This document shows, one piece after another, positions 1 to 64,000 of a stretch of DNA of 64,000 bases. Numbering within the stretch: position 1 is the first letter of the stretch; each line of letters starts with the position of its first letter. The notes beneath the pieces are model-generated. The model was given only the letters and a program-made list of their open reading frames with translations, was not told where the DNA came from and made no database searches. Source of the DNA: Spartobacteria bacterium LR76 (GTDB lineage Bacteria > Verrucomicrobiota > Verrucomicrobiia > Chthoniobacterales > Terrimicrobiaceae). Position numbers and translations under genes: made by a program. The stretch spans positions 310,001-374,000 of the forward strand of contig QAYZ01000015.1 in NCBI GenBank assembly GCA_003054655.1, read 5' to 3'.

Positions 1-2
1 TC

Positions 3-1988
3 TACGTGCGACAGGCGGATGGTTTCACCGCGCGCGTCCGGGAGGTCTTTCAGCCGTTTTTCTGGTGCAGTGGGGATGCTGGACTCGAACTCTCGGGCGG
101 GCTGCCCCTGAATCGCCTCATCCGCTGCGACTCCTGGGCGGAGTGCCAGGCCACCCGGTCGGAGGCCGCCAGCTTGCCGACCTTCTGGCTGAACGACCCG
201 GTGCAGCAGTATCTCACCCAGTCGGGGCGCACATTGTTCAAGGGAATGCTCTTCGAGGATCTGCGGCGCATGCAGATCGGTATTCAGACGGGGGAAAACG
301 GCCTGACCGCCATCGCGCTCAGCGACTCCAGCGGATGGGAGGAGGTTTTCCCCGTGCAGCCGGGGCTGGTGGAAAGCGAGCGGGCGGCGCTCGAGTGGCT
401 GTCTACTCAGATCGCCGAGCGCGATCCCGACGTGATCGAGGGGCACAATCTCTTCAAGGTCGATCTCGCCCTCCTCGCCGCCCGGGCGAAGAAGCTGAAA
501 ACCAAGCTGGCATGGGGACGCAGCGGCGAGGTGCTGAAATCCCGCCCCTCCCGCCTCCAGATCGCGGAGAAGACGATACAGTACCCGAAGTTCACCGTGC
601 CCGGTCGCCATCTCGTCGATACGTGGGTGCTCGCGCAGTATTACGACGTGTCGTCGCGGGAGCTGGAGAGCTTCGCGCTGGAACATGTTGCACAGCATTT
701 TGGCGTGGCGGACAAGGATTCGGCGGACGGACGCACGGCGCTCTCGATCGTGCGGGAAACCCGGTCGCTCGCGGCGGCGCTGAGCCGGAGCTACTTCATC
801 CAGGCGCAGATCTTTCCCTACAATTACCAGGACGTGATCATTCGCGGAAACGCGACGAAGATCGATGCGCTCTTCCTCCGCGAGTATCTGCGGCGCGGGC
901 ATTCGCTCCCGGATTATCCAGACGCGCGACCGTTCGAGGGCGGCTACACGGATATTTTCAAGACGGGGGTGATTCCCCACGTGTGGCACTGCGACGTGAC
1001 CTCGCTCTACCCGTCGGTGATCCTGTCCTTTGGCTACACCCCGACAGGCGACAAGCTGGACCTCTTCCGCAACCTCCTGAGTGAACTCCGCACCTTCCGC
1101 GTGGCGGCGAAAGCCGAGATGCGCCAGGCGGAAACCGCTCGCGAGCGCAGCCAGCTCGACGCGCTCCAGAGCACGTTCAAGATCCTGATCAATTCCTTCT
1201 ACGGCTACCTCGGCTTTGCGCAGGGGCATTTTGCCGACTTCGACGTGGCGGAAGCCGTGACGGCGAAAGGCCGCGAACTCCTGCGCCTGATGGTCGACTG
1301 GCTGGGCAAACAGGGCGCGGAGGTGATCGAGATCGACACCGATGGCATTTACTTCCATCCGCCAGAAGGCGCCGAAGCCGAGATGCTCCAGAAGGGACTC
1401 ACTGCGGAGCTGCCGGAAGGCATTGATGTGGAATTCGACGAGCGGTACACCGCGATGTTCAGCTACAAGGCGAAGAACTACGCGCTGCTCCACGAGGATG
1501 GCTCGATGTCGATCAAGGGTGCGGCACTCAAGTCGCGCGGGATGGAGCCATTTCTCCGCGATTATCTCGAGCAATTCGTTCGTCGACTCCTAGAGGGCAA
1601 GCCTCGCGAGGCTGGAGCGCTGCGCGACGAGGTCGAGGGACGGTTGCGCCGAGGGGAGTTTTCCATCGAGGCGCTGGCCAAGACCGAGGCGCTCCAGGAT
1701 TCCGTCGCATCGTACCAAAAGAAAATCAGCGCCTCATCCCGCAACCGGGCGGCGGCGTTCGAACTCGCGATCAAGAGCGGGCGCGACTACCAGGCGGGTG
1801 ACCAGGTGAGCTATTACATCACCGGGACCAAGAAGAAGGTCGTCGCCTACGAAAACGCACGGCTCGCCTCGGAGTGGAATCCCGAGGCGCGCGATGAAAA
1901 CGTCGAGTACTACGCGGGCAAGCTGCACGAACTGGCGAAGAAATTTGCCGAATTCTCGGAAAGCCCGGATGACCTGCCGCTGCTCTAG
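3..1988 (+). CDS. Family B DNA polymerase (5' end outside window)
   Basis: DNA-dependent DNA polymerase of family B, probably a repair or translesion polymerase. The reading frame is open to the left edge (a Tyr codon precedes the GTG at 6), so the true start is probably upstream. Counting from GTG 6, polymerase motif A is DVTSLYPSVI (catalytic Asp330), motif B is KILINSFYG (392-400), and motif C is IDTDGIY (Asp444, Asp446). An RNase-H-like exonuclease region precedes them: Exo II is GHNLFKVD (147-153) and an Exo III-like DTWVLAQYYD lies at 205-214. The Exo I segment reads MQIGIQT (89-95), where relatives have MQ(L/I)DIET, so both acidic residues appear replaced (Asp to Gly, Glu to Gln). The polymerase site looks intact; proofreading is probably lost. 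It converges on tyrS with 6 bp between stops. Confidence 0.9.
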   Translation, partial: YVRQADGFTARVREVFQPFFWCSGDAGLELSGGLPLNRLIRCDSWAECQATRSEAASLPTFWLNDPVQQYLTQSGRTLFKGMLFEDLRRMQIGIQTGENGLTAIALSDSSGWEEVFPVQPGLVESERAALEWLSTQIAERDPDVIEGHNLFKVDLALLAARAKKLKTKLAWGRSGEVLKSRPSRLQIAEKTIQYPKFTVPGRHLVDTWVLAQYYDVSSRELESFALEHVAQHFGVADKDSADGRTALSIVRETRSLAAALSRSYFIQAQIFPYNYQDVIIRGNATKIDALFLREYLRRGHSLPDYPDARPFEGGYTDIFKTGVIPHVWHCDVTSLYPSVILSFGYTPTGDKLDLFRNLLSELRTFRVAAKAEMRQAETARERSQLDALQSTFKILINSFYGYLGFAQGHFADFDVAEAVTAKGRELLRLMVDWLGKQGAEVIEIDTDGIYFHPPEGAEAEMLQKGLTAELPEGIDVEFDERYTAMFSYKAKNYALLHEDGSMSIKGAALKSRGMEPFLRDYLEQFVRRLLEGKPREAGALRDEVEGRLRRGEFSIEALAKTEALQDSVASYQKKISASSRNRAAAFELAIKSGRDYQAGDQVSYYITGTKKKVVAYENARLASEWNPEARDENVEYYAGKLHELAKKFAEFSESPDDLPLL

Positions 1989-1994
1989 CCAGGC

Positions 1995-3167
1995 TTAACC
2001 GATGCGGACGGCGCGGGTCTTGTCCAGACGCAGGACACCGGCCTCACCCTCGGCCAGCACGGCCTTGAGGTCACCGATCTTCTCGCCCTTCCACTGCACG
2101 CTGCCGCCTTCAATCAGACGGCGGGCGTCGCTGCGGGATTTGGCAATACCAAAGCACTTCGCGTAGGCCTCGACGACGAGGCTGAGGAAATCGCGCGCTT
2201 CGCCCGGTGTGTAGGCCGGGAGGTCAGCGTGATCGAGGTCCTTCTTGCTGAAGCGGGTCTCAAAATCGGTGCGGGCGGCGAGGGCTTCCTCGTCCGAGTG
2301 GAAGCGTGCGGCGACGCGCTGGGCGAGAGCCTTCTTGGCCTCCATGGGGTGCGCGTCGGCAGGCAGCGTCTCCTTCAGCAGGATCTGGTAATAGCGCACC
2401 ATGAGCTCGTCGCTGATGCTCATGATCTTGCCAAACATGTCGTGAGCGCTTTCGTTGAGAGCCACATAGTTGCCGAGGCTCTTGCTCATCTTCTGCTTGC
2501 CGTCGAGCCCCTCGAGGATGGGCATGACCATGGCGACCTGCTGGGGCATTCCCTCCTCCCGCTGGAGATCGCGACCGACCATGATGTTGAAAAGCTGGTC
2601 GGTGCCGCCGAGTTCCACGTCGGCGCGGATCTTCACAGAATCCCACCCCTGCATGATCGGGTACTGGATCTCGTGGGCGCGAATGGGCTGACCGCGATCC
2701 AGACGATCGCGGAAGTCCTCGCGGACGAGCATCTGCTGGAGCGTGACGCGGCTGTTGAGCTTGATGACCTCGTCGAAGCTCATCGCCTCGAACCACTCGC
2801 CGTTGAAGACGATCTTCGAGCGTTCGCGGCTGAGAATCTTGAACGCCTGCTCCTGGTAGCTCTTCGCGTTGGAAAGCACCTGCTCGTGCGTGAGCTGCGG
2901 GCGGGTGACGGAGCGTCCGCTCGGGTCGCCGATCATCGCGGTGAAGTCACCAATGATGAGGATGGCCTCGTGGCCGAGGTCCTGAAATTCCCGCAGCTTG
3001 GAAAGCGAAATGCTGTGGCCGAGGTGAATGTCGGGCGCGGTGGGATCGACGCCGAGCTTTACGCGCAGGGGGCGATTTTCGCCGAGTTTGGCGCGGAGAT
3101 CATCGGGGCTGAGAACTTTTTCACAGCCGCGGCAAAGTATATCAAAGGCGTCGGAGGTGGTCTGCAT
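1995..3167 (-). CDS. tyrS: Tyrosyl-tRNA synthetase
   Basis: Charges tRNA-Tyr with tyrosine in the cytoplasm. The 390-residue protein has the class I signatures HLGH (48-51, the HIGH motif) within DPTAPDIHLGH, GGTDQ (187-191) in the tyrosine site, and KMSKS (226-230). The C-terminal 60 residues, ending near GGSVQWKGEKIGDL, form an S4-type RNA-binding domain. Length and motif spelling fit the longer bacterial TyrRS type. The ATG at 3167 gives a complete N-terminus. It is last in a tight minus-strand series after a small secreted protein (22-bp gap) and a giant TPR protein, so it may be co-transcribed with them, though an internal promoter is likely for an essential gene. Confidence 0.97.
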   Translation of the reverse strand: MQTTSDAFDILCRGCEKVLSPDDLRAKLGENRPLRVKLGVDPTAPDIHLGHSISLSKLREFQDLGHEAILIIGDFTAMIGDPSGRSVTRPQLTHEQVLSNAKSYQEQAFKILSRERSKIVFNGEWFEAMSFDEVIKLNSRVTLQQMLVREDFRDRLDRGQPIRAHEIQYPIMQGWDSVKIRADVELGGTDQLFNIMVGRDLQREEGMPQQVAMVMPILEGLDGKQKMSKSLGNYVALNESAHDMFGKIMSISDELMVRYYQILLKETLPADAHPMEAKKALAQRVAARFHSDEEALAARTDFETRFSKKDLDHADLPAYTPGEARDFLSLVVEAYAKCFGIAKSRSDARRLIEGGSVQWKGEKIGDLKAVLAEGEAGVLRLDKTRAVRIG

Positions 3168-3189
3168 CGCTAAAATCCTAAAAAAACCG

Positions 3190-3729
3190 TCAGCGGTTCT
3201 TGTTCAGGATTTTGCGCACCTCGTCAATGGTAAGCTCTTTTTGATTGGACTGCTGATCGAGAGCCTTCTGCGATTTTCCCTGCACGAGGAAAGGCCGGGT
3301 CTCGGTCGGACCCTCCATTGAGTCGACTGGTACGCGGTTGGTTTCCGAGAAGGATTTCACCCGCGCCGGGTCGGTAAGAAACTGCTTTTCCGTCGCCTTG
3401 AGCTCGTATTTCGTGGAGAGGTTATCCTGTGAGGTCTTGAAAACCTTGCGACCAAACCACGGATTCTTGATCCCGAAAAACGACCGGGTATTGGAATACG
3501 ATCCGGCATCGAAGTCCTTCTCGCCGGAATACGTCCCGGCCTTTACCTTGGCATCCGCGGGCAAGACACTCGCTTTATTGAACTGCTTGTCAGCCAGAGG
3601 GTTGGCCCAACCCTCCCCCGGTTTCATTGGGACGTAATTAAGCCTTTGGGCGAGGGTCCGCTCCTGCTCCTGCGCACATAAAACGCCCGCGACGAGCGAG
3701 CATGCAAGCAGGAGGCAAGGGAGGCGCAT
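3190..3729 (-). CDS. Hypothetical secreted protein
   Basis: Not a family I recognise. The ATG at 3729 gives a 179-residue protein starting MRLPCLLLACSLVAGVLCAQ, a typical signal peptide with cleavage after Ala (LCA|QEQ). An upstream in-frame ATG at 3747 would put six extra residues in front and spoil the signal peptide. The mature part is charged, has no membrane segment, and ends in a Lys/Gln-rich tail with KELTIDEVRKILNKNR. It lies 18 bp after the giant TPR gene and 22 bp before tyrS on the same strand. Probably periplasmic; function unknown. Confidence 0.75.
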   Translation of the reverse strand: MRLPCLLLACSLVAGVLCAQEQERTLAQRLNYVPMKPGEGWANPLADKQFNKASVLPADAKVKAGTYSGEKDFDAGSYSNTRSFFGIKNPWFGRKVFKTSQDNLSTKYELKATEKQFLTDPARVKSFSETNRVPVDSMEGPTETRPFLVQGKSQKALDQQSNQKELTIDEVRKILNKNR

Positions 3730-3747
3730 GGGGGGGATGCTACACAT

Positions 3748-6700
3748 TTATGCGCTGTCGGGCAAGCGGGGTGAAGCCCGCAGGGAATCGAGCATCGACT
3801 GGGCTGCCCGCCGATCTTCCGGCGTCGCGTAGGATTTCACCGTGGTTTCGAGGACCTTGATCGCCTGGGCGGGCTGGCCGTTCTTCATCAGCGCCCGGGC
3901 ATAGGCGCGGGAGTAGTCGAACTCTCCCGGCTGCAGGCGATGAGCCTCCGCCCACGCCGCGAGGGGGGATTTGCCCTCGGTCTCGAGCTGGGCGGCATAT
4001 CGGGACTGAAACGCAGCCGCAGCCGCCTGAACGTCCCAGAGGGTATTACCGGGAGCGACGGAACTCCAGACCCTGGCCATCCTGGCCCAGTCGAGCAGTT
4101 CCAATCGCTGCAATCCGGCACGGACATCGGGCTGTCGAAGCGACTCGGGATGAGCGATAACCCAGGCCCTGGCGGCGTCCGCGTCGCCCCGAGCCACGAG
4201 GTCGGCAAAGATCGCCGCCCGGTAATCGAGACGGGTCTGGAAGGAGAGAGACTGGAGCATCTCATCAGCCTGCCCGGCCTCGCCAAGAGCCTCATAATAG
4301 TCGGCGAGCAAACGTCCGGTCACGTGCTGCGGCCAACGCTCCGCGAGCATCCTCAGGACGATGCCTGCATCCGAGATGCGGCCGCGCTCGAGCCAGTTTG
4401 CCGCCACCTGCGCCCACACGGCACCCGTGCCCGCCTCGGCGGGAAAGTACCCGTCCATCGCGCGGAGCTGGGCGGCAGCGAGGTCGGGTTGATTGGTCCG
4501 GGCATAGAATCGCGCCAGATCGAGCCTGCGAGCAGGATCGATCGAGGCGACCGCATCGATGCGCGCAAGGATATCCGCCACCGGCTTACCCTGCCGCCAT
4601 CTCGCCTCGGCCAGCGTCAGGTCGGTGGCGGCATCGCCATCGGAACGCTGCATGCTCGCGTCCAGCACTCGCTCGGCCAGGGCGTATTGCCTTTCCTCCA
4701 TGAGACGCTGGGCGAGCAGCCTCCAGGCGGCGGGCTGGAAGTTCCGATCCGTCAGATACTCCTCCAGGAGCGCCGGCATCTGATCGAACCGGGCCTCCTC
4801 AAAGGCGAGATGAATGAGCATCTCGCCCGCGAAATACTGCCCGGCACCCTGCCGCCACTCGGCAGCCAGCTCCTTGCGAAAGTCGTCCTGCCTCTTATCG
4901 CGCGAGGCGAGATTTTTGCGAAAGAGATAATATGCGGGGATGAGGGCGGGGTACTGGGAGGCAAGCGCCTGCAGTCTCGCCATTTCCTCGGCCCGCACCT
5001 CGGGCGGCAGCAGGGGCTGGGAGAGAATGTAGTTCGAGACGGCGTTGAACTGCTCCCGGGATTGCTTGTAGCGCGCACGCAAGTCGCGCAGCCGTCCGCG
5101 CCATTCCTCGGGCGACTCCGGCAGCCTCTGGGCGGCGGAATCAAGTCCGTCCTCCTTGAGCACCCTCTCGGCGAGTTCCTTGCGCCGTTGATCGCCGATG
5201 GTGTCGGCGAGCGCTGCCAGCCGCTGGGCGGCCACAGCGCGATTCGGTCCCACGGAGGATGCCTGCTTTTCCAGAATGACCGCAGCCTCGCGCTCACGGC
5301 CAAACCGGGCGAGCAGGTCGGAGAGATTCATGATGTAGGGCCCCGGGTCCGAGGCGGCGGCTATCGCCGTCTCCAGGACGGTCAGCGCCTCGCGATGCCG
5401 TCCCAGCCGGCTGAGGGCCTGGGCATATTGCAGATTGAAGGCTGGTGACATTGCGCCCGGACCCGATATGCGCTGCATGAGGGCGAGTTCCTCATCAACC
5501 GCCCCATCCTGCTGGCTGCCGATGGCCAGGCGCAGCGCCGCATGGGTCGCCGCGATCCGCAGGGGAACGGAGGCTCCTGGCTCCAGCGACTTCAAGACAA
5601 GCCGGCGCAGGGGAGCGCGAGCGCGTTTTTCGCCAGTGAAGGTGAAAAGCGTGATGACCGCGGTATCGTCCAGCACAGGCTGCGAGGCCAGGAAGTCAAT
5701 GAGGAACGCCGCCCTCTCCCCCTGCGAAGCGGCCAGCAACTGCCTGATGGCCTGCAGCACATCCTCCGTGCGAGCGCCTCCCGCGCTCCACTCCCCCGCC
5801 AGATACGCCGTGGAGGTATGCTCGTCATTGATGAGGCGGTTCTGCACGAGCATCGACATGGCTCCGTGCGAGAAATCCTCGCCGCGCAGGACAGCCAGCG
5901 CCTTGTCCTCTGCGAGACTGGTGCGATAAAGGTCGCGGGCAAGACGATTCATCCCCCAGCGCTCCAACTGCCCCCCGCCCAGTTGCACGATGTCGGTCCA
6001 CGCCGCCTCCTGCACACCGCGAGAAGCCTGGAAGGCTTCCTCCAGTCGCTTCCTGGCTCTATCGTAATCCCCGGCCAATGCCGCCAGGAAGGCCCCGGCG
6101 GCCCCGGCAAAACCCGGTTTATGAACGGCGGCGGCGTGCTGGAGGATCTTTGCCTCAAAGGCGGCACGCTCCGGCGGGGGCGTCAGCATCCAGCGCGCGC
6201 GCAGGGCGGCAAAAAACGGCCTCGCATAGGAAATATCCCCGGGTGAAAGAGCCAGTGCATTATCGAAGGCAGCCCTCGCCGCGTCGGGCTGGCGCAGGTT
6301 CAGCCTCCAAGTGCCGATTTCGATCCAGGCCTGGGCCGCCTGTTCCGAGGGAAAGGAGGCGGGGATGGACCCGGCCAGCCAGCAGGCCAGTCGCACTTGT
6401 CCTTGAGAAGCGAGTGTGCGGCAAACCTCCCAGCGGGCCGAGGCGGGGGCGGAACCGATCAACGTGGTCAACTCCTTCGCCGGAGGCTGCCACCCTCGCT
6501 CCAGGAGAAAGGTCAGGGCCGCCTGGAAGGACTTCCACCGTGCGTTCGACTGATCGGGCGGCTGGCCAAGATAAGCGGAAAGCTCCGGCCAGGCCCCGGC
6601 ATCCAGGGCGAGAATCATCAGGTGCTCCGCACGAGGGGAAAAGGCATCGCGTTTCGCCGCAGACCCGGCGGACTCGCGAATCGCAGCACCCTTGTCCCCG

Positions 6701-9700
6701 GAAAAATACAGCGCCCATACCCGCTCGGAAGGGTCAGTCAATGAAGCAATCCATTCCGCCCGCTTCGGGCTGTCGGCCAGCATGCGGCCCAGGTCGCGAA
6801 TCGCCAACAGGCGAACGCCGCGCGCATCGGCCTCGGATGGCCGGGGCCAGGATTCGCGAGGAAGGCCAAGGGCGACCGGGGTGGCCGGCGCGATGGAAAG
6901 TTCATCCCCGGAGTCGTAAGCCGGGGGAATCGGCAGGACCATGGCCGCAGCGGCGGCTGGCGGCGTGACGGCAAGCAGCTTCTCCAGGTCCGTGGCCGCC
7001 TGGAGCCTGTCGCCTCTCTCGCCCGCGAGCCGGCCCAGTTTCAAAAGAATGGCTGGCTGGTTTCCGGCGAGATCACCCGCCATGCGATAGCTGCGCTCCG
7101 ACTCCTCGAATCGTCCGTCGCGCTCCTGGAACTGGGCCACGGCCAGAAGCGCGGCAGGCTCTCGTGCGAAACGCCTTGCGATCGCAGCCCAGGCCTCCCG
7201 CGCCTGAGACCAGAGGCCGGCCTTTTCCAGATACTCCGCACGTTGCTGCCAGACGGAAAGATCGGGTTCCTTCTCCAGGGCAACCAGCAATCCGGTCAGC
7301 CGGGCCGCATCGCCCCAGTTGCCCGCCTGCACCGCTTCGGCGACGGCAGCTTTCAGGGACTCCTCGTCGCGCGGCAGGGATGCCGCCAGCTCTCCACCCG
7401 CCTCGCGCGCCTCCTCGGTCCGCCCGGCGGCCCGCAGGGAGTCCGCCTGGGCCTGTTTCCAGAAAACGTCGCCGGAGCGTGTTGCCTTGTCCTTGAGAAT
7501 TTCCAGCCAGACATCGGTAAGCTGGTGATCGCTGGAGTAAGCAGCGGCTGCCCGCGACAACTCGGCCCGGGCATCGGCATTGCGTTCGCTCTCGCAGGCA
7601 GCGGCCAGGAAATCGAGGACGCGGGCAAACTGCTGCAATCGGGAGGCCGCTCCGAGAATGGACTGAACGAGCGAGCGCTTGGCGCCGGGCGGGGCCAGTC
7701 GATACGCCGAGAGCCACGTTTCCAGCGCCGCAAACCAGTTTCCTCCAGCCTGCTGGGCGAAGGCCACGTCGGCGAGAGCCTGCCAGTCCCTGGGATTATC
7801 CCTCTGGATGTTCTCAAAAATCGCAAGCGCCTGCTCGGGCTGTCCGCGCTCGATCTCCAGGTATCCGATGCGCCGCTGCAGGGCGGTCACCTCGGAGGGT
7901 TCCGCCGTCTTGACCAAGCGGGCTAGCTGGGCAATCGCGCCATCATAGCGTCCATCAGCCACCAGGGCGTCGACGAAGGCATTGCGAAGCGGGCGGGAGG
8001 ACGGATAAAGCGACAGGGCCGTGGCGAGCGTTTGCTGATAGCTGTCCGTGGCGCGAAGGAACCGCTGCCATCGGGCGAGACGCAGCCAGTCCGTCTCATT
8101 GCCGCCATTGCGAGCGCGCTGCGACAGGGTATCCATCACGGATCGAAGACGGCGCTGGCCGCCCGGCTCGAACGTTGAGGAACCAGCGGATATCGCCTGC
8201 AGATCGGAAATCAGCGAGCGATCGGCCTCCTCACCGATATCGCCCGGGAGCAAGGCGGCCTGTACGAGGATATCGCCCGCCTCGGCTGTCTGTCCCTTGC
8301 GCACCAGCAGCCGCGAGAGCGCCAGGGCATTTCCCGGAGAGGGTGCCGCCGCGAACGCCTGATAGGCCCAGGGAAGCGCCAGGGAGAGAAGGTTCGCGTC
8401 CTGGTAAAATACCACAAACCGGGCGGCTGCGGCCCCCTGTTCCTCCCTGGTCAGCTTGTCCATGGGGAACCGGCGCAATGTCTTCTCGGCAGCGTTGTAG
8501 TTTCCCCGATCGGCCTCAAACTGTGCAACGCCCAGCACGGCATCCACCGAACGCGGGGCGGCCTGCGCGGCGCGTTCAAGCTCGCGCCCAAGTGCCTCAT
8601 CGAGATGGAGCCGGCGATAAAAATCCTGCGCCCGCTCATGTATCGCCTCATCCCCCTTTTGCGAAGCGACGAACTGCTCGACCATCTTTCCCGCCTCGGC
8701 AGGCCGTCCCTGGAGAGCTGCCACCTCCGCCTGGAGAAACAGGGTGTCGGCATCCGGCGTACGCCCGGAGGATGCCGTGCGGCAGAGCGCCGCAGCAGCA
8801 TCGAGATCACCTACGGCCAGAGCCAGCCTGGCCGCTTCGCGCTGGAGGGCCAGATCCTGGGGGCGTGCGGCGGCGGCCTGCGCCGTCCACTTGAAGCGTT
8901 TCGCTCCATCGCCCCGGTATTGATAAAATGCCGCCAGGCGGAGCGCCGGACCGACAGCGGAAGGTTCCGCCGCAGCCGCCATCAGCAGGGAGGCCTCGAG
9001 TTGCGGCAGGCGTCCGGAGCGGTCCGCCAGAGTATAGACGCGCTCCTGAATCTCCCGGGTCTTCCAGTGTCCCTCCCCCAGAAGCGAGAGGGCTTTTTCC
9101 TGATCCTCGGCAGCGGCTGCCAGATCGCCGCCCTTTTCCGCTGCCCGCGAGGCTGCCTCCCAGGCTTCCACGCGCCGGGACGGAGCCGCCGCCGCCGCGA
9201 TTTCGCGCCAGTAACCGGCAGCCGACGGCCAGTCTCCGGCGACGGAGGCGGACTTCGCGAGTTTTTCCAGGAGCGTCAGATCGCCAGGAGCGAGGCCGAG
9301 CGCCTGCTTCCATGCCTTCGACGCACTGGCAGAATCTCCCGCCTTGGCCCAAATCTCGCCTACCCCGATCCAAAGCACCGGGTCCTGCAATGACGTTGCC
9401 GACTTTTCCAGGAGCCGGGCCGCATCGGCAGGGCGGCCCGCCTCCGCCGTCCAGCCAGCCAGCAACATGGCGGCGGCAGCGCTCGATGCGGCGAGCGGCT
9501 CAACAAGCTTGACCGCCTCATCGCGATGGCCGCCGAGCGCCAGGACCTGAGCACAGAGCAAGGGGGAGTCCTTGGCGCGCTGGCGGGCCAGCTCGATCAA
9601 CTGCGCCGACTCTCCCTGCTTGTCATACAGGCTCCACAGACGCTCAAGCGAGGCAGTCTGGGTGGGATTGGCCACGAGGATCGTCCAATATCGGTCGGCC

Positions 9701-9774
9701 AGACGCTGACCGGAGGGATCGAGGGCAAAGGCCGTCCCCAGCGAGAAAACGAAAACCGCTGCGCGCCTCAACAT
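3748..9774 (-). CDS. Giant secreted TPR-repeat protein
   Basis: A 2008-residue protein built almost entirely of tetratricopeptide-like helical repeats. Many repeats show the alternating W..LA..Y...G....A pattern, for example LWIGVGEIWAKAGDSASASKA near the N-terminus and FDYSRAYARALMKNGQPAQA near the C-terminus. I chose the ATG at 9774 because it opens MLRRAAVFVFSLGTAFALD, a convincing signal peptide; 41 residues of open frame upstream look non-coding. No enzymatic motif and no C-terminal sorting signal were seen. Such superhelical proteins act as protein-interaction scaffolds in the periplasm or at the envelope. It heads an operon-like run with the secreted protein at 3190-3729 and tyrS. The length is unusual for a bacterial TPR protein. 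Confidence 0.85.
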   Translation of the reverse strand: MLRRAAVFVFSLGTAFALDPSGQRLADRYWTILVANPTQTASLERLWSLYDKQGESAQLIELARQRAKDSPLLCAQVLALGGHRDEAVKLVEPLAASSAAAAMLLAGWTAEAGRPADAARLLEKSATSLQDPVLWIGVGEIWAKAGDSASASKAWKQALGLAPGDLTLLEKLAKSASVAGDWPSAAGYWREIAAAAAPSRRVEAWEAASRAAEKGGDLAAAAEDQEKALSLLGEGHWKTREIQERVYTLADRSGRLPQLEASLLMAAAAEPSAVGPALRLAAFYQYRGDGAKRFKWTAQAAAARPQDLALQREAARLALAVGDLDAAAALCRTASSGRTPDADTLFLQAEVAALQGRPAEAGKMVEQFVASQKGDEAIHERAQDFYRRLHLDEALGRELERAAQAAPRSVDAVLGVAQFEADRGNYNAAEKTLRRFPMDKLTREEQGAAAARFVVFYQDANLLSLALPWAYQAFAAAPSPGNALALSRLLVRKGQTAEAGDILVQAALLPGDIGEEADRSLISDLQAISAGSSTFEPGGQRRLRSVMDTLSQRARNGGNETDWLRLARWQRFLRATDSYQQTLATALSLYPSSRPLRNAFVDALVADGRYDGAIAQLARLVKTAEPSEVTALQRRIGYLEIERGQPEQALAIFENIQRDNPRDWQALADVAFAQQAGGNWFAALETWLSAYRLAPPGAKRSLVQSILGAASRLQQFARVLDFLAAACESERNADARAELSRAAAAYSSDHQLTDVWLEILKDKATRSGDVFWKQAQADSLRAAGRTEEAREAGGELAASLPRDEESLKAAVAEAVQAGNWGDAARLTGLLVALEKEPDLSVWQQRAEYLEKAGLWSQAREAWAAIARRFAREPAALLAVAQFQERDGRFEESERSYRMAGDLAGNQPAILLKLGRLAGERGDRLQAATDLEKLLAVTPPAAAAAMVLPIPPAYDSGDELSIAPATPVALGLPRESWPRPSEADARGVRLLAIRDLGRMLADSPKRAEWIASLTDPSERVWALYFSGDKGAAIRESAGSAAKRDAFSPRAEHLMILALDAGAWPELSAYLGQPPDQSNARWKSFQAALTFLLERGWQPPAKELTTLIGSAPASARWEVCRTLASQGQVRLACWLAGSIPASFPSEQAAQAWIEIGTWRLNLRQPDAARAAFDNALALSPGDISYARPFFAALRARWMLTPPPERAAFEAKILQHAAAVHKPGFAGAAGAFLAALAGDYDRARKRLEEAFQASRGVQEAAWTDIVQLGGGQLERWGMNRLARDLYRTSLAEDKALAVLRGEDFSHGAMSMLVQNRLINDEHTSTAYLAGEWSAGGARTEDVLQAIRQLLAASQGERAAFLIDFLASQPVLDDTAVITLFTFTGEKRARAPLRRLVLKSLEPGASVPLRIAATHAALRLAIGSQQDGAVDEELALMQRISGPGAMSPAFNLQYAQALSRLGRHREALTVLETAIAAASDPGPYIMNLSDLLARFGREREAAVILEKQASSVGPNRAVAAQRLAALADTIGDQRRKELAERVLKEDGLDSAAQRLPESPEEWRGRLRDLRARYKQSREQFNAVSNYILSQPLLPPEVRAEEMARLQALASQYPALIPAYYLFRKNLASRDKRQDDFRKELAAEWRQGAGQYFAGEMLIHLAFEEARFDQMPALLEEYLTDRNFQPAAWRLLAQRLMEERQYALAERVLDASMQRSDGDAATDLTLAEARWRQGKPVADILARIDAVASIDPARRLDLARFYARTNQPDLAAAQLRAMDGYFPAEAGTGAVWAQVAANWLERGRISDAGIVLRMLAERWPQHVTGRLLADYYEALGEAGQADEMLQSLSFQTRLDYRAAIFADLVARGDADAARAWVIAHPESLRQPDVRAGLQRLELLDWARMARVWSSVAPGNTLWDVQAAAAAFQSRYAAQLETEGKSPLAAWAEAHRLQPGEFDYSRAYARALMKNGQPAQAIKVLETTVKSYATPEDRRAAQSMLDSLRASPRLPDSA

Positions 9775-10011
9775 GGCGCTACGGTACGCGATTGTCCGGG
9801 CCGGGCAACTCCCGGTATTCCCGAACCTTGCGAATGGTAACTGGCGAAATGGGAGGAACGCACAGACGGCAGGAGTGGTACGGCGAGCCTGTGTCATCTG
9901 AAGGATGAGAGGGAGGCGGCTCGCCTGAGCCTCCTTTCCCGTGATCCGCGGAGGAAAGCCGGGAGGTTAATGCCTGAGCCGGCTTGTCCGCTGGAATCTC
10001 CTCCGCGCGCC
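9775..10011. other. Intergenic region with one imperfect hairpin
   Basis: Holds the upstream region of the TPR gene and the downstream region of the DUF4412 gene. At 9912-9934 the sequence can fold through GGAGGC/GCCTCC with an inner GGCTC/GAGCC pairing. No clear T-tract follows on the minus strand, so I do not call it a terminator. No promoter elements are convincing. Confidence 0.4.
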
Positions 10012-10674
10012 TTACTTGCCGACGCCGGGCATCGCCGGAGCCTGCACTTCCTTGTACTCGGACGGAATGGTGAACTGGGTCGCGTCGATCTCACCTGGCT
10101 TCACGGTGACCACCGTGGTGGTCACCTTGCCCATGGGGGTATCAACCACCGTGCGGACGGGGAAACCAGCGAGCTGATTTTTCTCGATGAAGGAGCTGAT
10201 CGGATCGCCGTTGCCGGAGAGTGCGGAGAGCTGGCTGAGCGCTTTCTGCGCATCGGGAGCGTCTTTGGTGAGCCAGAGCTCGACCTTGCGGCCGTCCACC
10301 GTGGTCTCGTATTCCTCACAGGCGAAACCGTTGATCGTCTCCTTGCGCCCGGTGGCCTTCGGCAGGTCGGCTTTTAGCTCACCCTGTTCCTGCTGGACCT
10401 TCGCCTGCATCGCCTTGATCGCCGCGCCGGGCAGGCGCATGGCAGCCTTGCGGGAGTGGAAGAGCGAGAGCGAGTCACCGCTGGAAAGATCCACGATGGT
10501 GGAGATGTCGGGATTCACGTCGATGCGGGCCTTCTGGTCCTTGACCTTGATGGTCATATTGATATCGACGCCCTTGGACCCTCCCTCCTGCTTGACGTTC
10601 TGAACGATGGTGATGTCGGCCCGGACGAGCGAAACCGGGAGGAGGATGGCGGCGAGGAGTGCGAGGATTTTCAT
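10012..10674 (-). CDS. DUF4412-type secreted protein
   Basis: A 220-residue exported protein. The ATG at 10674 gives MKILALLAAILLPVSLVRA, a clean signal peptide; an upstream in-frame ATG would add 24 unlikely residues. The mature sequence, with DITIVQNVKQEGG, INGFACEEYETTVDG and ELWLTKDAPDA, matches the DUF4412 pattern of periplasmic lipid-carrier-like beta proteins seen in many environmental bacteria. No catalytic residues are apparent. It is the last gene of a four-gene minus-strand run, 5 bp after the ACT-domain gene. The biochemical role is unknown. Confidence 0.8.
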   Translation of the reverse strand: MKILALLAAILLPVSLVRADITIVQNVKQEGGSKGVDINMTIKVKDQKARIDVNPDISTIVDLSSGDSLSLFHSRKAAMRLPGAAIKAMQAKVQQEQGELKADLPKATGRKETINGFACEEYETTVDGRKVELWLTKDAPDAQKALSQLSALSGNGDPISSFIEKNQLAGFPVRTVVDTPMGKVTTTVVTVKPGEIDATQFTIPSEYKEVQAPAMPGVGK

Positions 10675-10679
10675 GGGAT

Positions 10680-11141
10680 TTAGCGGGAGAGGTCGGCTTG
10701 GGTAAGGGTCTTGAATCCATCTCCGGCAAGGACGGAGCTGGAGCACTCGGTGTCATCGACATGCATGGCGATGACGGCGCGTCCACGCGGGCGCACCATG
10801 AGCGGGTAGCTGAAGAAAATATTCACCTCCGCCTTGAGCAGGGCGGAGAGGACCTTGGCCAGATCCGCCGCGCCCTCGGGGAGCTCGACGACCAGGACTT
10901 CGCATTCGCTGAAGGGAATCTCGTGTTCCTCAAACAGCGCCACGACCAGATCGGGGTCGCTCACGACCATGCGGCCGATCGAGGATTCCGAGGAATCCTG
11001 GATGCTGAGCGCGAGCACGACGACATTGCGTTCGTTGAGGAGTTTCACGACTTCCAGCAATGCCCCGACCTTATTCTGCAGGAACACGGAGAATTGACGG
11101 ACCTGGGGGCTATTCAACTTTTCGGCGGTAGATACGGCCAT
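10680..11141 (-). CDS. ACT-domain protein
   Basis: A 153-residue cytoplasmic protein with two ACT-like ligand-binding modules. The first, residues about 15-75, begins VRQFSVFLQNKVGALLEVVKLLNERNVVV, the usual beta-alpha-beta start of ACT domains. The second, about 85-135, contains VLVVELPEGAADLAKVLSALLKAEVNIFFSYPL. Stand-alone ACT proteins usually sense amino acids or regulate a partner enzyme; no catalytic domain is attached. It sits between two secreted-protein genes (4 bp and 5 bp gaps), so it is translated with them, which is odd for a regulatory protein. The ligand is unknown. Confidence 0.85.
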   Translation of the reverse strand: MAVSTAEKLNSPQVRQFSVFLQNKVGALLEVVKLLNERNVVVLALSIQDSSESSIGRMVVSDPDLVVALFEEHEIPFSECEVLVVELPEGAADLAKVLSALLKAEVNIFFSYPLMVRPRGRAVIAMHVDDTECSSSVLAGDGFKTLTQADLSR

Positions 11142-11145
11142 TGGG

Positions 11146-11586
11146 TTATTTATAGGAGTAGATCAGACAGAAGGGAGCTTTGTCGCCCTCGACGAGGGAA
11201 AGCTTGAGGAAGTAGCGACCGCTTTTCTCGGGGACGTACCCGGCGGCGGCGGAGGGGCCGTCGTTGTAGGCTTGGAAATCGACCAGTTTGCCCGCCTCGT
11301 CATAGACGGAGACTGCCAGCCGACGGGCGGGCGGCGTGGCAGCGGCGGTAAACCAGTATTCATTGCCCGCGAAGAGATTGACCTCCAGGAGTTGCGGCTT
11401 GGAAGAGTCAATCTCGCCCGCCCAGTATCCGTCGCGAATCTTGTAGCCGTCGTTGCTGAAAGCTCCGGCCACCTCGAGGGCCTTGCTCCGCGCGCTGACG
11501 TCGGTATCGGTCGCGTCGGTGGGAGCCTGGGCCAGCACCGAGACGATCAAGCCGAAGGAAAAGATGAGGCCAGGGAGCAGTTTCAT
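11146..11586 (-). CDS. Hypothetical secreted beta-rich protein
   Basis: A 146-residue protein with signal peptide MKLLPGLIFSFGLIVSVLAQA. The mature region (GYWAGEIDSSKPQLLEVNLFAGNEYWF, RRLAVSVYDEAGKLVDF, SGRYFLKLSL) resembles the all-beta folds that bacterial pre-peptidase C-terminal domains adopt, but I cannot assign a family firmly. Its start overlaps the stop of the upstream gene as ATGA (11583-11586), which supports the chosen start and translational coupling. The ACT gene follows after 4 bp. Confidence 0.75.
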   Translation of the reverse strand: MKLLPGLIFSFGLIVSVLAQAPTDATDTDVSARSKALEVAGAFSNDGYKIRDGYWAGEIDSSKPQLLEVNLFAGNEYWFTAAATPPARRLAVSVYDEAGKLVDFQAYNDGPSAAAGYVPEKSGRYFLKLSLVEGDKAPFCLIYSYK

Positions 11587-12389
11587 TGCTGGACTCCTTT
11601 CGTCACGATGTCGTTCACAGCCTTGGCGACAGAGGCGTGCAGATCCTTTACGTTCTGCTCGGAGGGCGTGTCAGCCTGGACGTAGCCCTTGGAGGAATCC
11701 AGCGTGGCGTGGATTTCCCTGATGAGCTTTTCCTCCTGCAAAGAGGCCGGGAGGCTGGCCACCTGATCGAGCAGGTACGTAATGATCGCAGGCTGGCGCA
11801 GGAGGCGGGCGGCCTCCGGCGTATAGGCTTTTTCCACCAGTCCGCTGGCGATTTCCGTACCGCGCAGCCAGGCGCCGATGGTGACCAGGGTGATGAGGTC
11901 GGTGTCCTTCTGGTCGGCCATGTCGAGCTTCACCTCGTTCTGGGTGGCCTCAAGTTCCTCTCGCAGAGCGCTCCAGTTATTGGCCTGGGCGAAATCGTTG
12001 ATGCTGTTGCCGCGACCGAGGACGCTCTGGCTGACATTCAGCTTCTTGGCGAGGTTGATGATCTCCTTGCCGATATTTTTGACCCCCTGGCTGTCCTGCG
12101 CCTCCACGGCGATGTAACCGTCGGCCACCAGAGTACCGAGCGCCATGGCGATCTGGGCGCGGCTGGCCGTGGCGGCGGGGGTCGCGGCGCGGACGAGCTG
12201 GGACCATTGCGGGGACCCCTGTTTGTCGATGGCGACAAAGAACTCGCCCGGCGTCGGAATCGTTATTGCCTCGACGCGAACAGCTTGCGAAATCTGCTCA
12301 GGCGTCAGCGGAGCATCTTGGGAAAATCCCACGGACGGCGCGGCGAGGCCTGCGAGCGCAGCCACTGAGAACCATCGCATCCGAATCAT
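11583..12389 (-). CDS. Hypothetical secreted protein, first gene of a four-gene operon
   Basis: A 268-residue protein of unknown family. From the ATG at 12389 it reads MIRMRWFSVAALAGLAAPSVGFSQDA, a signal peptide with cleavage near FSQ. The ATG at 12380 is an equally possible start; the ATG at 12437 would add 16 residues before the signal. The mature protein is predicted helical and holds no obvious catalytic motif. It overlaps the next gene by ATGA. The four genes from here down to 10012 are spaced -4, 4 and 5 bp and are almost surely one transcript. The divergent neighbour is hrpB. Confidence 0.72.
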   Translation of the reverse strand: MIRMRWFSVAALAGLAAPSVGFSQDAPLTPEQISQAVRVEAITIPTPGEFFVAIDKQGSPQWSQLVRAATPAATASRAQIAMALGTLVADGYIAVEAQDSQGVKNIGKEIINLAKKLNVSQSVLGRGNSINDFAQANNWSALREELEATQNEVKLDMADQKDTDLITLVTIGAWLRGTEIASGLVEKAYTPEAARLLRQPAIITYLLDQVASLPASLQEEKLIREIHATLDSSKGYVQADTPSEQNVKDLHASVAKAVNDIVTKGVQQ

Positions 12390-12473
12390 GATTGCAGATA
12401 ATACAAAGCAGGGAATTTTGGCGAGAGACTTTCGCAACAGGCTTGCACGCCGTAAAGTGGATGTTTCTTCACT

Positions 12474-14993
12474 GTGAACGATTCGTTACCCATCTACGAT
12501 CTGGACGAGGAAATCGTCTCCGCCCTGCAAGAGGGCAACCGCCTCATCCTCCAGGCCCCGACCGGCTCGGGCAAGTCGACCCAGGTGCCGCAAATCCTCC
12601 TCGACGGAGGCATCCTCGGCCAGGGGCGCTGCGTCGTCCTCCAGCCTCGTCGTCTTGCCGCCCGCATGCTGGCCAAGCGCGTCGCCGAGGAACGTGACGT
12701 CCAGCTCGGGGGCGAGGTCGGCTACCAGATCCGCCTCGACAACGTCTCGTCGCGCGACACCCGCATCCTCTTCGTCACCGAGGGCATCCTGCTCCGCAAC
12801 ATGCTGGCCGACCCGACGCTGAAGGGAGTTTCAACCATCATTTTCGACGAATTCCACGAACGCCACCTCTACGGCGACATCAGCCTCGCCCGCGCCCTCG
12901 ACCTTCAGGAGACCACCCGGCCCGACCTGAAGATCGTGGTCATGTCGGCCACCCTCCAAAGCGCGCAGTTGGCGGAGTATCTCGGCAAGTGCGAGACGCT
13001 GACCTCCGAGGGCCGCACATATCCGGTGGAAATCGAGTATCTGCGCCACGACCCGCGCGAAGATCCCCCATGGGAACTCGCCGCCGAGGCGGTGGCGGAG
13101 AATTTTGACAGCACCGAGGGCGACATCCTGGTCTTCATGCCGGGTTCGTACGAAATCCAGCGGACCATTCGCGAGATCACCCACCGGCTGCGGTCGGGCG
13201 CTGTCGTATTGCCCCTGCACGGCGAACTCCCGGCCAACGAGCAGGACAAGGCGGTCGCGCGCACGTCCCAGCGCAAGGTGATCGTCTCGACCAACGTGGC
13301 GGAAACCTCGCTGACCATCGACGGCGTGACGCTGGTCGTGGACTCGGGCCTCGCCCGCGTGGCGCGCTACGACCCCAATCGCGGCATCAACACGCTCCTC
13401 ATCGAGAAAATCAGCCGTGCCTCGGCAGACCAGCGGGCGGGACGTGCAGGGCGCACGGCTCCAGGCGTGTGCATTCGGCTCTGGACCGAGCGCGACCATG
13501 GCATCAGGGCGGCCAGCGAACAGCCCGAGATCAAGCGCCTCGACATGGCCGAGACCGTGCTTTCGCTCAAGGCAGTGGGCATTACCGACCTGAGCCGCTT
13601 CCGGTGGATCGACAAGCCCGAGGAAAAGGCGCTCACCCGCGCAGAACAGTTGCTCTCCGATCTCGGGGCGCTCGACGAGGAAGGCGGCATCACGCCCGTG
13701 GGGCGGCGCATGCTCAATTTCCCCGTCCATCCGCGCTACGCCCGCATGTTTCTCGCGGCGCAGGATCTCGGCTGCGTGCGCGCCGCCGCGCTCATCGCGG
13801 CCCTCACCCAGTCGCGCAATCTGCTGCTGCGCGCCGACCGCCGCGTCGAGGAGGAGCGTGCCGAGATCTTCGGCCACGGCATCTCGGATTTCCTCATCCT
13901 CATCCGCGCCTACTCCTATGCACAGAGGCATGATTTCCGCATGGACGCCTGCCGTCCCCTGGCGATTCACGGCGAGGCGGCCCGACAGGTGAAGAAGCTC
14001 TTCGAGCAATTCCTCGACATCGCGCGGGCGGAAAAACTCGATATCGGCGAGGGGGGCGCGCCGGATGAATCCATCGCGCGCTGCGTGCTGGCGGGATTCG
14101 CCGACCAGGTGGCGCGCCGCAAGAGCGGTGGCACGCTGGTTTGCGACATCGTTCATGGACGGCGCGGCCAGCTTGCCCGCGCCAGCGTGGCGCAAAACAG
14201 CCGTCTCGTCGTGGCGGCGGAGATCAACGAGATCGAAGGCCGCGGCGGCGACGCGCAGGTCATCCTCTCCCTCGTCACGGAGATCGAGGAGGCGTGGCTG
14301 CGCGAGATGTTCCCGACGCACTTCCAGGACCGCATCCAGCATGTCTTCGACAATTCGCAAAACCGCGTCGTGGTGCGCCGCGAGAAGGTCTATCGTGACC
14401 TTGCGATCGAATTGCAGGACCGCGATGCCGATCCGTCCCCCGCCGCCTCCGCCTGCCTCGCCGCCGTGGTGCTCGATGGCGACCTGCGGCTGAACCAGTG
14501 GGATGACGCGGTCGACCAGTGGCTGGAGCGGGTGAATTTCCTCGCCACCGCCGCACCGGATTTTGGCCTGCCCACCATGGGCGAAACCGAGCGTCAGCTC
14601 ATCGTGCACATGGCCTGTGAGGATGCGACGAGCTATCGCGAGATCAAGGATCGCCCGATCCTGCCACTCGCCCGTTCGCTCCTCACCCACGAACAGCAGC
14701 GCCTCGTCGACAAGCACGCCCCGGAGCGGCTCGAGCTGCCCGGCGGACGCCGCGCCAAGGTCACCTACGCGCAAAATGCCGATCCCGTGCTCGGCGCGCG
14801 CATCCAGGATCTTTACGGTGTGACCGAAGACATCAAGATCGCCGGAGGCCGCGTCCCGGTCACCATCCAGGTTCTCGCGCCCAACCACCGGCCAGTGCAG
14901 ATCACCAAAAGCCTCAAGACCTTCTGGGCGGAGTCCTACCCGAAGCTCAAGCAGGAGCTACAACGCAAGTATCCTAAGCATGAGTGGCGTTGA
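12474..14993 (+). CDS. hrpB: ATP-dependent RNA helicase HrpB
   Basis: DExH-box helicase of the HrpB family, 839 residues. Walker A is APTGSGKST (28-36), motif II is DEFH (125-128) within FDEFHERHLYGD, and motif III is SAT (157-159). The C-terminal helicase lobe contains VSTNVAETSLTIDGV and QRAGRAGRTAPG. The C-terminal HrpB domain is diagnostic: GVTEDIKIAGGRVPVTIQ followed by LAPNHRPVQITKSLKTFW. HrpB helicases are thought to act on RNA, but their cellular role is poorly defined. The start is a GTG at 12474; no in-frame ATG lies nearby upstream. Its last 20 bp overlap the convergent membrane-protein gene. Confidence 0.96.
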   Translation: MNDSLPIYDLDEEIVSALQEGNRLILQAPTGSGKSTQVPQILLDGGILGQGRCVVLQPRRLAARMLAKRVAEERDVQLGGEVGYQIRLDNVSSRDTRILFVTEGILLRNMLADPTLKGVSTIIFDEFHERHLYGDISLARALDLQETTRPDLKIVVMSATLQSAQLAEYLGKCETLTSEGRTYPVEIEYLRHDPREDPPWELAAEAVAENFDSTEGDILVFMPGSYEIQRTIREITHRLRSGAVVLPLHGELPANEQDKAVARTSQRKVIVSTNVAETSLTIDGVTLVVDSGLARVARYDPNRGINTLLIEKISRASADQRAGRAGRTAPGVCIRLWTERDHGIRAASEQPEIKRLDMAETVLSLKAVGITDLSRFRWIDKPEEKALTRAEQLLSDLGALDEEGGITPVGRRMLNFPVHPRYARMFLAAQDLGCVRAAALIAALTQSRNLLLRADRRVEEERAEIFGHGISDFLILIRAYSYAQRHDFRMDACRPLAIHGEAARQVKKLFEQFLDIARAEKLDIGEGGAPDESIARCVLAGFADQVARRKSGGTLVCDIVHGRRGQLARASVAQNSRLVVAAEINEIEGRGGDAQVILSLVTEIEEAWLREMFPTHFQDRIQHVFDNSQNRVVVRREKVYRDLAIELQDRDADPSPAASACLAAVVLDGDLRLNQWDDAVDQWLERVNFLATAAPDFGLPTMGETERQLIVHMACEDATSYREIKDRPILPLARSLLTHEQQRLVDKHAPERLELPGGRRAKVTYAQNADPVLGARIQDLYGVTEDIKIAGGRVPVTIQVLAPNHRPVQITKSLKTFWAESYPKLKQELQRKYPKHEWR

Positions 14994-15321
14994 GGCAGAT
15001 GAGCGGAATGGAAAACGCGCAAAAGCACACCGCGAGGAAAAAGATCGTAGAGCCGACCACCGTCATGCAAAGCACAAGGGCATGATCGACATCGCGGCGT
15101 GACCAGAAGGAATAGACCAGCGCCCAGAGCACAAAAACCACCGGAACAAGATAAAGAAACCAGCCATCGTACAGCATGAGGCTAGTCAGCGAGGGCAATG
15201 GTCTCCCGCCGAGAGATTGCCGATAATACTCGGCGACCCCCTCCTTTCCGACATAGACCAGCAGAGCGGTCGCACAGGAGACAAAAACCGAGAACCAAAC
15301 CGAGATAATACGGGCGACCAT
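14974..15321 (-). CDS. Small integral membrane protein
   Basis: A 115-residue hydrophobic protein starting at the ATG at 15321. Three to four membrane segments are visible: about 2-24 (ARIISVWFSVFVSCATALLVYV), 50-72 (YDGWFLYLVPVVFVLWALVYSF) and 80-110 (HALVLCMTVVGSTIFFLAVCFCAF). The frame stays open far upstream over the cupin gene, but only this portion has membrane-protein composition. Its 3' end overlaps hrpB by 20 bp, and it is divergent from the cupin gene. No family is recognised. Confidence 0.65.
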   Translation of the reverse strand: MVARIISVWFSVFVSCATALLVYVGKEGVAEYYRQSLGGRPLPSLTSLMLYDGWFLYLVPVVFVLWALVYSFWSRRDVDHALVLCMTVVGSTIFFLAVCFCAFSIPLICLNATHA

Positions 15322-15372
15322 AACCAGCGAAAAATGATGACTCACAATTATAAAATTCGTTCCACCGTGGCG

Positions 15373-15825
15373 ATGAAACTCTGCCTTTCCCGAGTAGCGC
15401 TGGCGGTTTCGCTGACCATATTTGCGTCCGCAAACGCCGCCGAACCCGAGGGCTACAAGGCCGCGGTGAAGGTGACTCCCCTCCTCCTCACCGACACGAC
15501 CGAGGCCGGGCAGCCGATCGTTTATCCGCAGGTCAAGGACCCCGAGGTGCGCGCCGTCACCGTCGTCATTCCGCCCGGCGTTGAGACCGGCTGGCATGTG
15601 CATCCCTTTCCCTGCTACGCCTACATCCTGAGCGGCGAGCTGGAGGTGGAATTCGAGGGCGGGGTGAAGAAGCAGTTCCATGCCGGGCAGGCCATCGCCG
15701 AGGCGGTCAATGTGCTGCACAACGGACGCAATCCCGGCAAGGAGGATGCGAAGCTTGTCATGTTCGTCACCGGAGAAAAAGGCCTGCCCTTTACCATCAA
15801 GAAGCAGGGCGATCCCGCGAAATAG
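15373..15825 (+). CDS. Secreted cupin-domain protein
   Basis: A 150-residue protein with signal peptide MKLCLSRVALAVSLTIFASANAA and one cupin barrel. Cupin motif 1 appears as PGVETGWHVHPFPCYAYILSG (a GxxxxxHxH variant with two metal-ligand His), and motif 2 is weaker, around GQAIAEAVNVLHNGRN. Small exported cupins of this kind bind a metal and often act on, or sense, small molecules. ATGs at 15334 and 15337 are alternative starts, but the ATG at 15373 gives the best signal peptide. It is 55 bp upstream of the histidine-phosphatase gene on the same strand. Confidence 0.82.
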   Translation: MKLCLSRVALAVSLTIFASANAAEPEGYKAAVKVTPLLLTDTTEAGQPIVYPQVKDPEVRAVTVVIPPGVETGWHVHPFPCYAYILSGELEVEFEGGVKKQFHAGQAIAEAVNVLHNGRNPGKEDAKLVMFVTGEKGLPFTIKKQGDPAK

Positions 15826-15880
15826 CGAATCGTCTTCCAGCAGGCTTGCCGCCCGGAGACCAATCTGCCAAAGAGCGGGC

Positions 15881-16519
15881 ATGAGACAAAGGTGTGCGGT
15901 GTTTCTTGCGGTGTTTTTCGTTCTGGGCGTGCTGGCCCAGGCGGAGACGGAAGTGCAAAAACTGGTTTTCGTCCGTCATGGCGAACGTCCTCCCGGAGGG
16001 CACGGGCAGATCATGTGGCAGGGATTGCTACGCTCGCTCGCCCTACCGGATGTCCTGATCGGGAAATTCGGCAAACCGGATTACATCTTTGCCCCCTCGC
16101 CACTCGCCAAGGTGAAGGAACTCGACACCGGCCTGCATTACTACTATCTGCGCCCGCTCGCGACCATCGAACCGACGGCCATCCGATGCGGCCTGCCGGT
16201 CAATGTGAGCATCGGCTACACGAACATCGGCGCGCTGCGCCGGGAGCTGAGCAAGCCGAAATACTGGAACTCGACCGTATTCATCGCGTGGGAGCACCTT
16301 GAAATCTGCAAGGTTGTGCACGAGTTTCTCAAAAAATACGGCGGCAATCCCAACGAGGTCCCTACGTGGAGCAACACCGACTACGACAGCATTTTCGTCC
16401 TTACGATCACCCGCCAGAACGGCCGGGTGGCCTCAATCACATTTGCCCGGGATCAGGAAGGGTTGAACAATCTGAAACCCTCGCAGATCAGGCTGACGGC
16501 ATCTCCAGCCAGGCAATAG
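15881..16519 (+). CDS. Secreted histidine-phosphatase-like protein
   Basis: A 212-residue protein with signal peptide MRQRCAVFLAVFFVLGVLAQA. LVFVRHGERPPGG matches the RHG signature of the histidine phosphatase superfamily, whose His forms the phospho-intermediate. A second motif with His, VFIAWEHLEICKVV, fits the second catalytic His region (usually a His near an Ala/Trp-rich strand). The C-terminal half is divergent from phosphoglycerate-mutase-type enzymes. Substrate unknown; location periplasmic. Confidence 0.8.
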   Translation: MRQRCAVFLAVFFVLGVLAQAETEVQKLVFVRHGERPPGGHGQIMWQGLLRSLALPDVLIGKFGKPDYIFAPSPLAKVKELDTGLHYYYLRPLATIEPTAIRCGLPVNVSIGYTNIGALRRELSKPKYWNSTVFIAWEHLEICKVVHEFLKKYGGNPNEVPTWSNTDYDSIFVLTITRQNGRVASITFARDQEGLNNLKPSQIRLTASPARQ

Positions 16520-16576
16520 CCGCCAGATACCGGCCGGGCGGAGCCGTATTAGTATTGCCTGCAACTCGCAAACGGG

Positions 16577-17344
16577 ATGGATGAGATCGTGTCGGACTCC
16601 ACACCACACCCGTCAGCACAGAAAAACGAGTCGATCACGACCCGGAACCGCCAGTTTTATGACCGGCTCTGGTCGGGTGCAAAGCTGATCCGGCCCGAGT
16701 CGTTCCTCACCTGGAAGGCGTTTTCCGGAATGGCTCTCGAAGCCGGGAGAAGGCTGGAGATCGGCCCGGGGCTCCGCCCCCGCCTGCCGCTGGAGGAAAC
16801 GGATTTTTTCGACCTGAGCCGCGAAGCTGTTGGCCAGATCCGGCGGGCCGGAGGCCGGGCGCGCACCGGCAGCGCGTCTGACCCGTTACCCTACGAGGAT
16901 GCCACCTTCGGGCTGATTTGCGCATTGGACATCGTGGAGCACGTGGAAGACGACCACGCGGTCCTTTCTGAAATCGCCCGTGTCGCTGCGCCGGGCGCGC
17001 GCCTTATCATCTCGGCTCCGCTCCATGCGGACAGATGGATACCCTTCGACGATCTGGTGGGACATTGCCGGCGCTATGATCCGGATGTCTTTTTCGCCAT
17101 GCTTGAGAGCAACGGCTTCGCCATCGAGGAAAGCGCAGGTTACGGCATGCAGCCCAAGTCCTCGCGCCTGCTGGATTTTGGCATGCGCTTCCTCGCCCGC
17201 AGGCCGCGCGAGGGCATGTGGTGGTACAATAATGTCTTCATGCCCATCGGGCTCATGTTCCAGAGCGAACTGAAGTTCGCTCCGGGAACAGAGCATACAC
17301 GCAACCTCGACGAGGTGCTGCTGATCTGCCGCAAGACCGCCTAG
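16577..17344 (+). CDS. Class I SAM-dependent methyltransferase
   Basis: A 255-residue cytoplasmic methyltransferase of the Methyltransf_11 type. Motif I, the SAM-binding glycine loop, is RLEIGPG (59-65). A downstream acidic loop is CALDIVEHVEDDHAVL (115-130), a typical motif IV region. The C-terminal segment YGMQPKSSRLLDFGMRFL is hydrophobic, and a Trp-Trp-Tyr stretch follows, possibly a membrane-proximal or lipid-binding part. The substrate is not predictable. Its stop codon overlaps that of the convergent barrel gene through a shared CTAG (17341-17344). Confidence 0.88.
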   Translation: MDEIVSDSTPHPSAQKNESITTRNRQFYDRLWSGAKLIRPESFLTWKAFSGMALEAGRRLEIGPGLRPRLPLEETDFFDLSREAVGQIRRAGGRARTGSASDPLPYEDATFGLICALDIVEHVEDDHAVLSEIARVAAPGARLIISAPLHADRWIPFDDLVGHCRRYDPDVFFAMLESNGFAIEESAGYGMQPKSSRLLDFGMRFLARRPREGMWWYNNVFMPIGLMFQSELKFAPGTEHTRNLDEVLLICRKTA

Positions 17345-18654
17345 AACTTCAGCCCGATCGCCGAGTAGATGCCGTAGAAGTTCATCAGATAAAAGAAGTC
17401 GCTGTTCGTATAGTCGACATACATGTAGCGATAGCCCACCTCGGCAAAGACATTGCGAGTGAAGTTGATCCCGACGCCCGCCATGACGTTCCAGGCAATC
17501 TGAGATCCCGCGCCGAACCCGCCGACATCCGCCTGGGCATGCAGGTAAAGCCAGCGCGTGAAGTTCACCTGCCCGCGAAAACCGAGGATCGGGTCGACCC
17601 ACCACTGGTCGTTTGACGCCGAGGTCGGAAGGGCACCCTCGATATCCTGCGCGAGCTCCTTGGAAACCTTCGCCTTCGCCGCAGCCACACGGCTGTCGAT
17701 GGCAGAAGTTACCTCGCCTCGTGCGACAGCGACTTGGCGGGCCACCACTGCCCGCACATACTCGGCGATGGCTCCACGGGTTCCCTGTTTGAAGTCCCGC
17801 AGCAGGTCCAGCTTGGAAATGTCGACGCCAGAGCGGAGCAGGTCGCCATCGGCGCGGTTGGAGATGTCATTCATCGCGGCGCGACGAAAGAGGCGGCGCT
17901 TCAGATCGGCATTCACATTGGAGGCGACCTCCGCGAGCAAGGCGTCCTTTCTAGCATCGATCGCCGCGATCACCTGATCGCGGATGGCCTGCACGGCATC
18001 CTCGACGCGGGTGTTGATGCGGGCCGCCACGGCATCGGTGATGTCATCGCTGACGGCCTGAATGCCGGAGGAATCCGTCGTCAACGAAGCCGACATGCCG
18101 AGGTAATAATATCGGGCACCGGCATAGAAATCGAGGAAGCCGCGGTAGTCGTTGATAATGCGGTATGCGAGGGCGAGCGAGGCAACGCCCTGATCGAGGC
18201 CGGCCGTGCCGGACTTGTACAGATTGCCCCCGAGGTTGGCGGAACTCTCAAGCTCCATGTACATGCCGCCCGCCATGAGACCCCAGCGGCCTTTGCGCAC
18301 CTCGGCATTGCCCATGATGCCCCACTTGAGATTCTCGAGGATGGTGCGGTTGCTCGCATTGACCTCCAGGGCGGGAAGCCCGCTGAACCCGGTCAGGCCC
18401 GAGGCGTTGGGCGCCCAGATATAGGGCTCAATGAGAAAGCTCCAGCCATTGGGGTCCTTGCCCGGAACCATCTCAAATGGCCGCACAGGATGTAGGATAT
18501 CGTCACGAACGAAATCGCTGACCGGATCGAGAAACGAGTGCTTCGTCGGCTCCGGCGTGGCAGGCGCAGGAACCTCTCCCGCAACCAGCACGGAGCATCC
18601 CCAGATCAGGCAAGCCGGAAGGACAGCCTGAAAACCCAAAAAGGACTTACTCAT
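17341..18654 (-). CDS. Outer-membrane beta-barrel with a large helical insert
   Basis: A 437-residue exported protein. A signal peptide (about 1-26) is followed by a Pro-rich linker and the conserved block PFEMVPGKDPNGWSF (59-73). Beta-barrel strands run from about 73-190 and 350-437, ending in Phe, as expected for BAM recognition (IYSAIGLKF). Between strands, residues about 191-349 form an Ala/Asp/Arg-rich segment with heptad character (ITDAVAARINTRVEDAVQAI and AVARGEVTSAIDSRVAAAKA), absent or only about 33 residues long in the paralogue at 55220-56128. The two share the block above plus QADVGGFGAGS and YRYMYVDY. It follows the DUF1254 gene by 58 bp and is probably in the sulfatase operon. 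Possibly a porin or surface receptor; this is inference. Confidence 0.82.
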   Translation of the reverse strand: MSKSFLGFQAVLPACLIWGCSVLVAGEVPAPATPEPTKHSFLDPVSDFVRDDILHPVRPFEMVPGKDPNGWSFLIEPYIWAPNASGLTGFSGLPALEVNASNRTILENLKWGIMGNAEVRKGRWGLMAGGMYMELESSANLGGNLYKSGTAGLDQGVASLALAYRIINDYRGFLDFYAGARYYYLGMSASLTTDSSGIQAVSDDITDAVAARINTRVEDAVQAIRDQVIAAIDARKDALLAEVASNVNADLKRRLFRRAAMNDISNRADGDLLRSGVDISKLDLLRDFKQGTRGAIAEYVRAVVARQVAVARGEVTSAIDSRVAAAKAKVSKELAQDIEGALPTSASNDQWWVDPILGFRGQVNFTRWLYLHAQADVGGFGAGSQIAWNVMAGVGINFTRNVFAEVGYRYMYVDYTNSDFFYLMNFYGIYSAIGLKF

Positions 18655-18712
18655 ATCGATCAGTCAGCAGCGAATACAGCGTCAAAACTCAGTGGGCCGG
18701 AAATTCCTGATA

Positions 18713-20182
18713 TTAGGGATTCTGAACGATTCCCGGCGGATGCCATTCGCCCTGTCCCGGCGGGAGGATGGAAGGCTGCTCGGTCTTCGGCCAGTAGAGG
18801 CGCATCACGATATAAACGGTGCCGTCCGGCGCTGGGAGCCAGTTGCTTTCCTTGTCCGCGCCCGGACTGTCCTTCTGGATGTAAATCGTGAGGGAGCCGT
18901 CCGCGTTGGTCTTCATGCCGGGCAGCATCGGCGAGTTGATCAGATAGCGATTGAGCGGATTCTCGATCAGCAACTGCGATTTTCCGTCATACATCGTGAC
19001 GGACCAGAAGGCATTGACCGGCGGCAACTGGCCCGCCGGAAAGGTGATCGTGTAGTTGTGATTGGCCGTATCGATCGTCTCGCCCGTCGCCGTGGTGCGG
19101 CACATGGGATACATGGCCTCGACGGCGTCGTTGCCGAAGATGCCCGCCTTGGCTGCCGCCGCACGGAGGAGCCAGTCGCCATTGTAGAAAGCCCGGTCGC
19201 CGAAGGCGGAGGCGATGTTCCAGCCGTCAATCGTCTTGCCGAGGGTCTTCACGCGCTCGTCGACCTTGCGCTGGCCCTCGGCCATGCCGAGAAGGACGGC
19301 GGCTTTGTGCTCCGGCGAGAGAGACTTGAAATCAAAGGTCTTGCCGGGGCCGACGCCGATGCGGGCGAGTTTGGCCCGCACCTCTTCCTCGCCTGGACCA
19401 GCCGGGGCGAACTGCAGGACGAAGTCGAGGTACTCAAAGAAATTCGTCTTCGCAAGCTCCGCATTCGCCTTGGGAAATTCCAGGGCCAGAGCAGGCGCAG
19501 GGGCCGGGGCTTTCAGATAGGACGAGAGAGTCTGCACACGGTAGCCGTCCTGCACCTTGATGACATTGGGCATGTCGTCGGCATTGAAGAGCTGCGTACG
19601 GAAGAGCGCGATGGTGAAATCCGAGCTGGATTGAAACACCTTCTTGATCCCGGCAGGCACCTCGCCTTTCCACTGCGGACCGACGACGAGGAAATCCCCG
19701 GCTTCGTTTCCCGTGGCGCGGCTGCCGATGTAGCCGTAGTTGAAGGTATTCCAGTCGCAGAGCTGCACCGAGTAATAGCGAGCTTTCTCCACCTCGGGCA
19801 CCGAGATCACATAGGGCTCGGCGCGCAGGTCGAGGCAGGCAAAGGAATACGGCGTGTCGCTATTCGGAGTCACGACCGAGGTATCCTGGTAGGTGAAAAC
19901 TCGATGCTCATTGAAGAGCTGGCCGATCGGGCTCTTGTACTGGCCCGAGTCCTTGTCGACCCAGAACTCATAGGCCGCCGTGTAGCACATGACGAGCGGC
20001 AGTCCGTAGATGAAGCCTTCCTCGGCGATCGCCTTGACCTCGGCGATATCAGGCACGGCTACGCCCGCCTTCTTGTCGGCCGCCTCGGCGGCCGCAACCG
20101 CATCTGGCTTCCGATCACACCCCTGGAATAAAGCGGCACACACCACGGTGCTCGCGACAACCTTGGAAACTAATGTCTTCAT
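18713..20182 (-). CDS. DUF1254/DUF1214 lipoprotein
   Basis: A 489-residue exported protein. The N-terminus MKTLVSKVVASTVVCAALFQGCD carries a lipobox (FQGC, Cys22), so it is probably a lipoprotein. The DUF1254 region (about 45-180) includes GLPLVMCYTAAYEFW, VVTPNSDTPYSFACLDLRAEP and ARYYSVQLCDWNTFNYGY. The DUF1214 region lies near the C-terminus (about 375-480), with NAFWSVTMYDGKSQLLIENPLNRY and YIQKDSPGADKESNWLPAP. The biochemical activity of this family is not established. It lies between the barrel gene (58 bp) and the sulfatase gene (138 bp), all on the minus strand, which suggests joint work on a sulfated substrate. An unusual nested dyad lies just upstream. Confidence 0.9.
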   Translation of the reverse strand: MKTLVSKVVASTVVCAALFQGCDRKPDAVAAAEAADKKAGVAVPDIAEVKAIAEEGFIYGLPLVMCYTAAYEFWVDKDSGQYKSPIGQLFNEHRVFTYQDTSVVTPNSDTPYSFACLDLRAEPYVISVPEVEKARYYSVQLCDWNTFNYGYIGSRATGNEAGDFLVVGPQWKGEVPAGIKKVFQSSSDFTIALFRTQLFNADDMPNVIKVQDGYRVQTLSSYLKAPAPAPALALEFPKANAELAKTNFFEYLDFVLQFAPAGPGEEEVRAKLARIGVGPGKTFDFKSLSPEHKAAVLLGMAEGQRKVDERVKTLGKTIDGWNIASAFGDRAFYNGDWLLRAAAAKAGIFGNDAVEAMYPMCRTTATGETIDTANHNYTITFPAGQLPPVNAFWSVTMYDGKSQLLIENPLNRYLINSPMLPGMKTNADGSLTIYIQKDSPGADKESNWLPAPDGTVYIVMRLYWPKTEQPSILPPGQGEWHPPGIVQNP

Positions 20183-20231
20183 GTTTTACTTATTGTGACT
20201 TGATCTCACTACACGCGGCCAAGCCCAGGCG

Positions 20232-20272
20232 AATTAGTTAGCGCATCGTTTTCGAAACGCCAGAAACTAATT
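20232..20272. promoter_or_regulatory. Nested inverted repeat between sulfatase and DUF1254 genes
   Basis: The outer arms AATTAGTT (20232-20239) and AACTAATT (20265-20272) are perfectly complementary. Inside, CGTTTTCGAAACG (20247-20259) forms a second perfect 5-bp stem. It lies 50 bp upstream of the DUF1254 start and 49 bp downstream of the sulfatase stop. No T-run follows on the minus strand, so an operator or processing site fits better than a terminator. Confidence 0.5.
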
Positions 20273-20320
20273 GCGGGATTTTCCGCCCGGATTTCCTCCA
20301 TTTCTCAGGCCCTTTTTCTG

Positions 20321-22864
20321 CTAGTCACCAGCCTTCGAAGCAGCGTCCATCAGGCGCTTTTCGTCAGCCGGAGTAAGCTGAGGCCGATCAACCTTGATCG
20401 ACACCTTGTTAAGTTTTGCCGAGAGCGGAAAGGGCGGGAGGTAATCGGCGTCGTTTACTCCGGTGAGGGTATCCGACCCGACATCGAATGATTCGTCCCA
20501 CTGGAGAATCATCGGGAGCGTCTGTTCCATCTTGATGGTTTGCACTTCCTTGCCATCGACCTTCAGGGTCCCGGTGCCGGAGCGCCCCACCCCGCTGAAG
20601 CTATTGAAGGCCAGCGTGCCAGCGCCCAGGCCATCATAGGCAAAGTCATACTCCAGCACGTGGCGGCCAGGAGTGAGCGCATCGGGGCCTTCCCACTTGA
20701 TGCGCTTGAGATCGACGAGATTCCAGAGGAATACCGGCTTGCCTTTCAGGAGGTAGAAGCCATAGCCGCCAAACCGCCCGCCCGAGGTGACAATCATGCC
20801 TTCGCCGCCGCCTTCCGGCACGGTGACATCCGCGGTGATCGAGTACGAGGTATTCAGGATGAATGGCGAGTCGCCCTGCGGCAGGCCGGTCATCGGCACG
20901 GTGTAGTCAAACTGGGTGCGTCCTGCGGTGATATTGGGACGCGGCGCAACGATGCGGGCGGCGACGGAGGCATCGAGAGGAAAGACCTGGTATTTATTCG
21001 CCTCGCCGATGAAGACCTTCTTCAGCTCCGCGACTTTGTCCGGGTACTTCGCGGCCAGGTCCTGCGACTGGCTGAAATCCTCGTTCAGGTTGTAAAGCTC
21101 CAGCACCTGATTGTTGAGGGGATCGGTATTGGCCGGGCCAAAGGCGTCCCATGGCGCGCGGTTCACCTTGGTGCTCAAAAGCCAGCCGTCATCGTAGATC
21201 GACCATTGGCCCATCATTTCAAAGTACTGGATTTTATGACGCGACGGTGCGTTGGCATTCTGCGCGTCAAAGGTATAGGCAAAGCTGGTTCCCTCGATCG
21301 GCGATTGCTTGATGCCATCGACATACTCCGGCGGCTGGATGCCTGCGACCTCCAGCAGGGTCGGCACGACGTCGATCACGTGGCAGAACTGCTGGCGCAA
21401 AGCACCCTTGTCCGTGATGCGAGCAGGCCAGGAGATGGCCATGTTCTGCCGCACGCCGCCGAGCCGGGAGGCGTTTTGCTTGAACCAGGTGAACGGCGTG
21501 TCAAACGCCCACGACCACCCAGCCGACATATGATTGTACGTCTGCTCGGTGCCCCAGACGTCGTACCATTTCATCTGGTCGGCCACGGGAACGCTCACGC
21601 CATTGAAGAAAGCCACCTCGTTGGGCGTGCCCAGCGGCCCGCCTTCGGCGCTCGTTCCATTGTCGCCGTTGATGTAAATGACGAGCGTGTTGTCGAGTTT
21701 GCCAATGTCCTCGATGGTCTGAATGACGCGCCCGATCTCGTGATCATTGTATGCGGCGTAGGCGGCGAAAACATTCACCTGCCGGATGAAGAGCTTCTTT
21801 TCCTCCGGCGTGCAGTCGTCCCAGTTTTTGATGACATTCGCGGGCCAGGGCTCAAGTTGCGTATTCTGCGGGATCACGCCAAGGCGCTTCTGGTTTTCAA
21901 AGATGCGGTCGCGGAGCTTGTTCCAGCCGTCGTCAAAAAGGTGCATCGCGGTGATCTTGTCCACCCACTCCTTTGTCGGGTGATGCGGTGCGTGCGTTGC
22001 GCCGGGCGCGTATTTGATGAAGAAGGGCTTCGACGGATCGATCTGGTTGACGCGGTTGATGTAGTCAATGGCGTCGTCGGCCATGCCGGTGATGAGATTC
22101 CAGTTCGGCTTGCCCTGGAACGGGTAAATCTGGGTCGTATTGCGGAAGAGATTGGGTTCCCACTGGTTGGCGTCGCCACCGACGAAGCCATAGAAATACT
22201 CAAATCCCATCCCGGTCGGCCACTGATCAAAGGGCCCGACCTGGCTGGCGGCAAAGGCGGGGGTGTTATGATCCTTGCCGAACCATGCCGTGGCATAACC
22301 GTTGTCGAGCAGGATGCGCCCGATGGTGGCCTTGTCCTTGGTGATGATGCTGTTGTAGCCGGGGAAGCCGGTCGATTGCTCGGAGATCACACCGAAGCCC
22401 ACCGAATGGTGGTTGCGTCCGGTGATAAGCGCCGCACGCGTAGGCGAGCACAGCGCGGTGGAGTTGATATTATTATAGCGCAGGCCGTTATTTGCGACCC
22501 GATCCATCGTCGGCGTGGGGATCACTCCGCCAAAGGTGCTCGGCACGCCAAACCCGGCGTCGTCGGTGATGATGAGCAGGATGTTGGGAGCCTGCTTCGG
22601 CGGGACGACGCGAGGCGCCCACCAGGACTTGGATTGGAGAGCGTCCTGCTTGATCACGCCGCCAAACTGGGGATCTGGCGCCGGGAGTTGGGCATTGCTG
22701 ATCGTCGTGGTCGCGCTCGGCGAGCCAGGAATCCCGGTCGTCTGAAGAGGCGTGGGAGACGGCGTCTCCGCATGGGCGAGAGACAGGGATGCGGCAAGCA
22801 CTCCGAAGCCGAGATACTGGCGGCAGGCTTCCAGGATACTATCAGGCAGGTAAATGGGCTTCAT
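20321..22864 (-). CDS. Large secreted arylsulfatase
   Basis: Formylglycine-dependent sulfatase, 847 residues, hydrolysing sulfate esters, probably in the periplasm. The signal-like region is 1-32. The metal-binding motif is ILLIITDDAGFG (Asp101, Asp102). The active-site signature CSPTRAALITGR starts at Cys139, which would be oxidised to formylglycine, plausibly by the maturase at 60153-61370. The next conserved region holds ATAWFGKDHNTPAF. The C-terminal 200 residues form a beta-rich domain (TVPEGGGEGMIVTSGGRFGGYGF). Length and layout match the large arylsulfatases rather than the 450-550-residue glycan sulfatases. The AraC regulator is divergent 88 bp away. Confidence 0.93.
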   Translation of the reverse strand: MKPIYLPDSILEACRQYLGFGVLAASLSLAHAETPSPTPLQTTGIPGSPSATTTISNAQLPAPDPQFGGVIKQDALQSKSWWAPRVVPPKQAPNILLIITDDAGFGVPSTFGGVIPTPTMDRVANNGLRYNNINSTALCSPTRAALITGRNHHSVGFGVISEQSTGFPGYNSIITKDKATIGRILLDNGYATAWFGKDHNTPAFAASQVGPFDQWPTGMGFEYFYGFVGGDANQWEPNLFRNTTQIYPFQGKPNWNLITGMADDAIDYINRVNQIDPSKPFFIKYAPGATHAPHHPTKEWVDKITAMHLFDDGWNKLRDRIFENQKRLGVIPQNTQLEPWPANVIKNWDDCTPEEKKLFIRQVNVFAAYAAYNDHEIGRVIQTIEDIGKLDNTLVIYINGDNGTSAEGGPLGTPNEVAFFNGVSVPVADQMKWYDVWGTEQTYNHMSAGWSWAFDTPFTWFKQNASRLGGVRQNMAISWPARITDKGALRQQFCHVIDVVPTLLEVAGIQPPEYVDGIKQSPIEGTSFAYTFDAQNANAPSRHKIQYFEMMGQWSIYDDGWLLSTKVNRAPWDAFGPANTDPLNNQVLELYNLNEDFSQSQDLAAKYPDKVAELKKVFIGEANKYQVFPLDASVAARIVAPRPNITAGRTQFDYTVPMTGLPQGDSPFILNTSYSITADVTVPEGGGEGMIVTSGGRFGGYGFYLLKGKPVFLWNLVDLKRIKWEGPDALTPGRHVLEYDFAYDGLGAGTLAFNSFSGVGRSGTGTLKVDGKEVQTIKMEQTLPMILQWDESFDVGSDTLTGVNDADYLPPFPLSAKLNKVSIKVDRPQLTPADEKRLMDAASKAGD

Positions 22865-22873
22865 CGGCGACGG

Positions 22874-22895
22874 TTGCGTCTTTCTCTAGACGCAA
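22874..22895. promoter_or_regulatory. Perfect 8-bp inverted repeat in sulfatase leader
   Basis: TTGCGTCT (22874-22881) and AGACGCAA (22888-22895) are exact complements with a 6-nt spacer, 9 bp upstream of the sulfatase ATG. It can form a stem-loop in the leader mRNA or act as an operator. Confidence 0.45.
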
Positions 22896-22919
22896 GCTCC
22901 AAGGCCGCGCTATCCGTTT

Positions 22920-22958
22920 TGTGCAATCGGTTTAGTAGCGAGCCGATTTCCTGTGCAA
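22920..22958. promoter_or_regulatory. Direct repeat TGTGCAA, candidate AraC site
   Basis: TGTGCAA occurs at 22920-22926 and again at 22952-22958, exactly 32 bp apart. Between the repeats AATCGG (22925-22930) and CCGATT (22943-22948) form an inverted pair. AraC-family proteins commonly bind tandem direct repeats, and this lies in the 88-bp gap between the araC-like gene and the sulfatase gene. Confidence 0.45.
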
Positions 22959-23921
22959 AACCTCACTTCCGAAACCGGCGCTGCAAACGGGCTTTTCCCC
23001 GCGGGTCTGATTTTGCGAGAGACGCCGTCCGGTCCGGATGAAATGGAGGAGATGGCCAGGTTTTGGAATCTCAAGGTCACCCAGTTGGGGAAAAAGAGGT
23101 ATCACAGCGATCTCATCGCCTTCCATACGGCCCGCATGCAGGTCAGCCGGGTCCGGCATAAGAACGATTCCCGCCTCGATGGAGAGATCCCCCCAGGCTC
23201 CGTCATCCTGGCCACTCCGGTGACGCGCGGGCAGGTCATGCAATTTCACGGAGCGCCGGTCGAAGCCAGGGACCTGATATGCCAGGACTACGTCCATGGA
23301 CTCGATATCTCCTATGCTGGGGAGATGGAGATCATCAGCGTCGCCGTGAGCCAGGAGCTGATCCGCTCCCGCCTTTCGCAACTCTGGCAGACCGATGCCA
23401 GCCCGCTGCTCACGCGCACGCTCCAGTTTACTTCGCCGGAATGCGCCACGCAGGTGAATCAGTTTCTTTGCGGAGCCATCGAGCATGCGACTTCCCATGC
23501 TCTCTCCACCCCGCGGCAGGGCCTGGCCCTTGAGGAGGATTTCCTCAACGCCCTGCTTTGCAATCTCGAGGAACCCCGCCCGCCGGAGGGGGCGATCGCA
23601 AGGCGTTGGCTGGCCCGGCGCGCGGCAAACATCATCCACGAACGCTGCCAGGAGGAACTCAGCATCGGCGATCTTTGTGAAGCCGTGGGATCGAGCCGCC
23701 GCACCCTCCACCTCGGCTTTCTCGATGTCTATGGCACCTCCCCCATGAAGTACCTGCTCGCCGTACGGCTGGCCGGGGTGCGGCGGGAACTTCGTCGACG
23801 CAGAGACCGCGGCGTCACCGACATCGCGACAGCGTGGGGGTTCAGCCATCTCGGCCGCTTTTCAGCGCGCTATCGGCAGTATTTTGGCACGCTTCCCTCG
23901 GACGACGCCTACCGACGGTAG
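22953..23921 (+). CDS. AraC-family transcriptional regulator
   Basis: A 322-residue regulator with two AraC-type helix-turn-helix motifs in the last 100 residues: helix pair one near ELSIGDLCEAVGSSRRTLHLGF, then YLLAVRLAGVRREL and GVTDIATAWGFSHLGRFSARYRQYFG. The N-terminal ~200 residues are an effector domain without a recognisable ligand site. The arrangement resembles EutR/FeaR-like regulators. The assigned start is GTG 22953, which falls inside a repeat; ATG 23043 is an alternative, so the start is uncertain. It is divergent from the sulfatase operon and probably controls it. Confidence 0.9.
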   Translation: MQNLTSETGAANGLFPAGLILRETPSGPDEMEEMARFWNLKVTQLGKKRYHSDLIAFHTARMQVSRVRHKNDSRLDGEIPPGSVILATPVTRGQVMQFHGAPVEARDLICQDYVHGLDISYAGEMEIISVAVSQELIRSRLSQLWQTDASPLLTRTLQFTSPECATQVNQFLCGAIEHATSHALSTPRQGLALEEDFLNALLCNLEEPRPPEGAIARRWLARRAANIIHERCQEELSIGDLCEAVGSSRRTLHLGFLDVYGTSPMKYLLAVRLAGVRRELRRRRDRGVTDIATAWGFSHLGRFSARYRQYFGTLPSDDAYRR

Positions 23922-24047
23922 ATCCTCCGAGGAGGGAGCCCGTCCGGGAGGGGCAAAAAGGGACGATTTCCCCCGCCAGATTCCTCCCGGAAAACAGGCG
24001 GTGAGAACTTGACTCCTCCCCCGCCCTCTCGAAGTATTCACTGATCC

Positions 24048-25832
24048 ATGTTGTACCCCCGGTCCACGCTGGCCTGTCTCTGCGCGCTGCTGCTCGGCCT
24101 TGCCGCCGGACATGCGGCGGACGACGCCCGGAGCCTCCTCGTCACCCAGTCGCCGGAAAGTGAAAGCACGGTTTATTTCACGAATTTGGAAATCGGCGCG
24201 ATGCTCTTCTATAACTCGGGCTTCTACGGCCAGCGCAGCGTGATTGCGAATGTCGAGGCCGGATACATCTGGAACGGACATGACGTGTTTGACCGTTCTC
24301 AAATCCCAGCGGAACTGGGGGTCTCGAGCGCCGTCACCCAATATGTGGCAGATGCCAGTATCACGCCGGAATATGATTTTCACGCCACCATGGTCGGCCA
24401 CGTACTGGCAGGTACAGGCTACACGACAGAAAACGGCGGTCAGTTTATTTACGACGGCAGCGACATCCTGCCATTTGTCAAAGCGGGTATCGCACCGTTC
24501 GCCGAGCTCTGGTCGGGCGCGATCGCCACGAGCTTTTCCTCCGAGGATATCGGCAGTTTTTCCACGACCACGGAATCCACGCTCACGCCGTATCGCACGT
24601 TCTTCCGCGGCATCAATGGGCGAAAAGCCGATGTGATCAACAGCAGTTGGGGCGGTTATGACCCCGGGGCCAACGCAGATACCACCCGCACGATCGACGC
24701 CCTGGCGAGGGAAAACTCGACCGTGGTTTTCGTCGTCTCCGCAGGCAACTCGGGAGACTTCCCAGTCTCGGCTCCGGGCAGCGGGTACAACAACATCACG
24801 GTCGGCTCGGTCGGTGGCACGCATTTCCTCACGCCCTCCGACTTCAGCTCGCGCGAGGCGGTCGATTTCTACAATCCCGCGACAGGAGAGACGATCACCG
24901 GCGTACGCGCGGCGGTCGACATCGCCGCTCCCGGCGAGGATCTGTTCCTCGCGGCCTACCTCGGCAAAACGGGCAGCCTGGCGTCGCTGACTGATGTCGT
25001 TCAGGACATCTCGCCGACCGATCTCTATTTCCTGCGCCAAAGCGGGACCAGCTTCGCCGCGCCGATCGTCGCGGGAGGCATCGGCCTGCTCAAGGACGTG
25101 GTGCATTATTACGAGGAAAATGGCGTCCCGATTTCCGCCTACACGCTGGACACCCGCGTCGTGAAATCCGTCCTCATGGCCGGGGCGACGCGCACCGAGG
25201 GCTGGAACAACGGCCAGACCGACCAGAACGGCATCGTCACCACGACCCAGTCTCTGGACTACGCCACGGGCGCGGGTGCCATGAACCTCGAGAAAACCGC
25301 GGATATCTACCTGCTCTCCGGGACCCGGGATGTCGCGGGACTCGGCGGGGACTCGATCTCCGCCAAAGGCTGGGACTACGGGCAGCTCGCGGAAGGCGGC
25401 GCCAATGAATACCGCTTCGCAGATGCCTTCACCGGCCAGGTGGAGCTGACCATCTCGCTGAACTGGTTTACGGGAACGGATTTCGACGAGAACGACATCG
25501 GCCAGTCGCTGAGCTTCGCCAACCTGAACCTGGAGGTCTGGCAGATCATCAACGGTGCTCTGACGAACAAGGTGGCCGAGTCGATCAGCCTCTATAACAA
25601 CACAGAGTTTCTCCGCATCGCCTTGGACAACCCGGGTGAGTACGCGATCCGCGTTGCCTTTCTCGGGATGATCTACGACCTCGATCCGTCGGCGAATAAC
25701 ACGGATTACGCGCTGGCGTGGCAGACCGAGACCGTGCCCGAGCCGTCCACGTGGCTGCTGATGGTTTTCGGCCTGGCCGCCGCCATCGCCTTCCGGCAAC
25801 GCGCGATCTGCATTCAGGTTTCGCGTCGGTAG
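24048..25832 (+). CDS. S8 subtilisin-like protein with PEP-CTERM anchor
   Basis: A 594-residue exported protein with a subtilase fold. The signal peptide is about 1-23. Catalytic-site motifs: the Asp position reads IANVEAGYIW, giving Glu70 instead of Asp; the His motif is FHATMVGHVLAG (His112); the oxyanion Asn is SAGNSG (Asn234); the Ser motif is SGTSFAAP (Ser335). A beta-rich domain follows (450-560). The C-terminus has the PEP-CTERM pattern VPEPSTWLLMVFGL, a short hydrophobic segment and Arg, then nine extra residues. PEP-CTERM proteins are exosortase substrates delivered to the cell surface or matrix; no exosortase is in this window. It may be an active protease with altered Asp or a pseudoenzyme. 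Confidence 0.88.
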   Translation: MLYPRSTLACLCALLLGLAAGHAADDARSLLVTQSPESESTVYFTNLEIGAMLFYNSGFYGQRSVIANVEAGYIWNGHDVFDRSQIPAELGVSSAVTQYVADASITPEYDFHATMVGHVLAGTGYTTENGGQFIYDGSDILPFVKAGIAPFAELWSGAIATSFSSEDIGSFSTTTESTLTPYRTFFRGINGRKADVINSSWGGYDPGANADTTRTIDALARENSTVVFVVSAGNSGDFPVSAPGSGYNNITVGSVGGTHFLTPSDFSSREAVDFYNPATGETITGVRAAVDIAAPGEDLFLAAYLGKTGSLASLTDVVQDISPTDLYFLRQSGTSFAAPIVAGGIGLLKDVVHYYEENGVPISAYTLDTRVVKSVLMAGATRTEGWNNGQTDQNGIVTTTQSLDYATGAGAMNLEKTADIYLLSGTRDVAGLGGDSISAKGWDYGQLAEGGANEYRFADAFTGQVELTISLNWFTGTDFDENDIGQSLSFANLNLEVWQIINGALTNKVAESISLYNNTEFLRIALDNPGEYAIRVAFLGMIYDLDPSANNTDYALAWQTETVPEPSTWLLMVFGLAAAIAFRQRAICIQVSRR

Positions 25833-25966
25833 ATTCTTTTTAGGCTCCCCATCCTGGGGGGGATGACGGATTTTTCGTCGGCGCAGGGGGAAAACACAGG
25901 CTCTTCGACATGTCGCATAAGAAATCGCTTCGCCCGCAGGCCGTTTCTATCATTCAATGGCGGGCA

Positions 25967-27064
25967 ATGAGCCTTCCTCTCAAACCTGCAAAGTCTACGG
26001 TATTCGACCAAGTTTCCCTGGGTGAAGTCATGCTTCGCCTCGATCCCGGCGAAGGACGCGTGCGCACCGCCCGTTCCTTCACCGCCTGGGAAGGCGGCGG
26101 CGAATACAACACCTCGCGCGGCCTGCGCAAGTGCTTCGGCTACAAGACGGCTGTCTGCACGGCTTTCGTCGACAACGAAGTCGGCCACCTCGTCGAGGAC
26201 TTCATCATGCAAGGCGGCGTCGCGACCGATTTCATCAAGTGGCGCGATGACGACGGCATCGGGCGCACCGTCCGCAACGGCCTGAACTTCACCGAGCGCG
26301 GCTACGGCATTCGCGGCGCGGTGGGCGTGCCGGATCGTGGCAACACGGCCGCCTCGCAGCTCAAGCCCGGCGATTTCGACTGGGAGCACATCTTTGGCAC
26401 GCTCGGCTCCCGCTGGTTCCACACGGGCGGCATCTTTGCCGCGCTCTCGTCCACCACGGCGGAGCTGACCATCGAAGCGGTGAAAGCCGCCAAGAAGCAT
26501 GGCGTGATCGTTTCCTACGACCTCAACTACCGCCCGTCGCTCTGGAAGTCGATCGGCGGCCTCGCCAAGGCCCAGGAGGTCAACCGCGAGATCGCTAAGT
26601 ACGTCGACGTGATGATCGGCAACGAAGAGGACTTCACTGCATCTCTCGGCTTTGAGGTGAAGGGCGCGGACCACAACCTCTCCAAGATCGAGATCGACGC
26701 CTTCAAGGCCATGATCGAGACGGCGGTGGCGGAGTTCCCGAACTTCAAGGTCGCAGCCACCACACTGCGTCGTGTCATCACAGCCACGAAGAACGACTGG
26801 TCGGCCATCCTCTGGCACGACGGGCAGTTCTACGAAAGCCGCAAGTATCCCGAGCTGGAAATCCTCGACCGCGTGGGCGGCGGCGATTCCTTCGCCTCGG
26901 GCCTGCAGTTTGGCTTCATGGAATTCAACGACCCGCAGCTCGCCGTCGACTACGGTGCGGCTCATGGCGCGTTTGCCTCGACCACACCGGGCGACACCTC
27001 GATGGCGACCCGCAAGGAAGTTGAGAAGCTCATGAAGGGCGGCGGAGCTCGCGTGGTGCGTTAA
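25967..27064 (+). CDS. kdgK: 2-keto-3-deoxygluconate kinase (PfkB family)
   Basis: Phosphorylates 2-keto-3-deoxygluconate to KDPG in galacturonate catabolism. The 365-residue protein has the N-terminal PfkB pattern (EGGGEYNTSRGL), the KDGK-type motif DLNYRPSLW, and the catalytic signature GGGDSFASG with Asp307 as base. I chose the ATG at 25967 (MSLPLKP) over the ATG at 25910 because the extra 19 residues do not resemble the family. The function is supported by context: uxaA and uxaB follow at 13 and 34 bp, giving a three-gene operon in reverse pathway order. The KDPG aldolase that must follow is not in the window. Confidence 0.85.
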   Translation: MSLPLKPAKSTVFDQVSLGEVMLRLDPGEGRVRTARSFTAWEGGGEYNTSRGLRKCFGYKTAVCTAFVDNEVGHLVEDFIMQGGVATDFIKWRDDDGIGRTVRNGLNFTERGYGIRGAVGVPDRGNTAASQLKPGDFDWEHIFGTLGSRWFHTGGIFAALSSTTAELTIEAVKAAKKHGVIVSYDLNYRPSLWKSIGGLAKAQEVNREIAKYVDVMIGNEEDFTASLGFEVKGADHNLSKIEIDAFKAMIETAVAEFPNFKVAATTLRRVITATKNDWSAILWHDGQFYESRKYPELEILDRVGGGDSFASGLQFGFMEFNDPQLAVDYGAAHGAFASTTPGDTSMATRKEVEKLMKGGGARVVR

Positions 27065-27077
27065 GCGCCAATCCACC

Positions 27078-28592
27078 ATGTCCGCACCGGTCTTCCTGCG
27101 AATCCATCCGTCGGACAACGTCGTCGTCGCTCTGCGCGCTGCCGCGCAGGGCGACACCTACGACGGAGTCCCTGCCACCGAACCCATCCCGGCCGGCCAC
27201 AAGCTCGCCATCCGCCCGATCGCGGCGGGCGAGCCGGTGATCAAATACGGCTACCCGATCGGCGTTGCCTCGGAGCCCATTCCCGCCGGAGCCCACGTGC
27301 ATAGCCACAACGTCCGGGGCAACCTGGCGGAAAAGCTCTCCGACCTGCGGTACAGCGAGGTCGCGAAGCCTCAGGAAGCCCCACGCCCGGAAAGCGCAAC
27401 GCAGGAGACTTTCCTGGGATACCGGCGTCCGGATGGACGCGCCGCCACCCGGAACGAAATCTGGATCGTCAACACGGTCGGCTGCGTGAATATCGCCTCC
27501 GAGAAGATCGCGGCAGCCGCCCACGCCGAGCTGGCCACGCCCGGCTCCGGCATCGATGGCGTTTATACCTTCAGCCATCCCTTTGGCTGCTCTCAACTCG
27601 GCGACGACCTCAAGCACACCCAGAAGGTGCTCGCCGGGCTTGTCCGCCACCCCAACGCCGCCGCCGTGCTCGTGCTCGGCCTGGGGTGCGAGAATAATCA
27701 GATGAACGACTTCCTGGAAGTCGTCGGCCCGCAAGCCGCCGAGCGTATCCGCTGGTTCAACGCCCAGCAGGTGACGGATGAAATCGAGTCCGGTATCGAG
27801 GCGGTGCGTGAACTCGCCGCGTATGTGCGCCAGTTCCAGCGCGAGCCGATTCCCGTTTCCGAGCTGATCCTGGGCATGAAGTGCGGCGGCTCCGATGGAT
27901 TCTCCGGCATCACCGCCAACCCGCTGGTGGGCCGCATCGCCGACCTCCACACCTCCCATGGCGGCACGGTGCTGCTCACGGAAGTGCCCGAGATGTTCGG
28001 CGCGGAGCGCATGCTGCTGGAGCGCACCTGCGACGAAGGCGTCTTCCATGGCGTCATCGATCTGGTCAATGATTTCCGCGCCTACTTCCAGAAACACGAC
28101 GAGCCCATCGACGAAAACCCCTCGCCCGGCAACAAGGCGGGCGGGATCACCACCCTGGCCGACAAATCCCTCGGCTGCGTGCAAAAGGGCGGTCAGGCCC
28201 CGGTGCGCCAGGTGCTGCCATACGGTGCCACGGCAAACCCCGGGTTGGGCGGCCTTTCCCTGCTCCAGGGACCGGGCAACGATGGAGTCTCCGGCACGGC
28301 CATGACCATCGCCGGGGCGCACCTTCTGCTTTTCACCACGGGCCGGGGCAACCCGATGGGGTTCCCGGTTCCCACCGTGAAAATCTCCAGCAACTCCGAC
28401 CTCGCCACACGCAAGCCGCACTGGATCGACTTTAGCGCCGGCCCCGTGGCGGACGGCACCGCCGATTTTCCCGAGCTCACCGAGCAGCTTTGGCGGCAGA
28501 TCGTCGCCATCGCCTCGGGCGAAGCCAATACCCGCAACGAAACCCGCGGCCACCGCGAAATCGCCATCTGGAAAGACGGCGTGACTCTCTAG
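27078..28592 (+). CDS. uxaA: Altronate dehydratase
   Basis: Dehydrates D-altronate to 2-keto-3-deoxygluconate in the cytoplasm. The 504-residue protein has the two-part UxaA layout: an N-terminal SAF domain (about 1-90) with KYGYPIGVASEPIPAGAHVH and HN, and a catalytic region with NTVGCVN, FSHPFGCSQLGDD, LGLGCENNQ, and MKCGGSDGFSGITANP. Cys and His residues in these blocks are the expected metal ligands. Length is normal for the family. It is the middle gene of kdgK-uxaA-uxaB. Confidence 0.95.
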   Translation: MSAPVFLRIHPSDNVVVALRAAAQGDTYDGVPATEPIPAGHKLAIRPIAAGEPVIKYGYPIGVASEPIPAGAHVHSHNVRGNLAEKLSDLRYSEVAKPQEAPRPESATQETFLGYRRPDGRAATRNEIWIVNTVGCVNIASEKIAAAAHAELATPGSGIDGVYTFSHPFGCSQLGDDLKHTQKVLAGLVRHPNAAAVLVLGLGCENNQMNDFLEVVGPQAAERIRWFNAQQVTDEIESGIEAVRELAAYVRQFQREPIPVSELILGMKCGGSDGFSGITANPLVGRIADLHTSHGGTVLLTEVPEMFGAERMLLERTCDEGVFHGVIDLVNDFRAYFQKHDEPIDENPSPGNKAGGITTLADKSLGCVQKGGQAPVRQVLPYGATANPGLGGLSLLQGPGNDGVSGTAMTIAGAHLLLFTTGRGNPMGFPVPTVKISSNSDLATRKPHWIDFSAGPVADGTADFPELTEQLWRQIVAIASGEANTRNETRGHREIAIWKDGVTL

Positions 28593-28626
28593 AAAAACCA
28601 TACCTCTCCCCCGGAACATTCCGACC

Positions 28627-30111
28627 ATGTCCTCGCCTCTTTCCAAGCTGAACGCCGCCACCCTCGGCATCCCAACCAACACACGCCCGGAGCGAATCCT
28701 GCAATTCGGCGAAGGCGCATTCCTCCGGGGATTCGTGGACTGGATGGTGCATCAGCTCAACAAGCAGGGGCTTTTCGACGGGTCGGTCGTAGTGGTTCAG
28801 CCGCTGGCCAATGGCCTCGTTGATGCGCTCAACGCGCAGGACGGTCTCTTCACCCACATCCTGCGCGGCATGGTCGACGGAAAGCTGGTGGAGGAGACCG
28901 AGGTCATCGGCTCGATCCGGCGCGGGATCAATCCCTTTGCCGACTTCGACGCCTTTCTCGCCACCGCGCGCAATCCCGACCTGCGCTTCATCGTTTCCAA
29001 CACCACCGAGGCCGGTATTGCCTGCCACCCGGATGACCGCATCGACGCGCAACCGCCGGTTTCGTTTCCCGGCAAGCTGACCCGGCTGCTGCTGGAACGG
29101 TTCCAGACATTCGGCGGCACCCCGGAAAGCGGGCTGGTCATCCTCCCCTGCGAACTGATCGAGTTCAACGGCACCAACCTTCGCCGCTGCGTGCTGGAGA
29201 CCGCCGCCAAATGGCAGCTCGATGCCGCCGTCATTTCCTGGATCGAGCAACACGTCGTTTTCTGCAACACCCTCGTCGACCGCATCGTGACCGGATACCC
29301 TCGCGAAGAAGCGGCGGAAATCTGTGCCAAGCTCGGCTACGAGGACACACTACTCAATACCTCCGAGGTATTTCATGCGTGGGTGATCGAAGGCCCGGCC
29401 TCGCTGGCGGAGGAGCTTCCTCTCGACAAGGCGGGCCTCAACGTCATTTTCACCCGGGACTACAAGCCCTATCGCGACCGCAAGGTGCGCATCCTCAACG
29501 GCGCGCACACCTCCACGGTGCTGGCGGCTTTTCTGGCCGGACATGATCTGGTGAAGGAGTGCCTGGACGATCCGGCCTTTGCCACTTTCCTTCGCGATGC
29601 GCTCAATGAGGAGATCATTCCCACGCTCGACCTGCCTCGCTCGGATCTCGACGCCTTCGCCGCCGCCGTGCTCGAGCGCTTTGCCAATCCCTTCGTCAAG
29701 CACCCGCTCCTCAGCATCTCGCTCAACTCCACAAGCAAGTTCACCGCCCGCGTGCTCCCCTCGCTGCTCACCTATCTCGAGAGACGCGGAAAGTTGCCCG
29801 CCCGGCTCGTCTACTCCCTCGCAGCCCTGATCGCCTTCTATCGCGGCACCGAGATTGCGGATGGCGCACTCATCGGTTCCCGTGCCAAAGACGGTGCGTA
29901 CCCGATCAAGGACAGCCCCGAGGTGATCGAGTTCTTCCACGACGTCTGGACTCGTCCCGACACCTCCGCCGAAGCCGTCACCAAGGCCGTCCTCGGCCAC
30001 TCCGCGCTCTGGAACGGCAAGGATCTCAACGACGTTCCAGGACTGACGAAAGCCGTGGCCGCCGATCTCGAAAAAATCCTCGTTCAAGGAGCAAAGGCCG
30101 CGTTGCCATAG
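28627..30111 (+). CDS. uxaB: Tagaturonate reductase
   Basis: NADH-dependent reduction of D-tagaturonate to D-altronate. The 494-residue protein belongs to the mannitol dehydrogenase family: the N-terminal Rossmann region begins RILQFGEGAFLRGFVDWM, followed by SNTTEAGI, and the catalytic-domain signature is KVRILNGAHTS with the conserved Lys, Asn and His. Tagaturonate rather than fructuronate specificity is inferred from the pairing with uxaA. It is the last gene of the operon, with no clear terminator in the 69 bp before the convergent pseudopilin gene. Confidence 0.93.
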   Translation: MSSPLSKLNAATLGIPTNTRPERILQFGEGAFLRGFVDWMVHQLNKQGLFDGSVVVVQPLANGLVDALNAQDGLFTHILRGMVDGKLVEETEVIGSIRRGINPFADFDAFLATARNPDLRFIVSNTTEAGIACHPDDRIDAQPPVSFPGKLTRLLLERFQTFGGTPESGLVILPCELIEFNGTNLRRCVLETAAKWQLDAAVISWIEQHVVFCNTLVDRIVTGYPREEAAEICAKLGYEDTLLNTSEVFHAWVIEGPASLAEELPLDKAGLNVIFTRDYKPYRDRKVRILNGAHTSTVLAAFLAGHDLVKECLDDPAFATFLRDALNEEIIPTLDLPRSDLDAFAAAVLERFANPFVKHPLLSISLNSTSKFTARVLPSLLTYLERRGKLPARLVYSLAALIAFYRGTEIADGALIGSRAKDGAYPIKDSPEVIEFFHDVWTRPDTSAEAVTKAVLGHSALWNGKDLNDVPGLTKAVAADLEKILVQGAKAALP

Positions 30112-30180
30112 CCGGTCGCGGCAACGGGAAGCTTTCCTTGGTGCAAAGGCGGAAGGCTGGATAAGCCTCGAGCACTCGGC

Positions 30181-30882
30181 CTAGGGGTAGAGGTTTTTGT
30201 TATCGATAGTAGCCGGCGATTGCAGGGTGACGTGACCATCGCACCAGAGCAGGTTGCTTTTCTCGCCATGCCGCTTCGCGATGCGTTGAAAGTTCGCCGA
30301 GCCCGTATCGGAGAATCCAAGCCCCCATGCCGACGAATTGGCCGCCGAATCCGCCATGAGCAGCGTACTGGCGGGACGAGAAACAAGGCTCGCGTTTTTC
30401 GCGGTCTTTCCACCAGATAATGAGTCCACCATGATATTGTAATTCACCGTATAAGGATACCCATACGTATTGCGAATCTTGTCGGGCACAGGTCCGGCAA
30501 ACTTGGTGCTATTGGAGGGACAAACACTCAATTTGCGCAGGGTTTCCACGCCTCCCACATAAGCAGCGAGCGGAGAGTCCTTCCCATATTTCGGATCGCC
30601 CGTGTGCCAGGCGAGCCACCCGGCATTTCCAGTATCGGCATTCCAGGGATTGGCAGGCGGATAGGTGTTATTGTTTTCGGCCCGGTACAGGGAGATTGCT
30701 TCGGATATCTGACGAAGCTGGGAGGTGCATTTCAAACGCCTTCCATTCTCGGTAACGGCTCTCACCCCGCCTGCCAGCATCGCTGAGAGGACGCCAATAA
30801 GCGCAAGGGTCACCAGCATTTCCATGAGGGAAAAGGCCCGTCTGCTTTCCGGGCAACGCCAGTCAGGCAAGGAGGATTTCAT
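30181..30882 (-). CDS. Type IV pseudopilin-like protein with H-x9-DG
   Basis: A 233-residue protein with a prepilin leader: ESRRA|FSLMEMLVTLALIGVLSAML, where FSLME supplies the conserved Glu at +5; the residue before the cleavage site is Ala instead of the common Gly. The C-terminus has RHGEKSNLLWCDGHV, where His and Asp-Gly are separated by nine residues, the H-x9-DG pattern abundant in Verrucomicrobiota and Planctomycetota. These proteins are numerous per genome, and their role in secretion or surface structures is unproven. It is third in an operon-like series with the LamG gene (18-bp gap) and the PEP-CTERM gene (22 bp before LamG). Confidence 0.9.
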   Translation of the reverse strand: MKSSLPDWRCPESRRAFSLMEMLVTLALIGVLSAMLAGGVRAVTENGRRLKCTSQLRQISEAISLYRAENNNTYPPANPWNADTGNAGWLAWHTGDPKYGKDSPLAAYVGGVETLRKLSVCPSNSTKFAGPVPDKIRNTYGYPYTVNYNIMVDSLSGGKTAKNASLVSRPASTLLMADSAANSSAWGLGFSDTGSANFQRIAKRHGEKSNLLWCDGHVTLQSPATIDNKNLYP

Positions 30883-30900
30883 GGACGACGTTTGGAGTTT

Positions 30901-31734
30901 TCAGCGGGCAAGAGCCTCGCTCCGGATTTCCTCAAGCTTCTCCTGGTCAAAAGCTCCGTCAGAGCCAGCCTCCGCTCCGAAAAACCTGATCTCATCCATA
31001 TGACCCTGAAAAGGACGCTGAATCTCCCGACCGCCGCTCCCGATCACAAAGATAGGAGTGCGCGAACCTCCGCGAGCCGGTGTCCAGCGTTCGATCGCAA
31101 GGGTCCCTTCTCCCACCTCCCGCACGGATGAGGACTCGGTACCCGCATAGTAGCGGACATTGTCCGAGCCTTTCGTGGCATCAAAAGTAACTGCGAAGAA
31201 GTTCCACTCCCCGGGCTTACGTCCAAAAACCGGCTCGCTTTGTCCTCCATCCTTCTGCTTGTCAATACGAAGCTCCAACCGCCCTCCGCCGACAGCCCAC
31301 ACAGTAAGGGCGTTTCCTTCCAGGCTGGGCTGGATGTAAACGATCCGGGCGGTATCACTCGGTTGACTTTCGGTAGGCTGGAACCATCCCGTCACAGTGA
31401 ATGATGTCAATCCCCGCTGCCAAATTGTTCCTTCACCCTGGATGGCGGTCTCGGCCCATCCTCCCTGCCCGTTCCTCCCCATGCCGGTGGCTCCCGAGTT
31501 GTTGAACGCATGATCTCCCTCCTTTCCACTCACGCCAGGACCAGTCTGGAGCGCGGCCGGCTCGCCGTCGGCCGAGTACATGGTCAGGCCATGCCCATCC
31601 GGCCCGGCATCTGCGGCCGTGGTCGTCTGAAGGTTCGGATCATTAAAAGAATAATGAAGGAGTTCCTCTTGCGCCTGGACAGCGGACCATGAAGCGAAGG
31701 CTGCCAGTATCGAAAGAATACGCCGGGATTTCAT
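30901..31734 (-). CDS. Secreted LamG/concanavalin-like domain protein
   Basis: A 277-residue exported protein. The ATG at 31734 gives MKSRRILSILAAFASWSAVQAQ, a clear signal peptide. The mature part is a single LamG-like jelly roll: LLHYSFNDPN, FTVTGWFQPTE, EWNFFAVTFDATKG, and the terminal GHMDEIRFFGAEAGSDGAFDQEKLEEI. Such domains bind carbohydrate or act as structural modules. No sorting signal was seen at the C-terminus. It lies between the PEP-CTERM gene and the pseudopilin gene on the same strand. Confidence 0.87.
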   Translation of the reverse strand: MKSRRILSILAAFASWSAVQAQEELLHYSFNDPNLQTTTAADAGPDGHGLTMYSADGEPAALQTGPGVSGKEGDHAFNNSGATGMGRNGQGGWAETAIQGEGTIWQRGLTSFTVTGWFQPTESQPSDTARIVYIQPSLEGNALTVWAVGGGRLELRIDKQKDGGQSEPVFGRKPGEWNFFAVTFDATKGSDNVRYYAGTESSSVREVGEGTLAIERWTPARGGSRTPIFVIGSGGREIQRPFQGHMDEIRFFGAEAGSDGAFDQEKLEEIRSEALAR

Positions 31735-31756
31735 ATGGTAACGACGGGGGAAAAGT

Positions 31757-32506
31757 TTACCGGGAAACGAGGGACACGGTATGGCGGAAACGGCGCGCCA
31801 AAAGTAACAGAAGAACCCCGCCAAACACCATCCCAAAGGTCGACCCCTCCGGCACAGCCTGGACATAGAAGAGCACATCGTTACCGCCGGTGGTGAACGT
31901 CGTTGCCCCCGCAGTGCCCGTCTGGATCTGCTGCCCGCCCGTGTAGAAGCCGCCCCCCTTGGTCCAAAGATTCACCGACTCGTTATCGGCCAATCCGGTG
32001 AAGCTCAGGACAAAACCATAGGTCTTGCTGGCGGACAAGGTAATATTCGGCATGTCAAAGGTCAGAAACGGACCCACGGCACCATTATTGAACGTGTATG
32101 CCGCAGGCGGAAGGATCGACGAGTTTGGAAGAGTACCGGACCACGTTCCCAGCGTGCTTGAGGCTGTCAGGCTGCTTGCCGAGGGAAACTCATACAGAGA
32201 CAGGGAGAAAGCGGAGCTGGGTGCGTTTGCGCTAATGAATTGCAGTTGAACGGTGATGCGATCCAGAAGAAACGAACTGGTCGTGGTGAAGGTCTGCCCA
32301 AGGTCGCGCCTGTTTCCAGTATCTCCCTTCCACCCCATGCCGAAAGTATTGCCTGAACTGGCCGAATAGTTGGCGGTGGTAAAACTAATGGCGACATCCG
32401 CTGTCGGAGCCGTACTCGACACGGAGGTGATAAGCTGGGCCTGAACGGCGGGGACGGAAGCGAAGGCAAACAAGGCAATGACGGGTGGAAGGAAAGTATG
32501 TTTCAT
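31757..32506 (-). CDS. PEP-CTERM-like secreted protein
   Basis: A 249-residue protein with signal peptide MKHTFLPPVIALFAFASVPAVQAQ. The body is Thr/Ser-rich and beta-prone, with no enzyme motif (for example LGQTFTTTSSFLLDRITVQLQ). The C-terminal 32 residues (218-249) begin VPEGSTFGMVFGG, followed by a Leu-rich membrane segment and RRFR. This matches PEP-CTERM organisation, but the motif reads PEG instead of PEP. It is the first gene of the three-gene surface cassette and is divergent from the LacI regulator. Confidence 0.82.
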   Translation of the reverse strand: MKHTFLPPVIALFAFASVPAVQAQLITSVSSTAPTADVAISFTTANYSASSGNTFGMGWKGDTGNRRDLGQTFTTTSSFLLDRITVQLQFISANAPSSAFSLSLYEFPSASSLTASSTLGTWSGTLPNSSILPPAAYTFNNGAVGPFLTFDMPNITLSASKTYGFVLSFTGLADNESVNLWTKGGGFYTGGQQIQTGTAGATTFTTGGNDVLFYVQAVPEGSTFGMVFGGVLLLLLARRFRHTVSLVSR

Positions 32507-32569
32507 ACAGGGGAATAGAGGGTTGGCCAGACCGTAGGCCTTGCCAGATTCCCCGGCAATTGATCTACT

Positions 32570-32584
32570 GTTTAAGCGTTCACC
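32570..32584. promoter_or_regulatory. Candidate LacI operator copy 1
   Basis: GTTTAAGCGTTCACC abuts the ATG of the lacI gene. The reverse complement of a 14/15 match lies at 33677-33691. Central CG and A/T-rich flanks fit LacI-family operators. It lies between lacI and the divergent PEP-CTERM gene, so it could control both. Confidence 0.6.
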
Positions 32585-33661
32585 ATGCCTCCCTCCGGCT
32601 CACCTCGCCCCACCTTGCGCGATATCGCACGCGAAGCAGGTCTTTCGCTGGCGGCGACATCGCTGGCGTTGCGCAATCATCCTCGCATCTCGGCGGCAAC
32701 CCGGCTCAAGGTCCAGCAGATTGCGAAGCGCCTCGACTATCATCCAGACCCCAAGATCTCCACCCTCATGCAGCATCTGCGAGCACAGGGTGCGTCGGAA
32801 TATCGGGAAACGCTGGCTTATGTCAGCAGCTATCCCTCCTACGACTCGTGGAACTGGATGCCCCACCATGATTACTACCTGGGGGCTGCCGAACGCGCAC
32901 TGGAACTCGGCTACCGGCTGGATGTATTCCACCTCTCGGCGCCAGACATGACGCCTGCGCGCATGAGCCGGTTGCTGGTCAGCCGAGGGATTCGAGGCTT
33001 GCTGGTCGGCGGCTTCGATACTCCAGGGACTTCGCTCGATCTGGCTTGGGGGAACTTTGCGGCTGTCGCTTTCGACTACTCGCTGAAAGCCCCTCTTTTG
33101 CACCGTGCGGCCAACAATCACTACAACGAAATGTCCTCCGTGCTGGAGCGGCTTTCTCGCACCGGATGCCAGCGCATCGCCCTGAATGCCAACAGCGGGG
33201 ATGATGCCAAGGTGCTGGGGCTCTGGCATTCCGCCTACCTGCGATATCAAGAGCACCTTCCCAGAGGACGCCGGTTGCCGGTCAATTTCTCACCCGATGG
33301 CCGGGGCAACCTCAGAGCGTGGATGGAGAAAGTACAGCCAGATGCCGTGGTAAGCGCCGGGTCCGGCGATTTTTGGGTTGATTATGAAAAAGCGACCGGC
33401 TGCCAGCCTCCGGGCGGCATCCTATATGCCAACCTGAACATCGCCTATACCGACGGACGGGCCAACGGGATTGATAAACTAACCCCCATCATCGGCCGCC
33501 TAGCTTGCGAGCATCTGGTCGCCCAGCTCCAGCGCAATGAACTCGGCCTGCCAGCCCATCCTCAAATCATCTCCATCGAAGGCCGATGGGTGGAGGATTT
33601 TACGGAGTGGAAAAAGGAACGGGAGGAATGGCGCGCAAGAGTGCGTCGAAAAATCTCCTAG
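32585..33661 (+). CDS. LacI-family transcriptional regulator
   Basis: A 358-residue DNA-binding repressor. The N-terminal HTH region (8-57) is PTLRDIAREAGLSLAATSLALRNHPRIS, the classic LacI helix-turn-helix with Ala/Leu hinge residues, then a periplasmic-binding-protein-like effector domain (about 70-345) with LAYVSSYPSYDSW and RGIRGLLVGGF. It lies between the surface cassette and the PL22/glycoside hydrolase genes; near-identical 15-bp motifs flank it, one abutting its own start and one 46 bp before the PL22 start. The effector is probably a pectin- or uronate-derived sugar; this is inferred. Confidence 0.92.
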   Translation: MPPSGSPRPTLRDIAREAGLSLAATSLALRNHPRISAATRLKVQQIAKRLDYHPDPKISTLMQHLRAQGASEYRETLAYVSSYPSYDSWNWMPHHDYYLGAAERALELGYRLDVFHLSAPDMTPARMSRLLVSRGIRGLLVGGFDTPGTSLDLAWGNFAAVAFDYSLKAPLLHRAANNHYNEMSSVLERLSRTGCQRIALNANSGDDAKVLGLWHSAYLRYQEHLPRGRRLPVNFSPDGRGNLRAWMEKVQPDAVVSAGSGDFWVDYEKATGCQPPGGILYANLNIAYTDGRANGIDKLTPIIGRLACEHLVAQLQRNELGLPAHPQIISIEGRWVEDFTEWKKEREEWRARVRRKIS

Positions 33662-33676
33662 CTGCGGCCGAGACTT

Positions 33677-33691
33677 GGTGAACGCTTAACC
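33677..33691. promoter_or_regulatory. Candidate LacI operator copy 2
   Basis: GGTGAACGCTTAACC is the inverse of the copy at 32570-32584 with one mismatch. It is 46 bp upstream of the PL22-like start, in the right place for repression of the PL22-GH pair. Confidence 0.6.
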
Positions 33692-33736
33692 GCCGAGTTT
33701 CTGGCGGACAATCCCTCCACGCCTAAGCTGGGATCC

Positions 33737-34978
33737 ATGTTAGCTTCAGGTCCCTCCCCCGTCCGGGATATCCGGCCGCCTCATCCGATATTGCCGCTGG
33801 ACTCCTCCCTTTTCGAACGCTGGACCGATCCCATTAGCGGCGTGACCAGTCATATTCTCGCCGAGCAAGCAGCTCCCATTCAGCAGAGTTTTTATTTCGT
33901 CAATACAAGCTTCTCATCCGATGGGCGCTATTATTGGTTTTACTGTGCATTCCCGCCGGCTGGCAGCGCGAATCAGGGCAGATCGCTCGGCGTCGTGGAT
34001 TTCCGGGAGAGAACGATTGCCCATTTCTCCGAGACAGCATTTACCGATGCGTCACCTGTCGTCGACGAGCACACCGGGGAGGCGTATTGGTGTACCGGCC
34101 TGGAGATATGGAAGCGTCGTCCGGAGCCGGATGCCGCCCCAGTCTTCGTCAACCGCTTTCCTCCTGAAATCGCGAGCAACCGCCGACCATGGCGCCTCGC
34201 AACCCACCTGACGTTTTCCGCCGACCGGAAGGCACTGAACATCGATGTCGAGATCGGCTCCGAGTGGTACATCGGACACCTTCCACTCGACGGAGGAGAT
34301 TTCGTGCTGTGGCAGAAGTTCGATCGGTGTTTCAACCACGCCCAGTTCCACCCGGTCGATCCCGATCTGCAACTGATCGCCCAGGATCACTCGATCCATC
34401 CGGTCAGCGGCAAATCCATCGGCTATGAAAACCGGCTTTGGACCATCAAGCGGGGGCACCCGGCATCCCCGATATTTCCCGATCCCTTGACAAGCGCACC
34501 CCGCCTGGTGGGCGGCAACCCGCATTATTTCAACGACGCCTCACGCATCATCTCCGACGAGCGCGCCTTTGTCGGGCACGAGTGGTGGAGCGCTGATGGG
34601 AGCCACGTATGGTATGTTCATTATGGGACCGGAGTCGCGCGCGTTCCAGTCGGAGGCGGGTCGGAAGAGGTCGTCTGGCGAAAGCCCATGCTTTCCCATG
34701 CTCATGTCGATCAGGGGGAAAACTGGCTGGTGGCGGATGCGCTGCCGCCGGAAGCACCCGACAAGCATCAGGTATTGTTTTATAATCTGGCGACGGGCAA
34801 GCAGGTGGAGATCGTATCGCATCTTGATCAGATCCCTCCATCGCTGTCGCGCTATCACGTTCACCCCCATCCTCAATTTTGCCTGCAGGATCGTTTCGTC
34901 TGCTATACCACCAATGTGAGAGGGCGGGTGGACGTCGCTTTTGTCGAGGTCGGAGAACTGATCTCGCGCACACTGTAG
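33737..34978 (+). CDS. Oligogalacturonate lyase-like protein (PL22)
   Basis: Probably cleaves unsaturated oligogalacturonides to deoxy-keto-uronate monomers in the cytoplasm. The 413-residue protein lacks a signal peptide, as expected. PL22 features are a seven-bladed propeller pattern, FNHAQFHPVDPDLQLIAQ (199-216), FVGHEWWSADGSHVWYVHY (278-296) with the expected metal-ligand His281, and RYHVHPHPQF near the C-terminus with clustered His residues. The match is from motif memory, and the N-terminus is divergent. Its stop is 19 bp before the glycoside hydrolase gene, so they are one transcript, linked to the LacI site and the uxa genes upstream. Confidence 0.82.
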   Translation: MLASGPSPVRDIRPPHPILPLDSSLFERWTDPISGVTSHILAEQAAPIQQSFYFVNTSFSSDGRYYWFYCAFPPAGSANQGRSLGVVDFRERTIAHFSETAFTDASPVVDEHTGEAYWCTGLEIWKRRPEPDAAPVFVNRFPPEIASNRRPWRLATHLTFSADRKALNIDVEIGSEWYIGHLPLDGGDFVLWQKFDRCFNHAQFHPVDPDLQLIAQDHSIHPVSGKSIGYENRLWTIKRGHPASPIFPDPLTSAPRLVGGNPHYFNDASRIISDERAFVGHEWWSADGSHVWYVHYGTGVARVPVGGGSEEVVWRKPMLSHAHVDQGENWLVADALPPEAPDKHQVLFYNLATGKQVEIVSHLDQIPPSLSRYHVHPHPQFCLQDRFVCYTTNVRGRVDVAFVEVGELISRTL

Positions 34979-34997
34979 ACGGCATCCTCCAGTACTT

Positions 34998-37676
34998 ATG
35001 ATGATCGTGAGACTCTCCCTGACCGTCTTTCTCGGCTTGTGGCTCCTTTTTGCGCCCCGTGCCTTTGCCGGAGAAAACCTCGTCACCAACTCCGGATTTG
35101 AAAACGGGAATGCACCCTGGCAGGAAAACAACTGGCTGAGAAATGACGCCAGGTTTGAACTCGACCCGGTGAATCCTCATGGAGGAGCATTCAGCTACAA
35201 GATGCATTTCCGCCGGGCGATCGGCGGGTCGGCCTTGCAGTTCTTTTATCCGCAGGTGGCGATCAAGGCCGGACAGACGTTGAAAATCAGCTATTGGGCT
35301 CGCGGTATCAGCAACGGCCCGCCTCTTCACGTCATTCTGCGCAAGGGAAGCGAACCATATACGACTTATTTCCGGGCGGAATCCGTGCCGGTTGAGCAAT
35401 GGCAGGAGTTTTCCTATACCATGACGCTGCCGACATCAATCGACGCCGACAATTCGCAGCTCGTATTTTTGATCAAAGCTCCCGGTCAAGTGTGGATCGA
35501 CGATGTGTCGATCACTGAGCTTCCGTCCGTGGAGGAGGGCGCACCTCCTGTCGTCAGCAGTCTCCGCAATGGATCTTTCGAGGTAGGGCGCGACGGCTGG
35601 ACAGCCACCTTTCGTGAACGGGACTTCGGAACTCTCTGGGAGGAAAGCGGATCAAACAGTCCCTCACCCGAAAGCGCCATCCTCAACATCCGATCTGAGC
35701 CAGGCACCCCGCACGGCCGCAACTTTCTCTCCATGCAGGTCGATCCAAACTGTCGGGCGACGCTTTCCTCGGGATACTTTCCTGCGAGGTATGGCCATCC
35801 CATGCGGCTGAAGTTTTCGCTGCGTTCAGACGGAGAAAAGGAGTTTCAAGTGGCAATCGCGTCAGGGAAGAATGCGAATACACGATTCGACGGACGTACC
35901 ACGCTGAAGGCGACGCCCCAGTGGAAGACCTACGATGTGCCCGTGACGCTCAAGGCGGCTCCAGGCGGAAGCTATTGTATTGACTTTGACTTCAATAATC
36001 CGGGCCGCTACGACCTTGATGCCGTTTCGATTGTCGAAGCTGATCATCCGCCTCGAGAGCTCTTCCCGGCATCCCTTGCCATCGAACCCTCCGCCGATGC
36101 CCCAGCCGCCCATTTGTACGGTCAGCACCAACCGGCAAGGTTTCGCCTCCTCGCGGCGGGAATGCCTCCTCGTCAATCTGTGGACTATCAGGTGACCGCA
36201 TACGATTTCGGCGGCCACCCGATCTCGCAGCAAACCGTGCAGATGCAACCGGATGAGACGGGATTTGGAGAAACGGCATTCACCGTACCCACGGACCGCT
36301 TCGGCGCATTTCGCCTGGAGGCTCGTCGGATCAGCAGCGAAGCCTCGGGATTTCTGTCCTGGATTACGAGCCTCGTCAATGGCCAGCAGAAGCGTGCTCC
36401 CTCGGAGATTGCCGCCGAGCAGATCTACAGCGTCCTTCCCGCGTTGCCGCCGCCCGCCGAGCGGCCTGATTCCTTCTTCGGCGGTCACGTGGACTTCACC
36501 AGCTACAATCTGGAAATCGCACGCAAAGGAGGATTTCGCTGGCTACGCCTTTATCCGCCGCTCAGCACGCTCTGGATGTCGGTCGAACATCACCCCGGAC
36601 AATGGAATTTTCGTACCGAGGGCGCAGATCGCGCACGCAGGGAAGGTTTCCGGTTGCTCGGCGTTTTCGCGACGGCTCCAAGCTTCGCCGCGGACCTGAA
36701 TCCCAAGGATCCCGAGCGCCCACGATGGACCCGCAGCTATCCTCCGGCCGACCTGGCACGCTGGAAGGAATATGTCACACGATGCTTCAATGCGTTTCAC
36801 GCCCAGGTGGAGGCATGGGAGGTCTGGAATGAACCGGATGGCGACTATCTGCGCATCCGTCCCGGTCAGGATAAAGCCGCTGTCTATGCGCAAATCCTCC
36901 AGGCCACCAGGGAAGCCCTTGATGCCAGCGGGAAACCGACCACCCTCATCGGACCAGCTCTCGCCAGCATCAATGCGCCTCTGGGTTGGGAAATCCTGGA
37001 AATGGGAGCCGGTCGATTTCTCGATGCATTCTCATTTCATTTTTACAGCCTGGAGGCAGGCGGGGGATCGCCTGATACGGCATTCGTCACTCCCCTGCTC
37101 GCTCGCTACCGGACATTTTCCAACCGCGAGGGTCTCCCCATGCCGCTCTGGCATACAGAGGGCGGAGCTTTTCTCCAGGGCAGCCAGAGCTGGCTGGAAA
37201 CCTATCGCGTGCCGCATTCTTCGTCCGTGACTCCCTCCGAGGCGGCTGCATCCATGGTCCGGGCAGCGCTTTATTTCAAGGCATCCGGAGTGAAGCGATA
37301 CTTCGACTACCAACTCGGAACCAGTCCCGCAGGACGCAAGGTACACGAAGACATCACCTGCGGGTTTATCGATGTGACCGGCATCCCCGGGCCAGGGATC
37401 GCTGCCCATGCCGCCATGGTAGCCCTTACCGAGGATGCCTCACCGGTGGGATTTGAGAGCCGTGCGATAGGAGATGTCACGATCCAGGTCGCGCGCTTCC
37501 GCTCGGACCATGGCTCAATCGAAGCCTGTTGGTCGGCTGGCGAACTTCCACTTTCACAGGTCTTTCCTGCATCTTCCGTCGTGGAAGTGAAAGATCTCAT
37601 GGGGAACGTCATTCCCTACGATCAGGCTCGAGTCAGCAAGTTCCCTGTCTACATCCGCACCCAGGCAACGCCCTGA
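34998..37676 (+). CDS. Large secreted clan GH-A glycosidase with two beta-sandwich modules
   Basis: An 892-residue exported protein. After a signal peptide (1-24), two carbohydrate-binding-like jelly rolls occur at about 26-175 (NLVTNSGFENGNAPW) and 187-345 (NGSFEVGRDGW). A (beta/alpha)8 catalytic domain follows from about 470. The acid/base Glu is in AWEVWNEPDGDYL (Glu612) and the nucleophile in PLWHTEGGA (Glu721), the classic pair on strands 4 and 7 of clan GH-A. GH39 or GH5-like membership is plausible; the substrate could be a pectin side chain or arabinan/galactan, but I cannot tell. Co-transcribed with the PL22-like gene. Confidence 0.85.
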   Translation: MMIVRLSLTVFLGLWLLFAPRAFAGENLVTNSGFENGNAPWQENNWLRNDARFELDPVNPHGGAFSYKMHFRRAIGGSALQFFYPQVAIKAGQTLKISYWARGISNGPPLHVILRKGSEPYTTYFRAESVPVEQWQEFSYTMTLPTSIDADNSQLVFLIKAPGQVWIDDVSITELPSVEEGAPPVVSSLRNGSFEVGRDGWTATFRERDFGTLWEESGSNSPSPESAILNIRSEPGTPHGRNFLSMQVDPNCRATLSSGYFPARYGHPMRLKFSLRSDGEKEFQVAIASGKNANTRFDGRTTLKATPQWKTYDVPVTLKAAPGGSYCIDFDFNNPGRYDLDAVSIVEADHPPRELFPASLAIEPSADAPAAHLYGQHQPARFRLLAAGMPPRQSVDYQVTAYDFGGHPISQQTVQMQPDETGFGETAFTVPTDRFGAFRLEARRISSEASGFLSWITSLVNGQQKRAPSEIAAEQIYSVLPALPPPAERPDSFFGGHVDFTSYNLEIARKGGFRWLRLYPPLSTLWMSVEHHPGQWNFRTEGADRARREGFRLLGVFATAPSFAADLNPKDPERPRWTRSYPPADLARWKEYVTRCFNAFHAQVEAWEVWNEPDGDYLRIRPGQDKAAVYAQILQATREALDASGKPTTLIGPALASINAPLGWEILEMGAGRFLDAFSFHFYSLEAGGGSPDTAFVTPLLARYRTFSNREGLPMPLWHTEGGAFLQGSQSWLETYRVPHSSSVTPSEAAASMVRAALYFKASGVKRYFDYQLGTSPAGRKVHEDITCGFIDVTGIPGPGIAAHAAMVALTEDASPVGFESRAIGDVTIQVARFRSDHGSIEACWSAGELPLSQVFPASSVVEVKDLMGNVIPYDQARVSKFPVYIRTQATP

Positions 37677-37727
37677 GAAGCAACCTCTGCCGGACCGTTT
37701 CGTCAGCCAAGGTTTCCAGAGGGAAAC

Positions 37728-37809
37728 TGCCCGGAGAGGGACTCGAACCCACACACCTTGCGGTACCAGATCCTAAGTCTGGCGCGTCTGCCAATTCCGC
37801 CATCCGGGC
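37728..37809 (-). tRNA. tRNA-Leu (anticodon UAG)
   Basis: On the minus strand the 82-nt sequence starts GCCCGGATGGCGGAATTGG and pairs with TCCGGGC at the 3' end; the discriminator is A and CCA is not encoded. The anticodon stem-loop CCAGA-CTTAGGA-TCTGG gives anticodon TAG, reading CUN leucine codons. A variable arm is present, as in class II tRNAs. The T-stem GTGGG/CCCTC has one U-U mismatch at its second pair. It lies downstream of the efflux operon on the same strand. Confidence 0.95.
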
Positions 37810-37917
37810 GACGCTGATGCTGCGCGGCCTGCTGGCCGGAAGATCATGGCGGGAGATTCTTCCCTGCCGGGGTTTCCCGCAAGCGTAAAATCCATTCACC
37901 CCGGTCGACCCGACAAC

Positions 37918-39237
37918 TCATTCGTGGCGCAGCGCGTCGATCGGATCGAGAGCGGCGGCGCGGCGAGCGGGGGCGTAGCCAAAAGCGATGCCAACTGCGG
38001 CGGAAAACAGGAAGGCGATCACGTTGATCTTCAGGTCGAAGACGAAAGGCACCTGGATGAGCTGCGCAATGCCCACGCAAAGGCCGAAGGCAACGGCAAT
38101 ACCCACCAGCCCGCCGATGCAGGACAACGTGACCGCCTCCACGAGAAACTGCAGGAGCACCTCGCGAGCGCGGGCGCCGATGGCGAGGCGGATGCCGATT
38201 TCGCGCGTACGCTCGGTCACGCTGACGAGCATGATATTCATGATGCCGATGCCGCCCACGAGCAGGCTCACTCCGGCCACGGCGGCGAGCAGGGTCGTCA
38301 TCATCTGCGTGGAGGCGCTGAGGGTTTCCGCGATCTGGCGGGTATCGAAGACGTTGAAATCATTGTCCTTGTTGCGGTCGAGATTGCGGCGTGCGCGCAT
38401 GAGGGTCGTGATGTCGGAGACGAGGCGGTCGCTATTCGATCCCTCCTTGGCGGAGATGGCGATCTGGGAGACATCGCGCGAGGACGTCCGGCCCGTGAGG
38501 CGACGCTGGAGAGCAGTCAGCGGCATGATGATGGTGTCGTCCTGATTGCCCATGCCGATCTGCCCCTTGGCCGCCAGCACGCCGATGACCTGCACGGTGG
38601 ATGAGTACACCGTATCCGAACTCGTGGAACTGCTGGAGGAGCTGCTCGACGACGATGAGGAGGAGGAGCTTTTGGAGGAGGATGTGGAAGACGACGAGGA
38701 GCTGGGCGCGCCGATGCGGATCAGGCGTCCGATCGGGTTCTCCGAGCCGAACAACTCCTGCTTCGCCGTGTCCCCGATCACGCAGACGGCAGTGCCATCG
38801 CGGAAGTCGTTTTCATCAAAGAAACGCCCCTCGGCGAGTTTCCAGTTATTGATGGTAAAGTACTCCGGAGTCGTCCCGGTCACGCTGGTGGAGCGGGCCT
38901 TCTGGCGGTAGATCGTGCTCAGGCTGGAGCTCTTCACCGGGGCGATGGCCGCAATGCCGTAGACCTGATCGCGCAGAGCGTCGACATCGCGCAGGGTGAA
39001 GTTTGGCACGCCCGCAGAAGACGCTCGCGGGCCGAAGCCCATGCCGGGCCGGAGCATGACGAGATTGCTGCCCAGATTGGAAATCTGGCTCTTCACAGCC
39101 ATGGTCGTTCCCTGGCCAAGCGTCACCATGGTCACGACGGCGGCGACTCCGATGATGACGCCGAGCACGGTGAGAAAGGCCCGCATGAGGTTGCGGCGGA
39201 TCTCCCGGAGCGCGATGAGAAAAGCGTTGCCCAGCAT
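37918..39237 (-). CDS. MacB-type ABC permease with polyserine tract
   Basis: A 439-residue FtsX/MacB permease. TM1 is about 16-40 (LMRAFLTVLGVIIGVAAVVTMV), with the usual four-TM layout; the last three lie at about 320-425 (MMTTLLAAVAGVSLLVGGIGIMNIML, then two more), and the C-terminus ends in RRAAALDPIDALRHE. The periplasmic MacB_PCD domain (about 41-315) carries at residues 179-207 an almost pure serine tract (DNA 38601-38703) made from mixed serine codons. It is the last gene of OMF-adaptor-ATPase-permease, 2 bp after the ATPase. The system probably exports a peptide, lipid or antibiotic with the upstream adaptor and outer-membrane factor. Confidence 0.93.
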   Translation of the reverse strand: MLGNAFLIALREIRRNLMRAFLTVLGVIIGVAAVVTMVTLGQGTTMAVKSQISNLGSNLVMLRPGMGFGPRASSAGVPNFTLRDVDALRDQVYGIAAIAPVKSSSLSTIYRQKARSTSVTGTTPEYFTINNWKLAEGRFFDENDFRDGTAVCVIGDTAKQELFGSENPIGRLIRIGAPSSSSSSTSSSKSSSSSSSSSSSSSSSTSSDTVYSSTVQVIGVLAAKGQIGMGNQDDTIIMPLTALQRRLTGRTSSRDVSQIAISAKEGSNSDRLVSDITTLMRARRNLDRNKDNDFNVFDTRQIAETLSASTQMMTTLLAAVAGVSLLVGGIGIMNIMLVSVTERTREIGIRLAIGARAREVLLQFLVEAVTLSCIGGLVGIAVAFGLCVGIAQLIQVPFVFDLKINVIAFLFSAAVGIAFGYAPARRAAALDPIDALRHE

Positions 39238-39239
39238 GG

Positions 39240-39938
39240 TTATGAGGGTTTGGTTTCGTCCGACGCGATGAGTCCATCCCGGACATGGATGATCCGCCTG
39301 GCATAGGTCGCCACATCATCCTCGTGCGTGACGAGAATGACGGTGATGCCGCGGTCGACATTCAGGCGGGTGAGCAGTTCCATGATCTCCACGGTCGTCT
39401 TGGAATCCAGATTGCCCGTCGGTTCATCTGCGAAGAGCGTCGATGGCGAGGTGACGATGGCGCGCGCGATGGCGACACGCTGCTGCTGGCCGCCGGAGAG
39501 CTCGGCAGGTGTGTTGCGGAGCTTGTTCGGCAATCCCACGGAGGCGAGAGCCTGCGCTGCGAGGTGGTGGCGCTCCGCTCGTGGGATGCCGCGATAGATC
39601 ATGGGCAGCTCGACGTTTTCCAGAGCGCTCGTCCGGGCCAGAAGGTTGAACCCCTGAAAGATGAAGCCCAGCTCCTGTCGGCGCAGCAAGGAGCGTTGAT
39701 CGGCATCCAACTGCTCGACGGCGATGTCCTGGTAAAGATACTGCCCCGAGGTTGGCGTATCGAGGCAGCCGAGGAGGTTCATGAGGGTGGATTTTCCTGA
39801 TCCGCTCGGCCCCATCACCGCGACAAAATCGCCCCGCCGGATCGTGAGGTCGATCCCGCACAAGGCCTGGAACGATGCGTCGCCGGTGCCATAGGTCTTC
39901 GTGATCCCGCGAAGCTCGATGAGCGAGGCATCCGTCAT
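39240..39938 (-). CDS. MacB/LolD-type ABC ATPase
   Basis: A 232-residue ATP-binding protein powering the permease that follows. Walker A is GPSGSGKST, the Q-loop is in LGFIFQGFNLL, the signature is LSGGQQQRVAIARA, Walker B is LFADEPTGNLD, and the switch His is in ILVTHEDDVA. This spelling is typical of the MacB/LolD group. The ATG at 39938 overlaps the adaptor's stop as ATGA (39935-39938). Confidence 0.96.
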   Translation of the reverse strand: MTDASLIELRGITKTYGTGDASFQALCGIDLTIRRGDFVAVMGPSGSGKSTLMNLLGCLDTPTSGQYLYQDIAVEQLDADQRSLLRRQELGFIFQGFNLLARTSALENVELPMIYRGIPRAERHHLAAQALASVGLPNKLRNTPAELSGGQQQRVAIARAIVTSPSTLFADEPTGNLDSKTTVEIMELLTRLNVDRGITVILVTHEDDVATYARRIIHVRDGLIASDETKPS

Positions 39939-41224
39939 TTTGGCGGCACAGCGTAAAGGACCACGGGCATTCCCTCCGCAAGGCCCTCGCCGGAAATCTC
40001 CGTGGCGCGCCCATCGGAGAGGCCTGCCCGGACCGGAACCGGCTGTGGTTTTCCGTCGCGCAAGATCCAGAGGCGCATGGGTCCGGCTGAGCGTGGCGCC
40101 GAGTCCTCGGCAGTCTGCGGCCGGTTGGACTGTCGCCGGGGCGGGCCGGGCACGAGACTTTGGACAAAGGTCTTTTTTTGCTGCGCTCCTGCCTGGGCCT
40201 TTTGAGCCTCCGGATCAAATCGCAAGGCGGCATTTGGCACGAGCAGTACGTCCTTCTGCTCAGCCACGGATATTTCGGCCGTGGCCGTCATCCCCGGACG
40301 CAGGCTCAGGTCGTCATTGGAAACCTCCAGTTCGGTCTTGTAGGTCACCACATTGTCCGTGACGGTCGATCCAAACTCGGCCTTTTTTACCAGCGCCTGG
40401 AAGACGCGGCTTGGCCACGCATCCACCGTGAAGGTTGCTCTTTGGTCCGCCTTGACGCGGCCGATGTCCGCTTCGGCCACCGCCACCTCGAGCTTCATGT
40501 TCTCCAGCTTCTCGGCGACAACAAACAACTCCGGAGCCGTCATGGTTGCCGCAACGGTCTGGCCGGGATCGATATTGCGGGTCAATATGATGCCGTCGAT
40601 GGGCGAGCGAATGACGGCCTTTTCGAGGTCGCTTTCGTTGGCCCCGACATTAGCCTGGGCCTGGCGCACCTCGGCCTCGGCGCTGAGCAGGTCAGCCCTG
40701 GCCCGGTCCGCCGTCGCGACCGCCGTATCCATGGTGGCCTGCGAGGGGAGCTTCCCGCCGCTCGCCTGATGGAGCTTCTTCAGCCGCTCAAGGGCCGCCT
40801 CGCTTTCGGTGACGGTAGCCTGCACCTGCGCCACCTTGGCCTTCGCGGCGGCGGCAGTCGCCCGGCTGCTCTCGGTCTGCTGGTCGAGCTTGCTGGTGTC
40901 GAGTCTGGCCAGCGGCTGCCCCTTGACCACCTGGTCGTTGGTATCGACAAAGACCTCTTTGATCGTGCCCGAGAGCTCACTGCCCACCGTGACCTCATTG
41001 GTTGGCTCCAGATTGCCCGTGGCATTGACGGTCACCCGTATGCTTCCTCGGGTGATCGGCTCGGTCACATAGGTGGTCTGCTTTTCGCCGCCGGCAGAGA
41101 GCTTCCAGGCGAGAACGCCCAGCACAACAGCCAGGACGCCGCCCGCTATCACAAAGATCCGCCAGCGTCCGGATGAGCGCTTTTCCGCCTTCAGCAGGTC
41201 GGCGAGTTCCGGGTTGCTACTCAT
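39935..41224 (-). CDS. Periplasmic adaptor subunit (MacA/RND type)
   Basis: A 429-residue membrane-fusion protein. One N-terminal TM (RIFVIAGGVLAVVLGVLAW) is followed by a lipoyl half (GNLEPTNEVTVGSELSGTIKEVFVDTND), a helical hairpin (SSRATAAAAKAKVAQVQATVTESEAAL), the second half with GIILTRNIDPGQTVAATMTAP, and a beta-barrel domain. The C-terminal tail has an extra Gln/Pro-rich linker (RRQSNRPQTAEDSAPRS). I chose the ATG at 41224 because it forms ATGA with the OMF stop. It links the inner-membrane permease to the outer-membrane factor. Confidence 0.94.
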   Translation of the reverse strand: MSSNPELADLLKAEKRSSGRWRIFVIAGGVLAVVLGVLAWKLSAGGEKQTTYVTEPITRGSIRVTVNATGNLEPTNEVTVGSELSGTIKEVFVDTNDQVVKGQPLARLDTSKLDQQTESSRATAAAAKAKVAQVQATVTESEAALERLKKLHQASGGKLPSQATMDTAVATADRARADLLSAEAEVRQAQANVGANESDLEKAVIRSPIDGIILTRNIDPGQTVAATMTAPELFVVAEKLENMKLEVAVAEADIGRVKADQRATFTVDAWPSRVFQALVKKAEFGSTVTDNVVTYKTELEVSNDDLSLRPGMTATAEISVAEQKDVLLVPNAALRFDPEAQKAQAGAQQKKTFVQSLVPGPPRRQSNRPQTAEDSAPRSAGPMRLWILRDGKPQPVPVRAGLSDGRATEISGEGLAEGMPVVLYAVPPK

Positions 41225-42678
41225 AGCGGTTCCCACCCTCCTCCGAGTGATTTGTAGAGTTGCACATAAGATTTTACCTGGTCCGCCTCCGTATTGACGC
41301 GTTCCTCCTCGACGCTGAGCTGAGTGCGCTGGGTCTCGAGGACGGTGAGGAGTTCCACCTCGCCGGCCTGGTACTGCTGGGTGGCCAGTTGAGAGGCCTC
41401 CTGCGCTGCGGCATCAGCCTTGCGCAGGGTCTCCAGCCGCTCGGCGGTCTTGCGAGTCGCCACCAGGGCGTCTTCGACCTCGGAGAGAGCGGTCAGCACG
41501 GTGGACTGGTAGGAGTAGACGGCCTGTTTCGCCAGTTCCTCGTTGATATGGATGTTGGCCGTGATGGCCCCTCCTTCAAAAATGGGCTGAGCGAGGCTGG
41601 CGATCAGGCTGCCGGCGAGGGTGCGGGCGGCTGCCTCCGGAGAGAAAATCGTGCCGGTGCGGAGAGCTTCCAGACCGAGGGAACCATCGAGATTGATCGT
41701 CGGGAACCGCTCGAGCTCCGCCGCCGTCTTGCGATAGTACGCGGCCAGCACGCCATTCACGGCAGCACGCACGTCGGGCCGGTTGTTCAGGGCATCCGCC
41801 GGTATGCCTACCGCGATACGAGCCGGCACGCGAGGAATCCTGCCCGGACGATCCAGGAGGCGGTCAAGCGCGCCCGGAGTCTGGCCGCAAAGCACGGCCA
41901 GTTGGTTCTTTGTTTCGGAAATCGTCTGCTCCAGGGATGGAATGGCCGCGCGGGCCTGCTCCAGCGTGCTGACGGCCTGCTGGAGCTCCAGCGTATCGCT
42001 GACTCCCGCCTCCTGCTGCCAGCGGGTGATCTCGGTGGTTTCGCGCCGGGTTTCGATATTGCGGCGCAGGACGTCGAGCCGGGTCTGGGCCGCCCGGTAG
42101 GTGATGTAAGCGGACGCCACATCTCCCGTCAGCGTGACCTGGGCCGCATAGTAGTTGTCGATCGTCTGCTGCACATCCTTGGTGGCGGCAGAGAGGTTCT
42201 GCATCTGCCGGCCAAAGAGATCCACCTCCCAGGTCATGTCCAGGGAAAGATTGTACGTCTCACTGCGGGTAACCAACCCGGTGCTCTGCTCGTCGCGGCG
42301 CTGGATACGGTCGGAGGTATTTCCCGTCACAGAGGGAAGCAGGCCGGCCAGTTGCACGCTGCGTTCGCCCCGCGATTGAGCCACCTTGGAAATCGCCGTC
42401 TTGATGTCGGGACTCGATGCCATCGCCTTGGCAATCAACTCATCGAGCGTGGAATCGCCGAACCGCTTCCACCACTCCTTCAACGCCGCCGTATCAAGCG
42501 CTCCGCCTGCCTGGCTGGAGCCTTTCCACTTCCCAGGCACATCGACCGAATCCCGCCACTGGCCGCCGGGCGTCGAACAGGCCGCAAGCGCCACACAAGC
42601 ACACCAGGCTGCAATCCTTGCCAGCCACAACCCGGCACGCGGTGCTACACGGGATCTCAGCGGTCTCCGAGGCCTCAA
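41221..42678 (-). CDS. Outer-membrane efflux lipoprotein (OprM/NodT type)
   Basis: A 485-residue TolC-like protein forming the outer channel. The signal peptide ends in a lipobox (VALAACS), as in NodT/OprM proteins, and two OEP repeats follow, with conserved IPADALNNRPDVRAA and LEDVEALVAT-like sequence (TALSEVEDALVATRKTAERL). The assigned start is TTG 42678; an internal TTG in GLWL is an alternative, so the start is unsure. First gene of the efflux operon, divergent from marR. Confidence 0.92.
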   Translation of the reverse strand: MRPRRPLRSRVAPRAGLWLARIAAWCACVALAACSTPGGQWRDSVDVPGKWKGSSQAGGALDTAALKEWWKRFGDSTLDELIAKAMASSPDIKTAISKVAQSRGERSVQLAGLLPSVTGNTSDRIQRRDEQSTGLVTRSETYNLSLDMTWEVDLFGRQMQNLSAATKDVQQTIDNYYAAQVTLTGDVASAYITYRAAQTRLDVLRRNIETRRETTEITRWQQEAGVSDTLELQQAVSTLEQARAAIPSLEQTISETKNQLAVLCGQTPGALDRLLDRPGRIPRVPARIAVGIPADALNNRPDVRAAVNGVLAAYYRKTAAELERFPTINLDGSLGLEALRTGTIFSPEAAARTLAGSLIASLAQPIFEGGAITANIHINEELAKQAVYSYQSTVLTALSEVEDALVATRKTAERLETLRKADAAAQEASQLATQQYQAGEVELLTVLETQRTQLSVEEERVNTEADQVKSYVQLYKSLGGGWEPL

Positions 42679-42709
42679 AAATTCGTCCTTTCGTTGGAAG
42701 ACAAAGTCA

Positions 42710-42722
42710 TTGATAATGTCAA
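42710..42722. promoter_or_regulatory. MarR operator candidate 1
   Basis: TTGATAATGTCAA is a near-perfect palindrome (TTGAtA-A-TGTCAA) between marR and the efflux operon. It is repeated, more perfectly, 32 bp away at 42742. Confidence 0.55.
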
Positions 42723-42725
42723 CAT

Positions 42726-43211
42726 ATGCGTCGCAGATCGTTTGACAATGTCAACCACAAATCCCTCAGCAAGTCCGAGCAGGTCTTTGAGGCGATTCAT
42801 CACGTGACGCATCTCATTCGCTCGGGAATCTTCCGGGTCCTGCGCGACAGCCCGTACACGCTGACGCATCTTGAGGGAAAGGTTCTTGGCTATTTCTCCT
42901 GGCATCCCGGCTCCACTCTGGGAGACGCGGCGGAGGATATGGCCAAGGATAGAGGGCAGCTCGCAAAGGTGATTCGCAACCTCCGGGAATACGGGCTGCT
43001 GACCTCCCTGGCAGACGAGACCGACCGTCGTAAAATCAAGCTGGTTCCGACTCCGCAGGGGGAAGAGATTCATAATATGGTGCGAAAGGAGATCAGCCGC
43101 CTTTCGGAGATCGCGATTCAGGGACTCGATGCCGGACAAAGGCGGTCCCTCATCGCCACCCTGGCCCGCATTCAAACCAATCTCGAGGCATCCTTCTCCG
43201 AGAACGATTGA
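42726..43211 (+). CDS. MarR-family transcriptional regulator
   Basis: A 161-residue winged-helix regulator. The helix-turn-helix and wing region (about 55-110) reads TLGDAAEDMAKDRGQLAKVIRNLREYGLLTSLADETDRRKIKLVPTPQG, including the DxRxxxLxLT-type wing (DRRKIKLVPTPQG). It probably represses the divergent efflux operon. The ATG at 42726 is the only good start; two palindromic operator candidates lie at 42710-42722 and 42742-42754, the second inside its first codons, which suggests autorepression. Confidence 0.93.
   Translation: MRRRSFDNVNHKSLSKSEQVFEAIHHVTHLIRSGIFRVLRDSPYTLTHLEGKVLGYFSWHPGSTLGDAAEDMAKDRGQLAKVIRNLREYGLLTSLADETDRRKIKLVPTPQGEEIHNMVRKEISRLSEIAIQGLDAGQRRSLIATLARIQTNLEASFSEND
42742..42754. 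promoter_or_regulatory. MarR operator candidate 2
   Basis: TTGACAATGTCAA is a perfect 6-bp inverted repeat around one base. It lies within the first ten codons of marR and 64 bp from the OMF start. On the minus strand it also spells TTGACA, the consensus -35, so binding would block the efflux promoter. Confidence 0.6.
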
Positions 43212-43313
43212 AAGCGGCGGCAGCGTTCTTGGTATACTCACCTCCATGGAACCCGGCTTCTCGCCTCGGGTTTTGAAAAACATGGAAAATCCCAGCCGCG
43301 CCTGAAGCCCGAG

Positions 43314-44498
43314 TCATTCGCGAACAACGGCGCAGGAGGCATTGGTGTCGCGATAATCAGAAGGGCTCCGACCGCGATATTGGCGAAAGGTGCGGTAAAA
43401 CTTCCGTGGATTGTCAAATCCCGCCCGGGCGGCAATGTCGGAGACACTCAACCCCGTCTGGGAAAGCAACTGCTCGGCAAAACGCATGCGAGCCAGTTGA
43501 ATCTCGCGGTGGATGGTCGAGCCAAGTTTGTTCTGAAAGAGACGCTCGGCCGAGCGGCGGGCCATCTTCATAAAACGGCATACCTCGGAGACATCCAGCC
43601 CCTCCTTGCCAACATTTTCCTGAATGTGGCGCAGGGCATTCTGCAGCTCGGACTCCAGGGTGGATCGGAATCCGGTGGATTCCCGCGCCACCACACTCCC
43701 GGGCGGCAGGAAGACGGAGGACACGCGCGAGACTTTCCCCCGCATCAACCGATCCAGCATCTCGGCCGCCTGCCACCCGATCAGGTGAGCGGGGATTTCG
43801 ATACTGGAGAGCGGCGGCGAGGTGAGGCGGCATTCATACGGGTCGTTGTCCACGCCGAGGATGGCGACATCCTCAGGCACACGGAGGCCGGAAAGGCGGC
43901 AGATCTGGCAAAGCGTGCGGGCCGGGATGTCGTTCGAGGCCAGCACGGCGGCGGGCTTGGGAAGCTGGCGCAGCCACTCGGCGGCGCGCTTTTCCATGGC
44001 CGACCAGTCCTCGGTGATCGGGGTGCGCGGAAGAAACCGTGCGTGACAACTGGAGAGCTGGAACCCCTTCGCCAGCAATGCCCGCCGAAAGCCATCCTCC
44101 CGCCTTCGGGAAAAGGCTGCCGCCCGGCTGCCGAAGTAGCCGAACGAGCGATACCCGAGGGACAGAAAATAACCAGCCGCCTCCTCGCCCACCTTCTCGT
44201 GATCCACATCGACCACAGGGATCTCCACGTCATCCAGGGTATGCGTGATCGAGACGACGCGACCCGGCAGACTGACCAGCCTCTCCGCCAGCGTACGGTC
44301 GGAAAGGTGGGCAATGATTCCATGGGGCTTCCACCGCTTCAGCAACGGAAAGACCCGCGCATCGGGCGGAGCCTCGTGGTAAATCCATTCCGGGCGGCGT
44401 TCCTCGGCATAGGAAAGAATCCCGGACAGCACATCGCGGCAATATCCGAGATCCTGCCCGAGCAGGAGTGCAACCCGGAGTGTCGTGAAATGACTCAT
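43314..44498 (-). CDS. XylR-like regulator (sugar-binding + AraC HTH)
   Basis: A 394-residue regulator of the XylR type, with a LacI-like sugar-binding domain N-terminal (about 10-280) and an AraC HTH C-terminal (about 300-385). The binding domain begins [21 protein letters not shown] and contains [21 protein letters not shown] and [23 protein letters not shown], both typical. The HTH contains [22 protein letters not shown] and [27 protein letters not shown]. The ATG at 44498 (MSHFTTLRV) is preferred over the upstream one. It is divergent from the FGGY kinase by 55 bp and probably controls it in response to a pentose or uronate. Confidence 0.92.
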
Positions 44499-44553
44499 AA
44501 ATGTCGCAAAATGGTATTTCAGGCCCAATGCATCTTCCATCAAAATCCTGGCA

Positions 44554-46209
44554 ATGAGTTATCTCCTCGGCATCGATGTCGGCACGGGAAGCGCCAGGGC
44601 CGGACTGTTCACCACGAAAGGCGCGCTGGTCGCCCATCATAGCCGGGAGATTCGGCTCTGGAGGCCGGAACCGGGATTCGTCGAGCAGTCCACCGAGAAC
44701 ATCTGGGCCGCCATCACCGAGTGCGTGCGAGAGGTTGTCCGGGCCTCCGGGGCGCGACCCGATGAGATTCTCGGCCTGGGTTTTGACGCCACCTGCTCGC
44801 TTGTCGCAGTGGATGAAAACGGGCAACCGGTTTCCGTAGCCCGCGATGGCAAGGCTGAGCGCAACGTCATCGTTTGGATGGATCATCGCGCGCTGGCGGA
44901 AACCGAGGAAGTCAACAGCCTGCCCGGCCATCCGGTCTACGATTATGTCGGCGGCCGGATTTCCCCGGAGATGCAGACTCCGAAGCTGCTCTGGCTGAAG
45001 CGCAATCTGCCCGACACCTGGAAACGCACGGCGCATTTCTTCGACCTGCCGGATTATCTCACCTACCGGGCGACGGGAGCCACGACCCGCTCCATCTGCT
45101 CGATGACATGCAAGTGGACCTATCTCGCCCATGAAAAGGCCGAAGGGCGCAGCGGCTGGAGCGACACGTTTTTTAAAGGTGTCGGACTCGGCGACCTCGT
45201 GACGGAGGGATATGCCCGCATCGGCACCAACGTCCAGCCCATGGGGTCGCCCATCGAGGGCGGACTCAGCGAGCAGGCGGCGGCGGTACTTGGCTTGCTG
45301 CCGGGAACGCCTGTAGGCGTCTCCATCATCGACGCCCACGCCGGAGGCCTCGGCACGATCGGGATGCAGCTTCCGGGAGCAGGCGATACAGACTTCGACA
45401 CCCGGCTGGCTCTCATCGGCGGCACATCCTCGTGCCACATGGTGGTGTCCCGATCCGGGCGGCGGATTCCCGGCGTGTGGGGACCGTACTGGTCATCCAT
45501 GGTGCCGGGCTTCTGGCTCAACGAAGGCGGACAGTCGGCAACAGGCGCCCTGGTCGACCACGTAATTTCCAACCATGGCGCAGCGGCGGAGGCCCGGGAG
45601 GCCGCGAAAGGTCAGGGAATCTCCATTTATGAATTTCTCAATGCCCGGCTGAGTGCGCTGGCGGAGACTGCCGATGTCGCCAGCTTGACGACCGAGCTTC
45701 ACGTCTGCCCGTACTTCCACGGAAACCGCTCTCCTCGGGCAAATCCCAGCCTGGTCGGAATGATCTCCGGATTGCACCTTTCCGCCAGCATCGACGACCT
45801 CGCCTTGCTTTATCTCGCGACGATCCAGGCCATCGCCTACGGCACCCGCCATATCATCGAGGCGATGAACTCCGCCGGCTACCGTATTGACACCCTCCTC
45901 TGCTGCGGAGGCGGCACGAAGAATCCCGTCTTCCTCCAGCAGCACGCCGACGCCACGGGCTGCCGCATCGTTCTTCCACAGGAACCCGAGGCGGTTCTGC
46001 TGGGAGCAGCAATGCTGGGAGCCGTCGCATCCGGAAAGGCCGCGACCATTGAGGAGGCGATGGCCTCCATGTCGGGGCCGGGACGAATCATCGAGCCAAA
46101 CCGGCAGACCCGCGCCTACCACGACGCCAAATACCGCGTCTTTCATCGTCTGTACGATGACCAGATCGCGTATCGCGAGCTGATGAACGAAAGCCATTCC
46201 AGGCATTAG
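44554..46209 (+). CDS. FGGY-family pentulose kinase
   Basis: A 551-residue sugar kinase that phosphorylates a pentulose, probably D-ribulose or L-ribulose. The N-terminal phosphate-binding motif is [19 protein letters not shown] follows near residue 109, and [11 protein letters not shown] plus GGTSSCHM are spelled as in the 5C carbohydrate kinase (FGGY/YDR109c-like) group. The C-terminal ATP motif is [19 protein letters not shown]. The combination suits the D-ribulokinase-like branch better than classic AraB. Its regulator is the divergent XylR-like gene; no isomerase or epimerase is adjacent. Confidence 0.88.
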
Positions 46210-46242
46210 CCAACCCGCCCCAAAGCCGCCCGCCTTCACCTC

Positions 46243-46260
46243 ATAGGAAGACCTTCCTAT
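46243..46260. promoter_or_regulatory. Perfect 18-bp palindrome upstream of nitrogen operon
   Basis: ATAGGAAGACCTTCCTAT is an 8+8 bp perfect palindrome with a 2-bp centre, 35 bp upstream of the GlnT-like start. Its size fits LuxR-family operators, and the operon encodes a LuxR regulator. Confidence 0.6.
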
Positions 46261-46295
46261 TGTTGCCCGGGCCGCCTGCGGACACAGTGATCCGC

Positions 46296-47648
46296 ATGGG
46301 CGCTGTTGACGCTATCAAGCAGGATTTGTTGGCCAAAGGGGTGAAGTATTGCATCGGAGCCTACGTGGACATCCACGGGGTGCCGAAGGGCAAGGTCGTC
46401 CCCATTTCGCATTTCGAGGACTTTGCGGCAGGATCGGAACTCTATACGGGATACGCTCTCGACGGTCTCGGCCAGAGTCCGAACGACGATGAAATCGCCT
46501 CCGTGCCAGACCTTGAGCGGGGCATTCAACTGCCCTGGCAAAAGGAGGTCGCGTGGTTCCCGGCAGACAACACCTATCACGGTGAACCCTATCTGCTGAA
46601 CACCCGCACCCTATTGAAAAAGGTACTCGCTGACGCAGCGGCCAAGGGGTGGAAATTCAACCTCGGCATCGAGTGCGAGGTGTACTTCCTCAAGCTCACG
46701 GACGAGGGCGGACTCGCGGTGGAGAATCCCGACGACAACCTGATGAAGCCCTGCTACGACGTGAAGCGATTCCTCGACAGCTATGGCCTCATTGATGAGA
46801 TCGCGAGCACGATCGAGGAACTCGGCTGGGGGCTGTATTCGTTTGATCACGAGGACGGGAACGGGCAGTTCGAGTTCGATTTCGAGTACTCGGACGCGCT
46901 CACGATGTGCGACCGCTATGTTTTCTTCCGCTATATGGCGAAGAAGATCGCCGCAAAGTACGGCCTCATCGCGACCTTCATGCCCAAGCCCTTCGCCGAC
47001 AAGACCGGAAACGGGGCGCACTTCAACATGTCGCTCGCCGACATCGAAACCGGTGCAAATCTTTTCAAGCAGGCCGACCGCAGCGATCCGCATGGCCTCG
47101 GCCTTTCGACACTCGGCTATCACTACACCGCAGGCATCCTGAAGCATGGCCGAGCGCTCTGCGCCGCGTGGGCGCCGACGGTGAACAGCTACAAGCGACT
47201 CGTCCGGCGGGGCCTGATGGGCTACTACTCGTGGGCTCCGGTATTCAACTCCTTCGGCACGAACAACCGGACCAACTCCGTGCGCATCCCGATGGCGGGC
47301 GGCCGGGTGGAATCCCGCAATGCCGACTCCGCCTGCAATCCCTATCTCGCCGCCGCGCTCGCGCTCGCCGCAGGAATGGAGGGCATCGAGGGTCAGCTCG
47401 ATCCCGGCGCTCCGCGGTCGGAGAATCTCTACGCCTACAGCGACGAACAGCTCGCCGGGATCGGCGTGCAGTCGCTGCCCCGCTCGCTCGGTGAGGCTAT
47501 CGACGCCTTTGCGGGAGATCCCTTCATCACGCAGGTGCTCGGCCAGGAACTGCGCGACGAATTCATCAAGTACAAATCCGCTGAATGGGAGGAGTACAAC
47601 CTCACCATCTCGCCATGGGAGATCAAGAAATACGCCCGACTGTATTGA
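46296..47648 (+). CDS. GlnT/GMAS-type glutamine synthetase-like ligase
   Basis: ATP-dependent ligase of the glutamine synthetase fold, 450 residues, joining ammonia or an amine to glutamate. The N-terminus reads [21 protein letters not shown], which is like the GlnT/gamma-glutamylmethylamide synthetase clade rather than GlnA. Metal-site elements include [10 protein letters not shown], and [26 protein letters not shown] and [11 protein letters not shown] are further catalytic blocks. ATG 46296 is preferred over the upstream TTG and GTG. It is the first of seven tightly spaced genes, which supports assimilation of nitrogen released or imported by the rest. It could ligate ammonia or a primary amine. 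Confidence 0.9.
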
Positions 47649-47675
47649 CAACTTCCGAGCGGGGAGCCCGGTAAG

Positions 47676-48512
47676 ATGACCGGACTCCTCAGCCCGCGAC
47701 GCCCGATACCGCGGCCCTTTTACTGGGCTTCCGCGGTACTGGGCTTCGTCGTCCTGTTATGCGTCTGGGAGTGGGCGGCGGGTTACTACGCGGCGCAGGG
47801 AAAGCAGGTACTCTTCCCCTCGCCCGCCGCCGTCGGGCAGGTGATGCAAAACATGGTGCGCGGCGCGACCACCGGGCAGGAACCAGCCGCCCGCGAGTTT
47901 CAGAATTTCGCCGCCGACCTGCGGATCAGCTTTTTCCGCGTCACCGCCGCCTTTGCCCTGGCTGCGCTGACCGCGATTCCGCTCGGGGTCATGATTGGCT
48001 CGTACCGGATGGGAGAGGCCTTCATCCAGCCGGTGACGGAATTCATCCGTTACATCCCTGTCCCGGCGCTCATCCCCCTGCTGATCGTGATCTTCGGGAT
48101 CGAGGAAACCTCGAAGATCATGCTGATCTATCTCGGCACCTTCTTTCAGCTCATGCTCATGGTCTCCGACGAAATCCGGCGCGTGCCTTACGATCTGGTG
48201 CAGGCGGTTTACACCATGGGCGGTACGCGGCGCGAGGCCGTGACGGAGGTGCTGCTGCCCGCCTCCTGGCCCGGCATCGTGGACGCACTGCGGCTGTGCA
48301 ATGGCTGGGCCTGGTCGTGGCTCATCGTGGCGGAACTCGTCGCGGCCAATGAGGGCATGGGCTTCCGCATCGTGAAGTACCAGCGGTTCCTCCAGACGGA
48401 CAAAATCTTCTTCTACCTCGTCGCGCTCGGAGTCATCGGGCTGCTGCTCGACCTCGCCTTCCGCCTCTTCAGCAAGATCGCGTTCCGCTGGAACGTCGCC
48501 GCCCGCAACTGA
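47676..48512 (+). CDS. SsuC/TauC-type ABC permease
   Basis: A 278-residue inner-membrane permease with about six TM segments. The EAA loop is YTMGGTRREAVTEVLLPASWPGI, spelled as in nitrate/sulfonate/taurine transporters. The hydrophobic segments at about 18-36, 90-110 and 140-155 flank EFIRYIPVPALIPLLIVIFG, a family hallmark. It is 27 bp after the GlnT-like gene and 2 bp before its ATPase. Confidence 0.93.
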   Translation: MTGLLSPRRPIPRPFYWASAVLGFVVLLCVWEWAAGYYAAQGKQVLFPSPAAVGQVMQNMVRGATTGQEPAAREFQNFAADLRISFFRVTAAFALAALTAIPLGVMIGSYRMGEAFIQPVTEFIRYIPVPALIPLLIVIFGIEETSKIMLIYLGTFFQLMLMVSDEIRRVPYDLVQAVYTMGGTRREAVTEVLLPASWPGIVDALRLCNGWAWSWLIVAELVAANEGMGFRIVKYQRFLQTDKIFFYLVALGVIGLLLDLAFRLFSKIAFRWNVAARN

Positions 48513-48514
48513 CC

Positions 48515-49396
48515 ATGGCGCTGGAACTTTCCCATATCACCAAGACCTTCCGCTCCGGCGGCGCGGAGGTGTGCGCCCTGCAGGATTGCACCTTTACCGT
48601 GAACGACGGCGAGTTTGTCTCGCTCATCGGGCCGTCGGGCTGTGGGAAATCGACGCTGCTCTACATCGCCGCCGGCCTGGAGGAGGCCACCTCGGGAAGC
48701 GTGATGCTGGACGACTGCGACTTGAGCGGGCCGGGCAAGGATCGCGGGATGGTTTTCCAAAACTACACGCTCTACCCATGGCTCACGGTGGAGCAGAACA
48801 TCAAGTTCCCCTTCCGCCTCAAGGCCAACACGGATTACGCCCGCCCGAGCGCCGCCATCATGAGCGACGTCGAATACGCCGGGCATCTGCTGGAGATCAT
48901 GGGACTCGCCCAGTTCCGCCACCGCTACCCGCGTGAACTCTCCGGCGGCATGAAGCAACGCGTCGCCATCGCACGCGCCTTGACCAACAAGCCGCGCATC
49001 CTCCTGATGGACGAGCCCTTCGGCGCGCTCGACGCCCAGACCCGCGAGGAACTCCAGGAGTTGATGCTGCTCCTCGGCCTTTACGAGAAAACCACCACGC
49101 TGCTCGTCACGCATGACATCGAGGAGGCCATCTATCTCGCCGACCGCATCGTGGTCCTTTCCGCCCGACCGGGCCGCATCCTCGAGGAAATCAAAGTCCC
49201 CTTCCCCAAGGACCGCCTCCTCGACATCAAGCTCACACCGGAGTTTCTCGCACTCAAGCGCCAGCTCGTCGATCTGCTCCACGCAGGAGGTCGCTCCTCC
49301 TCCGGCCGGGCCGAAATCCTCGAGCGCCTCGGCCAGCATTTCCACGCCACGACCGGCTCACCGGTCACCACCACGACAAACCAGCAACAACCATGA
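48515..49396 (+). CDS. SsuB/TauB-type ABC ATPase
   Basis: A 293-residue ATPase for the importer. Walker A is GPSGCGKST (39-47), the Q-loop is in MVFQNYTLYPWLTV, the signature is LSGGMKQRVAIARA (142-155), Walker B is LLMDEPFGALDAQTR, and the switch His is in LLVTHDIEEAIYLADR. This is the NrtD/SsuB/TauB pattern. The C-terminus has a longer Ser/Thr-rich tail. Its stop overlaps the next start as ATGA (49393-49396). Confidence 0.95.
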   Translation: MALELSHITKTFRSGGAEVCALQDCTFTVNDGEFVSLIGPSGCGKSTLLYIAAGLEEATSGSVMLDDCDLSGPGKDRGMVFQNYTLYPWLTVEQNIKFPFRLKANTDYARPSAAIMSDVEYAGHLLEIMGLAQFRHRYPRELSGGMKQRVAIARALTNKPRILLMDEPFGALDAQTREELQELMLLLGLYEKTTTLLVTHDIEEAIYLADRIVVLSARPGRILEEIKVPFPKDRLLDIKLTPEFLALKRQLVDLLHAGGRSSSGRAEILERLGQHFHATTGSPVTTTTNQQQP

Positions 49397-50346
49397 AACA
49401 CACCATGAAAGCCATCGCCGCACTCCTGGTCGCGGCCCTTACCGGATCGGCTCACGCCGCCGAAACCAAGCCCCTGAAGGTCGGATACAACAACTGGGTT
49501 GGATTCATCGCCTTCTTCGTCGCCCAGGATAAAGGGTATTTCAAACAGGCCGGGCTCGACGTGCAGCCCAAGGTCTTCAGCGCGCCGGGCGAGGGTCTTG
49601 TGCCGCTGATCTCGGGCGATCTCGACATTCATCTCTCGACGGTCGACGCCGCGATCCTGCGCTCCGCCAATGCGCCGGGTTCTCTCAAAGTCGTCGCGCT
49701 CGTCGACACCTCGGCGGGTGCCGATGCCGTGCTTGGAGGCCCGGCGGTGAAGACGCCTGCCGACCTGAAGGGCAAAAAAATCGCCGTGACCTTGGGCGAA
49801 TGCAACGAGGTGCTCCTGCAAAAGGCCCTGCAAGCCGGCGGCCTGACCGAAAAGGACGTGACCCTCGTCAACATGGACCCGGACGCCGCCGGCACCGCCC
49901 TTAAGGCCGGAAACGTCGAGGCTGCCGTGACCTGGGAGCCGTGGATCAGCCAGCTCGTCGGAGCAGGAAATGCCAATGCCGTCTTCACCTCGAAACAGGC
50001 ACCAAACGTGCTTACCGATTGCGTGGTCATCAGCGCACAGGGTGAAAAAGCCAAGAAGGCGGAAATCGCCGCGTTCCTCGCCGCCATGAACAAGGCCACG
50101 GAATTCGTCAAGGCACACCCCGATGAAGCCGCCGCCATCGCAGGCAAGGCGCTGGAGGTTCCTGCCGAGGACATCAAGGGCATGCTTGGCAAGGTCACGC
50201 TCTACGATCTGGCCACCAGCTCCGCCCAGATGAAGGGCGAGGCCGCAAAAAGCGCGGATGAACTGCTCCTCTTCTTCAAAAACAAGGGTTCCGTCGACAA
50301 GGACGCCACCGTGGCTGGCCTGCTGGCTCCCGACTTCGCCAAATAG
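49393..50346 (+). CDS. ABC substrate-binding protein (SsuA/NMT1 type)
   Basis: A 317-residue periplasmic binding protein with signal peptide MKHTMKAIAALLVAALTGSAHA. The mature N-terminus LKVGYNNWVGFIAFFVAQDKGYFKQAGLDVQ is the hallmark start of NitT/TauT-type proteins, and DLDIHLSTVDAAIL and AVTWEPWISQLV follow. Ligands in this family are aromatic or small nitrogen and sulfur compounds; here the operon suggests a nitrogen compound. ATGA overlap with the ATPase. Confidence 0.94.
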   Translation: MKHTMKAIAALLVAALTGSAHAAETKPLKVGYNNWVGFIAFFVAQDKGYFKQAGLDVQPKVFSAPGEGLVPLISGDLDIHLSTVDAAILRSANAPGSLKVVALVDTSAGADAVLGGPAVKTPADLKGKKIAVTLGECNEVLLQKALQAGGLTEKDVTLVNMDPDAAGTALKAGNVEAAVTWEPWISQLVGAGNANAVFTSKQAPNVLTDCVVISAQGEKAKKAEIAAFLAAMNKATEFVKAHPDEAAAIAGKALEVPAEDIKGMLGKVTLYDLATSSAQMKGEAAKSADELLLFFKNKGSVDKDATVAGLLAPDFAK

Positions 50347-50353
50347 ACAGACC

Positions 50354-50983
50354 ATGAACGACTTCGGCCTTTTGATGATCGACTTCCAGAGGGACTTCTG
50401 CGCCCGGGGTGGCTACAGCGACCTCTGCGGGGGACTGGACTGGGTGCTGCCTATTTTGCCCAATGCCGTCCGCCTTCTGGAAGCGGCGCGAGAGGCCGGA
50501 GCGTTCATTGTTCACACCCGCGAAGGCTACGCGCCCGACCTGTCGGATTGCCCGCCCGTGCGGGTGGAGCGTTCGCGCAAGGCAGGCGGAGAGTACGGCA
50601 GCCAGGGGCCTCTTGGTCGCCTGATGATTCGCGGGGAATACGGACACGACTTCGTAGACGAACTCCAGCCGCTACCCGGCGAAACGGTGCTGGATAAAAA
50701 TACGTACGGGGCTTTTGCCAAATCCCACCTTGAGACCCTGCTTAAGGAAAACGGCGTGCGCCGGCTCGCCATCGCGGGCGTGACCGCCGATGTGTGCGTG
50801 CATACCACTTTGCGAGAAGCGGCAGACCGGGGGTTCGACTGCTACTACGTTCGCGACGCCATTTCGACTTTCGACCCGGAGATCCGCCGCGCCTGTGAAA
50901 TGATGGTGAATCAGGAGGGCGGCATCTGGGGGCAGCTCGTCACCGTTGAGGAAATCGTCTCGCTTTGGAGGGCGGCGCGATGA
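50354..50983 (+). CDS. Isochorismatase-family amidohydrolase, biuret hydrolase-like
   Basis: A 209-residue cysteine hydrolase. The catalytic triad is visible: Asp10 (LLMIDFQRDFC), Lys115 (VLDKNTYGAF), and Cys148 (AGVTADVCVHTTLREA). HTREGYAPDL, and the block GPLGRLMIRGEYGHDFVDELQPLPGE, follow the pattern I recall for biuret hydrolase and ureidoacrylate hydrolase, rather than nicotinamidase. It probably cleaves an amide or ureide. It lies 7 bp after the binding protein and overlaps the deacetylase-like gene by ATGA. Confidence 0.9.
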   Translation: MNDFGLLMIDFQRDFCARGGYSDLCGGLDWVLPILPNAVRLLEAAREAGAFIVHTREGYAPDLSDCPPVRVERSRKAGGEYGSQGPLGRLMIRGEYGHDFVDELQPLPGETVLDKNTYGAFAKSHLETLLKENGVRRLAIAGVTADVCVHTTLREAADRGFDCYYVRDAISTFDPEIRRACEMMVNQEGGIWGQLVTVEEIVSLWRAAR

Positions 50984-51846
50984 GCGCGTTTTCCCCGCCA
51001 CCGCGATTCACCTGGCCGGGTGGAGCCAAGGTCGCCGTCATGCTATGTTTCGATGTCGATGGCGAAACGACTGCCTTGGAACACGACCCCGCCCTGGCCA
51101 AGCGCCTGACCACCATGTCGCAATGCGAGTATGGCCCGACCGTGGGTGTGCCGCGTTTGCTCGGTCTTCTCGATCATTGCCAGGTGCCCGCCACGTTTTT
51201 TATCCCGGGGTACATCGCCGAGCACCACCCGGAGATGACTCACGCGGTGCAGGCCGCCGGGCACGAGATCGGCCTGCATGGCTATCTGCATGAGCGGCTG
51301 ATCACGCTCAACGAAACCCAGGAGGAGGCGATCCTGCAAAAGAGCTTCACCATCCTGGAGGATCTCACCGGCACGCGTCCTGTCGGGTATCGCGCGCCGT
51401 GGTTTGAACTGAACCCCTGGACGCCCTCGGTCCTGCAGCGCAACGGCGTCTTCTATGTCGCCAGCGCCATGGGTGATGATGTGCCCTACCGCCATCACAA
51501 CGGCCTCATCGAAATCCCCGGCCAGTGGATGCTGGAGGATTGGGAGCAGTTTGCCTTCAATGCCGATCCGGCGTGGGGCTCGATCCCGGAGAATTGCGAC
51601 AAGGTCTTCGATCTCTGGTGGAAGGAATTTGAGGCCATGTACGATTTCGGCTGCTGCTTTGTACTCACCCTCCATCCATGGCTATCAGGCCGCCCGTCGC
51701 GGGTTCGGCTGCTGGAAAGGCTGATCAATGCCATGAAGGCCAAGCCCGGCGTGTGGTTTGCGCGCGGCGCGGAGATCGCCCGCTGGTACGACCAGACGCC
51801 GGACGCCCGGCGGGAGGTTGATTTCGACCGACTCGCGGGTAAATAG
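50980..51846 (+). CDS. NodB/PuuE-like deacetylase, possible cyclic-imide hydrolase
   Basis: A 288-residue cytoplasmic protein of the polysaccharide-deacetylase fold with no signal peptide. The metal-binding motif is CFDVDGET (Asp25, Asp27), followed by HEIGLHGYLHE (His95, His100, His104), the RAPWFEL motif (138-144) and LTLHPWLSGRPSR near the C-terminus. This wording is closest to the PuuE-allantoinase and cyclic-imidase-like subgroup, not secreted chitin or peptidoglycan deacetylases. Ring opening of an imide or ureide is the inferred reaction. It starts at ATG 50980 in an ATGA overlap and is 8 bp before the LuxR gene. Confidence 0.88.
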   Translation: MSAFSPPPRFTWPGGAKVAVMLCFDVDGETTALEHDPALAKRLTTMSQCEYGPTVGVPRLLGLLDHCQVPATFFIPGYIAEHHPEMTHAVQAAGHEIGLHGYLHERLITLNETQEEAILQKSFTILEDLTGTRPVGYRAPWFELNPWTPSVLQRNGVFYVASAMGDDVPYRHHNGLIEIPGQWMLEDWEQFAFNADPAWGSIPENCDKVFDLWWKEFEAMYDFGCCFVLTLHPWLSGRPSRVRLLERLINAMKAKPGVWFARGAEIARWYDQTPDARREVDFDRLAGK

Positions 51847-51854
51847 GATATCGC

Positions 51855-52898
51855 ATGGGTAACGCACTCAAGGTGGTCGATCCGGGAGAGATTCCCGTCG
51901 CGCCAGCCAGACCCCGGGGCCGACCGGCCGAGGAACTGGCCCGGGCCTGCGTTGCCCTGCAAACCCTCGGCATCCGTGACCGCGAGATGTACTCGCTCCT
52001 GTTTCGCAAGACGCTGGAGGAAAATCCGGATTTCTTCGGCGTGTGGAGCGTGTGGGAACCCGACGCGCTGGACGGCCAGGATGCGAAGTTTCGCAACGCC
52101 CCAGGCCATGACCAGTCGGGGCGCTTCGTACCGTTCTGGAACCGCAGCGGCGGCGAGGTACGGCTCGATCCCGTGACCGGCTACGAATACCCGGGGCCGG
52201 GGAACTGGTACTGGGTCTCGACCAGCCAGAAGCAACTCTGCGTGATGGACCCGTACATGTATCCCGTGGCGGGAAAACGGCTGCTCCTCACCAGCCAGAT
52301 CGCTCCGGTCGTGATGGACGGCCAGTGCCTCGGCATCACCGGCGTGGATATTTCCGTCGAGTGGTTCGTCGAGCACACGATGAAGAGCAAGGCGGGCGCC
52401 TCGCTGCCGGAAACCAATCTCTACGAGGAGCTCATGGAACGTGGGCTGGTCTTTCTCAATAAGCGAGGTGAGGTTCGTTACTGGACGCAGAAAACCCGCG
52501 AACTCCTCGCGCGTTACCTCCCCGAGCCAGAGCGCCTCCTGCCACGCGAGGTTCTCAAGGCGGTCAACGCCAGCACGGGCGCGGGCCCTGTGCAGATTCA
52601 TTTCCGTCATTGTTACTCGGAGCTGTCGGTTACAATCATTCCCCTTCGCTCCGAGGCGCTGGTGGTGGCGGCGGAGACATCCTATTCCCCCTGCGATCGC
52701 GCCTGCACCCTGACCGCGCGGGAACGCGAGGTTCACCACTGGCTCTCGCAGGGCAAGTCAAACGAGCAGATCGCGCAAATCCTCGGCATCAGCGTGCACA
52801 CGGTGAAAAACCACCTCGACCACATCTTTGAAAAGCTCGGCGTCGACAATCGCGTGGCCGCCGCCATGGCCTGCATCGACCGCCCCGCCGCTGCCTAG
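51855..52898 (+). CDS. Soluble Cache-domain LuxR regulator
   Basis: A 347-residue one-component regulator. The N-terminus has no signal peptide or TM segment. Residues about 30-175 are Cache/PDC-like: GNWYWVSTSQKQLCVMDPYMYPVAGKRLLLTSQIAP and LGITGVDIS; the WY, Tyr and GVD(I) landmarks are those of dCache sensors. The C-terminal HTH reads CTLTAREREVHHWLSQGKSNEQIAQILGISVHTVKNHLDHIFEKLGV, a textbook LuxR domain. It is the last gene of the nitrogen operon and probably senses the substrate or product directly in the cytoplasm. Confidence 0.92.
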   Translation: MGNALKVVDPGEIPVAPARPRGRPAEELARACVALQTLGIRDREMYSLLFRKTLEENPDFFGVWSVWEPDALDGQDAKFRNAPGHDQSGRFVPFWNRSGGEVRLDPVTGYEYPGPGNWYWVSTSQKQLCVMDPYMYPVAGKRLLLTSQIAPVVMDGQCLGITGVDISVEWFVEHTMKSKAGASLPETNLYEELMERGLVFLNKRGEVRYWTQKTRELLARYLPEPERLLPREVLKAVNASTGAGPVQIHFRHCYSELSVTIIPLRSEALVVAAETSYSPCDRACTLTAREREVHHWLSQGKSNEQIAQILGISVHTVKNHLDHIFEKLGVDNRVAAAMACIDRPAAA

Positions 52899-52969
52899 AT
52901 TCCGTCTCGGAGTTCAAGCCACTTGCACAAAAGCCCAAGTTGGGGCAGTCTCCGGGACTTCTGGAAGCC

Positions 52970-53593
52970 ATGAAATCCCTGCTGATCAAACTTTTCACCT
53001 CCGCGACTGCAGTCGCTCTCCTTTTCGGCCTGAGCGCCTGCGAAACGACTTCGCTGGGCCGCAAGAACTCCTTTGATTTCGATCCGCCGCTCACCCAGCC
53101 GAAGAATCCCGCCAAGGTGAAGCTCTTCCTGAGCACCGGAGCGCAGCGACTCTATGTCGTCGAGGGTGACAAGGTTCTCCTCGCCACTCCCGTCACCGTG
53201 GGCGCGCCGTCCAGCCCCACCCCGCTCGGCAACTACACCATCTACTCCAAGGTCGAAAACCGCCGCCGCGTGAGCAGCCCGGATTCCGGCTACCCGATGA
53301 CATTCTGGATGGAGTTCAAGTCCGCCTACGGCCTCCACTGGGGTTTTGTCAAACCGTACCCCGCCACTCACGGCTGTGTACGCATGCCCATCGACTCGGC
53401 TCGCAAGGTCTTCTCGGTCGTCCGCGTCGGCACCCCGATCAACATCGCCAAGAGCCAGCCCTGGGATGCCACCATCGGCAAAACCCTGCCCGTGCTCGAC
53501 GACGGTCCACTCCCGAATCCTCCGAAGTCGTATCTCCTGAGTCCCGAGGTGTTCCAGGATGCGAAGAAGGGCCGGATGTGGCAGTGGGATTAA
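52970..53593 (+). CDS. L,D-transpeptidase lipoprotein (YkuD)
   Basis: A 207-residue cell-wall enzyme. It begins MKSLLIKLFTSATAVALLFGLSACETT, a lipobox with Cys24. The YkuD domain (about 48-155) ends with the catalytic motif ATHGCVRMP (His134, Cys136, Arg138). Such enzymes form 3-3 crosslinks or attach proteins to peptidoglycan. The ATG at 52970 is preferred. A strong rho-independent terminator follows. Confidence 0.95.
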   Translation: MKSLLIKLFTSATAVALLFGLSACETTSLGRKNSFDFDPPLTQPKNPAKVKLFLSTGAQRLYVVEGDKVLLATPVTVGAPSSPTPLGNYTIYSKVENRRRVSSPDSGYPMTFWMEFKSAYGLHWGFVKPYPATHGCVRMPIDSARKVFSVVRVGTPINIAKSQPWDATIGKTLPVLDDGPLPNPPKSYLLSPEVFQDAKKGRMWQWD

Positions 53594-53617
53594 TCCCAAA
53601 AACCGCGTAAACTCTCC

Positions 53618-53656
53618 ATCCGGGTCGAGGCTGCTGCTTCGGCCCGGATTTTTTTT
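53618..53656 (+). terminator. Rho-independent terminator
   Basis: A 14-bp stem (two G-U pairs included): ATCCGGGTCGAGGC pairs with GCTTCGGCCCGGAT around a TGCT loop, and runs into eight T residues (53649-53656). It ends the L,D-transpeptidase transcript and perhaps the upstream nitrogen operon. Confidence 0.92.
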
Positions 53657-53676
53657 GCCGTCGCCCCGGATTCCGC

Positions 53677-53688
53677 CGCAACGTTGCG
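53677..53688. repeat. 12-bp perfect palindrome CGCAACGTTGCG
   Basis: A perfect palindrome upstream of the second sulfatase. It could be an operator; no protein partner is evident. Confidence 0.35.
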
Positions 53689-53778
53689 ACAAAAGAGGAT
53701 CAGGCTCCATCCGCCCTGGAATCCGCAAGTGATGCGCAAAGTGGATAGTTTTGCCCGTTCCTTATGGTAAGTCGCCCT

Positions 53779-53796
53779 GCCCGTTATTTTACGGGC
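53779..53796 (+). promoter_or_regulatory. 6-bp stem-loop in sulfatase 2 leader
   Basis: GCCCGT pairs with ACGGGC around a TATTTT loop, 20 bp upstream of the ATG. An alternative TCGCCC/GGGCGA pairing overlaps. Small and without a tail; possible mRNA-level control. Confidence 0.35.
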
Positions 53797-53816
53797 GATA
53801 CACCACGGGTTTCTCG

Positions 53817-55223
53817 ATGCGCATATTTCTCTCTTTAACCGTCTGGGCCTTACTTTCCGTCATCACGCTTCGTGCGGAGGACAAGCCAAATATCATCTAC
53901 ATCGTAGCCGACGATATCGGCTGGAAGGATGTCGGCTTCCAGGGGGCAAAGGACATCCTGACTCCCAACATCGACAAGCTGGCCTCCCAGGCGGCCAGGC
54001 TCGACCAGTTCTACGTTCAGCCCATGTGTACGCCCACGCGCGCGGCCCTGATGACCGGGCGCTATCCGATGCGCTACGGTCTGCAGACGCTCGTCGTTCC
54101 CAGCAAGGGCACCTACGGACTGGCCAAGGACGAGTATCTCCTCCCGCAGGTGCTCAAGGATGCGGGCTACGACACTGCCATGGTGGGCAAGTGGCACCTC
54201 GGACATGCCGAGGCCGCCTACTGGCCCAGGCAGCGCGGGTTTGATTACTTCTACGGGGCTGTGCTCGGCGAGATCGACTACTTCACCCGCGAAGCCCACG
54301 GGGTGCTCGACTGGCAGCGAAACAACAAGGCCGTGAAGGAAAAAGGTTATGTCACCGAACTGCTCGGCGACGACGCAGTAAAAGTGATCGACGAGCACAA
54401 CACGAAGAACCCGCTCTTCCTCTACCTCGCCTTCACCGCACCTCACGCGCCCTATCAGGCGCCGCAGAAGTACATCGACCGGTTTCCCAATATCCCCAAC
54501 GAAACCCGCCGCATCTACGCCGGGATGATCTCCTGCATGGACGACCAGGTGGGCCGCGTCGTCGCCGCGCTGAAGGAAAAGGGAATGCTGGAAAACTCCA
54601 TCATCGTCTTTCATAGCGACAACGGCGGTACAACCGACGCACGCCTCACCGGAGAGAGCAAGGTCAAGGAACTCCCCTGCGACAACAGTCCGCTCCGCGG
54701 AGGAAAGGGCGGCCTCTATGAAGGAGGCACTCGCGTGCCGGCGTTCATCTTCTGGCCGGGCCACGTCGCGGCAGGCGAGTTGAACAATCTCTATCATGTC
54801 ACCGACATGCTGCCGACGCTCGCCGCCCTCGGCGGAGGCTCGACCGCAAAGTGCAAGCCGCTCGACGGTTCCGATGTCTCCGCGTCCCTGACGGGCATGA
54901 CTCCATCGCCGCGCTCCGAGGTGGTCTACAACATCGAGCCCTTCCGCGCGGCCATCCGAGAGGGTGGCTGGAAGCTCGTCTGGCGCACCGTACTCCCGAC
55001 CAAGGTGGAACTCTTCAACCTCAAGACGGACCCGAACGAAACCACCAATGTCGCCGCGGAAAATCCGCAGGTCGTCCAGGAACTCCAGGCCCGCATCGGA
55101 AAGCTGTCCACGGAGGCGGCCAAGCCCCTCTTCTTCGGCACTGCGCTGGACGCCGTGATGGCCGGGGCCTTCGGGTCCGCAACCATCCCGGTCGAAGACG
55201 AAGCCGTACCCCAAGAGCCATGA
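53817..55223 (+). CDS. Secreted formylglycine sulfatase
   Basis: A 468-residue sulfatase with signal peptide MRIFLSLTVWALLSVITLRA. The metal motif is IYIVADDIGW (Asp32, Asp33), the activation motif is CTPTRAALMTG with Cys71 to be converted to formylglycine, and TAMVGKWHLG and SDNGG follow. Length matches family S1 glycan or aryl sulfatases. The ATG at 53817 is chosen because the upstream frame lacks a signal. The stop overlaps the barrel gene's ATG as ATGA, so the two proteins are translationally coupled. Confidence 0.95.
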   Translation: MRIFLSLTVWALLSVITLRAEDKPNIIYIVADDIGWKDVGFQGAKDILTPNIDKLASQAARLDQFYVQPMCTPTRAALMTGRYPMRYGLQTLVVPSKGTYGLAKDEYLLPQVLKDAGYDTAMVGKWHLGHAEAAYWPRQRGFDYFYGAVLGEIDYFTREAHGVLDWQRNNKAVKEKGYVTELLGDDAVKVIDEHNTKNPLFLYLAFTAPHAPYQAPQKYIDRFPNIPNETRRIYAGMISCMDDQVGRVVAALKEKGMLENSIIVFHSDNGGTTDARLTGESKVKELPCDNSPLRGGKGGLYEGGTRVPAFIFWPGHVAAGELNNLYHVTDMLPTLAALGGGSTAKCKPLDGSDVSASLTGMTPSPRSEVVYNIEPFRAAIREGGWKLVWRTVLPTKVELFNLKTDPNETTNVAAENPQVVQELQARIGKLSTEAAKPLFFGTALDAVMAGAFGSATIPVEDEAVPQEP

Positions 55224-56128
55224 TTCCTCATCGTTCCTGCCTCCTCGCCGCCGCCCTTGCTTTATCGCTCGCCTCGAGCGCGCTGGCCGGGGACAAGTCA
55301 ACACCCGCGCCGGAGCCCGCCCCGGTTCCGAGCAGTTGGTTCGCGGACAATGTGCTGCGGCCCAGGACACCCTTTGAGGTCGTGCCGGGCAAGGACCCGA
55401 ATGGCTGGAGCTTCCGGCTGGAGCCGTATCTCTGGAGTCCCGGCGTCTACGGCACGGTCGGCATCGGAGACCTTCCCCAGATGGGGGTGAACTCCAGCCC
55501 GATCGATGTGCTGAAGCAACTGGATTGGGGCATTTTCATGCAGGCCGAGATTCGCAAGGGTCGGTGGGGCATCGCCGCGGATGGATTCTTTGCCCAGTTC
55601 TCCGCCGACCTCGCGCCGTCGGGTCCGATCTACAAGAGCGCCAGCGCGCAGCTCCAGCAGAGTATTGACTCGTTCATCCTGGCCTACCGCGCGATTGACG
55701 CCCGGAACTTCTTCGTCGATGCCTACGCCGGAGCCCGCGTCTATTACATGGGCCTCGATATCACTGCGGAGGTGAACGACAACCGCGCCACCCGCATCGC
55801 TCAGGCCATCGGCCAGCGGGTCGCCCCGGAGAAGTCCTTCCCCACCTCCGCCGACGCCGACCGCTGGTGGGCTGATCCAGTCCTCGGACTGCGCTTCCGC
55901 GTCAATGTCACCCGCGTACTGTTCCTCACCGGTCAGGCCGACGTGGGCGGATTCGGCGCGGGCTCCGACATCTCGTTCTTCACCCAGGGTTCCGCCGGGG
56001 TAAACATCACCCGCAACATCTCCCTGGAGGCGGGCTACCGGTACATGTATGTGGATTACAACAAGGACAACTTCCTGTTCCGCATGAACATGCCCGGTAT
56101 CTACGCCGGGATGGGCTTCACCTTCTAG
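55220..56128 (+). CDS. Outer-membrane beta-barrel, paralogue of 17341-18654
   Basis: A 302-residue exported protein starting MIPHRSCLLAAALALSLASSALAG. It shares PFEVVPGKDPNGWSF (51-65), QADVGGFGAGS (239-249) and YRYMYVDY (273-280) with the larger barrel at 17341-18654 and also ends in Phe, a usual BAM signal. The loop at 181-213 is only about 33 residues here, against about 159 there. Coupled by ATGA to a sulfatase, so the pair may form an uptake or display module for a sulfated substrate. It shares a CTAG stop overlap with the Ser/Thr-rich gene. Confidence 0.85.
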   Translation: MIPHRSCLLAAALALSLASSALAGDKSTPAPEPAPVPSSWFADNVLRPRTPFEVVPGKDPNGWSFRLEPYLWSPGVYGTVGIGDLPQMGVNSSPIDVLKQLDWGIFMQAEIRKGRWGIAADGFFAQFSADLAPSGPIYKSASAQLQQSIDSFILAYRAIDARNFFVDAYAGARVYYMGLDITAEVNDNRATRIAQAIGQRVAPEKSFPTSADADRWWADPVLGLRFRVNVTRVLFLTGQADVGGFGAGSDISFFTQGSAGVNITRNISLEAGYRYMYVDYNKDNFLFRMNMPGIYAGMGFTF

Positions 56129-56742
56129 GGATTCATGCCGCCGGAGGAGTTGCTCTGCGGCACCGGGCTAGGCGAGGCCGTGGGTGCAGGAGTCGGCGAG
56201 ATCGTGTTGGTCGTCCCGGTATTTGCCGAGGGGTTGGCGGAATCGCTCACGCCGCCCGCGGAGGTATTACCCGTTCCAGCGGAGTTGGTCTGAATCGTTC
56301 CGCCCTGGCCATTCTGGTACTGGCTTCCCGTGGTGCGGTTTGTCCCGTTAGCTCCATTTGTCGTGGCATTGTTGGTCGAGGTGACGGTCGAGCCATCGCT
56401 GCGCAACATGCCCGACGTCACGCCGGCCTGATTGCGCATGGGTTCCTGGGATGTTCCCGTCGACGTGCCGGAGCTTTTGGTCTGGCCGGTGTTACCCTGG
56501 CTGCCGGTTTGAGCATTGCCCGTCGTGCTGGAGGTCGAGCGCTGCGAGTTGGTGGACGTGCTGCTGGTGCCCGAGCCGCTCTGAGATGTGTTCCTCTGGC
56601 CTCCGGTGCCAGTCGTTGTACCGCCTGGATTTCCCGTCCCAGCCCCGGAACCCGAGGAACCGGTGGTGCCTGTCTGTGCCATTGCGACCAGGGAGACGAG
56701 CGCGGAAGACACTATGATTGCGAGGAGAGATTTGATCTTCAT
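56125..56742 (-). CDS. Low-complexity Ser/Thr/Gly/Asn-rich secreted protein
   Basis: A 205-residue exported protein: signal peptide MKIKSLLAIIVSSALVSLVAMAQ, then almost only Thr, Ser, Gly, Asn, Gln and a Pro-rich C-terminus (PTPAPTASPSPVPQ). A short normal stretch (PMRNQAGVTSGMLRSDGST) sits in the middle. No cysteine, membrane segment or sorting motif was seen in the mature part. Could be an extracellular matrix or glycosylated stalk protein. It is convergent with the barrel gene and shares its CTAG stop. A hypothetical frame artefact is possible, but the signal peptide argues for a real gene. Confidence 0.68.
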   Translation of the reverse strand: MKIKSLLAIIVSSALVSLVAMAQTGTTGSSGSGAGTGNPGGTTTGTGGQRNTSQSGSGTSSTSTNSQRSTSSTTGNAQTGSQGNTGQTKSSGTSTGTSQEPMRNQAGVTSGMLRSDGSTVTSTNNATTNGANGTNRTTGSQYQNGQGGTIQTNSAGTGNTSAGGVSDSANPSANTGTTNTISPTPAPTASPSPVPQSNSSGGMNP

Positions 56743-56816
56743 GCAGGGGGATCGCCCCTCACGAACCCCCCGCGCCTCAGCCCCGGCACTGAGCAAAGGC
56801 TCCGGTAAAAACGGAA

Positions 56817-56847
56817 AGGCGCCGGGAGAAAAAATCCCCCGGCGCCT
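56817..56847 (-). terminator. Rho-independent terminator for uxaC
   Basis: A 10-bp perfect stem AGGCGCCGGG/CCCGGCGCCT lies 14 bp past the uxaC stop on the minus strand, followed by TTTCCGTTTTT. It may be bidirectional in part. Confidence 0.75.
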
Positions 56848-56860
56848 CGCTGGAAAGTCC

Positions 56861-58267
56861 TCAGGCCTCGAGCCCGAAGTACCCGGCAGCGTTGCCGTAG
56901 CAGATGTCGCGCACGGTCTGGCCGAGCAGGTCGAAATCCCATGGCAGTTCGCCCTTTTCCACGTCCGTGCCGATCATGTTGCACAGGATGCGGCGGAAAT
57001 ACTCGTGGCGGGTGTAGGAGAGGAACGAACGGGAATCCGTCAGCATGCCGACGAAGCGCGAGAGCAGGCCGAGATTTGAGAGCGCGTTGATCTGCCACTC
57101 CATGCCTTCCTTCTGGTCGAGGAACCACCAGCCGCTGCCAAACTGCACCTTGCCGGGGACGGAGCCGTCCTGGAAATTCCCGATCATCGTTCCCATCACG
57201 TAATTGTCGGCGGGATTGAGGTTGTAGATGATCGTCTTGGGCAGGGAGTTCTCGCTGTCGAGGACATCGAGGTACCGGGCCAGCGTGTGGGCCTGCCGCC
57301 AGTCGCCGATGGAGTCAAAACCCGTATCCGGGCCGAGGCTGCGCATCAGGCGGGTGTTGTTATTGCGCTGCGCCCCGAGGTGGAGCTGCTTCACCCAGCC
57401 GCGGCGGGCATCGAGGCGGCCGAAGAAGATCATGAGGAATCCCGCGAACTTCTCCCAATCCTCGGGATTCGCCGCCTCGCCCGCTCGGGCATCCTCAAAG
57501 ATGCGACGGGCCTTTTTCTCACTGGCGAAGGCTCCGGGGCAATAGCTGAGCCCATGGTCGGAAAGCCGCGTTCCCATCTCGTGGAAGAAATCATGGCGCT
57601 TCTCCAGCGCGTAGAGGAACCCGCCGAACTTCGTGCAGTCCACGCCGGAAACCGCCTCGAGCTTCTTGATCCAGGCATTGAAGGACTCCGGCTTGTCCAC
57701 GCCCATGGCCCGGTCGGGGCGGAAGGTCGGGTAGACCTTGGTACCAAAGGGATTGTCCCGCAGGAAGATGTGCGCCGAGAGGTCGTCGGTCGGGTCGTCG
57801 GTCGTGCAGATGACCTTGACGTTGCTGCGACGGATCAGGCTCTGCGTCGAGAAATCCGGCTGCGAGAGGAGTTCATTGCAGCGATCCCAGATCCACTGGG
57901 CACTATGTTCATTGAGGATCTCGTCGATACCGAAATACCTCAGCAACTCGAGGTGCGTCCAGTGGTAGAGCGGATTGCGCAGCGTACGCGGCACGGTGCG
58001 GGCATAGGCGAGGAACTTGTCGAAAGGCTGGGCGTCGCCGGTGCAGAAGCGCTCGTCGACTCCATTGGAGCGCATGGCCCGCCATTTGTAGTGATCTCCG
58101 CCGAGCCAGATGTCGTAGAGGTTGTCAAACTGCCGGTTGGCCGCGATCTCGTTGGGCGGCAGGTGGCAATGGTAGTCGAAAATGGGCTCCTGGCGGGCGT
58201 AGTCGTGGTACAACCTCTTCGCGCTATCGTTGTGCAGCAGAAAGTTGTCGGAGATGAAGGTTTTCAT
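56861..58267 (-). CDS. uxaC: Glucuronate isomerase
   Basis: Isomerises D-galacturonate to D-tagaturonate and D-glucuronate to D-fructuronate; the first step into the uxaB-uxaA-kdgK route. The 468-residue protein reads exactly like the family: KTFISDNFLLHNDSAKRLYHDYA, FDYHCHLPPNEIAANRQFDN with the metal His-x-His, WLGGDHYKWRAMRSNGV, and the C-terminal SRSFLSYTRHEYFRRILCN. It is about 27 kb from uxaAB and alone between a Cys-peptidase gene and a terminator. Confidence 0.98.
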   Translation of the reverse strand: MKTFISDNFLLHNDSAKRLYHDYARQEPIFDYHCHLPPNEIAANRQFDNLYDIWLGGDHYKWRAMRSNGVDERFCTGDAQPFDKFLAYARTVPRTLRNPLYHWTHLELLRYFGIDEILNEHSAQWIWDRCNELLSQPDFSTQSLIRRSNVKVICTTDDPTDDLSAHIFLRDNPFGTKVYPTFRPDRAMGVDKPESFNAWIKKLEAVSGVDCTKFGGFLYALEKRHDFFHEMGTRLSDHGLSYCPGAFASEKKARRIFEDARAGEAANPEDWEKFAGFLMIFFGRLDARRGWVKQLHLGAQRNNNTRLMRSLGPDTGFDSIGDWRQAHTLARYLDVLDSENSLPKTIIYNLNPADNYVMGTMIGNFQDGSVPGKVQFGSGWWFLDQKEGMEWQINALSNLGLLSRFVGMLTDSRSFLSYTRHEYFRRILCNMIGTDVEKGELPWDFDLLGQTVRDICYGNAAGYFGLEA

Positions 58268-58309
58268 TTTTAGGGGTCCGCTCCAACTAAGCAGGCCTGC
58301 CCGTCCGCC

Positions 58310-58942
58310 TCAAGGCTTCCGGTAAAAACGCAGAGCCTCGATGGGTCCGCCGAAGTCCTTGAGCGGGTACACGCCCTTGACTCCCCCGCGACCCGGATCG
58401 CGAATCAGGTAATCATAGCCATCCTTGCCGCAGATCACCACAAAGTGGGTGACACCAGAGGGATAGCGCAGACGGATGATAACGGGATTTCCCGCGATGA
58501 GGTTCCAGTCGATGAGGAAATACGACGGCTTGTCCTCGTAGTGCGGGAGGAGTTTCGCCGCGAGGCCGGGAGCGAACTCCGCCGCCTTTTCCCAATAAAT
58601 CCAGCCTTCCGGGGTGTAGCCGCCGGGTAATTGGGTGAGAAACTTGTTGAGCCGACCGGGGTCGACATCGACGCCGTACGCTGCCAGCACCATTGCCGCC
58701 GAGGAAACCGCACACCCCTCGCCGCCCACTGTCGACGGCGTGGAGGCAAGCTGATCCTGACCCCAGCGCGGGTCTTCCTGAAGGAACTGCGGGACGGATA
58801 GTACGTAACGCGTGGGAAAATACAGCCCGCCCGAGGGATCAATGGGCCGCCGCCCGAGCCAATCGGTCAGCCACCACCCCGTCCACGCCACGAAGACGAG
58901 GAGAAACAACAGAACGAGGGATAATATCCGCCTTGCAGTCAT
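58310..58942 (-). CDS. Membrane-anchored C39-like cysteine peptidase
   Basis: A 210-residue protein with an N-terminal TM anchor (ILSLVLLFLLVFVAWTGWWL). The catalytic region of the C39_2 type shows GGEGCAVSSAAMVLAAYG (Cys77), VTHFVVICGKDGYDYLIRDP (His166, Asp182). Such domains hydrolyse peptides or have lost activity; all three residues are present. It is divergent from the second Cys-hydrolase-like gene with only 25 bp between starts. Confidence 0.87.
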   Translation of the reverse strand: MTARRILSLVLLFLLVFVAWTGWWLTDWLGRRPIDPSGGLYFPTRYVLSVPQFLQEDPRWGQDQLASTPSTVGGEGCAVSSAAMVLAAYGVDVDPGRLNKFLTQLPGGYTPEGWIYWEKAAEFAPGLAAKLLPHYEDKPSYFLIDWNLIAGNPVIIRLRYPSGVTHFVVICGKDGYDYLIRDPGRGGVKGVYPLKDFGGPIEALRFYRKP

Positions 58943-58967
58943 GCGAGAGGAACATTGTCATGGACGC

Positions 58968-59717
58968 ATGATTGCGCGAGTCCTCTTTTTCCTCCTTCTC
59001 ACGCCATGGTGGGCGATGGCCTCGGACTACAATGCCGTCGTGCTCGAGCAGATTTCTCGCATTCCCGGCGGAGGACGCTATGCCACCGACACCGGTGCGC
59101 ATCAGGCGCTCACACGGGCGGTTTCCGTGACGGACGCGGGCGCACGCATCACGCCATCGGCGGCGCGTCCCAGCTATTGCTCAGGAGCCACGTACCTCGC
59201 GCTGCTCATGGCTTTGCAGGATCTGGAAAAACGGGGGGAGGTCACCATCACGCCCGAGACGTGGGAGGCGATTCGGCCCCAGCCGCTGCCGGATGGCACG
59301 GGCATCTGGGGCCGCTGGAATGCCAACGGACCCGGCACGGCGCGGCTCTTTTATGAACTCGGCCTTGGTCGGAATTTCACCGATATCCGCGAGGCCCGGC
59401 CCGGGGACTTTCTCAAGGTCTTCTGGACGGAAGCCGTGGGGCAGAATGAGCGCGGGCATTCCGTGATCTACCTGGGCACGGAAATCGTAAACGGGCAGGA
59501 GATGGTGAAATACTGGTCCAGCAACAAGCCCGATGGCATGGGAACGCGCTCCGTCTCGCGCAAGAAAATCGCCTGGATGCTTTTCTCCCGGCTGGAACAC
59601 CCGGAGCGAATCTCCGCCTGGGCGAGCCTGCCGAAATCCGACGCCTACCTCGCCTCCCTGCTGCGGGTGGACTCCAGCCGCCGCGAGGCGCTCAAGCTCT
59701 CGGGCGCGACGCCATAG
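58968..59717 (+). CDS. Secreted NlpC/P60-like hydrolase
   Basis: A 249-residue exported protein with signal peptide MIARVLFFLLLTPWWAMA. The core resembles papain-like NlpC/P60 or CHAP amidases: SYCSGATYLALL (Cys71), PGDFLKVFW, and RGHSVIYLG (His164), which suggests cleavage of a peptidoglycan peptide. The match to a named family is weak. Start at ATG 58968. Divergent from the C39-like gene. Confidence 0.72.
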   Translation: MIARVLFFLLLTPWWAMASDYNAVVLEQISRIPGGGRYATDTGAHQALTRAVSVTDAGARITPSAARPSYCSGATYLALLMALQDLEKRGEVTITPETWEAIRPQPLPDGTGIWGRWNANGPGTARLFYELGLGRNFTDIREARPGDFLKVFWTEAVGQNERGHSVIYLGTEIVNGQEMVKYWSSNKPDGMGTRSVSRKKIAWMLFSRLEHPERISAWASLPKSDAYLASLLRVDSSRREALKLSGATP

Positions 59718-59757
59718 GCGGCTTGCGTCGCGAAAAAACGCATCCTACCTTTTCCGC

Positions 59758-60132
59758 ATGAGTCGCAAGATTCCCGTCTCCGCGCCACAGAACCCGCTCC
59801 AGTCCCCCTTCGCCGCCCTCCAGATGGATGGCCTGCCCGAGGGACAGGAGATCGCGCCGGAGCCCGCTCCCGAGAAAGTCGACACGAAGCGCCACCGCAT
59901 CGTCCTGCGCAAGGAAAAGGCCCAGCGCGGCGGCAAGACCGTCATCGTCGTGAGCCAGCTCCCGACCCACCTCTCTCCTCCCGAACTCGAGAACCTCCTC
60001 AAAGCCGCGCGCAAATCGCTCGGCTGCGGCGGCGCGCTCAACGGGCGCGAGATGGAGCTACAGGGCGACCAGGCTGCGCGCGTGCGCGCGTTCTTTGAAG
60101 GAAAGGGCTTCGTCGTCGGCGGCGTGAGCTGA
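59758..60132 (+). CDS. SUI1/eIF1-family translation factor
   Basis: A 124-residue cytoplasmic protein, bacterial YciH type. The SUI1 domain (about 45-120) reads HRIVLRKEKAQRGGKTVIVVSQLPT, ARKSLGCGGALNGREMELQGDQ and FFEGKGFVVGG. YciH affects start-site fidelity and stress translation. It lies 40 bp after the secreted hydrolase gene and is convergent with the maturase gene. Confidence 0.92.
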   Translation: MSRKIPVSAPQNPLQSPFAALQMDGLPEGQEIAPEPAPEKVDTKRHRIVLRKEKAQRGGKTVIVVSQLPTHLSPPELENLLKAARKSLGCGGALNGREMELQGDQAARVRAFFEGKGFVVGGVS

Positions 60133-60152
60133 ATCACCGCCGGGCGGCGAAG

Positions 60153-61370
60153 TCAGTTCGCCAGCCGCATGATATCCGAGGCCGGTCGACCGCGATGCAG
60201 CAGGTGGGCCATCGTTTTCATGTAGGGATCGGTATGATGAAAGAACCGCTGGTAGGCGGTGCAGAGGTAATTCAGCCCCTCCTCGCCATCGTGGGTCTTG
60301 AGGAAGCGATGCTTCGGGCATTCCCCGCCACAAGCGAAGAGCACTCGGCACTCGCGGCAGTATTTCGGCAGCCCGTCCTTTTTCATCCGGCCAAACCTCT
60401 GCTGCCGGTCCGAGAGCGCGATTTCGGAGAGCGGCGTCTCCATGATGTTACCGAGCCTGTACTCGGGATACACGAAATGGTCGCAACTGAAGACATCGCC
60501 GTTGTGCTCGATGGCCATGGCCTCGCCGCAGGTTTCGCCAAAAGCGCATACCGTCGACGGCAGGCCCATGTGCCGGCTGAGCGTATTGTCGAAGAGCTGG
60601 ACAAAAGTCTGCCCGACATCATGACGTACCCACTCGTCAAAGATGCGAATGAGGAACTCGCCAAACTGCCGCGGCTCCACGCTCTCCGGCGTCACCACCG
60701 TGCGGCCCGGCGTCGATTTCTGGCGATCGACCTCCACGATGGGGATGAACTGCAAATACCGTGAGCCCAGCCGCTTCAGGAAGCGGTAGACGTCGAGCGG
60801 CTGCGCGGCATTGGTGCGATTGACCACGGTGAGCGTGTTAAACTCCACCTTGTGCTTTTTCAGCAGTGCGATGCCATTGACCACGCGATCAAAGGTCGGC
60901 TGCTGTTTCTTGTCGAGCCGATGGCGGTCGTGGACCTTGCGCGGCCCGTCGATGCTCACGCCGATGAGAAAACTGTGCCGATGGAAAAACTCACACCACT
61001 CGTCCGTGAGATTCGTCCCATTGGTCTGGAGCGAGTTGCTAATCTTGCGCCCATGACCATGCCGGGCCTGAAGAGCGAGCGCCTTTTCAAAAAAGACCTG
61101 CCCCAGCAGGGTCGGCTCCCCGCCCTGCCAGACAAAGGTGATCTCCTCGGTATCCTGCGAATCGATGTACTGGCGGATGTATTGCTCAAGCACCTCGTCG
61201 CTCATGCGAAAATTCCCGGATGCCGGGTACATTTCCTTTTTGCTCAGGTAATAGCAGTAGGAGCAATCCAGATTGCAGATCGCCCCGAAGGGCTTGGCCA
61301 TCAGGTGAAATGCACGAGGCCGATTCAAAACCGGAGCGGGCGCGGGCGCTGGCAACAACTCACTCTTCAC
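60153..61370 (-). CDS. Anaerobic sulfatase-maturating enzyme (radical SAM/SPASM)
   Basis: Converts the sulfatase active-site Cys or Ser to formylglycine. The 405-residue protein begins (GTG 61370) with a Pro/Ala-rich stretch and then AKPFGAICNLDCSYCYYLSK, the radical SAM motif Cys32, Cys36, Cys39. WQGGEPTLLG follows, and C-terminal SPASM cysteines occur in TCGEAMAIEHNGDVFSCDH and CRECRVLFACGGECPKHRF. Both sulfatases here carry Cys-type signatures (CSPTR, CTPTR), which this enzyme class can oxidise. It therefore probably serves both, despite being over 5 kb away. Confidence 0.94.
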   Translation of the reverse strand: MKSELLPAPAPAPVLNRPRAFHLMAKPFGAICNLDCSYCYYLSKKEMYPASGNFRMSDEVLEQYIRQYIDSQDTEEITFVWQGGEPTLLGQVFFEKALALQARHGHGRKISNSLQTNGTNLTDEWCEFFHRHSFLIGVSIDGPRKVHDRHRLDKKQQPTFDRVVNGIALLKKHKVEFNTLTVVNRTNAAQPLDVYRFLKRLGSRYLQFIPIVEVDRQKSTPGRTVVTPESVEPRQFGEFLIRIFDEWVRHDVGQTFVQLFDNTLSRHMGLPSTVCAFGETCGEAMAIEHNGDVFSCDHFVYPEYRLGNIMETPLSEIALSDRQQRFGRMKKDGLPKYCRECRVLFACGGECPKHRFLKTHDGEEGLNYLCTAYQRFFHHTDPYMKTMAHLLHRGRPASDIMRLAN

Positions 61371-61548
61371 AGGATTTCCCAGTATAAGTTTTTCCCGGAC
61401 CTTATCCAGAAAACTAATATTCCGACACCGCTTAGCCTCGGAAAAAACCCGCCCGGCTGGACATCATCCGCCCGATCTGGCACCTTGTTGAGATTGATTC
61501 GCCACGCCCGGCGAACCCCACGTTCCCCGGCGCGACGCATCGCCTGAC

Positions 61549-62535
61549 ATGAATCCATCCATCTTCGAACGCCCACCCACCAGTGCTGAGCGTTTTGTTT
61601 TCTTCGGTGAAGTATTGGGACTCATTCTCGGGACACCTCAGTCCCGGATCGAGTCAACACCGAGCGGCACCATTTCCATCGCGGGAGCGGAATCCAACAC
61701 GGCCATCGCCCTGGCGCGGCTGGGATATTCCTGCCAGTTCAACACCGCCGTGGGCCACGATCCCTTTGGCGAGCGCATCCTGCGCACGCTGCGCTCGGAA
61801 CGCATCGACGTGAGCAATGTCACGCCCAGCCGCCGCGCGCCGACCGGGCTTCTGGTGCGCAACTGCTTCGCCTGGCGCGAGCCGGATGTTTTCTACTACC
61901 GCAAGGACACGGCGTTTCTCTCCGAAAGCCTCGCCGTCGCGGAAAGGGTGAAATTCCAGCCCGGCGACATCTTTTTCACCACCGGCATCACGCTGGCGCT
62001 CGGCCCGCAGAGCCGCGAGGCGGGATCTTTGCTTATGCAGCGCGCTTTTGCAGAAAAGGTGCCGGTGTATTTCGATGGTAACTTCCGCAGCAAGCTCTGG
62101 ACGCGCGAGGCCTTTCGCGATTGCGTCATGCCGCTGCTGCCGTGCATTCACACGCTCTTTGTGGGCGTGGAGGAGGGCCGCATTCTGACCGGAGCCAGCA
62201 AAGCCGCCGACATCGCAAAGAAGTGCCTCCAGGCCGGGGTGCGGGAGATTCTCATCAAGGACGGTCCCAAAGGCGCATGGCAATATCGCAAAGGTCAGGC
62301 TCCGCTACACGGCAAGGCCTTCAAGGTGACGCCGCTCGACACGGTCGGCGCGGGAGACGCCTTCAACGCGGGCTTCCTTTCCGCTCGGCGCGAGAAGCTG
62401 GCGCGTCCCCTCACCCTCCGCGCCGCCAACGCGATGGGCGCGATGGCGTGCATGGGACAGGGTGACTGGGAATCGATGCCGACCCGCGAGGAGCTCGGGA
62501 GCTTCCTGCGGGGCGACACCCAGGTGCGGCGCTAG
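61549..62535 (+). CDS. PfkB-family sugar kinase, second KDG kinase-like
   Basis: A 328-residue kinase. It has the PfkB catalytic signature DTVGAGDAFNAGF (Asp270), an FDGNFRSKLW motif like the DxNxRxxLW of 2-keto-3-deoxygluconate kinases, and IAGAESNTAIALARLG at the start. It resembles the kinase at 25967-27064 in these motifs but is otherwise divergent, so specificity may differ. It stands alone between the maturase and the oxidoreductase, and shares a CTAG stop overlap with the latter. Confidence 0.88.
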   Translation: MNPSIFERPPTSAERFVFFGEVLGLILGTPQSRIESTPSGTISIAGAESNTAIALARLGYSCQFNTAVGHDPFGERILRTLRSERIDVSNVTPSRRAPTGLLVRNCFAWREPDVFYYRKDTAFLSESLAVAERVKFQPGDIFFTTGITLALGPQSREAGSLLMQRAFAEKVPVYFDGNFRSKLWTREAFRDCVMPLLPCIHTLFVGVEEGRILTGASKAADIAKKCLQAGVREILIKDGPKGAWQYRKGQAPLHGKAFKVTPLDTVGAGDAFNAGFLSARREKLARPLTLRAANAMGAMACMGQGDWESMPTREELGSFLRGDTQVRR

Positions 62536-64000
62536 TCTTTCGTCACGGCGAGCAGGCGCTTCCCGGTGGTCAGGCCGCCGGAGAGATTGCGCGCCGGGAT
62601 GCCGTGCTGGCGGAGCAGCCTCGTGGCGACGTAGCCGCGCTGACCCACCGCACAGTAGACGCGCAGGTCTCGCGAAGCCGGAACGCGATCCAGCGAATCG
62701 CGCAGGCTTTCCAGCGGGTAATTCACTGCTCCGGGAGCGTGTCCGTTGGCAAACTCGCCCGGGCTGCGTACATCGAGCAGCACCGTGTCGGACGTGACCG
62801 GTTCACTCCAGTGCGTGATCGGCATGTCTCCGCGCACCACGTCGGCGGCGATCATTCCCGCGAAATTTGCCGGGTCTTTGGCTCCGCCAAATTGCGGGGC
62901 ATAGCACAGCTCGGCCTCCTCGAGGTCGTAGATCGTTCCGCCCATCTGGATCGCCATGGCGATGACATCGATGCGGCGGGCCACTCCTTTCACTCCCACG
63001 CCCTGGGCACCGAGCAACCGGCCGTCGGACGGACGAAAGAGGAGCTTCATACTGATCCCGGTCGCGCCGGGGTAGTAGCCGGCATGGTCATTGGGATGCA
63101 GGTAGATTTTTTCAAAATCCGTGTCGCCGATACGGCGAAGGGTCTTTTCGCTCGCTCCGGTACACGCCACCTCAAGGTCGAAAACCCCGCAGATCGCCGT
63201 GCCCTGCACGCCGCGAAACCGCGCGTCGCGCCCGCAGATATTATCCGCCGCGATACGTCCCTGCCGCGCCGCTGGTCCCGCGAGGGGAACGAGCGCGGCT
63301 TGGCCGGTAATGTAATCCGTCACCTCCACGGCATCGCCCACCGCCCAGATGGACGGGTCGCTGGTGCGCATATGTTCATCGACACGGATGCCTCCGCGTG
63401 AACCCAGCGCGAGACCCGCCTCGGCGGCGAGCCGAGTCTCCGGGCGCACTCCGATGGCGAGAATCACCATGCCCGCCTCGTGGTGCCTGCCGGATTGCGT
63501 ATGCACGACCAGCGCACCGGAGTCTGTCTGCCCGATGGATTTCAGCCCGTCGCCGAGGGCGAGTTGCACGCCCTTCTGCGTGAGCTGCTCCGCCACGAGC
63601 GAGGCCATCTCGGCATCAAAGGGCGGCATGACATGGTCGAGCATCTCGACGATGGTGACCTCCACTCCGCGATGGGTAAGGTTTTCCGCCATCTCCAGGC
63701 CGATGAAGCCACCGCCGATGACGACCGCCTTCTTTACCTCGCGCTCGTCGAGCCACTGGCGAATCTCCCGGCTGTCGGGAATGGTGCGCAGCGAAAACAC
63801 GCCAGGCAGATCGATCCCCTCCACCGGGGGCCGGAAAGGCGAGGCACCGGGCGAGAGCACGAGGTCGTCGTACGGTTCGACTCTCACGCGATCATTGCGG
63901 CGATCCAGCACCGAGACGGTTTTCTTTTCGCGGTCGATCGAGACCACCTCGGTTTCGGTATGAACGTCGATATTGAAGCGGTCCCGGAACAGCTTCTCGT
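62532..64000 (-). CDS. CoA-disulfide reductase-like FAD oxidoreductase with rhodanese domain (5' end outside window)
   Basis: Flavin-dependent pyridine-nucleotide disulfide reductase. The frame is open to the right edge (EKLFRDRFNIDVHTETEVVSID precedes the first in-frame GTG at 63947), so the N-terminus with the usual catalytic Cys is missing from the window. The visible part holds FSLRTIPDSREI, the NAD(P)H motif VVIGGGFIGLEMAENL, and SIWAVGDAVEV of the second FAD motif. The C-terminal 100 residues form a rhodanese domain with VYCAVGQRGYVATRLL, in which Cys would be the sulfur carrier. Probably acts on CoA- or persulfide-type disulfides and redox balance. Confidence 0.9.
   Translation of the reverse strand, partial: EKLFRDRFNIDVHTETEVVSIDREKKTVSVLDRRNDRVRVEPYDDLVLSPGASPFRPPVEGIDLPGVFSLRTIPDSREIRQWLDEREVKKAVVIGGGFIGLEMAENLTHRGVEVTIVEMLDHVMPPFDAEMASLVAEQLTQKGVQLALGDGLKSIGQTDSGALVVHTQSGRHHEAGMVILAIGVRPETRLAAEAGLALGSRGGIRVDEHMRTSDPSIWAVGDAVEVTDYITGQAALVPLAGPAARQGRIAADNICGRDARFRGVQGTAICGVFDLEVACTGASEKTLRRIGDTDFEKIYLHPNDHAGYYPGATGISMKLLFRPSDGRLLGAQGVGVKGVARRIDVIAMAIQMGGTIYDLEEAELCYAPQFGGAKDPANFAGMIAADVVRGDMPITHWSEPVTSDTVLLDVRSPGEFANGHAPGAVNYPLESLRDSLDRVPASRDLRVYCAVGQRGYVATRLLRQHGIPARNLSGGLTTGKRLLAVTKD

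Follow-up and report, generated by a model that had tools for sequence, protein, structure and literature searches.

Two adjoining hydrolase genes in a predicted nitrogen-scavenging operon of a Spartobacteria bacterium may act on guanidine compounds

Which reactions are carried out by two hydrolases whose genes overlap by four bases, amid genes for transport and nitrogen assimilation? We addressed this question for ORF1, an isochorismatase-like protein, and ORF2, a NodB-fold protein, both encoded in the window, by which we mean the whole 64,000-nucleotide stretch of Spartobacteria bacterium LR76 DNA that was analysed. A first-pass annotation of this DNA had proposed that the two act as a coupled pair, converting a cyclic imide to a half-amide and then to an acid plus ammonia. 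ORF1 and ORF2 are genes 5 and 6 of a tight seven-gene run at positions 46296-52898, which comprises the following features:

46296..47648, + strand: type III glutamate-ammonia ligase (NCBIfam TIGR03105, 595.9 bits, above the cut-off of 469.6), with a putative role in ammonia capture
47676..48512, + strand: ABC transporter permease, SsuC/TauC type
48515..49396, + strand: ABC transporter ATPase
49393..50346, + strand: substrate-binding protein, NMT1/SsuA type
50354..50983, + strand: ORF1, 209 aa; Pfam Isochorismatase (E = 3.8e-37); triad Asp10/Lys115/Cys148; Tyr118/Glu188, as in the guanylurea-hydrolase group
50980..50983, + strand: ATGA start/stop overlap of ORF1 and ORF2, 4 bases
50980..51846, + strand: ORF2, 288 aa; Pfam Polysacc_deac_1 (E = 3.7e-17); NodB-fold, CE4-like, with Asp25, Asp27, His100, His104, Arg138, Asp187, and His232
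51855..52898, + strand: gene with a PDC-type sensor domain and a LuxR helix-turn-helix, the likely operon regulator

The intergenic gaps along the run are 27, 2, −4, 7, −4, and 8 bases, and the run is predicted to form a single operon. The ATGA overlap reported in the first-pass annotation was read at the ORF1/ORF2 junction, and GGAGG lies directly 5′ of the ORF2 start codon; translational coupling of the two genes via this overlap is likely. In the congeners (n = 2), the junction is a one-base TGATG overlap instead of ATGA. Relative to these two congeners, dN/dS, calculated for five of the seven genes, was 0.018 to 0.034 for ORF1, 0.017 to 0.029 for ORF2, and 0.012 to 0.038 for the other three (glutamine synthetase, binding protein, and regulator). 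ORF1 and ORF2 are thus both under strong purifying selection. Because the pair is kept in all three genus genomes examined, with dN/dS of 0.017 to 0.034, we regard it as more than a chance arrangement. A crude hydropathy scan of the N termini (peak 11-residue value) gave 1.44 for ORF1 and 1.80 for ORF2 versus 2.58 for the operon's binding protein and detected no secretion signal in either hydrolase, in line with the earlier view that both lack signal peptides; both proteins are probably cytoplasmic.

The closest solved relatives of ORF1 (phmmer) were BiuH (6xjm, E = 4.9e-49) and TrtA (6xix, E = 1.8e-45), followed by RutB (E = 2e-20), with maleamate amidohydrolase (3ot4/3uao, E = 9.3e-9) well below all three. 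An AlphaFold model of ORF1, built from an 18-sequence alignment (pLDDT 92.3), returned the same ranking by fold: BiuH and then TrtA were the top matches (TM about 0.9), and the maleamate amidase NicF again fell below BiuH, TrtA, and RutB. By these comparisons, ORF1 is placed in the biuret/triuret/guanylurea-hydrolase group. It shares fold, triad, and about 40% identity with BiuH and TrtA but differs from them in the substrate pocket. In BiuH, biuret is described as held by Lys145 and Gln215; Lys145 variants were inactive, and Gln215Glu raised the KM more than 25-fold (PMC5806882). The TrtA counterparts are given as Lys132 and Gln202 (PMC7948467). The corresponding ORF1 positions are Tyr118 and Glu188, the same residues that occupy the matching positions of the Pseudomonas mendocina MET guanylurea hydrolase. 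A glutamate in place of glutamine opposite a guanidinium group would be chemically sensible; use of the Tyr/Glu pair as a guanylurea-hydrolase diagnostic is a proposal of this analysis. A triuret hydrolase was rejected as an identity for ORF1 on the replacement of both pocket residues, and a maleamate amidohydrolase (NicF) on the gap between E = 9.3e-9 and the 4.9e-49 obtained with BiuH. The same residue changes spoke against a biuret hydrolase, as did the NCBIfam BiuH profile NF050097, which scored 204.8 bits against a cut-off of 370.

Guanylurea hydrolases of the GuuH type convert guanylurea to ammonia and guanidine and were described in wastewater bacteria growing on metformin waste. Among 126 ORF1 homologues drawn from genomes and plasmids, including the window (alignments of <150 query residues and L005/L006, duplicates of L024/L025, were left out), the pocket pair was K/Q in 97 and Y/E in 29, with no mixed pairs, and the Asp10/Lys115/Cys148 triad, called intact in ORF1 by the first-pass annotation, was kept in all 126. 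In a maximum-likelihood tree of these sequences (midpoint-rooted for drawing), all 29 Y/E rows lay on one side of a branch with support of 97/94; the BiuH-consensus and TrtA-consensus sequences each fell in a group of their own, apart from that of ORF1. The Y/E group includes the MET guanylurea hydrolase (BB_00025), which we identified from the strain, the plasmid, and the neighbouring deaminase gene as the cysteine hydrolase of plasmid CP098607; the tree copy (L022, identical to L124) is identical to it. Purified, this enzyme hydrolysed guanylurea at 11 µmol/min/mg and had very low activity on biuret (PMC9800807). Of the two known guanylurea hydrolases considered, the MET enzyme and GuuH of strain GU, our comparison is with the former. 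The MET enzyme and ORF1 share the isochorismatase-like fold, the triad, the Tyr/Glu pair, the tree group, and 51.5% identity, and SsuABC-type importer genes adjoin both. In contrast, where the MET enzyme is partnered by a nucleoside deaminase, ORF1 has a type III glutamine synthetase and a NodB protein as partners, and the window's subclade (7 rows) is separated from the verified guanylurea hydrolase by a long branch (0.95), so its substrate may differ. We consider it fairly likely that ORF1 is a guanylurea-type amidase, with guanylurea or a close analogue as its candidate substrate. The guanylurea-hydrolase group is found in a range of bacteria beyond the metformin-waste wastewater strains, and in the set examined two residues part it cleanly from biuret and triuret hydrolases, which offers annotators a simple test.

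Other branches of the family had contexts of their own. A separate group of 13 hydrolases, mostly from Bacillota (L028, L039, L042, L044, L045, L048, L049, L054, L055, L057, L059, L064, and L068), has His at the position of BiuH Asp173; the L028 hydrolase is neighboured by genes for xanthine permeases, FdrA, DUF1116, and carbamate kinase (purine degradation). The Enterobacter plasmid pENT-576 (IncFII/IncR; L029), from a tracheal-aspirate isolate, carries a biuret/triuret-type operon with atzF, two isochorismatase-like hydrolases, and an ABC transporter. ORF1 homologues were also present in 78 Escherichia plasmid records.

Genes and RNA elements around the Y/E hydrolases point to guanidine. A guanidine-I riboswitch was found at 13 of 25 Y/E loci scanned versus 0 of 20 K/Q loci scanned (Fisher P = 1.2e-4, ignoring shared ancestry and unequal flank length; the scans covered 25 of 28 Y/E and 20 of 72 K/Q loci, and 13 of the 20 K/Q loci had been picked partly for shortness and hence had less flank). 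All 13 riboswitch loci belong to the part of the Y/E group outside the window's subclade, and none was detected at the subclade loci scanned (the window, L024, L025, L031, and L032), a distribution that led us to lower the guanidine reading somewhat. Neighbouring genes were counted by BLAST (E ≤ 1e-30) with the carboxylase, AtzF, and UAAP of L024, the creatininase and hydroxylase of L051, and the binding protein and permease of the window as queries, and each of these three loci therefore matches itself. In these counts, a carboxylase homologue was near 5 of 28 Y/E loci (L024, L034, L052, L053, and L060), a homologue of the window-type binding protein near 16 (two of them congeners), and a creatininase near 12, versus 0 of 72 K/Q loci in each case. 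Within the window's subclade, only L024 had the carboxylase nearby. Allophanate hydrolase did not separate the groups (5 of 28 Y/E versus 17 of 72 K/Q loci). On the evidence of sequence, the Y/E group as a whole appears linked to guanidine.

The creatininase loci form a set in their own right. At L051 (4601-13821), the order is riboswitch, binding protein, desaturase-like hydroxylase, two SDRs, EamA-like protein (assigned by eye), creatininase (377.9 bits versus a cut-off of 235, applied to this locus alone), Y/E hydrolase, metallo-beta-lactamase-superfamily protein, one further protein, permease, and ATPase; most of these neighbours recur in its relatives. A creatininase just 5′ of the Y/E hydrolase was likewise seen at L034, L035, L037, L047, L050, L052, L053, L056, L058, L060, and L099. 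Ten of these 12 loci have a guanidine-I riboswitch in the stretch, usually together with the desaturase-like hydroxylase and two SDRs, and the 12 look like an undescribed guanidine-compound pathway. The literature searched contained no pairing of a guanidine riboswitch with a creatininase, and a wider search gave none on point among the titles of the matches listed.

Among solved proteins, ORF2 best matched 3RXZ (E = 8e-71), followed by HpPgdA (3QBU, E = 5.6e-34) and PuuE relatives (about 1e-26). It keeps all five CE4 active residues, and its best match lies within the NodB1.2 group, of which 3RXZ and 3QBU are described as the sole 2 of 8 proteins with all five residues and as functionally uncharacterized (PMC10967932). 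The metal set named in the first-pass annotation (Asp25, Asp27, His95, His100, and His104) is complete in ORF2 and invariant in a five-sequence alignment. His100 and His104 align to the HpPgdA zinc ligands His86 and His90, and from the motif Asp27 would be the third ligand and Asp25 the base; His95, in contrast, is conserved but has no ligand counterpart in the HpPgdA alignment. ORF2 is probably metal dependent. HpPgdA, like ORF2, has no signal peptide; it is reported as a tetramer with a poorly accessible active site, and no activity was seen with GlcNAc, chitotriose, allantoin, N-acetyl polyamines, or N-acetyl dipeptides (PMC3084791). 3RXZ and HpPgdA differ from ORF2 in lacking its operon, and neither has a substrate settled in vitro. 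PuuE shares the NodB subgroup and exemplifies small-molecule amide hydrolysis; however, PuuE allantoinase is described as not metal dependent (PMC10967932), and its relative 1Z7A has Trp at the position of ORF2 His104. A PuuE identity was rejected for ORF2 because it retains His100 and His104 and scored 100.1 bits with NCBIfam TIGR03212 (PuuE), below the cut-off of 424.6. A secreted glycan deacetylase was lowered as a candidate on the outcome of the hydropathy scan. A single-sequence AlphaFold model of ORF2 (pLDDT 38.5) was too poor for a reading of tetramer or pocket. The most likely identity of ORF2 is a cytoplasmic hydrolase of small molecules from the 3RXZ/HpPgdA group, with an amide-type bond of a guanidine-type precursor as its candidate target, and the protein gives a defined context in which to seek a substrate for that group. 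A scan of viral contigs for ORF2 relatives returned three loci, the best match covering 172 residues at 41%.

To what extent the two genes belong together can be judged from their distribution. The adjacent pair occurred in 3 of 26 family genomes, which are all three genus genomes examined, and nowhere else in the data searched; at E ≤ 1e-40, ORF2 was found in the window's own genome alone among 240 phylum genomes. The nearest ORF1 orthologue outside the genus (74%), on contig L031 of the Terrimicrobiaceae genome G264, lies in a run that keeps the glutamine synthetase, transporter, ORF1, and LuxR regulator, with no ORF2 between ORF1 and the regulator. The ORF2 orthologue of G264 (70%) is on a different contig. 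There, a creatininase-family gene, a gene for a TIM-barrel-like protein (by eye), and an SDR gene precede ORF2, and a NikR-like gene (by eye), two DUF1989-type genes, a carboxylase gene, and an allophanate-hydrolase-like gene follow it in that order. Beyond the genus, 15 plasmid loci and L132 were examined as ORF2-family loci, and none of these 16 carried an ORF1-type gene (E ≤ 1e-8). At E ≤ 1e-20, ORF2 was matched in 4 of 13 searched genomes with a Y/E gene, at 70% in G264 and at 33 to 34% in the other three. SDR genes occurred in 9 of 16 ORF2-family stretches, a count of little weight given how common SDRs are and that the loci were hand-picked without a control. Strict coupling of ORF1 and ORF2 is therefore weak, the adjacent pair being confined to one genus and the G264 orthologues to different contigs, and both genes are tied to guanidine-type nitrogen metabolism by association with neighbours that differ between genera. 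Of the coupled pair proposed earlier, what stands is two hydrolases in one nitrogen operon with plausible release of ammonia; strict coupling is the weak part. We judge the chances of ORF2 acting in the pathway of ORF1 to be evenly balanced, and we find it doubtful that the two form a genuine chain of two steps, one of them ring opening or deacylation.

As a side observation, the NikR-like gene (nickel-responsive, by eye) at L132:11254-11721 lies between the ORF2 orthologue and DUF1989-type genes, which hints at the use of nickel by ORF2 or one of its neighbours.

The host genome also has a gene set of the guanidine type about 160 kb from the ORF1/ORF2 operon. At G000:C13:192368-197199 and just beyond, one run contains an allophanate-hydrolase-related amidase of 427 aa, which matches only about residues 43-444 of the 596-residue query (at 50%), a carboxylase (57% to the G035 carboxylase; 1873.9 bits, above the cut-off), and two DUF1989 proteins with scores above the UAAP1 and UAAP2 cut-offs. 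We take these urea-amidolyase-associated proteins (UAAP) to be carboxyguanidine deiminases. This assignment agrees with the title of one paper that PMC12186494 cites. The distance from the operon, the partial coverage of the query by the amidase, and the NCBIfam name of the carboxylase, urea carboxylase, count against the guanidine reading, under which the carboxylase would use guanidine. The set matches that of the guanidine carboxylase pathway (CgdAB, carboxylase, AtzF); it differs in that it lies outside the window and has no riboswitch found beside it, and its guanidine preference is putative. No guanidine riboswitch was detected in the window or in the stretch with the carboxylase run.

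The same genome has a second cassette outside the window, at L136 (G000:C11:288000-307000). Read mostly by eye, it encodes a PDC-LuxR regulator, a type III glutamine synthetase, a glutamine amidotransferase, a creatininase-family protein (60% to that of G264), and an ABC transporter. It adjoins apparent reductive pyrimidine genes.

Taken together, these results suggest a role for the operon at 46296-52898 in nitrogen scavenging, the source being a ureide or acyl compound with a guanidine group, with ORF1 as a guanylurea-type amidase and ORF2 as an upstream or parallel hydrolase; we hold the case for and against this reading to be roughly equal. The ABC importer would take up the compound. The metal-dependent, NodB-fold ORF2 might then cut one amide-type bond, by ring opening or by deacylation of an acylguanidine-like precursor, and ORF1 would act on guanylurea or a close analogue, freeing ammonia from its terminal carbamoyl group, with Cys148 attacking and Glu188 from the partner subunit facing the guanidinium end. 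The resulting carboxyguanidine or guanidine could pass to the carboxyguanidine-deiminase-type, carboxylase, and allophanate-hydrolase-type enzymes of the genome, and the released ammonia could be fixed by the type III glutamine synthetase. The gene order, the active sites, the group of ORF1, the link of that whole group to guanidine, and the presence of the downstream gene set are read from the sequences themselves; the substrates of ORF1 and ORF2, the order of steps, and the use of guanidine by the carboxylase are what we infer from them. The more specific proposal, that the pair forms a natural route from a cyclic or acylated guanidine compound to guanidine plus ammonia in which ORF2 acts first and ORF1 finishes, is tentative and on balance unlikely. 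On that proposal, the counterpart in Pseudomonadota would be the creatininase, which together with a hydroxylase and SDRs is under the control of a guanidine-I riboswitch. If true, it would give the metal-binding NodB subgroup of ORF2 its first assigned small-molecule substrate and guanylurea hydrolases a natural role predating metformin; natural guanidine compounds suggest themselves as the original substrates of these enzymes.

Several other explanations were weighed against the guanidine reading. ORF2 could be a passenger, joined to the operon in this genus only and acting on another substrate under common regulation. Its restriction to one genus, its singular occurrence among the phylum genomes, and its absence from the related G264 operon all favour this explanation. 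The overlapping start and stop codons, the strong purifying selection, and the presence of the pair in both congeners oppose it, and the ORF2 orthologue of G264 too adjoins a run of the guanidine-degradation type; we regard a passenger as unlikely, though a real contender. NodB-type cyclic imidases exist, and the cyclic imide scheme of the first-pass annotation has in its favour that ORF2 belongs to a NodB subgroup that includes PuuE relatives. Relatives of ORF2 also adjoin amidase genes (an isoaspartyl peptidase/asparaginase with a 4-base overlap at L143 and an amidase at L145), and hydantoinase A/B genes lie near one at L141. The active-site and structure comparison that the annotation had called for, run on ORF1, nonetheless put the protein far nearer to BiuH and TrtA than to maleamate amidohydrolase, and ORF1 carries the Tyr/Glu pocket of a verified guanylurea hydrolase, in a group with links to guanidine riboswitches and to degradation genes of the guanidine type. 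Because the ORF1 pocket, its closest relatives, and these ties disagree with maleamate chemistry, imide opening was set aside as improbable. It is reasonable to redraw the chemistry of the pair around guanidine compounds, keeping the idea of two cytoplasmic hydrolases that release ammonia.

The remaining explanations concern one protein each. That ORF1 is a biuret hydrolase, in an operon that supplies allophanate to allophanate hydrolase, would accord with BiuH and TrtA as its best solved relatives and with the allophanate-hydrolase-like amidase in the genome; given its subthreshold BiuH score, the replacement of both biuret-binding residues, and the very low biuret activity reported for the verified Y/E enzyme (PMC9800807), we think this quite improbable. 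If ORF2 were instead a deacetylase of the cell wall or of glycans, with no relation to ORF1, its NodB fold and five CE4 residues would fit. Earlier work cited in PMC3084791 had HpPgdA acting on crude H. pylori peptidoglycan, with indirect support from a mutant, and an L,D-transpeptidase-domain gene follows the regulator, also in congener L133; these two points raised the explanation slightly. Such a role conflicts with the hydropathy scan, the nitrogen and transport functions of the remaining operon genes, the guanidine-type neighbours of the G264 orthologue, and the inactivity of purified HpPgdA, with its poorly accessible site, on GlcNAc and chitotriose (PMC3084791). We consider it very unlikely, and the first-pass argument against cell-wall deacetylation thus held up, the closest solved relatives being 3RXZ and HpPgdA.

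Outside the operon, the L,D-transpeptidase (YkuD) domain gene lies at 52940-53593 on the strand of the regulator, 41 bases beyond it, and congener L133 keeps both this gene and the next one (53751-55223 in the window). Upstream, positions 43314-46209 encode an FGGY pentulose kinase (score 671.6 bits) as well as a divergent regulator in which LacI-type binding and AraC-type HTH domains are combined; these genes point to sugar metabolism and are probably unrelated to the operon. On the − strand at 56125-56796 lies a low-complexity open frame rich in Ser, Thr, Gly, and Asn, with a possible signal sequence.
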